Of a DNA stretch of 29,138 bases, positions 1 through 29,138 are shown piece by piece (position 1 is the stretch's first letter; each line of letters begins with the position of its first letter). The stretch is from a virus. Under the pieces are notes generated by a model, which was not told the origin of the DNA, made no database searches, and was given only the letters and a program-made list of their open reading frames with translations. Both the position numbers and the translations under genes were made by a program. Location of the stretch: positions 1-29,138 of IMG/VR virus record IMGVR_UViG_3300030107_005327. One strand, written 5' to 3'.

Positions 1-135
1 ACGTCATTAACTGCCCAGCAGAGCCTGAAACCGGAGAGCCTGAAACCGGAGAGCCTGAAACCGGAGAGCCTGAAGAAGCGTTCTACAGAAGCCTCCGACA
101 CGTCAAAGAGTGGGAGCCTGAACCCGACGTGGGTC
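1..135. repeat. Terminal direct repeat, left copy
   Basis: Bases 1-74 are identical to 29022-29095. The last part of the repeat, ending in CCCGACGTGGGTC, also recurs at the right end. The two copies differ only in the number of 15-bp units and in a 48-base segment present here. This is the signature of a circular or circularly permuted genome assembled as a linear contig. Confidence 0.85.
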
Positions 136-281
136 GAGTGGCTAATGGGGTTCCCCGTAGGGTGGACAGACTTAGATGTCTCGGCAACGCCGTAGTGCCG
201 CAGGTGGCAGAGGTAGTGGGGAGGGTGATCGTTGATCTTGATCAAAGAATGCGCTTAGAGCTGGACGGTGGGCGGCAATAA
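1..281 (+). CDS. dcm: DNA cytosine-C5 methyltransferase, C-terminal part (gene split by the contig edge)
   Basis: This is the 3' end of the gene that starts at 28286; the reading frame enters at base 3 and stops at TAA 279-281. It encodes the end of the variable region (acidic EPETG repeats and a short linker) followed by the conserved motif IX/X block, visible as NGVPRRVDRLRCLGNAVVPQ around bases 142-201. In C5 methyltransferases that block closes the catalytic fold and binds S-adenosylmethionine. Joined through the terminal repeat, the whole gene is 1017 nt (338 aa) with the left-end version of the repeat, or 999 nt (332 aa) with the right-end version; both stay in frame. No endonuclease gene lies beside it, so it is probably an orphan methylase protecting phage DNA from host restriction. 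Confidence 0.9.
   Translation, partial: VINCPAEPETGEPETGEPETGEPEEAFYRSLRHVKEWEPEPDVGRVANGVPRRVDRLRCLGNAVVPQVAEVVGRVIVDLDQRMRLELDGGRQ
21..65 (+). repeat. 15-bp tandem repeat, three units, left-edge copy
   Basis: Three units of GAGCCTGAAACCGGA (21-35, 36-50, 51-65) encode EPETG. A partial unit at 66-74 leads into a 48-base segment (66-113) that is absent from the right-edge copy, and then into GAGCCTGAACCC. The repeat lies between motif VIII and motif IX of the methyltransferase. Confidence 0.9.
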
Positions 282-285
282 GCGC

Positions 286-320
286 GAGCCCGGTCAACCT
301 GGGGAGGATTGGCCGGGCTC
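286..320 (+). terminator. Hairpin after the methyltransferase gene (terminator-like, no U tract)
   Basis: The arms 286-297 and 309-320 pair over 12 bp (GAGCCCGGTCAA with TTGGCCGGGCTC, one G-U pair) around an 11-base loop, starting five bases after the methyltransferase stop. The stem is GC-rich and stable, but the following bases ACTTGTCGC give no run of T. It may be a factor-dependent terminator, an RNA-stability element or a regulatory hairpin. A second small inverted repeat, TGCAG-GCT-CTGCA, follows at 334-346. Confidence 0.4.
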
Positions 321-387
321 ACTTGTCGCAGCGTGCAGGCTCTGCAACCGTTGACAGTGTAACCAATTTGAACATTTCGTAGCGTTT

Positions 388-402
388 ATGCTTGACGCGC
401 AT
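388..402. promoter_or_regulatory. Second operator-like site, near-copy of the switch operator
   Basis: ATGCTTGACGCGCAT matches the palindrome ATGCTTGACAAGCAT at 26064-26078 at 13 of 15 positions, with the left half identical. Its position relative to the -35 hexamer (four bases upstream of TTGAC) is the same in both places. The likely ligand, by inference, is the XRE-type regulator encoded at 25775-26047. Confidence 0.45.
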
Positions 403-420
403 ATTGTAATGCGGTACCGT
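392..420 (+). promoter_or_regulatory. Candidate promoter for the 466-2058 operon
   Basis: TTGACG (392-397), a 17-base spacer and TACCGT (415-420) form a sigma70-like arrangement with a good -35 and a weak -10. An alternative -10, TGTAAT (405-410), lacks a good -35. The operator-like overlap with the -35, identical in geometry to the promoter at 26068, favours the first reading. The leader to the ATG at 466 would be about 40 bases. Confidence 0.35.
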
Positions 421-465
421 TGTTTTGTGAGGCACGCAGCCCACAACAACCACAGGACAACAATA

Positions 466-648
466 ATGGCATACGAAGCTGTAAAGACAAAAGATAAATA
501 TTGGGAGCAGTTAAACCTGGGCCTTTTTTGGTGCGTTTACCTTATGCACGTTGACAGGCGCATAGTGGCTTGGTGCGTTTCGGAAGCTGAAGCCAAAAAC
601 ATTGCTTTTGTTTTAAATCGTCAAATTGGTATTACGGATGCAGCATGA
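466..648 (+). CDS. Small protein of unknown function, 60 aa
   Basis: I do not recognise this protein. The start at ATG 466 is chosen because AGGA (454-457) sits eight bases upstream; the longer reading from 388 would begin inside the promoter region and has no ribosome-binding site. The product begins MAYEAVKTKDKYW, has a hydrophobic aromatic stretch (LGLFWCVYLMHV, about residues 19-30) and an alpha-helical C-terminus. It is the first gene of a tightly coupled plus-strand group: its TGA overlaps the ATG of the next ORF as ATGA. No domain can be assigned. Confidence 0.65.
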   Translation: MAYEAVKTKDKYWEQLNLGLFWCVYLMHVDRRIVAWCVSEAEAKNIAFVLNRQIGITDAA

Positions 649-713
649 ACACAGCAACGGAAGCAATCAACGCCGCGCTCATTTTTGCGCTTGTACTATG
701 GATGATGACATGA
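645..713 (+). CDS. 22-aa hydrophobic peptide, translationally coupled
   Basis: This short reading frame (MNTATEAINAALIFALVLWMMT) begins at ATG 645, overlapping the stop of the 60-aa gene as ATGA, and ends at TGA 711-713, which overlaps ATG 710 of the 129-aa gene, again as ATGA. Residues 8-21 are hydrophobic enough for a membrane-inserted helix. The double overlap is what a real coupled gene would show. It could instead be only a ribosome bridge that lets translation re-initiate at the next gene. Confidence 0.45.
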   Translation: MNTATEAINAALIFALVLWMMT

Positions 714-1099
714 GCGAAGACGCACACGCACGACACGGCATGCTCGCGGAACTGTCAGAACGGGCGCAGGCCTTGCCGGGTTGGCGCTTTGTTACAGGTA
801 TGGCCATCAACAGAAGCGCCGAAGATATATTGCTCGACGTTCCACACAGGCGCATTGTCGAACTAACGGCGGACGGTTTCACCGTTCTGTGTCCAGAGAC
901 AGGCCTACAGGCCCTCACGGGCGTTTACGACCCAGTGGTGGATCTATCTGACCCGGTCACATTTGGATTCTTGCTGGGTCTGTGCAAACGTCTGGACGAC
1001 TACGAATGCGATGTAATCTACGAGCAGTTCGACTGCGGCGATCTGGCGGCTTCCGCGAATGTCATTCTGAACGCTTTCGAGGATGCTTTGCCGTGGTAA
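710..1099 (+). CDS. Acidic protein of unknown function, 129 aa
   Basis: The product (starting MSEDAHARHG) is acidic, with many Asp and Glu residues in its C-terminal half and no recognisable catalytic motif, signal peptide or membrane helix. The start at ATG 710 is preferred for its ATGA overlap with the preceding 22-aa frame; an in-frame ATG at 698 would add four residues and cannot be excluded. The TAA at 1097-1099 overlaps the GTG start of the PAPS-reductase-like gene, so the two are translationally coupled. It may be a partner of that enzyme, but only gene order supports this. Confidence 0.65.
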   Translation: MSEDAHARHGMLAELSERAQALPGWRFVTGMAINRSAEDILLDVPHRRIVELTADGFTVLCPETGLQALTGVYDPVVDLSDPVTFGFLLGLCKRLDDYECDVIYEQFDCGDLAASANVILNAFEDALPW

Positions 1100-2058
1100 A
1101 CACTGACGACTTGAAAGAAAAGATCGGTGAGCGGGTGTTGGTCGTCAGTGTTTCCGGCGGCAAGGATTCCACCGCTACCTGTCTACATCTACAAGAATTG
1201 GGCCTACCCTACCGGGCGATCTTCTTTGATACCGGATGGGAGCACGCGAGCACCTACGATTATTTGAATCAGTACCTACCGAGCAAGATCGGACCTATTA
1301 AACGACTCAGTAGTGAGCCGGAGCTCAAGTCAACTGAGCATGAATCACTCGCCAGAAAGTATGAACAGCGACTTGGGTTTAGGTCACCAATGGTTCGTTG
1401 GACTATCCACAAAGGGATGTTTCCATCTCGCATGTCGAGATGGTGTACTGAGAAGCTGAAAGTTCACACAGCCCGCGACTATTTACAGGGCCTTGATGAT
1501 GAGCCAATTAGCGTTGTAGGCATCAGAGCAGAGGAGAGCAAAGCGCGATCAAAGATGCCAGAGTGGGAGTGGTTCAAAGCAGGTGACTGTGAGATATGGA
1601 GGCCCCTTATAAAGTGGACCACCGAAGATGTGATTGCGATACACAAACGGCACAATGTGTCGCCCAATCCTATGTACCTGGGCAACAATCCAGCAGAGCG
1701 GGTTGGCTGTTATCCATGCATCTTCGCTCGAAAGGATGAGATACGCAGAATTGCGGCGAATGATCCACAGCGTATAGACCTACTTTCTGACCTTGAGAAA
1801 GACATCCATCAGATCAGAGCTCAGAAAGCACAGAGCAAGGGAGAGGATTTGCGAACCCCGACTGGGTGGTTTCAATCTCCAATTGGTGAGATCAATCCAG
1901 CCACCGGCAAACGGTCGGGACTATGCTGGCCGATCAATCGCGTAGTTGAATGGGCGCGCACAAAGCACGGCGGAAGACAGTTTGAATTGTTTGACGCGCT
2001 ACCGGGTGAGCAAGGCTGTGTCCGTTGGGGTATGTGCGACACCAGTCACAAAAATTGA
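1093..2058 (+). CDS. Phosphoadenosine-phosphosulfate reductase family (PP-loop ATPase) protein, 321 aa
   Basis: The PP-loop SGGKDS at residues 21-26 marks an N-type ATP pyrophosphatase that adenylates a substrate, as in PAPS reductase and the DNA-phosphorothioation protein DndC. Other family signatures are RWCTEKLK (Cys118), VVGIRAEES (142-149), WRPLIKWTTEDV (169-180) and GCYPCIF (Cys206, Cys209). Three or more cysteines could hold an iron-sulfur cluster or zinc, as in DndC-like members. GTG 1093 is chosen over ATG 982 because GAGGA (1079-1083) precedes it and it overlaps the upstream stop; the 982 start would lie deep in the previous gene. The real substrate in phages is unsettled: sulfur metabolism of the host or DNA/tRNA modification are both possible. 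It ends base-to-base with the last minus-strand gene. Confidence 0.85.
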   Translation: MVNTDDLKEKIGERVLVVSVSGGKDSTATCLHLQELGLPYRAIFFDTGWEHASTYDYLNQYLPSKIGPIKRLSSEPELKSTEHESLARKYEQRLGFRSPMVRWTIHKGMFPSRMSRWCTEKLKVHTARDYLQGLDDEPISVVGIRAEESKARSKMPEWEWFKAGDCEIWRPLIKWTTEDVIAIHKRHNVSPNPMYLGNNPAERVGCYPCIFARKDEIRRIAANDPQRIDLLSDLEKDIHQIRAQKAQSKGEDLRTPTGWFQSPIGEINPATGKRSGLCWPINRVVEWARTKHGGRQFELFDALPGEQGCVRWGMCDTSHKN

Positions 2059-2346
2059 TCACTTGCAGTCTGCGTCGAGCTTCTCGCACATCCTGGCCTG
2101 ATTCTGAAGCGTCTTCAGCTGTGCTTCTGCTATCTTTTCAACGATAGACTCCAGACGTTCGAGGCGCTCGGTGTTCTGCTTCACCATCACTTTCGTCGAT
2201 TCTTCGCCGGCCTGTTTGACCTCGACCTGGCGCACGCGTTCACTGAGCTCGTCCGTGCTTTGCGCGGTAGCTGTGACGGTGGCTGAAGCGGCGCCAATGG
2301 CTAAAACTGCGGAGATTCCTGGCACCCATACGTCTTTAAGTTCCAT
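2059..2346 (-). CDS. Small membrane protein with coiled coil, 95 aa (lysis-cassette candidate)
   Basis: The N-terminus contains a hydrophobic segment (residues about 8-28, VPGISAVLAIGAASATVTATA) that can be a membrane anchor or signal peptide. It is followed by a long amphipathic Glu/Lys/Gln-rich helix (residues 30-85) likely to form a coiled coil, and then two cysteines (CEKLDADC). This layout resembles spanin and XhlA-like phage lysis proteins. It is the last gene of the minus-strand unit, three bases after the previous stop. Its TGA (2061-2059) abuts the stop of the plus-strand PAPS-reductase gene. A function in lysis is inferred from position and topology only. Confidence 0.6.
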   Translation of the reverse strand: MELKDVWVPGISAVLAIGAASATVTATAQSTDELSERVRQVEVKQAGEESTKVMVKQNTERLERLESIVEKIAEAQLKTLQNQARMCEKLDADCK

Positions 2347-2349
2347 TTG

Positions 2350-2769
2350 TTACCGCCCGTTTCCCATATTGTACGCACCTGCTACGATTCCTGCAACAGC
2401 CGCCATCGTTGCCAGTGTCTCAAGTCTGCCTATAGTCCGCTGCGCTTCTGGTGTCTGCCACCATCGCACGTCTTGCTCTTCCTCTAACTGCTTTTTGTAC
2501 CAGTCGCGCTCGGTTTGCAGAATCGACACGTCGAGCGCATGTATCTTCTCGGATGCTTTGGCCTGACTTTCAATGGCCAGCAAATGCGCAAAGCTACTGG
2601 TAGGTTCCAATAAACCAGAGCACAGAGCTCGCCCAGTATCGTCTACCAGCTCAGCTGGTATTGGTTGCCCTTTCTCAATGGGTATCGTCTGCGGACATTC
2701 ATCGGCCGTTGGTTCTGGCGTTGGTACAGCTCCAAGTGAGACAGACAGAACAATAAGAGCCCCGATCAT
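2350..2769 (-). CDS. Exported coiled-coil protein with C-terminal membrane helix, spanin-like, 139 aa
   Basis: The protein opens with a signal-peptide-like hydrophobic stretch (IGALIVLSVSLGAV), then a Pro-rich segment with a cysteine pair spaced about 26 residues apart (DECPQTIP and ALCSGLL). A central Gln/Glu-rich helix and a hydrophobic C-terminal helix (about 120-134, LATMAAVAGIVAGAY) complete it. Signal, periplasmic coiled coil and membrane segment fit an Rz/u-spanin role that disrupts the outer membrane at lysis. ATG 2769 is used because it overlaps the upstream stop as TGATG; a GTG one codon earlier is possible. There is no recognisable family signature, so the lysis role is inference. 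Confidence 0.6.
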   Translation of the reverse strand: MIGALIVLSVSLGAVPTPEPTADECPQTIPIEKGQPIPAELVDDTGRALCSGLLEPTSSFAHLLAIESQAKASEKIHALDVSILQTERDWYKKQLEEEQDVRWWQTPEAQRTIGRLETLATMAAVAGIVAGAYNMGNGR

Positions 2770-3023
2770 CACTTACCCCTTCTCCGGTTTGCCCTGTCTG
2801 CCAATCGTTGTAGCGCGTTCTTTGTCTTTAGATCGCCCAGAATAGCCTCTGTGTCCGCTTCTGCCTGAGCTTCTATGGTTTCACGCGCCTTCTTTGCTGC
2901 GGTCGATTCTGGCGGCTTTGCGGCCGTTTTGCGTTTGTATGGTTTAGGCGCAGCTGAGCGCAGACACCAAGCCACCAAAGCAGACAGCAAAACCAGAACC
3001 AGAACCGGCCCGCTGTCGATCAT
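2769..3023 (-). CDS. Membrane-anchored helical protein, 84 aa, i-spanin-like
   Basis: A single N-terminal transmembrane segment (residues about 5-22, GPVLVLVLLSALVAWCL) is followed by a basic Lys/Ala/Pro stretch and an Ala/Glu-rich helix ending in ANRRRGK. The start at 3023 is chosen because its ATG overlaps the holin-like stop as ATGA; the longer frame to 3092 lies wholly inside that gene. Type II topology with a helical soluble part resembles an inner-membrane spanin, but the soluble part is short and very basic. It lies between holin-like and spanin-like genes and is translationally coupled to both. Confidence 0.65.
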   Translation of the reverse strand: MIDSGPVLVLVLLSALVAWCLRSAAPKPYKRKTAAKPPESTAAKKARETIEAQAEADTEAILGDLKTKNALQRLADRANRRRGK

Positions 3024-3217
3024 TTTTTCAACGCGCCAAGAGCTGCGGGCAAGCTGTCGCCAGCGATGTAAACGATCGCAATGGTTACCCACTCAGCAGC
3101 CTCGATCTTTCCAATGTACAGCAAAGCACACGCAGAGCTGAACACCGCCAAGCGCCGCCAGCTAATCCGGGTTTGAGAACAGAACAGTTTGTTTATTGAT
3201 TTCTTCACAGCTTCCAC
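3020..3217 (-). CDS. Putative holin, 65 aa
   Basis: The small protein has a basic N-terminus (KKSINK, and ISWRR at 18-22) and two short hydrophobic segments around residues 23-36 (LAVFSSACALLYIG) and 43-60 (WVTIAIVYIAGDSLPAAL), joined by the KIEAAE linker. This is the size and topology of a class II holin, which would open the inner membrane to the amidase encoded next door. The start is GTG 3217, supported by GGGAGG about ten bases upstream; no nearby ATG has a ribosome site. Family assignment rests on topology, length and cassette position. Confidence 0.6.
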   Translation of the reverse strand: MEAVKKSINKLFCSQTRISWRRLAVFSSACALLYIGKIEAAEWVTIAIVYIAGDSLPAALGALKK

Positions 3218-3302
3218 GTTTGACTACCTCCCAAAAGAAGACCGACACAATCACACCTGCGATAGCCGTCTTCAGCCATAGGGTGTCAGACTTCGCATTC
3301 AT
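3162..3302 (-). CDS. 46-aa putative single-span membrane protein overlapping the amidase and holin genes
   Basis: The frame (MNAKSDTLWLKTAIAGVIVSV...) starts inside the last 17 bases of the amidase gene and ends 56 bases into the holin-like gene. Residues about 9-26 form a hydrophobic helix. It fills the otherwise empty 68-bp gap between those two genes in a genome with almost no spare DNA, which is the main argument for it. Against it: a weak ribosome-binding site and the long overlap. If real, it could be an antiholin or second holin. Confidence 0.35.
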   Translation of the reverse strand: MNAKSDTLWLKTAIAGVIVSVFFWEVVKRGSCEEINKQTVLFSNPD

Positions 3303-3696
3303 CTGCAAGAGCATCACGCAACGATTGCGGATCGAATCCTGGGCACAATGTAGAGCCGAGCTCTTTATGTCCGTAGACGTCTTTGACGCTGAGCTCGAAT
3401 TGACGCATTAGATCCGACACAATCGACACCAGAGCCACCCATTGAGATCCGGGTACCGGTGTCCCATCCTCGAAACTGCCGACAACACACACACCAACGC
3501 TGTCTGAATTGTGCCCCTTGCAGTGTGCGCCAACCCGATCAATCTTTCGACCCAATCGAACAATGCCTCCAGCTTGGATTACGTAGTGGTATCCGACTTC
3601 AGAAAACCCGCGTTCAATATGCCACTCTTCGATCTTTTCCATTGATACAGGCGGTGACGCTGAGTGGTGCACGATGATCTTTCTGATTGTCCTCAT
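3286..3696 (-). CDS. N-acetylmuramoyl-L-alanine amidase (endolysin), 136 aa
   Basis: This is a compact PGRP/Amidase_2 domain, about the size of T7 lysozyme, with no added binding domain. It cleaves the bond between N-acetylmuramic acid and the stem peptide at lysis. Visible motifs are IVHHSAS (first zinc ligand His10), GYHYVI, the NSDSVGVCVVG strand (family NxxSIGIexvG), and YGHKELGSTLCPG, which holds the second His and the Cys zinc ligand. No signal peptide is seen, so release should depend on the holin encoded downstream. Start ATG 3696 lies one base after the upstream stop. It opens the lysis cassette at the end of the long minus-strand operon. Confidence 0.9.
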   Translation of the reverse strand: MRTIRKIIVHHSASPPVSMEKIEEWHIERGFSEVGYHYVIQAGGIVRLGRKIDRVGAHCKGHNSDSVGVCVVGSFEDGTPVPGSQWVALVSIVSDLMRQFELSVKDVYGHKELGSTLCPGFDPQSLRDALADECEV

Positions 3697-3697
3697 A

Positions 3698-4534
3698 TCA
3701 AGTAGAGACGCCGCCGTTTGGCACGTATGACGGTGACAAACCGTCTACCGCCTGGTTCACTCGATACCAGATCTTCCACGTGGTGTCCGTGTCTGCAATG
3801 CCTGACTTAGAAGACTTGAACGTAGGCGCCACAAAAATGTAAACTTCATCGGTGCTCACGTATTCGTGGGTTTGCTGGGCTGGGTCTGCGGAATCCCTTA
3901 ACCGCCCATCGGCGTCGATTCCAAGAACAGCTGCTTTGTGGATCATTGGGTGCCCGTCCGCGTCACTGTCGTCAAGCGCTGGGCCTACCCAAACATACCC
4001 ACGGCGGATTTGAGCTCCGGACAGGTTGGTGGTGCCTGTGTCGCCGCCGACCTGCAATGCAACCGACTCATTGGACTTGTTGTTGTAGAACCCACATCCA
4101 ACCCATTCCACGTCTGACGTGTCAGCTGTGCATGTACTGTCAGCAATGCCAATTACGAATCCAGAATCGTCTTGATTTCCGGAGCCGCTGTTGGCCCCTA
4201 CTGCGTGACGGTGTACAAGAAACTCGATGCTAAAGCTGTCGCCCCACGTCAACGGACCATAGGCACCCTCAAGCTTTTTGTAGTAGCGCGGTCCATGCTG
4301 GTTGCTGTTGTTCCACCGCTCCGAGTTGTTGTCTGCTTCCAATTGAAACCGGACACCGTTAGCGTCTACAGATGCCCCGTTGATTGTGCCGGTGCTGCCT
4401 GGATCGTTAAGTGTCCATCCAGCCGAAAGCGGATCAACCGAGATCCATCGGCTCGCGCCATCACGTAGAAGATCTGCGCTGTTGCCTATTTGGGCGGATT
4501 CCTGAACCGGGCCCGGTAAACGTGTACGATTCAT
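3698..4534 (-). CDS. Putative tail-tip/receptor-binding protein, 278 aa
   Basis: I do not recognise a named family. The protein is rich in Gly, Asn, Asp, Ser and aromatic residues, with alternating polar and hydrophobic positions expected of a beta-sandwich, as in lectin-like (concanavalin A-type) phage adhesins. Asp-rich loops (ALDDSDADGH, LGIDADGRL) could bind calcium. It sits after the fibre gene and before the amidase, the usual place for host-recognition genes in siphoviruses. ATG 4534 is preceded by TAGGGG. A role in adsorption is inference from position and composition. Confidence 0.6.
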   Translation of the reverse strand: MNRTRLPGPVQESAQIGNSADLLRDGASRWISVDPLSAGWTLNDPGSTGTINGASVDANGVRFQLEADNNSERWNNSNQHGPRYYKKLEGAYGPLTWGDSFSIEFLVHRHAVGANSGSGNQDDSGFVIGIADSTCTADTSDVEWVGCGFYNNKSNESVALQVGGDTGTTNLSGAQIRRGYVWVGPALDDSDADGHPMIHKAAVLGIDADGRLRDSADPAQQTHEYVSTDEVYIFVAPTFKSSKSGIADTDTTWKIWYRVNQAVDGLSPSYVPNGGVST

Positions 4535-4543
4535 TTTGGACCC

Positions 4544-4906
4544 CTAAGCTGCGTCGATAAGGTTGATATAGCCGGTGGCGTTGACCTTGTTTGCCGTTGT
4601 GCTTGCTGCTGTAATTGCAACTGCCGTGGATGAATTGCCCTGAATAGTCCAACCCGGAACGGCCAATACCGTTGATTCTGCGGGTACCTTCACTTTGATC
4701 TTGTCGCCGTCAGCCGTGCCACCAAATGCAATCGTGACCAGCTCTTGCGATGTACTGATGTTGCTAAGCCAGATCCAGACCTCCTCAAAGTCTGCCGCAG
4801 TGCTCGTCACTGTGTGTACCGTTGTGTACGTGCCAGAGTCTACCGCAAGCGCAAGAGGACGCCCGTCTGTGCTGCCGCTGAGGTGATTACGTGAGATTGT
4901 TGCCAT
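4544..4906 (-). CDS. Small virion-associated beta protein, 120 aa
   Basis: This is a hypothetical protein with high Thr/Ser/Ala/Val content, a strand-rich pattern and a hydrophobic WIWLSN segment (residues 45-50). The sequence GDKIKVKVPAESTVLAVPGW, followed by an Ala/Thr-rich tail, looks like a small beta-barrel or sandwich. It resembles the 105-aa product of 6485-6802 in size, composition and layout, and both flank the fibre gene. They may be paralogous tip or fibre-attachment proteins. The start has AGGGG upstream. Confidence 0.55.
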   Translation of the reverse strand: MATISRNHLSGSTDGRPLALAVDSGTYTTVHTVTSTAADFEEVWIWLSNISTSQELVTIAFGGTADGDKIKVKVPAESTVLAVPGWTIQGNSSTAVAITAASTTANKVNATGYINLIDAA

Positions 4907-4918
4907 GGTTGGTGCCCC

Positions 4919-6481
4919 TTATGCAAAGACCTGCATGTGGAAAATAAGGTTAGAATCGTCAGCAGCGGAACCCCCGCCGCCTGCGTATGTCTTGAGATCA
5001 GAGGCGGGTATCAATTTCGTAGTCCCCCCATCGTTAATTATGAAGCCGTCCGTATCGGTAATTGTGATCGAACCGCCTACACTGGTTCCACCGTCCAGAA
5101 GGTTGAGCTCTGTAGTCGACGCCGTAGCACCGTCCAAGATCGCAACCTCTGGCAGTGTCAGCGCCGCTATTGCCGTAGACACTCCAGACTGACATCCGGC
5201 CAATGCTGCAAGATCTGCGTCATAGGCCTGCACATCTGAACCGATAGCAACACCAAGGTTGGTCCGTGCATCGCTTGCGCTGCTCGCGCCCGTACCACCG
5301 TGAGCGACCGCAACGTCTGTCCCTTCCCAGGTACCGCTGGCAATTGTGCCCGTCCCAGTAATTGAGCCCTGGTGCTGGGTCACAGACGACGCTGCAATTC
5401 TGGCGTCTGCCATGGTCCCGCTGGTTATCTTCGATGCCGCCAAGTTATCAACGGCTACCGTAGCTGTACCGCTTGAGTAGGTAACAGTGCAGTCCGTGCC
5501 CCCTGCGACAATGACAACGCCCTTATTCGATGCGGTACTGTCTTCGGCTGCGACGGTGATCGTTGTTCCGGTTGCGCTTGTGGTTATGCCTTCACCACCG
5601 CTCACAGTCAGAGTTTCCGAATTCAGATCAACGTCAATAGTCCCGCTGTCCGTTGTAGCGTCAAGATCCGGAGAACCACCGGCCACACTATCGACGTAGG
5701 TCTTGATCGCTTTCGCGGTTGCAAGTGTCGTATCTGTACCAGCTACAGAAGATATGTCGGTGTCAATTTCTGTGATGGCGACCGCTGAACCGTCAAAGGA
5801 CAGAGCTCCGGTTAGATCGATGTCACCCGCGACCGATAAGGTGTGATTTGGTGTATCGGTTCCAATTCCAACCATTGAGTTCGAGACAACAAGGTCAGTG
5901 TCAGCACCGGATCGGATGTGGCACTTTACCGCCGTGGTGTTGATTCGACCGAGCCTGACACTGTCCGCGCCATCGGTTCCAATCTTGATGTTAGCGTCTG
6001 CCCTGATGTCGAGACTTCCGGCCGTGAAGACATGCGCTGTGGTGATGGCACTCGGGCTGAGCTGGATGTTTCCATCTAATTCGAGCGCTTGTGTCGGTGT
6101 ATCTGTACCAATTCCGACCATCGAATTGGAGACTACAACGTCATTTTCTCCGCCGCTTCTGATGTGGACCTTTGCAGCTGTGCTATTGGTCCGGCCGATC
6201 TTGACGCTGTCGGCCCCATCGGTTCCGATCTTCATGTTGTCAGAGCAACGAATGTCGAGGCTGCCGTTTGTGTATACGTGGCTGGTTGTAATTCCACCCG
6301 ATACCGGTTGGAAAAACAGATCCCCGTCGATTCCGAGTGTGCCTAATGGAGCGTCAGTGTTGACCCCAAGACGGTTGTTAGATTCGTCCACGGTCACAGT
6401 GGATCCGTCGACCGTCAGATCGGACGCTATGACGTTTCCGCCAGAACCAAGAATAGAAGAGGCTGATTTGGTGAACGGCAT
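4919..6481 (-). CDS. Tail fibre protein, 520 aa, with internal repeats
   Basis: Repeated GIGTDTP and KIGTDGADSV motifs in the N-terminal half are typical of trimeric phage tail-fibre shafts built from beta repeats. The block AHGGTGASSASDARTNLG (about residues 393-410) is a common phage-fibre signature. The C-terminal part (LDGATASTTELNLLDGGTSVGG) is of the same style and ends without a recognisable S74 chaperone. An 82-residue duplication is present. Start ATG 6481 follows GAGGGA and lies three bases after the upstream stop. It probably mediates first contact with the host surface. Confidence 0.8.
   Translation of the reverse strand: MPFTKSASSILGSGGNVIASDLTVDGSTVTVDESNNRLGVNTDAPLGTLGIDGDLFFQPVSGGITTSHVYTNGSLDIRCSDNMKIGTDGADSVKIGRTNSTAAKVHIRSGGENDVVVSNSMVGIGTDTPTQALELDGNIQLSPSAITTAHVFTAGSLDIRADANIKIGTDGADSVRLGRINTTAVKCHIRSGADTDLVVSNSMVGIGTDTPNHTLSVAGDIDLTGALSFDGSAVAITEIDTDISSVAGTDTTLATAKAIKTYVDSVAGGSPDLDATTDSGTIDVDLNSETLTVSGGEGITTSATGTTITVAAEDSTASNKGVVIVAGGTDCTVTYSSGTATVAVDNLAASKITSGTMADARIAASSVTQHQGSITGTGTIASGTWEGTDVAVAHGGTGASSASDARTNLGVAIGSDVQAYDADLAALAGCQSGVSTAIAALTLPEVAILDGATASTTELNLLDGGTSVGGSITITDTDGFIINDGGTTKLIPASDLKTYAGGGGSAADDSNLIFHMQVFA
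5813..6262 (-). repeat. 82-aa tandem duplication inside the tail fibre gene
   Basis: Residues 74-155 (6262-6017) and 156-223 (6016-5813) align from SLDIR through KIGTDGADSV, HIRSG, VVSNSMVGIGTDTP. Residues about 36-73 look like the second half of an earlier copy (NRLGVNTDAP...GITTSHVYTNG). The copies differ at many third positions, so the duplication is not recent. Confidence 0.85.
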
Positions 6482-6484
6482 TTT

Positions 6485-6802
6485 CTATCCCTCGTATACG
6501 ATGACGTGACAAACGGTGGAACCAGTACCAGAGGCAACCCAGATAGAATGCGTCTGCTTTGATCGTGGTAGGTCGTACCAAAAAGAGGAATCTTTGGGAA
6601 TAGGGTATGCGACCTCTGAAGAGATCACGTTTCCGTCTGTGCCCGAATTGAAGATAATTACCCCATCCGCCCCCACAAACTGGATTTCAACCCGTGTAGC
6701 TTTCCCGGTGATTGAAAACTCTTGCATGGTGTTCGGTGTGCTTGAGAGCGTCACCTTTTTATGGTTCGGTAGGTTTAGTGCATCTGTATCAATTGCGGCC
6801 AT
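6485..6802 (-). CDS. Small virion-associated beta protein, 105 aa
   Basis: This is a hypothetical protein placed between the hub and fibre genes. It begins MAAIDTDALNLPNHKKVTL and shows alternating strands with a central FVGADGVIIFNSGTDG segment, and no membrane helix or catalytic motif. It resembles the 120-aa product of 4544-4906 in length and composition, and both could be small tip or fibre-collar proteins. GGAGGG lies eight bases before ATG 6802. No firm function can be given. Confidence 0.55.
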   Translation of the reverse strand: MAAIDTDALNLPNHKKVTLSSTPNTMQEFSITGKATRVEIQFVGADGVIIFNSGTDGNVISSEVAYPIPKDSSFWYDLPRSKQTHSIWVASGTGSTVCHVIVYEG

Positions 6803-6827
6803 GGGTTTGCCCTCCGGTTTATTTGTA

Positions 6828-8447
6828 TCATACTAAGCGGTCATCGCGTGGCAGATCTTCAAGCCATACCAATCGCAGGCCAATTATTTGCTCTTCGGAC
6901 CATTCAATAGCCTGGACGACACAGATCTTATCCGTGATGTTTAGCCGGCTATCGGTAAACCGAATGTAGGATCCCGCCTCCAGCCAGCCCCATTCGATTG
7001 GTGCTACGTACTCTACCGTGCGTATTGGAAAACCAAAGATCCGAGACCACCAGCTCAACACTGCGTCTACATCATCCGCACGGTAAAAACAGATCGCCTC
7101 TTCTTCTGGTTTTGTCCGGCTTCCGTAGCGCTTGTACGATGTCCTGGCGTAGCTGTTCGAGCTCTCCAGTCGACCGTCTAAGCTCTGCCGTAGCCGCGTC
7201 TCTCCGTCAAAGGCGCTTACCTGATAAGCAATTGAGAAGTTGTTACGGGGCTCTCCGTCAAGATGCTCTACCGTTACTGGGCTGGTTCGCTCCCATTGGT
7301 CCCGCTGCGCATCCACGTTTGCAACCGTGTCGTTCTCTGTAATGTCTTTGTCCCAAACGATTGGGTACATTCCCTCCGCGCCGCTTGCGAGCGATACAGG
7401 CGCATAGGGCAACAGGTTAGCGCGTAGCCACCGCCAGACCTCAGCCGGCTCTGTGATCACTCCGTCAATCTTCATAGCATTGAGCAACGACCCAGCTGTG
7501 CGCGTTCTGCCTCGATCCATATCGATACTAGGCGCATAGTCCAACAGATACTCTATAATCTCGCCCATTCCTCTACGGGGCTCCGTTTGCTCTTCGTTCA
7601 TGACGCCGCCGCCAGTACTGAAGCTGGCGATAAATTCGACACCGTCCAGATCTGCCATTGTTCCAAAGGGAGAAGTAGGGTCGGCATATGGAATGTATGA
7701 GATCAGCCGACCAGAGCCGTCAATGTGTGACTCTACTGCCCTTGTGTATACGGTTGAGACAAAAGCCTTATTAACGACGTTGGCAGTCGTGCCCGGTGTC
7801 ATCTCGTGACCAGCACACAAGAAGCCCTCTGTATCTCCATCAATCGTCACGGCATAAACAGGCGCCGCATAGTTGTAGACAAAATTACCAGAGACAGAAT
7901 CAATGTATTTACCTGGCGTGCCGAATATCCACGGATAAGCCTGACCACGCTGCCAGCTCAACGAATTCGGAAACGTTGTACCGTCGATCACAGCGTCAAC
8001 GGGCGGAATCATAGAGCCGTCGTCAAACAAGTTGGAACGAATAGAGAACCGGAACGGCTCGTAGCTCTCACCGTACTGTGGATCGCGCAGCTCTGTAGAT
8101 GGCAACACGCGACGCCGGTCTTTGTAGTTTGTGCCTTCTACCCATTGTGACAGCTTAGCTGTAGCGCGAGCTGGGTCGAAACCACGCGCGACGAGCTCGG
8201 AAACATCCACGGGAAGAAAGGCACTAACCGACACCGACCGATTGCTCTCGGATGTTGAGAACAGGTCTACAGAGTCGGTGAAAGTTAACGAATCAAGCCC
8301 GCCATCAAAACGCCCGCCACCATCGCCCGCAATGGTTAGCGGCTCTGTACTCAGTCTAAAATGTCCGAAGCTGCCGAAGTCAATTTCAACCAGCAGGTAA
8401 ACCCTGCGGCCTTTCAATTCCTCCATTGAGAACTGGACAACTGGCAC
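6828..8447 (-). CDS. Putative tail hub / tail-tip protein, 539 aa
   Basis: The protein lies between the large tail-tip protein and the fibre genes, where siphoviruses encode the baseplate hub (Tal/gp27-like). The N-terminus (about 1-110) is strand-rich with a repeating D-S-L-T-F pattern as in hub beta-domains. Later come alpha/beta segments (GMGEIIEYLLDYAPSID, about 290-310) and a C-terminal domain ending WSEEQIIGLRLVWLEDLP. No protease or muralytic motif is visible. Start GTG 8447 is supported by GAGG nine bases upstream; an internal ATG at 8426 has no ribosome site. Family membership is inferred from order and fold style. Confidence 0.6.
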   Translation of the reverse strand: MPVVQFSMEELKGRRVYLLVEIDFGSFGHFRLSTEPLTIAGDGGGRFDGGLDSLTFTDSVDLFSTSESNRSVSVSAFLPVDVSELVARGFDPARATAKLSQWVEGTNYKDRRRVLPSTELRDPQYGESYEPFRFSIRSNLFDDGSMIPPVDAVIDGTTFPNSLSWQRGQAYPWIFGTPGKYIDSVSGNFVYNYAAPVYAVTIDGDTEGFLCAGHEMTPGTTANVVNKAFVSTVYTRAVESHIDGSGRLISYIPYADPTSPFGTMADLDGVEFIASFSTGGGVMNEEQTEPRRGMGEIIEYLLDYAPSIDMDRGRTRTAGSLLNAMKIDGVITEPAEVWRWLRANLLPYAPVSLASGAEGMYPIVWDKDITENDTVANVDAQRDQWERTSPVTVEHLDGEPRNNFSIAYQVSAFDGETRLRQSLDGRLESSNSYARTSYKRYGSRTKPEEEAICFYRADDVDAVLSWWSRIFGFPIRTVEYVAPIEWGWLEAGSYIRFTDSRLNITDKICVVQAIEWSEEQIIGLRLVWLEDLPRDDRLV

Positions 8448-8450
8448 CGG

Positions 8451-11400
8451 CTATACCTCTTCTTCTATGCGTAGAGCTGTAACCGTGACAGCCTCACCCT
8501 CACCACCGCCGATCCATTCGTCGCCGATCTGGTTCTCGATTCTGTGACTTGCTGTGACTACTCGGCCATACAAGAAGCGGTGCCTGTCGTAGATAACAGA
8601 AGGGCTGGAGAGTGACGTAGACACCGAGGGCAGAAACACTACAGGCACCACAGAACCCTGCAACCGTGACAATAGACCCTGCACCAGGAACGCCGCGTTT
8701 TCTTTGCTGGCTATGATCTTGTCTGTGTCGTCATTGATTGCGATGTAGTCCGGGCTGGGTGTCGTGTCACCTACCGCCGATATATCCAACGGATCAACCC
8801 ATGAGAACTCAGCTGATCTACGAGCTGGGCCGCGCTCGACCGCTCGCCGTTGTCCGCCTGTAGATGTGAAAAGCTCAGTATTCGGTGAGATCTCGCGAAT
8901 GTGTCCGTTCGAGTACTGCGTTCCAAAGACGGCTACGTGTCCCCAGATAGCTATACCGATCTCCCAATTGCCAGAAACGGTAGTATTGGTAGCTGAGCCA
9001 CCAACACCCGGAACGTCTACTGGGATCTCCAGCTTGATTTTTTGATAGGTCGTGGTCACATCATCGGGCACGTAAACAACGAGATCCTTTGACCAGATCT
9101 GGCCATCACCAGAAGATGGTACACCGTCTGCGCTTGGGTTTCCGTCTACAATCAAAACAGGCGCTTTAGTGTTTCCTGTGTCTTCAAACACTCCGCCAGA
9201 ATTGCTCGTGATCTCGTATAGGCCTGGGGTCTGTGTGTCTCTAAAATTGAACGTACATCCGACCATGTCATTTAGAGCCCACACCTGCTTTCCAATCTGA
9301 TCTGAAGAAACCCCAGTGTGGTAGGCCGTTGCGCTCTTTCCTTTACGAATAAACCTGACTTTTTGCGCCGCATCTATCGTAGCGATTGTGCTCCATGATG
9401 AGCCGTCGTAACCTTTGAGCAATGCGTAACGAAAGTTAATGTCGCCAAGGTACAAAGCACGAGCTCCACCAAGACCATAGGCCGGTGATGTGTCTATGTC
9501 CCAAATTAATTCGGCCGCTGTAGCACGCCCATTTGATTTCCAACCTTTAGCGGGTGACGGCGATACCTCGTGGTGTATTGCTTCAATTGGGTAATCGTGC
9601 CTGGGTATGTGCTCCCATTCGTCACCCTTGACCGCTGGTCCGTCCTTTGCGGCGATCTGTAGCTTGTCCTTCAAGTAGATATGGGCGGGACTGTAGAAGC
9701 GCCCACCCACGTTAGCGGGCGAGCTGTAGTCCATCCAATCGTTCATCCGTGGAACTGCGCAATGATTTAGATCGCCATCATGGGCGCCGGCTTGAATTTT
9801 GTACCATCGACTTTCTGATGTCGTTGGTGCCATGTGTCCCCAAATAAGGGAACAAAACCCGCTGGATGTAACAGGAATCAATTCATCCGATGAAGATTCG
9901 TAAAGCTTGTTCCATGTTCTCTCTACTGCGCTTGCGTCATATTCACGCCACCAAACAGAAACCTTCCGACCGCGCACCAACATTCGGTATTCCCCAAATT
10001 TGCTTGCATCGCTAAACGTCAAGATCTCGGTGTGCTTGTCGGTGTCTGCAAGACCATCACGAACGGTCACCCGTGTGTTGTCTCCTTCTTGCTTGAATGT
10101 GAGTACAGCTACAGTCTTTTCGTCTTCGTTTCCGTTCTGAAGTCTGCACGCAATATCATGTCCACTCTGGGATCCGCCGCTAATGACCTCGACCGCAAAT
10201 TCTACGTATGAGATCATGGGCCCGCCCCAGTTGCCAAGTTCGGTGCGCGTGTTTCTTGTTTCGGTGTGGTTCAGCTCAGCAACTTCATAGTACGCCTCAC
10301 CAGATGCCGTGGTGATTTGATGGTAGGGCATGATCCCGTTGAGATCATTTTTTGTTGTAGGCACTCCAGCGGTGCCCTTGACCCACGCTCCTACCATGTC
10401 GTCTGGCTCAATGAATGGAAAGTAATGCTTACCGTATGTGCCTCTGTCGGCCATGGATATAGCAGCGTCCAAACTTCCAATTGTTAGGTTGGTGTACCCG
10501 CCGAGATACATACAACTCACGTTATTGTCTGGATCGCCTTCGGCGTACACATTCATGGTGCTCGCCTGGCCCAAATGCCTACAGACCATGACAAGGCGAC
10601 CGCGCTGCCAAGTGATAGAAACATTTCTCAAACAGTCTCTTGTGTTTGCTAAGCCTGAGCTGGGCTCATCAAAAAATCTGGAGCTGTATATTATGCCGTC
10701 TTTTCTTACTTGGTTGTCTCCCCATTCTCCGCCGACCAGCTCCCACGTCGATCCGTTGTCACCACTGAAAAAGATACAGGCCGTGTTGCGGGTGTAGGTC
10801 TTACTCTCGTGACCGTGACGCACACCAACCATGTACATAGACCCATCAGGCACAGCACAGATTGCCAGATCGACGCGCCCGATAGCGTTACCGTCGGTCG
10901 AATTCATCGCTTCTGCAAATGCTGATCCATAGTATGGATTGACGACGTTTTGAGAAGACCTAGAGAGCGGCGTGTATGCAGAACCCAGAAACGCAACATA
11001 AGGAAAGGCGCCAGCTGCGCCGCCGTTGTCCACATAGGAAACAACGAACTTTCCACCAGACACTGCTATGTCATAGTTCGCAGTGCTGTTTGCTTCTCGT
11101 ACGTTTTTCTCGACAAGCGTAAACGAGGCGCCCAATGAGGACGAAGCAAACTGCAGGTAGACGTTCCCAGGATTAGTGCCGGCCGATCCTTGCGCAGAGC
11201 TGGAGCCCGTATCAAACGCGCTGGACAGCATCAGGATCTGACCGTCTTTGTATTCTGCTTTGAGTTTGCCCGGATAATATCGCCCGTTCGTATCGGTTCT
11301 CGTGTCCACCAATTGAGACAGAGGCTCTATTAAACAGAAGTTCTGGTAGACCGCCCACGAGGCGCCGCTATCATCTGAGAAGACAGCTTGGATTTGCCAG

Positions 11401-12083
11401 TGTTTGATCGAGGTTAGAGAGGTTGTACCTGTAAACTCTTCGGCCGTCTGTATCCAATAGAAGCAGAGAATACGTCCGGACGGCAACACAACCAACGCCG
11501 GGCCGGGCTCTACGCCCGCCTCTACTGGATCGCCGTATGATCCGTCCACTAACCGAGCTCCACCAACGCGAGACATCCCAGGCTCTGTGAAGTATGGCGG
11601 CGATACCTCTGTCCATGTCGTAGCATCTACCTTTTTATAGAAAATGGTAATGTGTCCAGCTGATGTCGACTTATTCGACGCGATTACAATGGTGTCGTCA
11701 AGCGCTGTGCAGATGTCGAAGTTGACATGATGGTTTCCAGATGTGCCGGTGTGGACCCGCTCCATCCCATTGATTGTGTGCGGCGGTTCCCATCCATAGT
11801 ACTTGTAGCTATTAGCCGCCGATGTGCCGTGGTACAGAAACGTCCCACCGAGATCTTCAGGGTATCCGCTGTTTTGTGTGTAGATGGTGTACTTAGCGTC
11901 GCTGTTCGTTTCTCCGCTTGTCTCGAGAATCATGTCGCTATTGTCTTTTGCAACAGGCACACCCGGCCGTGGCGTGTTCTCTGTAAAGACGCTGTTTGTG
12001 TCGTCAAAACCCGTAGCAAAATTGAAACGCGGATCGGGTATCAATAGGCCTCTAAAGTGGCTCTGTGATTTGTTCGATCCCAT
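8451..12083 (-). CDS. Giant tail-tip protein with sialidase-like (Asp-box) propeller, 1210 aa
   Basis: This is the largest gene, directly after the tape measure, where a short distal-tail protein is usual. Two Asp boxes (S-x-D-x-G-x-x-W), at residues 236-243 and 440-447, sit in a strand-rich region (about 60-500) typical of sialidase/BNR beta-propellers. Residues about 600-790 look like a lectin-type beta sandwich. The C-terminal 200 residues (from VDPLDISAVG) are likely the tail-attachment domain. Whether the propeller is a glycosidase or a binding module cannot be told; the arginine triad of sialidases is not verified. AGGAG precedes ATG 12083, one base after the tape-measure stop. Confidence 0.7.
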   Translation of the reverse strand: MGSNKSQSHFRGLLIPDPRFNFATGFDDTNSVFTENTPRPGVPVAKDNSDMILETSGETNSDAKYTIYTQNSGYPEDLGGTFLYHGTSAANSYKYYGWEPPHTINGMERVHTGTSGNHHVNFDICTALDDTIVIASNKSTSAGHITIFYKKVDATTWTEVSPPYFTEPGMSRVGGARLVDGSYGDPVEAGVEPGPALVVLPSGRILCFYWIQTAEEFTGTTSLTSIKHWQIQAVFSDDSGASWAVYQNFCLIEPLSQLVDTRTDTNGRYYPGKLKAEYKDGQILMLSSAFDTGSSSAQGSAGTNPGNVYLQFASSSLGASFTLVEKNVREANSTANYDIAVSGGKFVVSYVDNGGAAGAFPYVAFLGSAYTPLSRSSQNVVNPYYGSAFAEAMNSTDGNAIGRVDLAICAVPDGSMYMVGVRHGHESKTYTRNTACIFFSGDNGSTWELVGGEWGDNQVRKDGIIYSSRFFDEPSSGLANTRDCLRNVSITWQRGRLVMVCRHLGQASTMNVYAEGDPDNNVSCMYLGGYTNLTIGSLDAAISMADRGTYGKHYFPFIEPDDMVGAWVKGTAGVPTTKNDLNGIMPYHQITTASGEAYYEVAELNHTETRNTRTELGNWGGPMISYVEFAVEVISGGSQSGHDIACRLQNGNEDEKTVAVLTFKQEGDNTRVTVRDGLADTDKHTEILTFSDASKFGEYRMLVRGRKVSVWWREYDASAVERTWNKLYESSSDELIPVTSSGFCSLIWGHMAPTTSESRWYKIQAGAHDGDLNHCAVPRMNDWMDYSSPANVGGRFYSPAHIYLKDKLQIAAKDGPAVKGDEWEHIPRHDYPIEAIHHEVSPSPAKGWKSNGRATAAELIWDIDTSPAYGLGGARALYLGDINFRYALLKGYDGSSWSTIATIDAAQKVRFIRKGKSATAYHTGVSSDQIGKQVWALNDMVGCTFNFRDTQTPGLYEITSNSGGVFEDTGNTKAPVLIVDGNPSADGVPSSGDGQIWSKDLVVYVPDDVTTTYQKIKLEIPVDVPGVGGSATNTTVSGNWEIGIAIWGHVAVFGTQYSNGHIREISPNTELFTSTGGQRRAVERGPARRSAEFSWVDPLDISAVGDTTPSPDYIAINDDTDKIIASKENAAFLVQGLLSRLQGSVVPVVFLPSVSTSLSSPSVIYDRHRFLYGRVVTASHRIENQIGDEWIGGGEGEAVTVTALRIEEEV

Positions 12084-12084
12084 C

Positions 12085-13953
12085 TTATACTCTCCTGTGG
12101 CCTACTTTGATCTTTCTGTCCTGCTCTCTGCCTAACGGGCCGCTGGTCCTGACGTTATCACGTATAAACCGCGAGAATACTCTGTGTTCGTATTGGAATG
12201 TAACAGCGCCGCCCCTGCCTGGGCTTATGCCGGCGTTGGCTCTCTCAATGTTGCTTCTACCTATGAGCTCAGCACCAAGCGGTGTAGAGACAGCCTCACC
12301 GCCTCGTAGCGTTGCATTCATTTCGTTCACACCTGATGGTGCTCGGACTAAGCCCGTACCGCTGTGAAACGATGGTTTCTGTGCGTTGATCTGCGCCATA
12401 GACGCCGCGTACTGTGCAGAAGCTGCGCCGCCTACCAGTATGGCCTCTGCAACGTTTCCGCGCTTCCAGGCAGCGATCATTGCTTCGCCCCACGACATTG
12501 TAGCTGCTGCCATAGACAGACCTTTTTGTGTACGGAACGCTTTCATAGCTGCGCGCCTGTCTGTCTTCGACATGTTCTCTGCTGATATTCCGTGTAGCGT
12601 TGCGACAGACGAGAACAGGCTCGATGATGCAGACAACATAGATTGCACGTTTTGTATGTGCTGCTCGCGCTCTCGTGTTGCTCGCTCTTCTTTTCTCTTT
12701 GCGTTCTCTGCATCCAATGCATCGAGCTCGCGCATAGCCTGGATACTGCGGTTGTGTGAGGCCTCATTTGCTGCGTCTTGGATCGCTTGGTTGTCTTCGT
12801 GTCTACTCGCCAGCTCGTTGATTGATTCGATCTCGCGTTGATACGAATGCAAGATCCTGTGCCGTTCGTTGAGCTGGCTAACAAATGCCGCTTCGCTTTT
12901 TTCCTGCAGAGCTGCAAGCGCTCCAGCTGTTGCGTTTAACGCTTCCTCTTTCTGCCGCTCTTCGTTCGTGCCGTCTTTGGTGGATTTATTGCGCTTGTCT
13001 TGCGCGTCCTTCGTTCGTTTCAGAGCGTCGGTGTATTTCTCTTCTGCAAAGTTGAGGTTTGTTAGCGCATTGTCTGCAACCCTTAACTGTTGTTCAAGCG
13101 CCTCAAGCTTAGCTGTCTCTCCGGCTGTTGCTTCTTGTAGATCTTTAGCCGCTTGGGTGCCGGCCGCATGAGCGGACACCAGAAGCGACGTAGACAATTG
13201 GGCTTCCTTAGTTTGCCGTGTAGATTCTTTCTGTGCGTCGATCTTGTCCTTGATCGCTCTGCGTTCCGCTTCTAATGCTTCGCGACGTGCACCGAACAAT
13301 TCGTCTGATTTCTGTGCAATCGCCATAGCGTCAAGCGCTGCCGCTGCCGCGTCTACTTGTGCCTGGGTTGCCTTGCCTGTTGCTTTTGCCGCTTGGAGTT
13401 CCGCGTGAGCTGCAATCAATACAGCTTCTTTGACCTTGTGCGCCATACCTGCGACGCTTTCAAGGCGATCACGTTGCTCTTCAAGCGCTTCATTGGCTGC
13501 ATCTAAATCAGATCGGATAGAAAGATAAGCAGCACCGAGTGCAGCTATGGCTACACCAACGGGACCTAAAATGGCAAACAGTCGGCTTCCGCCTCTACTG
13601 GCAGCCTCAACACCGGTCGCAAGATCCCCAAGCGCTCGCACGGCGGCGCCTGCACGTGGAGAAACAACTGCAATAGAAGTAGCAAGACCACCCATGATTG
13701 ACGCTGTCTCGCCAGCCTGGTCTTTTAGTTCGTCTAAGCTGCCCGTGAATTGCTGATTATTGTTGGCCGCTTGCTGTGTCGTTGCGCCTGTATTTTGTAC
13801 GCTCTTGCTCAACCCGTCCAACCCTTTTCGGGTTTTGTTGGTCATGCCTTGCACGCCGCTTGCTACGCCATCGAGGTTCTTTTCTACCTTCTTGAGCTCT
13901 GCACGGAGCTCGGAGCTGTCACCTGTAAACTTAAATCTTACGTCACCCGCCAT
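12085..13953 (-). CDS. Tail tape measure protein, 622 aa
   Basis: This protein sets tail length and is threaded through the tail tube. It is long and mostly helical, with an N-terminal coiled region (LRAELKKVEKNL), a hydrophobic membrane-like section at about residues 85-150 (MGGLATSIAVV...ILGPVGVAIAALGAAYL), a long Ala/Glu/Lys/Gln coiled coil (150-430) and a Gly/Ala-rich C-terminal segment (GGAASAQYAASMAQI). With the usual 0.15 nm per residue, the tail would be roughly 90 nm, short to medium. It overlaps the upstream chaperone frame by 11 bases, as is usual for this gene pair. Confidence 0.9.
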   Translation of the reverse strand: MAGDVRFKFTGDSSELRAELKKVEKNLDGVASGVQGMTNKTRKGLDGLSKSVQNTGATTQQAANNNQQFTGSLDELKDQAGETASIMGGLATSIAVVSPRAGAAVRALGDLATGVEAASRGGSRLFAILGPVGVAIAALGAAYLSIRSDLDAANEALEEQRDRLESVAGMAHKVKEAVLIAAHAELQAAKATGKATQAQVDAAAAALDAMAIAQKSDELFGARREALEAERRAIKDKIDAQKESTRQTKEAQLSTSLLVSAHAAGTQAAKDLQEATAGETAKLEALEQQLRVADNALTNLNFAEEKYTDALKRTKDAQDKRNKSTKDGTNEERQKEEALNATAGALAALQEKSEAAFVSQLNERHRILHSYQREIESINELASRHEDNQAIQDAANEASHNRSIQAMRELDALDAENAKRKEERATREREQHIQNVQSMLSASSSLFSSVATLHGISAENMSKTDRRAAMKAFRTQKGLSMAAATMSWGEAMIAAWKRGNVAEAILVGGAASAQYAASMAQINAQKPSFHSGTGLVRAPSGVNEMNATLRGGEAVSTPLGAELIGRSNIERANAGISPGRGGAVTFQYEHRVFSRFIRDNVRTSGPLGREQDRKIKVGHRRV

Positions 13954-14155
13954 CTGTTACCGCTCCGCTTCGTGTTGCCTTGTGTTTTATTCTATCTAAT
14001 CGGGCCCGCTTTGCCTTGTGTTGGCGTTCCTGGGCTCGCTTGGGTGTCTCAATGGACATTCGATAGTCAGCAATCAGAGCGATTTGTGTGGGTCTTGGTA
14101 GGCTGTACAGCCATCCGGGCTCGCGGTTCCAGCGCCGTTCGATCTCTAAGATCAT
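13943..14155 (-). CDS. Tail assembly chaperone, second (frameshift) part, 70 aa
   Basis: The frame lies between the first chaperone gene and the tape measure, like lambda T. It contains RWNREPGWLYSLPRPTQIALIADYRMS (residues 8-34 region), the W-x-x-x-P-x-x-x-x-x-A-x-x-x-Y pattern common to GT-type extensions. It can be reached by -1 frameshifting from the upstream gene at 14163-14170, or by its own ATG at 14155, which overlaps the upstream stop as ATGA. In the frameshift reading the product is a C-terminal extension of the 128-aa protein and has no independent existence. Confidence 0.75.
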   Translation of the reverse strand: MILEIERRWNREPGWLYSLPRPTQIALIADYRMSIETPKRAQERQHKAKRARLDRIKHKATRSGAVTDGG

Positions 14156-14538
14156 GCGGTCTGTTTTTCCGATCCCGGTTCTGTAAAATCCTCAGCTTTC
14201 AAGACCTCGATCTCGGTTGGTATGGCGCCGAATAGGTGAGACATCAGCACGCCGCCCGCCTCATACACGGTCGACATTGCGGCGCCTTCTTTGTACAGCC
14301 AATCAAGCACGACCCCACCGTACCCAATTGGATCGGCGGCTGTCGTATCGTATAGCGGCGGCTTCTTGTCGTTGCCCTTACGGTCCCAACACACACCGAT
14401 CGCAGCTGCACACAGTCGTGCAAGCTTGGCGCGTGTCGCGGTTTCGTTCCACTCTGCACACAAATCAGAAACAACTGAGAACGATGCAGGCTGCACGCAC
14501 TGCACGGTTCCCAGTTTACCCAGTTCTATCGCTTCCAT
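14152..14538 (-). CDS. Tail assembly chaperone, first part (gpG-like), 128 aa
   Basis: The gene follows the tail-tube gene and precedes the tape measure, as for lambda G. The product would coat the tape measure during tail assembly and is not expected in the virion. It begins MEAIELGKLG, has an Ala-rich helix around residues 30-52 (WNETATRAKLARLCAAAIGVCW) and ends FTEPGSEKQTA. A run GGAAAAAC near its 3' end could allow a -1 shift into the 70-aa frame. It has no strong sequence signature; the call relies on order, size and overlap. Confidence 0.75.
   Translation of the reverse strand: MEAIELGKLGTVQCVQPASFSVVSDLCAEWNETATRAKLARLCAAAIGVCWDRKGNDKKPPLYDTTAADPIGYGGVVLDWLYKEGAAMSTVYEAGGVLMSHLFGAIPTEIEVLKAEDFTEPGSEKQTA
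14163..14170 (-). promoter_or_regulatory. Probable -1 ribosomal frameshift site (GGAAAAAC)
   Basis: The zero-frame codons are TCG GAA AAA CAG. A one-base slip back gives GGA AAA in the -1 frame, which is open through the ATG of the 70-aa frame. The heptamer is not perfectly canonical, because the first tRNA must re-pair with a G-U wobble. It lies nine bases before the zero-frame stop. The matching gene order in lambda-like phages supports it. Confidence 0.5.
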
Positions 14539-14559
14539 CTTATCCCCTTAAATGGTTGA

Positions 14560-15051
14560 CTACGATGCCTCTGTGCGTGTCCGTGTGCCGTATACTTCGC
14601 CGGTAACGTCGATCTTGTTTCCGTCTTTGCCTTCGCCAAAACCCCACGTGAGAAAGCACTTGGTGAGGGTAAGTTGGTGATCGCCACTGTCGCCGTGCCC
14701 AGTGCCCTCGTATTCAACTTCGAGGTTCAGTAGGTATTGCTCGAAGCCCGTGCCGCCGGTAGACGCCCAAGCTGAAGCCGCTCCAGTCTTGTCGATTACA
14801 TCACAGATCGTCAAAGCGGAGGCGTCCGTAAAATCACGCATATAGGTCGAGAATTGGAAGGAGGCCACTGCTTCATCTCCCTTTCTCAGGCCTACGATGG
14901 AGCCTCTATCGCGCATGACAATACGCTCTGTTTTGTCGTCTGAAAACGAAAAGTCGCCGTCTTCAAAATCTACTGTGAACGAAGAACCGGCATTCTCTGT
15001 GATGGTTATTTTCCCATCGATGCTGGTCTTTACTACGTTGGAAACTGCCAT
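14560..15051 (-). CDS. Major tail tube protein, 163 aa
   Basis: The protein polymerises into the tail tube. It starts MAVSNVVKTSIDGKITI, is strand-rich, and contains the DFEDGDFSFSDDKTERIVMRDRG segment and a beta-meander (LNLEVEYEGTG...LTLTKCFLTWGFGEGKDGNKIDVTGEVYG) typical of HK97/lambda-type tube proteins with their characteristic EGKDGN loop. The length is usual for the family. It lies between the gp10-like genes and the chaperone pair, the conserved siphovirus position. The call is from order and strand pattern, without a database match. Confidence 0.75.
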   Translation of the reverse strand: MAVSNVVKTSIDGKITITENAGSSFTVDFEDGDFSFSDDKTERIVMRDRGSIVGLRKGDEAVASFQFSTYMRDFTDASALTICDVIDKTGAASAWASTGGTGFEQYLLNLEVEYEGTGHGDSGDHQLTLTKCFLTWGFGEGKDGNKIDVTGEVYGTRTRTEAS

Positions 15052-15053
15052 TT

Positions 15054-15548
15054 CTATACCTCGATATCAAGACTGGTTTTGGTGCTGGTTTTGTTTCTGC
15101 GGACCTTTTTCGCCGGGCCTGGCGTATCCATATTTTTGCCGATCTCAGATTCCAGATCCTCGATCAACGCTGGCACAAATGATTGTAACAGGTTTCTCTG
15201 CACTACCTTGTACTCTTCTACTGTAGAACCGGAGCGCTTCACATATCCAGAATATGGTTTATTTCCGCCTCTCCCGTTTTTGGATGGGTAGCTGCGTGCT
15301 TCGTTTTCAATAATGATCTCGCGCATGCCTTCTGTGGTTTGCTCGTAGCCTGTCCAAGCCTCACGGCTCCGCCCCTGTCTGTCCGATGGGATCCCTTTGT
15401 ATTGCCATCCGGTCCACATACTATCAATGTGGATCATCATCTTCTTTCGGTGTTTCTGCATTACTTCAGACTCGGACGCAGACAATTGACGGTCAAGATC
15501 TTTACCGTCAAATGCAATTGTGATCTCTACGTCTACGGAATCAGCCAC
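15054..15548 (-). CDS. HK97 gp10-like / minor tail completion protein, 164 aa
   Basis: The product begins VADSVDVEITIAFDG and has a helical region (SASESEVMQKHRKKMMIHIDSM) followed by the IIIENEARSYPSKNGRGGNKPYSGYV block, which resembles the N-A-x-x-Y-A/S-x-Y-V pattern of HK97 gp10 and lambda Z-type neck proteins. The start is GTG 15548 with GAGGGG upstream; the longer TTG frame at 15563 runs through that ribosome site. It overlaps the stop of the preceding, also gp10-like, gene by eight bases. Two consecutive proteins of this type suggest duplication or division of labour at the neck. Confidence 0.6.
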   Translation of the reverse strand: MADSVDVEITIAFDGKDLDRQLSASESEVMQKHRKKMMIHIDSMWTGWQYKGIPSDRQGRSREAWTGYEQTTEGMREIIIENEARSYPSKNGRGGNKPYSGYVKRSGSTVEEYKVVQRNLLQSFVPALIEDLESEIGKNMDTPGPAKKVRRNKTSTKTSLDIEV

Positions 15549-16026
15549 CAAACAACCCCTCAAAAAAGTCTACAGAATCAGGATCGCGAATAAGATCCAT
15601 CAGCGTATCTTCTCGCGTCAATCGTTGGCGGCGCTGCTTTGCAATCAATGCTCGCTCTGTCTTGTCTATCTCGCGAGCTACATCTTGGTTCATTGCTGCT
15701 GCATAGGCCTGGAATGCTTCTGGGACTAATCGAGACCACAACGGGTCCTCTGGTGTTCCGCCTGCGTAGTGGACGTACTCAGCGTAGTACATTGGGTTTT
15801 CAATCCGAACAAACAGCTCGCCCACATTAAACGAAAGGCGATACATCCACCGATCGCGGCTTGTGCCGGTGTCTACTGGCCACCGCCGCTTAATATAGTT
15901 CAATACGTCCTCAACATATGAACGCACGATAATCCCTTCATTGGGCGTTGGTTTTCGGTCTGCGCCGTGTACTCGTCTAATGTGCTGTTCGATCGACCGC
16001 AGACGAATATTGACCTCTACAGACAT
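15541..16026 (-). CDS. HK97 gp10-like neck/tail completion protein, 161 aa
   Basis: The family pattern is visible as WPVDTGTSRDRW (about 49-60) followed by YAEYVHYAGG (about 81-90), matching the PVdTG...YA.yvE.Gt core of HK97 gp10-type proteins that finish the head-tail joint. The C-terminus (about 110-161) is a charged helix (REIDKTERALIAKQRRQRL). ATG 16026 shares its A with the upstream stop. The neighbouring tail terminator and tube genes fit the head-to-tail interface. It is likely a minor virion component. Confidence 0.75.
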   Translation of the reverse strand: MSVEVNIRLRSIEQHIRRVHGADRKPTPNEGIIVRSYVEDVLNYIKRRWPVDTGTSRDRWMYRLSFNVGELFVRIENPMYYAEYVHYAGGTPEDPLWSRLVPEAFQAYAAAMNQDVAREIDKTERALIAKQRRQRLTREDTLMDLIRDPDSVDFFEGLFGG

Positions 16027-16454
16027 CAGATAGCCAGCGGTAGATCACACGATATAGTCACCGGAAACGACGCCACAACGAAAGCACCGCCGCCCGGATA
16101 GCTGTACGCAGTTGAGCCAATCTCAATCGTGCCCTCTGTCGTCAGAGTTGTACCCTTTGCAGCTATGTACTTGATTGCGCTCTGCCAGTCTTTACAGGCC
16201 TGGTCCGCTGCCTCTAATCCGCTTGTGGGCTTTAGTACGTGGCAGAGCTCGACTGTGAAGCGATAGCCCGCCCGGTATCTGTCACGGCCGCGCATGTCAG
16301 GCGGGTCTATGCCATTGAGCAACACAGCAAAAGAACGATCGATCCGTGGTGCGCTTTCATTCCGTACACCAAGCGGTGAGCGTGCTTGGTTCAATCCGGC
16401 GGCATTTAAACGAGCAATCAACGCCGTTAGAGCATCGTCAAAGGTTAGAGCCAT
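16026..16454 (-). CDS. Tail terminator / head-tail joining protein, 142 aa
   Basis: The protein begins with an amphipathic helix (TFDDALTALIARLNAAGL) and continues with beta strands (SFAVLLNGIDPPDMRGRDRYRAGYRFTVELCHVL) and an ATF-like end (GGAFVVASFPVTISCDLPLAI). This is the alpha-beta pattern of tail-terminator proteins such as lambda U and HK97 gp10-neighbours. It overlaps the upstream gene by ten bases and the downstream gene by one. It lies in the order connector, terminator, gp10-like, tube. Call by position and fold style. Confidence 0.55.
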   Translation of the reverse strand: MALTFDDALTALIARLNAAGLNQARSPLGVRNESAPRIDRSFAVLLNGIDPPDMRGRDRYRAGYRFTVELCHVLKPTSGLEAADQACKDWQSAIKYIAAKGTTLTTEGTIEIGSTAYSYPGGGAFVVASFPVTISCDLPLAI

Positions 16455-17197
16455 CGTCTGCGCGGTCCGCTGCTAAGGTGGATAGATGCGGTAGCCGGTA
16501 CACTGTCACCGTCTAAAATGTTGTCTTCGTCTTTGTCTATCTTCGATCGTAGCCTGTCCATTTCTCGATCGTACTGCTCTGCGTACCTATCAGAGAGAAC
16601 GGAGTATCGATCGCCAGCATCAAACAGCGTAGAGTAATCCCGGAATATGAGCTCAAAACATCGAGCAAACATCGGACCACGGAGCGCGGACGGTGTCCGA
16701 AAACGCCAGAACGGGACAGCATCTGAATACATCTGGCCTGTGATGTCGGCCCATGCTGTGTCAATGTAGTCCTGTAGATTTGCTTTTGAAGTGGCCACAA
16801 GGTTGACCACGTCCGAGTGGCGAGCAATCAGATCTGTTTGTCCGATCGGGCTATACAACTGAGCACGACAAAGCACCGCGTCGTTGTAGAAACGATAGGT
16901 CTTTTCATTGACTCCAAGAATCACCACATCGAACTGGATCAGCCAATTGCGGGCGAGTTCTCTGTCGGTTGTGTCTGCCGCTGCAATTGTCGCCGTGACA
17001 TGTCCTGTAGATGACGTGACTGTGCAGGTAACCGCATCTTTGACTGTGCTTCCGTCTTGGTCGTACACGCTGAGCGTTGCCGATCGAACATTAGCCGCCG
17101 CACCATCGCGTTCAATGTAGACCGATACGTCTTGATCTTTTCCGCGCTCGACCATTGTTGGTCCAGAGAATCGAGCATTCCAAAGTGTATCGGACAT
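16445..17197 (-). CDS. Putative head-tail connector/adaptor protein, 250 aa
   Basis: The protein has two parts. The N-terminal 95 residues look like an Ig-type beta domain (QDVSVYIERDGAAANVRSATLSVYDQDG). The C-terminal half is helical (SDVVNLVATSKANLQDYIDTAWADI...YAEQYDREMDRLRSKID), the usual form of HK97 gp6/SPP1 gp15 adaptor proteins. A typical adaptor is about 100-150 residues, so the beta domain would be an addition, perhaps displayed at the neck. Position after the small basic ORFs and before the terminator supports the adaptor call. No named family is recognised with certainty. Confidence 0.5.
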   Translation of the reverse strand: MSDTLWNARFSGPTMVERGKDQDVSVYIERDGAAANVRSATLSVYDQDGSTVKDAVTCTVTSSTGHVTATIAAADTTDRELARNWLIQFDVVILGVNEKTYRFYNDAVLCRAQLYSPIGQTDLIARHSDVVNLVATSKANLQDYIDTAWADITGQMYSDAVPFWRFRTPSALRGPMFARCFELIFRDYSTLFDAGDRYSVLSDRYAEQYDREMDRLRSKIDKDEDNILDGDSVPATASIHLSSGPRRRWL

Positions 17198-17206
17198 GTT
17201 GACCGC

Positions 17207-17347
17207 CTATCGTTTGTTCTTCTTGTCGTGGCTCTGCGCTGCTTTGATTGCTTTCTTCTTGGCATACTCTACAGACGTGCCGCTATTGACCATCTGCCGA
17301 ACCATCTTGTCCATCGCTTCCCGGGCGCCTTTCTTCTCACCGCTCAT
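17207..17347 (-). CDS. Small basic protein, 46 aa, coupled to the 76-aa gene
   Basis: ATG 17347 overlaps the preceding stop (TGA 17346-17344) as ATGA. The product is helical and lysine-rich (MSGEKKGAREAMDKMVRQMV...KKKAIKAAQSHDKKNKR), consistent with a DNA- or capsid-binding small protein. The longer frame up to 17476 passes antiparallel through the Ala-Pro repeats and is not plausible. It lies ten bases before the connector gene. No family is recognised. Confidence 0.5.
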   Translation of the reverse strand: MSGEKKGAREAMDKMVRQMVNSGTSVEYAKKKAIKAAQSHDKKNKR

Positions 17348-17574
17348 TTCTTCGCCTTCTTTGGTGCGGCCTTCTTGGCGGGTGCCTTCTTTGCCGGAGC
17401 TGGAGCTGGAGCTGGAGCTGCTGCCTTGACTGAAGCGCCCGCCGTTGCGATGTGCGTGGCTGCATCTTTCAACCATGCGTCACGGTTCCCTGGATCCGTC
17501 TTTGCTTTGCGGACTGCATACCCGGCAAGAGTAAGCGCCTGATCTGCGGCTGTGATTTGTTCTTTCGCTGTCAT
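17344..17574 (-). CDS. Small Ala/Pro/Lys-rich protein, 76 aa
   Basis: The N-terminal 50 residues form an Ala-rich helix (ITAADQALTLAGYAVRKAK...HIATAGASVKAA). Then comes an APAPAPAPA linker and a histone-H1-like basic tail (KKAPAKKAAPKKAKK). Such tails bind DNA or the negatively charged capsid interior; which of these applies here is unknown. The gene lies right after the 229-aa head gene and is translationally coupled to the 46-aa gene. The linker is encoded by a hexanucleotide repeat that could vary in length. Confidence 0.6.
   Translation of the reverse strand: MTAKEQITAADQALTLAGYAVRKAKTDPGNRDAWLKDAATHIATAGASVKAAAPAPAPAPAKKAPAKKAAPKKAKK
17396..17419 (-). repeat. Hexanucleotide repeat GGAGCT x4 (plus-strand reading)
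   Basis: Four perfect units at 17396-17401, 17402-17407, 17408-17413 and 17414-17419 encode Ala-Pro pairs in the linker of the 76-aa protein on the minus strand. Unit gain or loss would keep the frame. Confidence 0.9.
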
Positions 17575-17577
17575 GGT

Positions 17578-18267
17578 CTATCCCTCGATTAGGTTTTCTG
17601 CCGTCTTGCGAGCTGGTGTGCTTGCGGGCGTTGCTGCCTTCTTGCCCTGTAGAGCGTCAAACGCTTTGGACATGTCGTTAAGCTTGTCCAGCTGTGCCTC
17701 GTACTCTTTCATTATATGCGGATTGTTTCCGGCTTTTGATAGCAGCGTCTTTGCTACTTCTTCTTCCCGCTTCACAAGCCAGTTGTAGATCTCTGGCAGC
17801 ATCGGTGGAACGATCCCGCTGTCTCGTAGATGTGCGCGGAATTTGTCGAACTCTACGGTAGACTCTTTTGTGTTCCAGATAATCTCGCCGCTTGTCAGTA
17901 CTGTAGCTTTGGCGCAGAAGTCAACGTACCAGCGGCCACCGCGATCGGTGTCATAGTACTGCACATAATCGGTGTAGGGTCCCAGTCGGGTATCTTTTGG
18001 ATCGATGTACGTTCCACCCTTCATCTGTGCGCTGGCGATGGGCTTGGCCAAGCTGCCGCGCATGTTGACACCGTTACATCCAGGTTGCGCTACCAGCCTG
18101 CACAGAACGGGCAAGAACCCGTGTTCTTCGTGGTATTCCCAAGACTTTGGATAGACTACGTAGACAAACCGTGGCGCCGGCTTGCGTCTGTGTGTAGGTA
18201 GTCCGCTACGCGTTTCAACGGTTTGCACGTCCCGCTTTGGCTGCGTCAGTGTGATCGGTTGGCTCAT
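17578..18267 (-). CDS. Head-region protein of unknown function, 229 aa
   Basis: I do not recognise this protein. It sits directly downstream of the capsid gene, behind a hairpin terminator. Residues 30-150 are alpha/beta with many aromatics (FVYVVYPKSWEYHEEHGFLPVL, TDYVQYYDTDRGGRWYVDF). The C-terminal third is helical and charged (WLVKREEEVAKTLLSKAG...YEAQLDKLNDMSKAF), ending in a Lys/Ala/Thr-rich tail. The position would suit a head-completion or capsid-associated protein. ATG 18267 is preceded by AAGGGG. Function is not assigned. Confidence 0.6.
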   Translation of the reverse strand: MSQPITLTQPKRDVQTVETRSGLPTHRRKPAPRFVYVVYPKSWEYHEEHGFLPVLCRLVAQPGCNGVNMRGSLAKPIASAQMKGGTYIDPKDTRLGPYTDYVQYYDTDRGGRWYVDFCAKATVLTSGEIIWNTKESTVEFDKFRAHLRDSGIVPPMLPEIYNWLVKREEEVAKTLLSKAGNNPHIMKEYEAQLDKLNDMSKAFDALQGKKAATPASTPARKTAENLIEG

Positions 18268-18282
18268 GTTGTCCCCTTATAG

Positions 18283-18319
18283 AAAAGGGACGGGCGCCCA
18301 ACAGGACAAGCGCCCGCCC
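18283..18319 (-). terminator. Rho-independent terminator downstream of the major capsid gene
   Basis: On the minus strand GGGCGGGCGC (18319-18310) pairs with GCGCCCGTCC (18297-18288) over ten base pairs with one G-U, around a 12-base loop, and is followed by CTTTTCT. It sits nine bases past the capsid stop codon and before the ribosome site of the 229-aa gene. It probably lets capsid transcripts end early so that capsid protein outnumbers the downstream products. Confidence 0.75.
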
Positions 18320-18327
18320 CCAGTTGA

Positions 18328-19290
18328 TTATGAAGCGTCTGATTTGATAAGAACACCAAGCGCGTCCTGAGCTTCGGACACACCGCAGAAGATTGAGGCT
18401 ACTGCAGAGCTCAATCCGTTGGTTGCATCGCGCTCGATCTCGACAAGCAACTCACCAGCATCGATTAGGATGTTTGAAGCTGGCACGTGAGAACCGCTCA
18501 ACGCCCGGACAGGCGCCATGGTGTATGCGAAGCAGTCCTTTGCAAACATAGCGCCGGCAAGGTGTGCGCCTGCGTCTACAGTTGCAATGCTGTCGCTCTG
18601 CCAGATGTCCACACCTTGGAAGTTGCCTTGATACCCTGGCGCGTTTGCCTTGGTGATCTCGCCAGTCTCAGCGCGGAAGTTCAAGAACGACCCAGGCTTG
18701 ACACTGTCGCCACCCTCAGACCGCAACGACTGTCGGAGCTGGTTCATTTGCTTAGGAGCAATGACGAGCGAGTAGGGCGCTTCAGCTGTGCTGGCAGCGT
18801 TTGCCAAGTTCAGATCGAACATTGCACCGTAGAACGCGTCGACGTCCATATCGGAGCCGGCATCACGTGAAGTAGACAGAGAACCGAACAGGTTGCACAA
18901 CAAGTCTGTCATTGTCAGGCCTACACCGTCAGAAAGAGTCTGCACGATAGCTGCCGCATCGATGGGACCACCGGTAACACCGAACAGATCCGACATCTGG
19001 TATTTACGCAGGTAACGAGCGATCTGAAGATCAAACTTACCAGAACCATATGCAGCGGGATCACCGGCACCACCGTGTGCAATTTCAGAACTTGCGGCGG
19101 TGAAACCACCGGGCGCACCATCGAGAGCAACCGACATGGTATCAGAACCAATCTGCGCCCATGGAACCTCAGTCATCACTGCGCGAAGGTCAGTAGGATC
19201 GTGGATCTTCTCGAAGAGTAGTGCAGAGAGCACAGAGGCAACGCGTCCACCAGCGCTGCTCAACCCGGTAAAGGTGATTTCATTAGCCAT
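18328..19290 (-). CDS. Major capsid protein, 320 aa
   Basis: The protein forms the head shell. Order (portal, scaffold, this gene) and length fit an HK97-fold capsid protein. It begins MANEITFTGLSSAGGRVASVLSALLFEKIHDPTDLRAV, and later shows PYSLVIAPKQMNQLRQSLRSEGG and the strand-rich C-terminal half including AGAMFAKDCFAYTMAPVRALSGS, which match the usual P-domain/A-domain pattern of a T4-coat/P22-like variant of the fold. ATG 19290 follows GAGG by eight bases. A strong terminator directly after the gene agrees with high, separate expression. The specific capsid family is not certain. Confidence 0.8.
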   Translation of the reverse strand: MANEITFTGLSSAGGRVASVLSALLFEKIHDPTDLRAVMTEVPWAQIGSDTMSVALDGAPGGFTAASSEIAHGGAGDPAAYGSGKFDLQIARYLRKYQMSDLFGVTGGPIDAAAIVQTLSDGVGLTMTDLLCNLFGSLSTSRDAGSDMDVDAFYGAMFDLNLANAASTAEAPYSLVIAPKQMNQLRQSLRSEGGDSVKPGSFLNFRAETGEITKANAPGYQGNFQGVDIWQSDSIATVDAGAHLAGAMFAKDCFAYTMAPVRALSGSHVPASNILIDAGELLVEIERDATNGLSSAVASIFCGVSEAQDALGVLIKSDAS

Positions 19291-19401
19291 TTTTGAACCT
19301 CATTAATGATTTAGATTGTTTGAGCGTTCACCGATTGACGGATCGGCGTGCCGGGTTGCTCTGTGTTGATTGTGAAAGATGCGGAGAAAATCCGCAACCC
19401 C
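19291..19401 (-). promoter_or_regulatory. Leader between scaffold and capsid genes, with a small hairpin
   Basis: This 111-bp gap is one of the longest non-coding stretches in the genome. It contains a perfect 6-bp inverted repeat with a five-base loop (TGCGGA 19380-19385, TCCGCA 19391-19396) directly after the scaffold stop, and the capsid ribosome site GAGG. The hairpin has no U tract. No convincing -35/-10 pair was found. The leader may protect a processed capsid mRNA or hold a phage-specific promoter. Confidence 0.4.
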
Positions 19402-20055
19402 CTACTTGATTAGCCCCTCTGCTCGGAGAGTGGCAAGTATCTGATCTTTATGCGCTCCCAAGGCTCCTGAGTTTTTGCCCCGGATGTTTTGGATTTCGTC
19501 GTTTGAGAACTGCCGCCCGGTGTGCGCTGCTGGTGTAGCTGCGCCGCTATTGGGGTTGGCGTTCAGTGCTTGACGTACAGCTGACAGTAGCGCGTCTGCG
19601 CTGTCTTGCTGCGGTGCAGGCTCTGGCATTGGTTGCGCGTCTTGCTTGGGTGCTACCCGTTCAAAGTGTACCGAATAGAGCGGATCGTCTTTGCTTGCGT
19701 TTAACCACTCGTCAAAGCTTGGCCGCTGGTCTGCCTGTAGTTCTGCAACGCTGTCGGCATACTCACGGCGAAAGAAGCGCCGGACGCTCTGAGTCTGGAA
19801 CCCAAGCCCGATAAGATGCATGTCTTGACTGTGTTGGTTCTGGATCTGTCCCAGTCCACTTTTGGCTTTCTCGTACTCGCCCTGGAGCTGAGTGAGCTGT
19901 TGCTCCAATTGCTGAGCTCGTGTCTCCGCTGCGCGGCGTCTGTCTGATTCCTCGCGCAGTCTAAAGGACGGCACCTGGGCTACCTCTGCCCCGTTGCTGT
20001 GGTTCTTTGGTGCTCCGTTCTGCACGGGTTGGGCCGGTGTGTTTTCTTCGCTCAT
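19402..20055 (-). CDS. Capsid scaffolding protein, 217 aa
   Basis: The product has a low-complexity N-terminus, then a strong coiled coil (residues 35-75, ESDRRRAAETRAQQLEQQLTQLQGEYEKA). A linker rich in Gln, Pro and Ala follows, then a C-terminal segment (GRQFSNDEIQNIRGKNSGALGAHKDQILATLRAEGLIK) of the kind that binds capsid subunits. It lies between portal and capsid genes, the standard scaffold position, and would be lost from the mature head. GGGG lies upstream of ATG 20055. The alternative, a minor head protein, is less likely. Confidence 0.75.
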   Translation of the reverse strand: MSEENTPAQPVQNGAPKNHSNGAEVAQVPSFRLREESDRRRAAETRAQQLEQQLTQLQGEYEKAKSGLGQIQNQHSQDMHLIGLGFQTQSVRRFFRREYADSVAELQADQRPSFDEWLNASKDDPLYSVHFERVAPKQDAQPMPEPAPQQDSADALLSAVRQALNANPNSGAATPAAHTGRQFSNDEIQNIRGKNSGALGAHKDQILATLRAEGLIK

Positions 20056-20100
20056 TGGTTATCCCCTGTCGGCTGTTCATCGCCCGCCGTTGGCGTTTTG

Positions 20101-21774
20101 TTAAGGTACAATCGGCGGCAGCGATTGCGCCCCCGACACTATGCGGCTTGCAACAGTTTCTGAGATGGTCGGAAACGACGCCACGATAATAGCTACACCA
20201 GCATCTTTACTGATGACGCCTGATGATATGTCTGTAAGAATCTTGAGTAGAGACGCTATCTGAGCGCCATTAAGCGCGGTCGCTGCTAAGGGCTCCGCAC
20301 CTGGCAACGCTACAGCTGCGATCGGCGCATCTGCTGGCGCAGCGTCTACATCTACAGCACCTTGGAAAATAGCAGACTCAATACGGTTTACACGGAGCAG
20401 CCTGTCTATTGCTTCTTCGTCGCTTTCGATCTCTGGATGCAGCGCACGCAACGCGTCCACCTTCGAGATTAAGCCCATCTCCAGCTCAGCACGGACGAGC
20501 TCCGCTTTTGCTTTGCGCTCTGTGTCGCTTTCTTTGGCCCCTCGATATTCGATCGTGTAGTCGCCTGGCTCGGTTGGTAGGTTGTGCCCGCCGTAGCTGT
20601 TCGCAAGCTTTGCAGCTGTAGCCAATAGCAAACGATCGGACGCCATGAACGATGGCTCGCGCGCCTTCATCACTCGCCGCATACCCTCCCGGCCTACAAC
20701 GATTGCATACCCGCTCTGTGCTTGGGTTGTCTGTAGGTCGCTTGGGTTGAGACCGGCATAGATGGCCAGCCCGTGGCTGTAGGTCTTCAGCGCTTCCGCC
20801 GCGCTGCGTGGCTCCATTGAAGGTTGCAAGGCACCGATTGAACCTGTACCCGGACCCGCCGAACGGAACTTCAGAATGCTTTTGCGGTCAATGGGTACAA
20901 CGTCAACCGATACGCCACCGATCGAACGTGTGATCCCAGCTTGGCTGTCTACGTCCAGAGCATACCGCTGTGGATGTGCGCAGGACTGGTACCCATCGCA
21001 CCAATGCGACCACAGAGCAGCAAGGCGCAGAGAACCACGCACCAGCTCTACGCCGTCGCGGTAGTTCCAAAGACCAGACCCAATCCGCTTGTGGTAGACG
21101 ACATAGGGCAGCACGGGCGAACCGTCATGCATGTACGGATACGAGCCCACCAAGTCAGGCGCATACTCACTCGTCGCATCGTATCGCGTTCCCTTGTCTG
21201 TCAGCCCATCGATGCGAAACACCGGGTTGTCGGGGTCGCTTACGTCGTACACGTCCCATGTCCATACCTTCTTATATGTTCCCGGCTTCGTGCGCGGCCT
21301 TAGCTCTTCGATGGCTATCGGTTGATCTGGCTTAGATGGGTCTGGCGTGGCTACAATCAAGTCGGGCGATATGGGCCGATAGGTTGCCTCGGTCGCACCG
21401 CGCCACCATTCCCAGTCAACGCGTACAACTGCCTCATTGATACCCAGGGTGAGCATCTCGGTTTGTTGCTGCAACGGAAACAAACGAGGAGTAACGATAG
21501 GCGAGAGGTCGAGCTCTCGATCTTCTGTCTGTACCTTGGGTGCTTCTTGGTACATGTTAGCCAGCTGCTGAACAATCATGCGCAACGGGTTGCGGCTCAT
21601 GTCCGGATGAAACTCAAGATCGGCTGCTATCTCTCTTGCAAACAATCTGCGGAGCTCGTCACGCAAGTCTTCAATGTGTGCACCGGTCAACAGACGATAG
21701 CGGAGCGCTTGCTCTGCCCATCTGTCTTTGTCTTCCTGGCTCTCTGGCTGTATGTGGCTCGGTGCGCTGTACAT
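20101..21774 (-). CDS. Portal protein, 557 aa
   Basis: The protein forms the ring through which DNA enters and leaves the head. It shows a typical SPP1 gp6-like layout: an N-terminal helical region (EDKDRWAEQALRYRLLTGAHIEDLRDELRRLF), the central stem and wing with strands (TEATYRPISPDLIVATPDPSKPDQPIAIEELRPR), the LVRGSLRLAALWSHWCDGYQSCAHPQR region and an Ala-rich C-terminal crown. It lies directly after TerL and the 72-aa gene. ATG 21774 shares its A with the preceding TGA; the longer frame to 21852 would run antisense to that gene's start. Length is usual for the family. Confidence 0.85.
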   Translation of the reverse strand: MYSAPSHIQPESQEDKDRWAEQALRYRLLTGAHIEDLRDELRRLFAREIAADLEFHPDMSRNPLRMIVQQLANMYQEAPKVQTEDRELDLSPIVTPRLFPLQQQTEMLTLGINEAVVRVDWEWWRGATEATYRPISPDLIVATPDPSKPDQPIAIEELRPRTKPGTYKKVWTWDVYDVSDPDNPVFRIDGLTDKGTRYDATSEYAPDLVGSYPYMHDGSPVLPYVVYHKRIGSGLWNYRDGVELVRGSLRLAALWSHWCDGYQSCAHPQRYALDVDSQAGITRSIGGVSVDVVPIDRKSILKFRSAGPGTGSIGALQPSMEPRSAAEALKTYSHGLAIYAGLNPSDLQTTQAQSGYAIVVGREGMRRVMKAREPSFMASDRLLLATAAKLANSYGGHNLPTEPGDYTIEYRGAKESDTERKAKAELVRAELEMGLISKVDALRALHPEIESDEEAIDRLLRVNRIESAIFQGAVDVDAAPADAPIAAVALPGAEPLAATALNGAQIASLLKILTDISSGVISKDAGVAIIVASFPTISETVASRIVSGAQSLPPIVP

Positions 21775-21992
21775 CAATACTTCCGTTTCACCCAGCCGCG
21801 AGCGTGCATGTCCTGGGCAGTTAAAACCATACGATCCCCATCCATCACCCAAACACTAACACCCGGCGGCGGCTTAGGTTCTGTTTTACCCTTTGCCAGT
21901 TTGACAATCAACACAGAGCCCGCCGGAATCTCTGGCTCTACCTTCTTTGGCTTCTCGCTCTTTGCTGGTGCTTTCTTCTTCGCTGTCGGCAT
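21774..21992 (-). CDS. Small basic protein between TerL and portal, 72 aa
   Basis: The product begins with a lysine/alanine/proline-rich tail (MPTAKKKAPAKSEKPKKVEPE) followed by a small strand-rich domain (AGSVLIVKLAKGK...GVSVWVMDGDRMVLTAQDMHARGWVKRKY). The start at ATG 21992 is backed by AGGAGG, which begins inside the TerL stop. The stop overlaps the portal start as TGATG. It is not recognised, but its place suggests a packaging or head accessory role, and the basic tail could contact DNA. Confidence 0.6.
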   Translation of the reverse strand: MPTAKKKAPAKSEKPKKVEPEIPAGSVLIVKLAKGKTEPKPPPGVSVWVMDGDRMVLTAQDMHARGWVKRKY

Positions 21993-22000
21993 GTCCCCTC

Positions 22001-23398
22001 CTAAATCACGATCAGCCTACCATGATCTTGTCCATGGTCTGCCTGTAGATATACGTCCGATATGTACGATACAGCATCGTAAGGATGTTTCAGATCGTTA
22101 TTCTCTCCGCGCCAATGTCGTAGCGAGTGTATCAGAGCTGAGCAATCCTGGTGCACAAAGAAGCGACCATCCAGAGCTGCAGCATTCAACATTCGAGCTC
22201 TTGCCTTGATGCTGCCCCTGCCCTTGTACGGTACGCGGATAGAGAACGGCGCACGGCTACTCTTGACCAGATCCGCAAATGCACGTTCGAGCATATCGTT
22301 TACTGATAGACCCAACCCCATGCGGCCAGCGCTATTGCTGTCGCCCCTGGCGTGTTCTATGTGCTGAAGCTGTACGCCCCACTTCGCACACATAGCAGCT
22401 ACAGCTATTGCTTCTTCCTTTGGCGTGTTGCGTTCTTTGCTCATCACCTCACCCAAGACGAAGAGCCGATCCCTACTCATGGCCACCAAGTAACACACAG
22501 AGGATCCCGGCCGCTCTCCGTGGTCCCATCCAAGACCCACCGACTCTACCTGCTTCGGCGCTGCATCATCATCAAACACACAGGCCTCTGTAAACCCAGG
22601 GATCCACCGCTCAGCTGAGACGCCTACCCACTTGGCTAATACCCGCTGTTGATACTCCCAGGGTCCATAGCTGGCGATCTGTGCTTCGATGTCTTTCGGC
22701 GTTCTGTGTGGGCAGTTCTCCGGAGATAGAATGATCCGTTGAATGTCCCAGGGTTCGCGAGGGTCTTCCCCTGTCTGCGGGTTGCCTTCTGTGTGGTCCC
22801 GCAACCAATCCACCGGCCGCCCTATTGGTGTGAAGCCCATAAGGCATGGCCCACCCTTGACCGCGAGACGACTACGAGCTTCAGAGAAGTGCGCCTGCTT
22901 TGGTACCTCATCGAAGAGCAGCCAATCAATGGTAGCACCCGACAAAGCTATCAGCTCTTGGGTACCACTCTTGCCGACTATCAACGCGCCGTGTTTGGTG
23001 CGTACCATCTTCGAGCCCATGAACGTATAGCCGCGTGCATCGTCATACTTGCACCGCTCATCAAGCACACCCGGCGGCTCTATCTCTCGCATCTTGCGCG
23101 ATATGTTCGGCCAGCCAGCTCGAAGGTCTGCGCACACAATCCAACCCAGCGAACCCGGACCGGGCGACGGTCTGAACGGGTGACGACCCAAAGACAGCCA
23201 CCAAGCCTCCGCTGCGATAATCCGACTCTTGCCGATCTGATTGCCCCCAATGGCTAAGCGCCTGTCGTGCTGTGACGCGTGCACCTCTCTCTGAGCTGGT
23301 GACATGCCACCCTGTCCCGGCTGTGCGTGCTCGTAGGTATACAGCGGGTCGTTTGCTATCTGCTCAGCTACTCGCGCAATCAACGATAGGTCAAACAT
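22001..23398 (-). CDS. terL: Terminase large subunit, 465 aa
   Basis: This is the ATP-driven packaging motor with nuclease. The Walker A motif GGNQIGKS is at residues 51-58, the Walker B site WLLFDE at 159-164 (Asp163, Glu164), and the GFTPIGR coupling motif at 188-194. The C-terminal RNase H-like nuclease has Asp292 in LGWDHG, the RGDSNSAGR segment (about 353-361) and HPYDAVSY (about 438-445). All metal-binding acidic positions are present. ATG 23398 is preferred because it overlaps the TerS stop as TGATG; a GTG one codon earlier is possible. TerS lies immediately upstream. Confidence 0.95.
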   Translation of the reverse strand: MFDLSLIARVAEQIANDPLYTYEHAQPGQGGMSPAQREVHASQHDRRLAIGGNQIGKSRIIAAEAWWLSLGRHPFRPSPGPGSLGWIVCADLRAGWPNISRKMREIEPPGVLDERCKYDDARGYTFMGSKMVRTKHGALIVGKSGTQELIALSGATIDWLLFDEVPKQAHFSEARSRLAVKGGPCLMGFTPIGRPVDWLRDHTEGNPQTGEDPREPWDIQRIILSPENCPHRTPKDIEAQIASYGPWEYQQRVLAKWVGVSAERWIPGFTEACVFDDDAAPKQVESVGLGWDHGERPGSSVCYLVAMSRDRLFVLGEVMSKERNTPKEEAIAVAAMCAKWGVQLQHIEHARGDSNSAGRMGLGLSVNDMLERAFADLVKSSRAPFSIRVPYKGRGSIKARARMLNAAALDGRFFVHQDCSALIHSLRHWRGENNDLKHPYDAVSYISDVYLQADHGQDHGRLIVI

Positions 23399-23862
23399 CA
23401 CTTAGCGTTGCTGGCGTTCTTCAAGTTAAGCGCTGCGAGAATCAAGTCCTCTGGGAGCTGAGAGACATGCTCTATCACCATCGCCCGCCCATCTTCGGCC
23501 GTGGGGTCGACCACTTCCATTTCGGGCTCTTGGCGGGTTTCTACCTGCACGGATGCCTGCCGCTGGTATTTGTGCCGCCGTTCGAGCATCCAGGCCGCCG
23601 CTTGCCATGAGCCGTCGTTCGCTGCGTCATCAATAACCAGTAGACATCTTGCGGCATTGTCTGCCTCTGCGGCTTTTACTGCCTGTGAAAACTGTGCATA
23701 GCATTTGTCGGCATCTGGACGAATAGCGTGGTTCAACCAAGTATAAAACGTCTTCTCAGATATACCACCATACTGCGCGGCGAGCTCGTGAGTCATGCCT
23801 ATACGTAGCCCCTCGGCAACGCGAGCAATCGTCTTTGGTGTGCATTTGGTCTTTCTGCCCAT
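23398..23862 (-). CDS. terS: Terminase small subunit, 154 aa
   Basis: The N-terminal 50 residues form a helix-turn-helix domain (TIARVAEGLRIGMTHELAAQYGGISEKTFYTWLNHA) that recognises the packaging site. The middle section (YAQFSQAVKAAEADNAARCLLVIDDAANDGSWQAAAWMLERRHKYQ) is the conserved oligomerisation region of phage TerS, with the A-A-x-W-x-L-E-R-R signature. The C-terminus is acidic and ends EDLILAALNLKNASNAK. It is directly upstream of TerL. The packaging site is not visible but, by analogy, may lie near or within this gene. Confidence 0.9.
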   Translation of the reverse strand: MGRKTKCTPKTIARVAEGLRIGMTHELAAQYGGISEKTFYTWLNHAIRPDADKCYAQFSQAVKAAEADNAARCLLVIDDAANDGSWQAAAWMLERRHKYQRQASVQVETRQEPEMEVVDPTAEDGRAMVIEHVSQLPEDLILAALNLKNASNAK

Positions 23863-23874
23863 CTTTCGCCATGG

Positions 23875-24441
23875 TTAGCGGATATGCCGGAACCCCGACG
23901 ATCCAAGGTTAGCACGTTGGCGGCTGTTGCGTGCCTCTATTTGTTCTGGCGTGTATCGTTCGTGTTCTGTCAGGAAAGGCTTATCAAGCGTAGAATGATA
24001 GACGGCGATGGTGTATGGGTCTTCTCTCAGTGCGTCTACGAACGGCTCCCAAGGCTGGTAGGCGCCATTAGATAGCCTAACTCCAGCTGGGCAATTGCAG
24101 GCCGCTGCGTATGTGTTGCAGTGTTGAGCTCTGCCATTCTTGTCGCTTCTGTGGTGTGCTACCTCGACTTGTCCAGAACCAGCGCAACGCTTGCAACCCT
24201 TGGGCTTTTCGGGCTCACCCTGGCTTGGGAATCCTGCGATAATGCCTCTGAGGTTTGCCACATTGGGCGCTCTGGTGTGCTCTGCAATCCACTTCTTACA
24301 GGCCATTATCACTATCTTGTCTGGGTAGTTCTTGAGGCTGTTTACCCATGTCGGATAGTTGTCCTCTGTCCATTTGTCGTGCTTGCTGTAGTTGCTGGCG
24401 ATGCGTTCCAGCATGCGCTGTATCGTTTCATTAGTTGCCAT
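23875..24441 (-). CDS. Zinc-binding helicase-loader-like replication protein, 188 aa
   Basis: The N-terminal 70 residues (IQRMLERIASNYSKHD...YPTWVNSLKNYPDKIVIMACKKWIAEHTRAPNVANLRGII) resemble the helical N-domain of lambda P/G39P-type helicase loaders. The middle contains a DnaJ-like zinc site: CKRCAGSG (Cys83, Cys86) and CNTYAAACNC (Cys108, Cys115, Cys117). It follows the initiator gene with an 11-base overlap, the usual O-P-like arrangement. It probably recruits the host DnaB helicase, since no helicase is encoded in the window. The zinc module could also bind DNA. Exact family not assigned. Confidence 0.65.
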   Translation of the reverse strand: MATNETIQRMLERIASNYSKHDKWTEDNYPTWVNSLKNYPDKIVIMACKKWIAEHTRAPNVANLRGIIAGFPSQGEPEKPKGCKRCAGSGQVEVAHHRSDKNGRAQHCNTYAAACNCPAGVRLSNGAYQPWEPFVDALREDPYTIAVYHSTLDKPFLTEHERYTPEQIEARNSRQRANLGSSGFRHIR

Positions 24442-25321
24442 TGTTTCCCCTGTTGTTGAAGTGAATCACGTTACCATCTGCGTCGAATTGATTCTCATCA
24501 AGATCCAGAATGTCTACGCCGAACGCCGTGTTTTTGTCTGCTTCTATGGTCCATTCTGCGGAGTTGTTGATGAACTGCCCCAAGTGTTTCTTTCTGCAGA
24601 ACGTCGATAGATCGCAGTCGTGGTCTTGCCACCAGCGCGCAGCTCGTGACGTTGTGAACCACTCGTAAGCGTGCAGAACATCTTCCGCCGTTGCGTAGCT
24701 GAGCGCCTCACGCAATGCCCGGTTGATCTCCGGTGTCAGCTTAAGCGCCCTGCTGCCCTTCTTGCGCTTCTTCCTGCGGTCGTTGAGCTCCGCCCACAGT
24801 GCGCGGGTTGCCTCTGTGCCGATGTTCTGCCCTCGTTTTCGGGTCTTCTTTGGCTTCTTTTGTTCTGGTTCTAATGGTGTGTGGTCGGAACTTATTCCGA
24901 CATAATTAAGATCTGTAGGTGTAGTGTAATTGTGTAAATAAGCACGCGCGCGATCGGTGCACTTTTGGTCCGAAACTGGTCCGTTTGTGGTCCGTTTGTG
25001 GTCCGCGCTCGGCTGTAAGTCTTTGGGATTGTTAGGTTTAGGTGGTCCGTTTTGTGTCGCCGCTGGCGGTGCACTTTTGGTCCGTTTTTGGTCCGCCCAT
25101 TGTTCTTTGGCTTCCTGTACAGCGTTCAGCACCGAAGCAGCTCGACGCTTTGACCAGCCCGCCCAAGATGCCAATTGTCGCTGGCTCAATGGCGCTCCAC
25201 GCTGCAGCTTAATCCAAGCATATGCAAAGCCATCGATTGTAGACGCTGGGCCCTCAGCTGTCCTGCGCTCATTGTCTACCTGTTCGATGATTGCTACCGG
25301 TATGGGCTCCCATTGCTTCAT
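24431..25321 (-). CDS. Replication initiator (lambda O-like organisation), 296 aa
   Basis: An N-terminal helix-turn-helix (about residues 44-71, PLSQRQLASWAGWSKRRAASVLNAVQEA) would bind the origin. A disordered, highly charged linker (75-195) contains the peptide echoes of DNA iterons (DQKRTKSAP, DHKRTTNGP, DQKCTDR). The C-terminal domain (about 200-270, AEDVLHAYEWFTTSRAARWWQDHDCDLSTFCRKKHLGQFINNS) is like those of phage initiators that contact the loader. The origin lies within the gene itself, as in lambda. It overlaps RusA upstream and the loader-like gene downstream. It is likely essential for genome replication. Confidence 0.75.
   Translation of the reverse strand: MKQWEPIPVAIIEQVDNERRTAEGPASTIDGFAYAWIKLQRGAPLSQRQLASWAGWSKRRAASVLNAVQEAKEQWADQKRTKSAPPAATQNGPPKPNNPKDLQPSADHKRTTNGPVSDQKCTDRARAYLHNYTTPTDLNYVGISSDHTPLEPEQKKPKKTRKRGQNIGTEATRALWAELNDRRKKRKKGSRALKLTPEINRALREALSYATAEDVLHAYEWFTTSRAARWWQDHDCDLSTFCRKKHLGQFINNSAEWTIEADKNTAFGVDILDLDENQFDADGNVIHFNNRGNNGN
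24895..25095. other. Candidate replication origin: 11-bp-phased iterons plus AT-rich flank
   Basis: GGTCCG occurs at 24967, 24978, 24989 and 25000 (exact 11-bp steps), again at 25044 (44 bp later), and at 25079 and 25090 (11 bp apart). An 18-bp element, CGGTGCACTTTTGGTCCG, is present at both 24955-24972 and 25067-25084. The flank 24895-24945 is comparatively AT-rich (ATAATTAAG, GTAATTGTGTAAATAAG) and could be the unwinding element. Because 11 is not a multiple of three, the repeats are read in different frames in the initiator gene, so selection is at the DNA level. Confidence 0.7.
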
Positions 25322-25788
25322 TCTTCACCGCCGAGTGTGTAGATCCATACCTTGATTTCTGGCGTCTGGTCCTTGTCGCCGTAGACTTTTTGGATGTGCA
25401 CATCTACAAATTGCGCGTCGTTTTCAACGATGTATTTCGCTTTCTCGATGCCATCCTCAATGCTCTTTAGTAGGTTACTCGCATCCGGTTTTGATACGCG
25501 CCAAACGTAGCCACTGGGATCGGCCCGGCGGCACATCCTTTGAGGACGCGCAAACACACAGAGCACATCCAGCTTTACCGGCTCCGGCCCATTAGTCATC
25601 GGCTTCTGTCGTAGCGTAAACGCGCCCGCAATCCATCGCGCTACTGCGCCCTCAAAGTGCCGCGTCTTATCTGGCGTGTACGTCCTCACAGAGCCGTCCC
25701 GGCTTCTAACTGTGCGCGGCCGCTGCTTTGCCTGTGGTGCAATCGGTATCGTGTCGTGATGTCTTAGAACCCAATTAGCACGCAGCAT
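25318..25788 (-). CDS. rusA: RusA-like Holliday junction resolvase, 156 aa
   Basis: The enzyme cuts four-way junctions as a dimer. The family core is KPDASNLLKSIEDGI (residues 100-114) with Asp102 and Asp112, and NDAQFVDVHIQKVYG (123-137) with Asp124. The second aspartate of the classical PDxDN motif is Ser104 here, a substitution to note because the equivalent residue in E. coli RusA (Asp72) is catalytic; other family members also vary here, so activity is plausible but unproven. The N-terminal QRPRTVRS stretch is basic. ATG 25788 has GAGAGG upstream and overlaps the regulator gene; its stop overlaps the initiator ATG. Confidence 0.85.
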   Translation of the reverse strand: MLRANWVLRHHDTIPIAPQAKQRPRTVRSRDGSVRTYTPDKTRHFEGAVARWIAGAFTLRQKPMTNGPEPVKLDVLCVFARPQRMCRRADPSGYVWRVSKPDASNLLKSIEDGIEKAKYIVENDAQFVDVHIQKVYGDKDQTPEIKVWIYTLGGEE

Positions 25789-26047
25789 CTGTCAACCTCT
25801 CCGATGCTTGCGCCGCAAGATACCGCAGCTCCCTTGCTTGGTCTTCTGTGCAGTGTATAGCGCGGATCAAGTGCTCGAATTGTCCGGCCGTTGGTAGCCA
25901 CTCGCCGCGCTCTAATCGCGACAATCTGCCCTGGCTCATTCCTACGACGTGCGCCAATTTCTCACAAACCTGCATCTGTGTAAGCCCGTTGTTCTTTCGT
26001 GTTTCCGCAATGGCTATGCCGATTGCTTTGTAGTTTGCATTATCCAT
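25775..26047 (-). CDS. XRE/Cro-C1-type helix-turn-helix regulator, 90 aa
   Basis: A single DNA-binding domain fills most of the protein: LTQMQVCEKLAHVVGMSQGRLSRLERGEWLPTAGQFEHLIRAIHC (about residues 22-66) with the classical recognition helix SQGRLSRLERGE. It is the first gene of the minus-strand unit, so it would repress its own promoter and the opposing one through the palindrome at 26064-26078. The start at ATG 26047 is chosen for GGGAGG five bases upstream; the frame from 26074 would cross the operator. With no partner repressor seen, it is more like an early-to-late timing switch than a lysogeny repressor. Confidence 0.85.
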   Translation of the reverse strand: MDNANYKAIGIAIAETRKNNGLTQMQVCEKLAHVVGMSQGRLSRLERGEWLPTAGQFEHLIRAIHCTEDQARELRYLAAQASERLTDAAC

Positions 26048-26063
26048 GGGTCCTCCCGTTTGC

Positions 26064-26078
26064 ATGCTTGACAAGCAT
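26064..26078. promoter_or_regulatory. Operator: 15-bp perfect palindrome in the divergent promoter
   Basis: ATGCTTG-A-CAAGCAT has 7-bp arms around one central base. It covers the -35 of the plus-strand promoter and the -10 of the minus-strand promoter, so one bound dimer could block both. The neighbouring XRE-type regulator is the likely ligand. Confidence 0.65.
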
Positions 26079-26096
26079 ATGACAGTCCGGTATAAA
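26068..26096 (+). promoter_or_regulatory. Plus-strand promoter of the ERF-methylase unit
   Basis: TTGACA (26068-26073), a 17-base spacer and TATAAA (26091-26096) make a near-consensus sigma70 promoter. AGGAGG (26112-26117) then leads into the ATG at 26122. Confidence 0.8.
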
Positions 26097-26102
26097 CGTC
26101 AA
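26074..26102 (-). promoter_or_regulatory. Minus-strand promoter of the regulator-replication-structural unit
   Basis: On the minus strand TTGACG (26102-26097), a 17-base spacer and TATGCT (26079-26074) face the plus-strand promoter and occupy almost the same DNA. GGGAGG then precedes the regulator ATG at 26047. No other strong minus-strand promoter was found for the 24-kb unit below. Confidence 0.65.
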
Positions 26103-26121
26103 GACAACAACAGGAGGCACA

Positions 26122-26934
26122 ATGCCAGCAACCAAGAAGACAGATCATCCAGACTTTGCGTCGGCCATTGCTGCAGCTCAGGCGGACATGAGCAACGCCG
26201 TGAAGGACAGCAAAAACCCACACTTTAAAAAAACATACGCCGGTCTGCGTTCAATACGCGACATCGTGGTACCTGCATTTAACAAGCACGGAATAGCGGT
26301 GTTGCAGCCCGTAGATGGTGCCGATGGGTTCATGACGGGGCGCACGTTGCTAATGTGGAAGGACCAAACCCTTGAGATGGGCAATTGTACCCTGCCTATT
26401 GGTGGTGGCCGCAACGCCGCCCAAGATGTCGGAGCCGCTGCAACCTACCTTGCGCGGTATCAATTGCGCGGTGTCGGCGGCATAGCTGTAGAGGACGATG
26501 ACGGCGAAAGCTACAGAGGACCAAGGCCGCAGCAACGCCAGCAAACGGCACCAAGAAAAGCGCCTCCATTTGACGCTGCTATTGTCGCTTCTGATTACGC
26601 GCCTCCATTTGACGCTGCTATTGTCGCTTCTCATTACGCGCCGCCTGCTGCACCATCAAAACCACAACAAAAAAAACCTGTGCTGCAAGGCCCACCAGCA
26701 GTAGACGGCCCGAATTGCCCTAAATGCGGATCTGTTCTTAAAGTGAACATTAATTACCGAGCTTGGCTAAAGACGCTTTCAAACGAAGAACGAAAGCAAC
26801 AAAAGAAAAAGCCTGCGCTGCGTTGTAGTGACTGGAAAAAATGCGAATATACAAAATGGTCAACGGACGAAGCTCAACAGGCGATCGCGGATATTGCATC
26901 TAAGAAGGCATTTGATGATGGGTTGGACAAATGA
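26122..26934 (+). CDS. erf: ERF-family single-strand annealing protein with C-terminal zinc ribbon, 270 aa
   Basis: This recombinase anneals complementary single strands during replication and genome circularisation. The ERF core is clear: NPHFKKTYAGLRSIRDIV (residues 32-49), HGIAVLQPV, and GRNAAQDVGAAATYLARYQLRGVGGIAVEDDDGE (about 96-129). A Pro/Gln-rich linker contains a recent 13-residue duplication. The C-terminus carries CPKCGS and a later CSDWKKC pair, which could bind zinc and DNA. It is the first plus-strand gene, behind a near-consensus promoter and AGGAGG. With RusA on the other strand, it makes a recombination set. Confidence 0.9.
   Translation: MPATKKTDHPDFASAIAAAQADMSNAVKDSKNPHFKKTYAGLRSIRDIVVPAFNKHGIAVLQPVDGADGFMTGRTLLMWKDQTLEMGNCTLPIGGGRNAAQDVGAAATYLARYQLRGVGGIAVEDDDGESYRGPRPQQRQQTAPRKAPPFDAAIVASDYAPPFDAAIVASHYAPPAAPSKPQQKKPVLQGPPAVDGPNCPKCGSVLKVNINYRAWLKTLSNEERKQQKKKPALRCSDWKKCEYTKWSTDEAQQAIADIASKKAFDDGLDK
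26560..26637 (+). repeat. 39-bp tandem duplication in the ERF linker
   Basis: Two copies, 26560-26598 and 26599-26637, differ by one base (GAT versus CAT, Asp versus His). They encode APPFDAAIVASDY and APPFDAAIVASHY. The near-identity shows a recent duplication in the flexible linker. Confidence 0.95.
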
Positions 26935-27236
26935 GAGAGCGCAAAAACCGAGCAGGGAGGCCGTACCCAAATCAAGCGCCTGGTAGCGCCTACTGTGATG
27001 AGCTGGACAGAAGAGCAATACAAAACCAAGAAGCGCGCAACCGGCCGCCTGTAGATAGCCACAAGTACAGTATCGACCACACACAAGAGGACGACAGGCA
27101 CCCCCTTTTGCGCTGTGCTCATTGCGGCGAAGAGCTCGAAGAGTGGACCTATATCTGGGTCTTCGATTCGGAAAAAAACACCAAGGTTCCCAAGTGTAAG
27201 AACGGATGGGGATGCAGGAGAAACGATGCCCGTTGA
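26931..27236 (+). CDS. Small zinc-finger protein, 101 aa
   Basis: ATG 26931 overlaps the ERF stop as ATGA. The N-terminal half is basic and polar (MRERKNRAGRPYPNQAPG, EARNRPPVDSHKYSID). The C-terminal half has a cysteine pair CAHCGEELEEW and a second pair in CKNGWGCRRNDAR, a likely zinc ribbon that could bind DNA, RNA or a protein partner. It is followed, with an overlap, by a winged-helix gene. The family is not recognised; a regulatory or recombination accessory role is a guess from order. Confidence 0.65.
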   Translation: MRERKNRAGRPYPNQAPGSAYCDELDRRAIQNQEARNRPPVDSHKYSIDHTQEDDRHPLLRCAHCGEELEEWTYIWVFDSEKNTKVPKCKNGWGCRRNDAR

Positions 27237-27567
27237 TTACTCACTTTTGCGGAGATTGAAACAACGCGCGAAACACAAAGAGCAACAGAGAGCTCCAAAA
27301 ATAAAGCCAAATAGTGCGCGCTATTTTGTGCTTCTGTATGTCTGCACAGACCCGCCGGGCTCTTGGACGCAGAAAGACATGCTTATCGAGCTTCAAGACT
27401 TAGGCGTACCGAAGAGTACAGCTCAGTATGCGATAGACGGTCTCAACGCGCGCGGACTAATCAAGAAGAACAAAGTGAATCACCTGTCTACAACGCTCTG
27501 GCCTACCTACGCCGGGACACAGGCTATCAAACCGTTTCTACCTGAGAACGGGAGGGTTCAGCTGTGA
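27226..27567 (+). CDS. Winged-helix DNA-binding protein, 113 aa
   Basis: ATG 27226 has AGGAG upstream (27214-27219 region) and is preferred over the longer frame, which would lie inside the preceding gene. The start is basic (LLRRLKQRAKHKEQQRAPKIK). A winged helix follows (WTQKDMLIELQDLGVPKSTAQYAIDGLNARGLIKKNKV), with a wing-like basic strand. It could be a second transcription regulator or a replication accessory. Its TGA overlaps the next start as GTGA. No closer family can be named. Confidence 0.65.
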   Translation: MPVDYSLLRRLKQRAKHKEQQRAPKIKPNSARYFVLLYVCTDPPGSWTQKDMLIELQDLGVPKSTAQYAIDGLNARGLIKKNKVNHLSTTLWPTYAGTQAIKPFLPENGRVQL

Positions 27568-28289
27568 CACAGATACCACTATTGACGGTTCCCGAGCCAG
27601 CGCAGCCAAACAACGTGAAGCTCTACAACGGCAGTATTGATGATCTATTCAAGACTGTTAGAGACGCGCGAATGGTGTTTTGTGACCCTCCTTGGACGTA
27701 CAGCAACAGCGGAGACAAGACAAGAAGCGCAGCAAGCCACTATCCATGCCTGACAATGGCGGACATAGTTGGCCACGTACGGAAGGCCTACAGCTGTGCA
27801 GCTCCAGACGCTTACTTAGTATTGTGGGCAACCTTTCCGCTATTGGCCGAGTGGATGTCAGCAGCAACAGAAGACGCGATAGAATGGCGCTATGTCACTG
27901 GCGGCGCTTGGGCAAAGACGGGACCGCCTGGTAGCGGGTTTCATTGGAGAGGAAACGCGGAGCCGATTTTAATCTATCGCAAGGGTAGGCCTAAGCCGGT
28001 GAACACAAACCTTCTGCGGTCTGTGCACGTCACAGAGCAACACAGAGGCAGAGGCAGCAAGAGCGGAGAAGCGCTCGCGCACAGCGAGAAGCCTATTGCA
28101 TACCAGACAAATATGATTGAAGTATGGAGCTCGCCGGGCGATCTAATTTTGGACATATACGCGGGCCTATGTTCTGTTGGTCGGGCTACGGTTAGAGCTG
28201 GGAAAGGACGAAGGTACATAGGAGCTGAGATCGACCCCGACAGGTACAGGCAGGCGGTAGATCGCTTGGTGTTGGATGGTGGGCGGTGA
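27564..28289 (+). CDS. MT-A70-family adenine-N6 DNA methyltransferase, 241 aa
   Basis: The enzyme moves a methyl group from S-adenosylmethionine to adenine in DNA. The catalytic DPPW motif is at residues 41-44, and the cofactor motif LILDIYAGLCSVGRAT near the C-terminus; this DPPW-first order is normal for MT-A70 types. HSEKP near residue 173 is also typical. GTG 27564 overlaps the preceding stop as GTGA and has GGGAGG upstream. Its own stop overlaps the GTG of the cytosine methylase as GTGA. Two adjacent methylases without a nuclease suggest protection against host restriction or an epigenetic mark. Confidence 0.85.
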   Translation: MTQIPLLTVPEPAQPNNVKLYNGSIDDLFKTVRDARMVFCDPPWTYSNSGDKTRSAASHYPCLTMADIVGHVRKAYSCAAPDAYLVLWATFPLLAEWMSAATEDAIEWRYVTGGAWAKTGPPGSGFHWRGNAEPILIYRKGRPKPVNTNLLRSVHVTEQHRGRGSKSGEALAHSEKPIAYQTNMIEVWSSPGDLILDIYAGLCSVGRATVRAGKGRRYIGAEIDPDRYRQAVDRLVLDGGR

Positions 28290-29138
28290 GAATTGGATCA
28301 CTGTTTAGCGGAATTGGTGGGCTCGAGCTCGGATTAGAGCGCGCAATACCTGGAGCCCACACTGTATGGCAAGTAGAGCAAGACCCATACGCGCGAGCTG
28401 TGCTCGCTAAGCATTGGCCTGATGCGAGGAGATATGAAGATGTCAAAGAATTCAACCGCCAACAGTGGCTTTTTAAAAAGCCAGGACCCGTCGAGATTAT
28501 CTGTGGGGGCTACCCCTGTACAGGGCACTCGCTCGCAGGCAAAAGAAAGGGATTTGACGATCCCCGATCGGGACTGTGGACAGAATACACGAGAATCATT
28601 CGCGAGTTTAGGCCTCGATTCGTCGTGGTTGAAAACGTTTCCGCTCTTAGAAGCCGGGGAATCAGTCGAGTACTCGGAGACCTGGCCGCGTGCGGGTATG
28701 ATGCTGTCTGGGACTGTATACCGGCTCAAGCCGTCCGCGCCCATCATCGCAGGGACCGCATGTTCATTGTCGCATGGACCGAACACCACAGGTCAGTGGC
28801 CGACTCCAGCTGCAACGCTTCACAACTTGAACGAATCTCCAGAGATATTCCTGGATCGACAACAGAAGTGGGCGGAAGAGAAGGGGTATCACAACTCAAT
28901 CCCACTGACCGTAGCTGTAAAGATGTGGCCGACGCCAACTGCGATGCCTGCGGAGAATTATGGTGCAAAAAATGCCAGAGTCACTGGGCGCTGTGTGGAT
29001 GTCCAGGCGAGCACGAGGGAGACGTCATTAACTGCCCAGCAGAGCCTGAAACCGGAGAGCCTGAAACCGGAGAGCCTGAAACCGGAGAGCCTGAAACCGG
29101 AGAGCCTGAAACCGGAGAGCCTGAACCCGACGTGGGTC
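28286..29138 (+). CDS. dcm: DNA cytosine-C5 methyltransferase, N-terminal part (gene split by the contig edge)
   Basis: Motifs run in the standard order: FSGIGG (residues 7-12, cofactor motif I), GGYPCTGHS (motif IV with the catalytic Cys), VVVENV (motif VI) and HHRRDRMFIVA (motif VIII). After motif VIII the target-recognition segment holds a cysteine/histidine cluster (CDACGELWCKKC...CGCPGEHE) likely to bind zinc, followed by EPETG repeats. The reading frame leaves the window at 29138 and resumes through the terminal repeat in 1-281. GTG 28286 overlaps the adenine-methylase stop. Usual Dcm types have PCQ in motif IV; here it is PCT, with the catalytic cysteine kept. Confidence 0.9.
   Translation, partial: MRIGSLFSGIGGLELGLERAIPGAHTVWQVEQDPYARAVLAKHWPDARRYEDVKEFNRQQWLFKKPGPVEIICGGYPCTGHSLAGKRKGFDDPRSGLWTEYTRIIREFRPRFVVVENVSALRSRGISRVLGDLAACGYDAVWDCIPAQAVRAHHRRDRMFIVAWTEHHRSVADSSCNASQLERISRDIPGSTTEVGGREGVSQLNPTDRSCKDVADANCDACGELWCKKCQSHWALCGCPGEHEGDVINCPAEPETGEPETGEPETGEPETGEPETGEPEPDVG
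29022..29138. repeat. Terminal direct repeat, right copy, with five tandem 15-bp units
   Basis: This repeats the left terminus (1-135). Units of GAGCCTGAAACCGGA lie at 29042-29056, 29057-29071, 29072-29086, 29087-29101 and 29102-29116, against three in the left copy. The 48-base segment found at 66-113 is missing. The two versions differ by 18 bases, six codons. Confidence 0.9.

Follow-up and report, generated by a model that had tools for sequence, protein, structure and literature searches.

Short direct repeats phased at 11 bp were found at 24.88–25.10 kb of the window, by which we mean the whole 29,138-nucleotide stretch of the virus record IMGVR_UViG_3300030107_005327, inside a gene for a replisome-organiser-like initiator. 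We regard this array as an intragenic theta-replication origin bound by the initiator that the same gene encodes, with a probability of about 85%; the binding, melting, and helicase loading are modelled on phage SPP1. For the phage of the window, this reading locates the origin and assigns a role to a gene without a match in any family model. Intragenic origins are of a kind already known; of greater interest is that one-turn spacing is common in phage initiator genes of this sort.

The initiator gene (24431–25321, minus strand) encodes a protein of 296 aa with an HTH-like N-domain, a linker whose coding segment contains the array, and a helical C-domain. A sequence scan returned all seven GGTCCG sites listed in the earlier sequence-only reading of this DNA (24967, 24978, 24989, 25000, 25044, 25079, and 25090), all of them within this reading frame, and reproduced the claimed steps of 11, 11, 11, 44, 35, and 11 bp. 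The 18-bp duplicated element reported there is also real (CGGTGCACTTTTGGTCCG at 24955–24972 and again at 25067–25084). Seven is the number of exact sites, but not of all iterons: two degenerate units, GGTGCA at 24956–24961 and 25068–25073, fall in with the 11-bp phase and read exactly CGGACC in some relatives, which brings the array to nine positions.

Read on the gene strand (minus), the array unit is CGGACCANAAA with the core CGGACC. Iterons 1 (25090–25095, gene nt 227) and 2 (25079–25084, nt 238) were exact in 9 of the 10 family sequences compared below. Iteron 3 (25068–25073, nt 249), which is degenerate in the window (TGCACC), was exact CGGACC in two of the ten and had no more than one mismatch in six, and the solitary iteron 4 (25044–25049, nt 273) was exact in seven. 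The main cluster is opened by iteron 5 (25000–25005, nt 317), exact in 9/10, and continues with iterons 6 (24989–24994, nt 328; 9/10), 7 (24978–24983, nt 339; 10/10), 8 (24967–24972, nt 350; 6/10), and 9 (24956–24961, nt 361), the last being TGCACC in the window and exact CGGACC in 3/10.

The GGTCCG hexamer per se was not enriched: 19 copies were present in the window versus 13.1 expected, and 12 of the 19 were scattered. Exact GGTCCG pairs at 11 bp numbered four, whereas 500 Markov shuffles gave 0.006 on average and never more than 1; it is the 11-bp phasing, not the abundance of the hexamer, that is improbable. The top 11-bp self-match of the whole 29-kb window was the array itself (25/33; maximum of 21 in 200 shuffles), and the runner-up was the other iteron cluster. 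Within the initiator gene, self-similarity at lag 11 reached p = 0.005, the lowest value obtainable with the synonymous-codon shuffles used. Gene-strand copies are read in all three frames; thus, a peptide repeat cannot explain the array, and the statement of the sequence-only reading to this effect was right.

Protein searches of IMG/VR yielded eight relatives, seven of them close and one more remote, and an iteron-pattern search added three further homologues. After near-duplicates had been dropped, ten sequences remained for comparison (the window and nine relatives, 54–98% amino acid identity to the window protein). The iterons occupy the same gene positions across all ten, and the 35-bp step was kept, its two sites (gene nt 238 and 273) each differing from CGGACC by no more than one base in 9/10 sequences. 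The DNA repeat and its spacing were accordingly retained in the homologues, not the peptide alone, which is the opposite of the outcome that the sequence-only reading had named as refuting it. Among seven diverged members, synonymous codon identity, counted only at codons encoding the same amino acid, was 0.80 (552/690) in codons 76–126 versus 0.48 on both sides, a comparison given without a p-value because sites inside one family cannot be treated as independent. The conservation of codon choice goes beyond that of the peptide, which indicates selection on the DNA itself. The raised synonymous-codon conservation extends over codons ~61–165 (24826–25141), the probable extent of the cis-acting origin. 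A palindrome, CTGTACAG, was noted at 25115–25122, approximately 20 bp before iteron 1, in codons that most relatives likewise conserve at the synonymous level; it is possibly an extra origin site.

The AT-rich flank described earlier is real. The most AT-rich 60-mer of the gene (24882–24941, gene nt 381–440; 67% AT versus 47% gene-wide) lies about 15 bp past iteron 9 and represents a candidate DNA-unwinding element. At the far end of this tract, a 7-bp perfect inverted repeat, GTCGGAA-N4-TTCCGAC, was located at 24884–24901; it was identical only in L002, some relatives having different ones, and was dropped as a defining part of the origin because it is not conserved, its role being doubtful. 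Cumulative GC skew, proposed earlier as a check, indeed has its minimum near 25–26 kb, but gene direction switches at the same place, and the skew was set aside as origin evidence because of this confounding.

The window initiator belongs to a family that no library names: no family match was found in Pfam, PHROG, or NCBIfam, the PHROG profile scan giving only phrog_21599 at E 0.25 and no match to the DnaD-like profiles 2514 and 186. Homology to lambda O was not evident either, since neither Phage_rep_O (Pfam) nor PHROG 345 matched the initiator up to E 1. The HTH-like segment RGAPLSQRQLASWAGWSKRRAASVLNAVQ (codons ~40–72; 25106–25204, minus strand), presumed to be DNA-binding, aligned weakly with the HTH of the DnaD-like family at the same place (hhalign E 0.014, probability 3%; not significant), and a 35-residue blastp alignment to SPP1 gp38 at the HTH had E 0.11, which is also not significant. 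Neither the initiator nor the loader encoded next to it had a relative among 50,697 phage records searched with tblastn, and a PDB sequence search gave nothing for the initiator family or for the loader. A protein scan of genome contigs returned no match.

The structure of the initiator was predicted with low confidence (mean pLDDT 52), with helices at residues 9–82 and 170–264; Foldseek with this weak model gave nothing at E 0.001 or better, the matches being meaningless. Residues 80–164, with pLDDT below 50, form a predicted disordered linker with abundant D, Q, K, R, T, and P; almost the entire array (residues 76–122) falls within it. We infer from this model that the array sits in a segment coding for a flexible linker, where the peptide may be free enough to satisfy the DNA.

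The initiator is encoded in a leftward operon whose order was kept in most relatives. An HTH regulator stands at its head (25775–26074, minus strand; Pfam HTH_31, 2.2e-9), followed by a RusA-type Holliday-junction resolvase (25318–25788, minus strand; Pfam RusA, 1.5e-20), the initiator, a G39P-like helicase loader, and the small and then the large terminase subunits. The loader (188 aa; 23875–24441, minus strand) is the next gene downstream of the initiator and matched phrog_2289 (helicase loader) with E 5e-5, while its match to Pfam Inhibitor_G39P (E 0.022) was below the cut-off. A replicative helicase of the phage's own was not found after the loader, where the terminase subunits stand instead; hence, the phage presumably uses the helicase of the host. 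The gene for an ERF recombinase is divergently oriented; within it, an in-frame 39-bp tandem duplication was noted (26560–26642, 2.1 copies, 97%) with the repeated peptide FDAAIVAS.

By analogy with SPP1, copies of the 296-aa protein would bind the CGGACC iterons through the HTH-like N-domain, and since the iterons are one helix turn apart, the bound copies would line up along a single DNA face. The complex so formed would strain and open the AT-rich tract just past iteron 9, and the G39P-like loader from the adjacent gene would deliver the replicative helicase, probably that of the host. The repeats, their spacing and DNA-level conservation, the AT-rich flank, and the operon are direct observations. 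The initial proposal of an iteron origin built of DNA-level repeats inside the initiator gene is well supported by the conserved codon choice, the kept sites and spacing, the AT-rich flank, the neighbouring loader, and the SPP1 parallel, whereas binding by the initiator remains, as that proposal itself said, an inference, drawn here from SPP1.

In SPP1, oriL lies inside gene 38: its direct repeats, next to an AT-rich unwinding element, are bound by gp38 at nanomolar affinity, and the helicase is loaded by gp39 (PMC6316719). We analyzed SPP1 gene 38 from the partial record X67865. Its strongest lag was 11, at nt 360 (24/28; p 0.026 against synonymous shuffles); its units, AAACGACACGA for example, precede an AT-rich stretch. 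The SPP1 repeats thus resemble those of the window in occupying almost the same position within the initiator gene (nt ~360 versus 227–366), with the same strongest period of 11 bp, an AT-rich tract on the 3′ side, and a G39P-type loader as the next gene. The two phages differ in the unit itself (AAACGACACGA-like in SPP1, CGGACCANAAA in the window) and in the initiator proteins, which lack significant similarity by blastp (E 0.11). SPP1 has its own helicase gene after the loader, where the window has the terminase small subunit. It also has a second origin, oriR, in contrast to the window, in which no second array was found.

Lambda O, together with O of Stx phages, shares with the window mid-gene iterons, an AT-rich tract on the 3′ side, and a loader gene (P) as the next gene. 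However, the lambda iterons are 18 bp long and 20–24 bp apart (top lags 20, 23, and 24), with another motif and without an 11-bp signal; lambda O has also been described as unrelated to G38P (PMC5499656). The “lambda type” assigned by the sequence-only reading therefore stands for the layout, but not for the spacing, motif, or protein; the closest proven relative, judged by layout, spacing, and gene order, is SPP1 gp38/oriL with the gp39 loader. In staphylococcal phage 80alpha, a 2017 study proposed an origin within ORF20 itself, as in SPP1 gene 38 (PMC5499656). Lag 11 was present in the staphylococcal phages phi575 and StB27. Phage DnaD-like and replication-initiation families (PHROG 2514, 186, 428, and 270) resemble the window protein in having a WxWSxxKV-like HTH, a linker with 11-bp (or 12- and 23-bp) arrays, and an AT-rich tract, whereas the window protein matched none of these four models and is without the DnaD/DnaB_2 C-domain found in some members.

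A search of IMG/VR viral contigs for CGGACCANNNNCGGACCANNNNCGGACC, performed without a protein criterion, returned 26 contigs: the 10 homologues, 9 with divergent initiator-like genes, and 7 others, mostly GC-rich. The nine divergent array-bearing genes have different C-terminal regions, and the array typically follows an HTH with a WxWSxxKV-like motif. Seven of the nine were scanned against PHROG; four matched DnaD-like helicase-loader or replication-initiation families and three matched nothing, the family-less genes including L022, L026, and L032. L023, L027, and L028, which match DnaD-like/replication-initiation PHROGs (among 2514, 186, 428, and 270), carry exactly the same CGGACCA pattern. 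An iteron-pattern scan of genome contigs gave mainly GC-rich chance repeats among the matches listed; among the non-Bacteroidales matches inspected, the sole relevant one was a Paenibacillus prophage gene, and no conclusion was drawn. Also among the matches listed were Paucibacter/Burkholderiales contigs (L042, L054, and L093) with CGGACC 11-bp arrays in short, apparently non-initiator contexts; the flanks of these arrays are near-identical, and the arrays are perhaps a dispersed repeat family.

Because searching with the array pattern is biased toward arrays, later sampling was by protein only. The sources of the spacing survey were named phages, found via tblastn, and 80 IMG/VR loci, found via a peptide pattern. 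Reduction to representatives with less than 60% identity left 48 usable genes, mostly DnaD-like/gp38-like, two of them from the family of the window. For each gene, the best self-match at each lag from 6 to 40 was compared with 200 synonymous-codon shuffles (p floor 0.005). Lag 11 was significant (p ≤ 0.01) in 27 of the 48 initiator genes (56%) and in 0 of 86 neighbouring control ORFs (Fisher p ~1.5e-15), figures to be read with regard to a shuffle that moves codons gene-wide and does not fully preserve local composition, to controls that are less repetitive as proteins, and to a 60% identity limit that leaves some shared ancestry. Lag 22 was significant in 46% and lag 33 in 17% of the initiator genes; other lags were at background, with 0.5% of tests reaching p ≤ 0.01. 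When lags 11, 12, 22, 23, 24, and 33, a set picked after viewing the spectrum, were taken jointly (p 0.02), 46/48 initiator genes passed versus 6/86 controls. The 36 representatives found by protein alone showed lag 11 in 19 cases, and 34 of them passed the joint test.

The arrays start mostly at gene nt ~300–400 across the survey, and the 50-mer of highest AT content within the gene adjoins the 3′ end of the array in 32/46 (15% expected). A weak common unit, roughly NGRAMCRCARA, was found in the arrays whose lag 11 reached p ≤ 0.02 (32 in all); its information was 8.1 bits versus 6.3 (maximum 6.8) after column permutation. Other spacings were 23 bp in Pseudoalteromonas SL25 (L161) and Vibrio 1.167 (L172) and 12 bp in iA2 (L170) and Bacteroides BS-TP2 (L164), and the top lag of Lactococcus TP901-1 rep (L255), annotated as experimentally shown, was 15, not 11; therefore, the 11-bp rule is common but has exceptions. 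The tighter 11-bp iterons pointed out in the sequence-only reading are present, but they are not special to this phage, being common in phage DnaD-like/gp38-like initiator genes.

It is rather probable that HTH/DnaD-like/gp38 replisome organisers generally follow a design rule of one-turn phasing, with ~11-bp units sharing a core of roughly NGRAMCRCARA in the linker-coding segment, which a conserved recognition helix of WxWSxxKV type would read, and then a melting tract. Under such a rule, the DNA coding for the initiator linker would bear a second constraint, that of a binding array phased to the helix turn plus a melting tract, and scattered cases (SPP1 gene 38, lambda O, and the suggestion for 80alpha ORF20) would become a measurable regularity. 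Sequence-based prediction of origins would become feasible in many uncultured phages, and the rule makes the testable claim that the initiators assemble on one DNA face. If the rule is true, sequence alone could suffice to find the origin in a large share of such phages, even when the initiator is family-less, as here. Family-wide one-turn spacing was not found in the open-access literature, to which our search was confined, and no priority is claimed.

Among the alternatives, an autoregulatory operator survives best, although it is improbable: the initiator or the upstream HTH protein would limit transcription of its own operon at the array, without any origin. Arrays of regulator sites can occur inside genes, and with the gene pointing at the loader and the terminase genes, a roadblock could govern how strongly these are expressed; yet an operator leaves the AT-rich tract on the 3′ side of arrays across the family unexplained, and in the SPP1 precedent, the same place is a proven origin. 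An operator role could also exist in addition to the origin. A packaging (pac/cos) site for the nearby terminase small subunit is considerably less probable still. The gene terS (23398–23862) is ~1.1 kb from the array, and terS and terL lie just downstream of it, likewise in many relatives; however, the array was retained in the more distant relatives L014, L015, and L018, in which no terS or terL homologues were detected in the sequence around the initiator, which speaks against a packaging site, and initiator genes bear like arrays also in phages whose gene order differs, SPP1 among them. The idea that the repeat is a by-product of the low-complexity linker peptide or of a recent duplication, with no cis function, agrees with the linker composition and with the 18-bp element, which is a duplication, but is largely refuted by the units lying in three different frames, by the codon choice conserved beyond the peptide, by an 11-bp signal that synonymous shuffles do not reproduce, and by the background level of other lags.

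Outside the origin region, the ends of the window were found to overlap: the first 74 bp recur at 29022–29095, and bases 114–135 match the last 22 (regions 1–135 and 29022–29138). A 15-bp tandem repeat, AGAGCCTGAAACCGG, lies between the matching end segments, with a copy number of 3.7 versus 5.9. The window is probably a complete genome, circularly closing or terminally redundant, which was cut inside the DNA-methyltransferase region. Two adjacent ORFs of DNA-methyltransferase families (phrog_67 and phrog_363) are encoded there (27564–29137, plus strand), the second running off the end of the record. A phosphoadenosine phosphosulfate reductase-like gene (982–2058, plus strand; phrog_424, 2.4e-54), an auxiliary or modification-type gene, was also identified.

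Follow-up and report, generated by a model that had tools for sequence, protein, structure and literature searches.

Interlocked divergent promoters and a single candidate operator at the junction of the XRE and ERF genes in a phage genome from IMG/VR

The locus analyzed here raises the question of whether a gap of 74 bp between two divergently oriented genes could be the point from which nearly all genes of a virus are controlled, and of what the small regulator encoded on one side of the gap would do to the promoters inside it. The locus belongs to IMG/VR virus record IMGVR_UViG_3300030107_005327, one record of 29,138 bases, which was analyzed over its whole length and is referred to below as the window. 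The gap (26048-26121) separates the gene for an XRE-family regulator of 90 amino acids (25775-26047, minus strand), the first gene of the predicted leftward transcript, from the gene for an ERF-type single-strand annealing protein (26122-26934, plus strand; Pfam ERF 1.3e-13, PHROG 155 2e-26), the first gene of the predicted rightward transcript, and it contains two sigma-70-type promoters and a palindrome.

Promoters and palindrome in the gap

The rightward promoter (26068-26096, plus strand) consists of a -35 element TTGACA (26068-26073), a 17-bp spacer, and a -10 element TATAAA (26091-26096), and the leftward promoter (26074-26102, minus strand) consists of TTGACG (26102-26097), a spacer of the same length, and TATGCT (26079-26074). 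Both were found where a sequence-only reading of this DNA had placed them, and its further claim that each promoter occupies the spacer of the other, with the leftward -10 adjoining the rightward -35, was borne out as well, the -10 element of each falling inside the opposite spacer. Its description of the two promoters as face-to-face was wrong, since the transcripts leave in opposite directions and the pair is thus divergent and interlocked, back to back, rather than convergent. Overlapping core elements of two opposed promoters, as recognized by sequence only, were present in all 11 contigs compared. Transcription is predicted to start at about 26103 on the plus strand (ERF side) and at about 26067 on the minus strand (XRE side), giving leaders of 19 nt and 20 nt, respectively, each of which contains a Shine-Dalgarno-like sequence (AGGAGG at 26112-26117, plus strand, for the ERF gene; GGGAGG at 26052-26057, minus strand, for the XRE gene).

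To evaluate how these promoters compare with the rest of the window, all 58,276 positions on both strands were scored with a sigma-70 matrix of E. coli frequencies, and the rightward promoter ranked first and the leftward promoter third. The number of equal or better scores expected per shuffled window was 0.3 for the rightward promoter and 3.5 for the leftward one, so that the leftward promoter alone is unremarkable. This expectation speaks for an explanation in which the rightward promoter is real, the leftward match is a coincidence, and the XRE gene is expressed by other means. The interlocked composite of both promoters (TTG, TA..T, TAT, and CAA in the same register), a pattern defined after the site had been seen, has a single occurrence in the window and was absent from all 100 shuffles. 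A simpler promoter scan overlooked the rightward promoter because it required a T at the final -10 position.

The palindrome (26064-26078, no strand) is 15 bp long, with two 7-bp arms around one central base (ATGCTTG-A-CAAGCAT), and is a candidate operator for the XRE regulator. It had been said to cover both the rightward -35 and the leftward -10, which is correct for the entire -35 but for only five of the six bases of the -10. Inverted repeats with 7-bp arms and gaps of 0 to 8 number 12 in the window, and one of these falls inside the 74-bp gap in comparison to 0.03 expected; three perfect palindromes of the 7-1-7 type exist in the window, this one included. Both the window and a syntenic relative of 27.6 kb (G001) contain the sequence CTTGNCAAG a single time, in each case at this junction, and a search of the window for further exact copies of the operator returned none. 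Judged by sequence, no other site is a strong candidate for the operator, and the palindrome has no second copy in the genome. A candidate CTTG half-site over the rightward start was inseparable from the leftward -35, and the matches listed for the bare palindrome in a scan of the collection were not counted as evidence, as chance alone is likely to give about as many in a collection of that size (an estimate, not a computed value).

Position of the junction in the genome

The two ends of the contig share sequence, and one cytosine methyltransferase reading frame crosses them (28286-29138 and 1-281), suggesting a genome that is probably circular or permuted and that the assembly interrupted at the end repeat. 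The end repeats are tandem, with EPETG in their translation. In this layout, the main open reading frames examined are all leftward from 26047 down to 2059 and all rightward from 26122 onward, across the contig end and as far as 2058, and, for the main open reading frames chosen for the layout, no second divergent junction was found. The 27.6-kb relative has the same order and the same divergence for the matching genes. The leftward array continues after the XRE gene with RusA, replication, packaging, structural, and lysis genes, and the rightward arm carries DNA methyltransferase genes at 27564-28289 and from 28286 onward, the latter being the cytosine methyltransferase. Neither an integrase gene nor a second repressor gene was found among about 38 open reading frames compared with Pfam and/or PHROGs, many of which had no match of any kind. 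Some other features were observed along the way: a gene of the PAPS-reductase family at 982-2058 in the rightward arm, a tandem duplication of about 39 bp in the ERF gene past the ERF domain (26560-26640), and a promoter-like site at 2409-2436 (TTGCCA-16-TATAGT), which ranked second in the window and lies close to the convergent end, antisense to the leftward genes.

The junction had been proposed as the main control point for nearly all genes of the phage. The layout agrees with this in that the main genes diverge here and no other divergent junction exists among them, but a terminator-like hairpin on the minus strand (18321-18286; 15 pairs followed by a T-rich stretch), which lies intergenically in the leftward array after the gene at 18328-19290, argues against a single unbroken leftward message of 24 kb. 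This same gene is preceded by a 111-bp gap in the leftward array, so that the hairpin and the gap together leave room for internal control.

Conservation of the junction in relatives

Relatives were searched for with the XRE protein, the ERF protein, the neighboring replication-like gene, and the terminase as queries. Ten other IMG/VR contigs cover the junction, six of them found through XRE, L145 through the replication-like gene, and L146, L154, and L158 through the terminase; L002-L007, L088, L141, L142, L144, L151, L152, L164, and L167-L170 are repeat entries for these same contigs. With the window this makes 11 contigs and nine distinct sequences, the block common to L137 and L138 and the block common to L139 and L140 each being counted once. 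The identity of the XRE proteins to that of the window runs from 94% down to 52% across the relatives that cover the junction. The upstream gene-match check and one of the promoter comparisons took as input L088 and L135-L166 only.

The results showed that both promoters keep a common register and a 17-bp spacer in all 11 contigs, the shared pattern being TTGnnn-17-TAnnnT leftward and TTGnnA-17-TATnnn rightward. The leftward -10, TATGCT in the window, becomes TAGTCT and TAACCT in the two most distant relatives (L154 and L158), with the middle altered and the TA...T kept. The rightward -10 occurs as TATAAA, TATCTT, TATAGT, and TATGAT, the last two being those of the two most distant relatives, with TAT always kept and the final T missing from five of the nine distinct sequences. 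The leftward -35 retains just the TTG of the consensus in six of the nine and becomes TTGCnn beyond the nearest relatives of the window. The persistence of the leftward pattern in 11 of 11 contigs despite base changes in between, together with a leftward start which would yield a 20-nt leader carrying a Shine-Dalgarno sequence, makes it very unlikely that the leftward match is a coincidence beside a real rightward promoter.

Within the aligned block of 39 bp, 19 of the 39 columns are invariant overall in comparison to 11 of the 12 sigma-70-important positions, which were chosen from general knowledge (p 4e-4), and outside the palindrome, six of seven sigma-70 positions are invariant in comparison to 3 of 17 others (p 0.004), both p-values being optimistic since the sequences are related by descent and were aligned on the promoter pattern itself. 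A looser choice of the rightward -10 positions, made after the sequences had been seen, gave 12 of 12 invariant and was not relied on.

The palindrome itself is less uniform. All seven paired arm positions match in five of the nine distinct sequences, six of seven in L145 and L146, five in L158, and four in L154, and the wear in the last two, the most distant relatives, is confined to a single arm, the one over the leftward -10, while the half-site over the rightward -35 is nearly fixed across the nine. The worn arm in these two relatives, and the fact that the invariant part of the palindrome largely coincides with promoter hexamers, would fit an explanation in which the palindrome is a binding site for a host protein or a by-product of overlapping -35 and -10 hexamers, with the XRE regulator acting elsewhere. 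However, TGC-TTG (26065-26070) is invariant in all nine distinct sequences, and its first three bases, 26065-26067, lie outside any promoter element. In addition, each of the ten junction-covering relatives has the candidate operator next to its XRE gene, and the segment QGR(L/I)SRLERG of the XRE proteins, presumably the recognition helix by its position, is invariant except for one residue and is conserved together with the palindrome half-site. We thus regard a host-protein site or a by-product as improbable, and a palindrome that serves as the operator of the XRE regulator as the preferred reading. The relatives in this way indicate which bases the polymerase would need and which the regulator would need.

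The module does not appear to be held in place across the whole group. The terminase search gave 24 loci, most of which stop too close to the terminase to include the junction, and in two distant terminase relatives with 2.6 to 2.9 kb upstream (L157:1-2618 and L159:1-2894) no match to XRE, ERF, RusA, or the replication gene was found in that interval. Of the contigs returned by a profile search with RusA, 10 were known already and 12 were distant (27% to 40%). One further contig, L171 (38% identical), was dropped; its setting is different and the palindrome is absent from the stretch compared. Neither the scanned bacterial and archaeal genomes (genome_contigs) nor the phage records yielded a close relative of the regulator, the one match in the phage records being 39% identical over 68% with an E value of 6e-3, suggesting that this phage group is undescribed in those collections.

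The regulator, its probable action, and comparable systems

The 90-residue protein matched Pfam HTH_31 (1.6e-9) and HTH_3 (9.7e-7), both above the cut-offs, and an AlphaFold2 model built from nine sequences had five helices and a mean pLDDT of 86.6. Both its sequence and its predicted fold are those of an XRE-type helix-turn-helix protein, with many XRE chains at VIA-align Z scores of about 9 to 10.8. A Foldseek search with the model gave nothing at E<=0.001, the best matches being an XRE protein, ClgR, and restriction-modification controller proteins. C.Esp1396I, C.BclI, and C.AhdI were among the top structure matches, at 14% to 24% identity, and were tied with ClgR, ComR, and RodZ; a reading of the fold as that of a restriction-modification C protein was considered, but the VIA-align scores do not set these proteins apart from other XRE proteins. 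No restriction endonuclease linked to the regulator was found among the open reading frames scanned, several of which had no match, and no peptidase or sensor domain was matched in the regulator, for which 90 residues would leave no room.

The anatomy of the locus is well supported, and we consider it likely, from the arrangement of these elements, that the interlocked promoters share a single operator bound by XRE and that both are repressed by it. The locus would then be the place from which divergent transcription of a small tailed phage is centrally controlled, with nearly all gene expression arising from about 40 bp. Two polymerases would exclude each other from the same 35 bp, on which the two promoters are interlocked; the rightward, stronger-looking promoter would serve the ERF gene and those following it, and the leftward one the XRE gene and then the RusA, replication, packaging, structural, and lysis genes. 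XRE probably binds the single palindrome as a dimer. The center of the palindrome (26071) corresponds to about -32 of the rightward promoter, in its -35 region, and to about -4 of the leftward promoter, over its -10 and start, and a protein placed there is thus expected to repress both, so that the ERF promoter would have its -35 occluded and the XRE operon would be negatively autoregulated. Early after entry, when the regulator is absent, the rightward promoter may dominate, and as XRE accumulates both promoters would reach a self-limited level. Repression of an operon that includes the structural genes requires a balanced steady level, relief, or other late promoters, and neither relief nor other late promoters were found for the leftward operon. 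A more far-reaching proposal seems to us doubtful, namely that transcription of both arms starts nowhere else than in this single-operator element of about 40 bp, so that a small autorepressor would fix both the ratio and the total of recombination and structural expression by polymerase exclusion. The locus would in that case be a non-lysogenic, genome-wide switch with the logic of a restriction-system controller, no lysogeny genes having been found in the open reading frames scanned.

Another explanation is that XRE represses one promoter, for example that of ERF, and activates or spares the other, as Rco of pLS20 does at its own promoter, in which case the switch would be directional. The leftward -35, weak in six of the nine distinct sequences as would suit a regulator-assisted promoter, is consistent with this, and in Kpn2I less competition between polymerases is described as giving more divergent transcription of the C gene (PMC11736437, PMC5333194, PMC6237814). 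However, the palindrome lies over the leftward -10 and start, a position expected to block, and no second operator was found upstream of the leftward -35. We therefore hold such a switch to be unlikely, and repression of both promoters to be the better explanation. The locus would be a compact and well conserved case in which two promoters and an operator share about 40 bp, each element under separate constraint.

Among phages, the lambdoid cI/cro region is similar in having divergent promoters and a helix-turn-helix regulator (PMC4488713). Cro of PY54 has one operator, as here, but up to 40 bp separate that operator from the cro promoter, unlike here (PMC4488713). The second repressor gene and the integrase expected of a cI/cro switch were not found here in the open reading frames scanned, many of which had no match. 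A phage switch with just this design did not turn up in the literature searched, which is not to say that none has been published. Bidirectional promoters of E. coli and Salmonella resemble the junction in that opposite polymerases compete for one stretch of DNA; they are described as having reciprocal -10 elements and starts 7 to 25 bp apart, with 18, 10, and 23 being common (PMC12825309, PMC10268837). The junction is not a bidirectional promoter in the sense of Warman et al., as about 36 bp separate its predicted starts at 26067 and 26103 and each promoter has a -10 of its own.

Similar divergent switches are already known from plasmid pLS20 and from the restriction systems EcoRV and Kpn2I. 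In the Bacillus plasmid pLS20, the overlapping divergent promoters Pc and Pr are under RcoLS20, which is encoded by one of the arms, and the geometry is nearly the same, with the Pr start preceding the Pc -35 by 6 bp in comparison to 1 bp here; Rco uses several sites in two operators together with DNA looping, whereas one operator was found here, and Rco activates and then represses its own promoter (PMC4207663). EcoRV and Kpn2I have, as here, a small controller gene in divergent orientation with overlapping promoters that admit one polymerase at a time, and the Kpn2I controller is reported to inhibit the strong promoter on the divergent side, the -35 of that promoter being the likely site (PMC11736437, PMC5333194, PMC6237814). 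Two differences are evident from the same sources: the C-boxes either comprise two dimer sites (the typical case, and EcoRV) or lie inside the C gene (Kpn2I), and the divergent gene encodes a methyltransferase, whereas here it encodes ERF and the methyltransferases follow further downstream (PMC11736437, PMC5333194, PMC6237814). The arrangements of pLS20, EcoRV, and Kpn2I all function, with differing signs of autoregulation, suggesting that the interlocked arrangement found at the XRE-ERF junction is a workable one.

Follow-up and report, generated by a model that had tools for sequence, protein, structure and literature searches.

The 15-bp tandem repeat found at both ends of a phage record lies, with a probability that we put at roughly three in four, within a stretch that codes in two frames for a nested two-subunit C5-cytosine methyltransferase whose intact copy is the one at the start of the record. 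The record (IMG/VR virus record IMGVR_UViG_3300030107_005327) was analysed over its full 29,138 bp, and this whole stretch is called the window here. The frame-0 product, alpha, would carry the catalytic motifs I-VIII together with motif X, and the overlapping +1 frame, beta, would encode a second protein that has a motif-IX-like block and probably also holds the part for target recognition. From the sequence, we infer that beta is translated from the internal ATG at 28440, that it takes part in recognition, and that it assembles with alpha into one enzyme methylating phage DNA, as in M.EcoHK31I. The repeat is read as EPETG in alpha and as SLKPE in beta; since its 15-bp unit preserves both frames, slippage would alter the spacer in both proteins together.

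The methylase gene and its two terminal versions

The first-pass annotation had called the gene at the ends of the record a C5 methylase, and this is borne out by the matches of alpha to PF00145 (2.3e-40) and phrog_363 (1.1e-75) and by its motifs, which follow in the order FSGIGG (I), GGYPC (IV, with PC), ENV (VI) and HRRDR (VIII). The start codon of alpha is the GTG at 28286, where the gene overlaps the end of the N6/N4-type methylase gene by 4 nt, and alpha continues from 29138 into 1-281 only when the ends of the record are joined into a circle (Table 1). Motif X (LRCLGNAVVPQ) is also in frame 0; it is kept in relatives and predicted with high confidence to form a helix. The PF00145 match covers residues 2-169 and ends at 169. 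The motif IX and TRD that a C5-cytosine DNA methyltransferase (PF00145) has in one chain with the catalytic motifs are not seen in the alpha chain, an exception known also from natural two-polypeptide C5 methyltransferases. For the closest relative, Foldseek gave M.HhaI (catalytic part) as the best match of the alpha model, and AlphaFold (AF2) predicted motifs I-VIII and X confidently and frame-0 residues 198-253 as disordered (pLDDT <50).

In frame 0 the repeat is located between motif VIII and motif X. This is the segment where the target-recognition sequence usually sits, as had been pointed out in the first pass, but the assignment of target recognition to the EPETG frame itself finds no support, because the frame-0 stretch of the closest relative is predicted to be disordered and a frame-0 profile aligns with canonical C5 methylases over motifs I-VIII only. 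At the motif-IX position frame 0 is conserved too, and may be part of the fold as well. Downstream of the methylase, positions 1096-2058 encode a PAPS-reductase-domain protein (PF01507, 1.7e-21), possibly a DNA-modification or metabolic gene.

Table 1. Features of the nested methylase locus in the window.
Feature	Positions	Strand	Evidence
N6/N4-type DNA methylase, directly upstream of alpha	27564..28289	+	PF01555 2.3e-10
Alpha frame, C5-cytosine methyltransferase, motifs I-VIII then low-complexity segment	28286..29138	+	PF00145, phrog_363, Foldseek
Alpha 3' part: repeat end, 48-nt block, W-x-x-EP-VGRVANG, motif X (LGNAVVPQ), stop 279-281	1..281	+	ORF 3-281, joined frame
AGGAG, Shine-Dalgarno-like, inside alpha coding sequence	28427..28431	+	Sequence; 8 nt before ATG 28440
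Beta frame, overlapping ORF, putative second subunit (phrog_1008)	28440..29138	+	phrog_1008 match; shuffle, wobble and substitution tests
Beta 3' part: SLKPE repeat, motif-IX-like block SLNPTWVEWLMGFPVGWTDL, stop 193-195	1..195	+	ORF list, joined frame
15-bp tandem repeat, 5.9 copies, end copy	29041..29129	+	Tandem Repeats Finder
15-bp tandem repeat, 3.7 copies, start copy	20..74	+	Tandem Repeats Finder
39 nt unique to start copy; codes conserved W (alpha) and conserved G (beta)	75..113	+	

The two ends of the record carry copies of one gene segment, the start copy at 1-135 (135 nt) and the end copy at 29022-29138 (117 nt). Tandem Repeats Finder detected the same period-15 unit, AGAGCCTGAAACCGG, in both, with 100% match at the start and 98% match at the far end, and these repeats have the third-highest and the highest score in the window, respectively. 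The unequal unit numbers reported in the first pass were thus measured as 3.7 and 5.9 copies; the range 29022-29138 that it gave for the repeat corresponds to the whole terminal overlap, of which the end-copy repeat itself occupies 29041-29129. The copies share an exact prefix of 74 nt and an exact suffix of 22 nt, and their middles differ (39 nt in the start copy, 21 nt in the end copy), so that the start copy has a 48-nt block, made of the 39 unique nt plus GAGCCTGAA, in place of the two extra units (30 nt) of the end copy, with a net length difference of 18 nt. Joining the ends confirmed both the 48-base difference and the open gene described earlier, the C5 methylase being 1017 nt long with the start version and 999 nt with the end version. 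A second open frame through the repeat was absent from that description. Two further repeats were seen elsewhere in the window: a 39-bp direct repeat at 26560-26642 (2.1 copies, 97%) within an ERF-family gene (26122-26934), which codes a repeated PPFDAAIVASxYA peptide, and an exact GGAGCT hexamer repeat at 17396-17420 (4.2 copies).

Which of the two versions is intact? A W in alpha just before the EP-VGR segment and a G in beta two residues before LNP are each found in 148 of 152 relatives. The start copy has both, and the end copy, which is missing the block that bears them, lacks the two. We therefore take the start copy, with 3.7 units and the 48-nt block, to be the intact version. The end copy might have derived from it by block loss through recombination at the 9-nt GAGCCTGAA match together with a gain of two units, or might alternatively be an error at the contig end; either way, the sequence makes a defective derivative or an error more likely than a tuned variant.

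One of two possibilities raised in the first-pass annotation was that functional variants of different length coexist in the phage population and could adjust the choice of target or the length of the linker. The record does contain two versions with the frames open in both, and the spacer varies widely in length among relatives, from 56 to 183 residues, but the loss of both W and G from the end version speaks against the suggestion, which has no evidence in its favour from target choice. In addition, few relatives have a tandem repeat in this spacer (7 of 131, against 2 hits in an equal-length control stretch), and no second example came to light, two exact repeat units being present in none of the other contigs in a pattern search of 2.9 million viral contigs, a set that possibly leaves out near-identical records. 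Such tuning is thus quite improbable. The other possibility, a mis-resolved repeat, leads to a reading that is compatible with the two-subunit enzyme, and to which we give a little less than an even chance: the end copy arose as an artefact of assembly or amplification, and the phage has the start version only. Repeats of 15 bp are known to give rise to errors by slippage, the end version reaches just the contig tip, 13 unique nt past the junction, and the conserved residues are absent from it in both frames. On the other hand, the junction matches the start version over 9 exact nt, fewer than usual assembler k-mers, which would make a simple k-mer misjoin unlikely. Frame-shifting phase variation was ruled out, since the 15-bp unit and the 18-nt net difference are both multiples of 3, and a diversity-generating retroelement was dropped, since the difference consists of a repeat-length and block change rather than scattered A-site changes.

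Both overlapping frames are under selection

The +1 frame is open from upstream of 28422 to the stop codon at 193-195, with the longest ATG-started reading from 28422, and the protein from ATG 28440 has 258 or 252 aa, depending on the version. Beta was matched by phrog_1008 with an E value of 4e-24 (residues 11-261 of 264 against 23-284 of 329), and its counterparts were matched in all 72 relatives tested. Among 80 viral relatives gathered by the methylase frame only, every one has a +1 ORF, of 183-358 codons, and the +2 frame is broken; most of these +1 ORFs contain WPTP motifs, and nearly all finish with an LNPxWVEWLMGFPxGWT-like end. Conversely, at least 139 of 160 loci found through beta have an intact alpha. 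At four loci (L191, L201, L223 and L243) the +1 frame is intact and the methylase frame interrupted, and in L191 motif X is in the +1 frame too.

Three kinds of test were applied to this overlap. When synonymous codons were shuffled within each gene, keeping codon usage, the +1 ORF was longer than expected (p<0.05) in 73 of 79 genes, 52 of them at the test floor, and the same was true of the +2 control in 3 of 79. At four-fold-degenerate codons of the methylase, the third base is near random upstream of the overlap (~1.9 bits), falls to 0.1-0.4 bits at most motif-IX positions, and returns to ~1.8 bits after the beta stop. The ratio of third- to first-codon-position divergence changes likewise, from 2.85 upstream to 0.48 in motif IX and 2.13 downstream (124 pairs, with some sequences reused). 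Furthermore, substitutions in motif IX that change alpha and are silent in beta occur at 1.78 times expectation in 29 disjoint pairs and 2.5 times in four close pairs, and those that are silent in alpha and change beta at 0.6-0.8 times expectation. The pattern is reversed upstream of the overlap, where frame-0-silent changes are favoured (2.18 times). In the VIII-IX spacer, +1-silent changes are favoured in the four close pairs (1.61 vs 0.77), on which the bias there rests, as the divergent pairs are saturated and show little frame difference.

The shuffle, wobble and substitution tests together establish that the overlap is a genuine pair of coding frames, both under selection. Long alternative open frames do arise by chance in GC-rich genes, and the longest +1 ORF of the shuffled genes had a median of ~116 codons, so that conservation of the +1 frame could have followed simply from the codon bias of a conserved methylase gene. 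This was rejected and is given practically no weight: usage-preserving shuffles still fell short in 73 of 79 genes, and the lock on the wobble bases is confined to the overlap and relaxes past the beta stop.

Probable translation and role of the second frame

The preferred start of beta is probably ATG 28440, judging from the Shine-Dalgarno-like site before it. Among the 87 relatives with enough upstream room, 61 have a +1-frame start codon with such a site, against 41.5 expected from synonymous shuffles, and this excess favours internal initiation over frameshifting. Programmed ribosomal frameshifting would join the +1 ORF to alpha without making a separate protein, and it would fit a frame relation that is always +1 in the relatives examined as well as the placement of motifs IX and X in the +1 frame in some of them. 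It is nonetheless unlikely, for the +1 frame is conserved even upstream of motif VIII, a region that a frameshift product could do without, and mycobacteriophage annotators call two genes.

What might the second protein do? The conserved block LNPTWVEWLMGFPxGWT is in the +1 frame, where LNPTWVEWLMGFP of beta resembles canonical LSPRECFRLQGFP and aligns there, with an hhalign E value of 0.23 that is not significant; the same holds for mycobacteriophage beta against canonical motif IX (E 0.36, not significant). The beta block also resembles the canonical motif IX of phage KP15, LSPRECFRLQGFPDSF. With profile comparison short of significance, its identification as motif IX is based on the pattern, on the position beside motif X, and on the arrangement in Streptomyces phage Raleigh (1411-2970), in which frame 0 encodes the EWMMG block and motif X, in one chain with motifs I-VIII. 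Raleigh retains TWPTSG and LLPTP blocks in its +1 frame; it has the same gene with its frames naturally rearranged.

The mycobacteriophages Alma, Phanphagia and TelAviv offer another arrangement. Their alpha ends just behind motif VIII or a little further on, and their beta is a separate +1 ORF with SxTWPTSG, LLPTP and EWMMGxPxGWV followed by motif X (GNGVCPQQ); both ORFs are annotated as DNA methylase or methyltransferase. Mycobacteriophage beta and the beta family of the window are related with an hhalign E value of 4.8e-25, and the mycobacteriophage arrangement appears to be shared by Gordonia phage Jumbo and Arthrobacter phage PhluffyCoco. These comparisons suggest that beta is the motif-IX half of the enzyme and probably its target-recognition half too, although the AF2 confidence for beta is low (mean 57). 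It could instead be an unrelated overprinted protein outside the methylase, such as an anti-restriction factor, and several results lean that way: no Pfam or NCBIfam model matched beta, searches of the PDB by sequence and by Foldseek returned nothing for it, and its homology to motif IX is not significant by hhalign. We regard an unrelated protein as hardly likely, since beta almost always overlaps alpha, mycobacteriophage beta has the motif X that alpha lacks there, and the EWMMG block of Raleigh lies within the methylase chain.

The clade and its comparison with known methyltransferases

The clade comprises at least 544 confirmed viral stretches and at least 324 genome stretches; it is very widespread among phages, and the enzyme of the window is most likely a nested two-subunit C5 methylase. 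The name DNA methyltransferase is given to both products in databases, and only one of the pair is retained in some genome annotations: the annotation of Rctr197k has beta only, and that of MW202733 alpha only. If both proteins are needed, work on methylase cloning, specificity prediction or phage anti-restriction that relies on one ORF would be unsuccessful or misleading. In addition, with its strong wobble-base signal, the clade is a clear example of a long overlap between same-strand genes in DNA phages. More tentatively, it may represent a very large unrecognised phage C5 methylase clade with its target-recognition half in an overlapping frame, in which repeat slippage within the phage population alters both subunits together; as part of the same tentative proposal, the recognition modules and repeats of the clade would evolve under two codes. 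No description of such an overlap turned up in a search of the literature; methylases are mentioned in papers on Paenibacillus phages and on the prediction of frameshifts, in passages that do not describe the overlap.

Canonical single-chain C5 methylases such as M.HhaI and that of Klebsiella phage KP15 have motifs I-VIII and the fold in common with alpha, but unlike the window they carry the TRD, IX and X in one frame, and the canonical controls scanned (L265, L266 and L269) have no alternative ORF of the beta kind. The family phrog_1008, named DNA methyltransferase, matches beta, yet it is without catalytic methylase motifs; the name suits the partner gene and is silent on the overlap. Phase-variable methyltransferases with simple repeats likewise have a tandem repeat in a methylase gene, whereas the unit in the window is a multiple of 3 and its slippage switches off neither frame.

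Two polypeptides, as proposed for the window, make up M.AquI (CYCGRG) and the mycobacteriophage split methylases, and in the latter the second polypeptide has a motif-IX-like block and is +1 relative to the first. In both, this polypeptide carries motif X too, so IX and X stand together in the second chain, whereas beta of the window stops at the frame-0 motif X. With motif X in frame 0, that frame must stay open through the whole overlap.

Closest by description is M.EcoHK31I, a YGGCCR two-polypeptide C5 methyltransferase. Its small ORF lies inside the large one and is read in a different frame, just as beta is nested in alpha in the window. Among the sampled plasmid methylases no match to an M.EcoHK31I relative was obtained, one being canonical, one partial, one nested and one without a scan hit. 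The window differs in that no restriction partner was seen and in that beta has WPTP modules. The recognition domain of M.EcoHK31I has been predicted in alpha (PMC3404938), which makes the place of the recognition domain in the window enzyme uncertain. The larger polypeptide of M.EcoHK31I has motifs I-VIII and X, as does alpha, and the smaller one has motif IX (PMC3404938).
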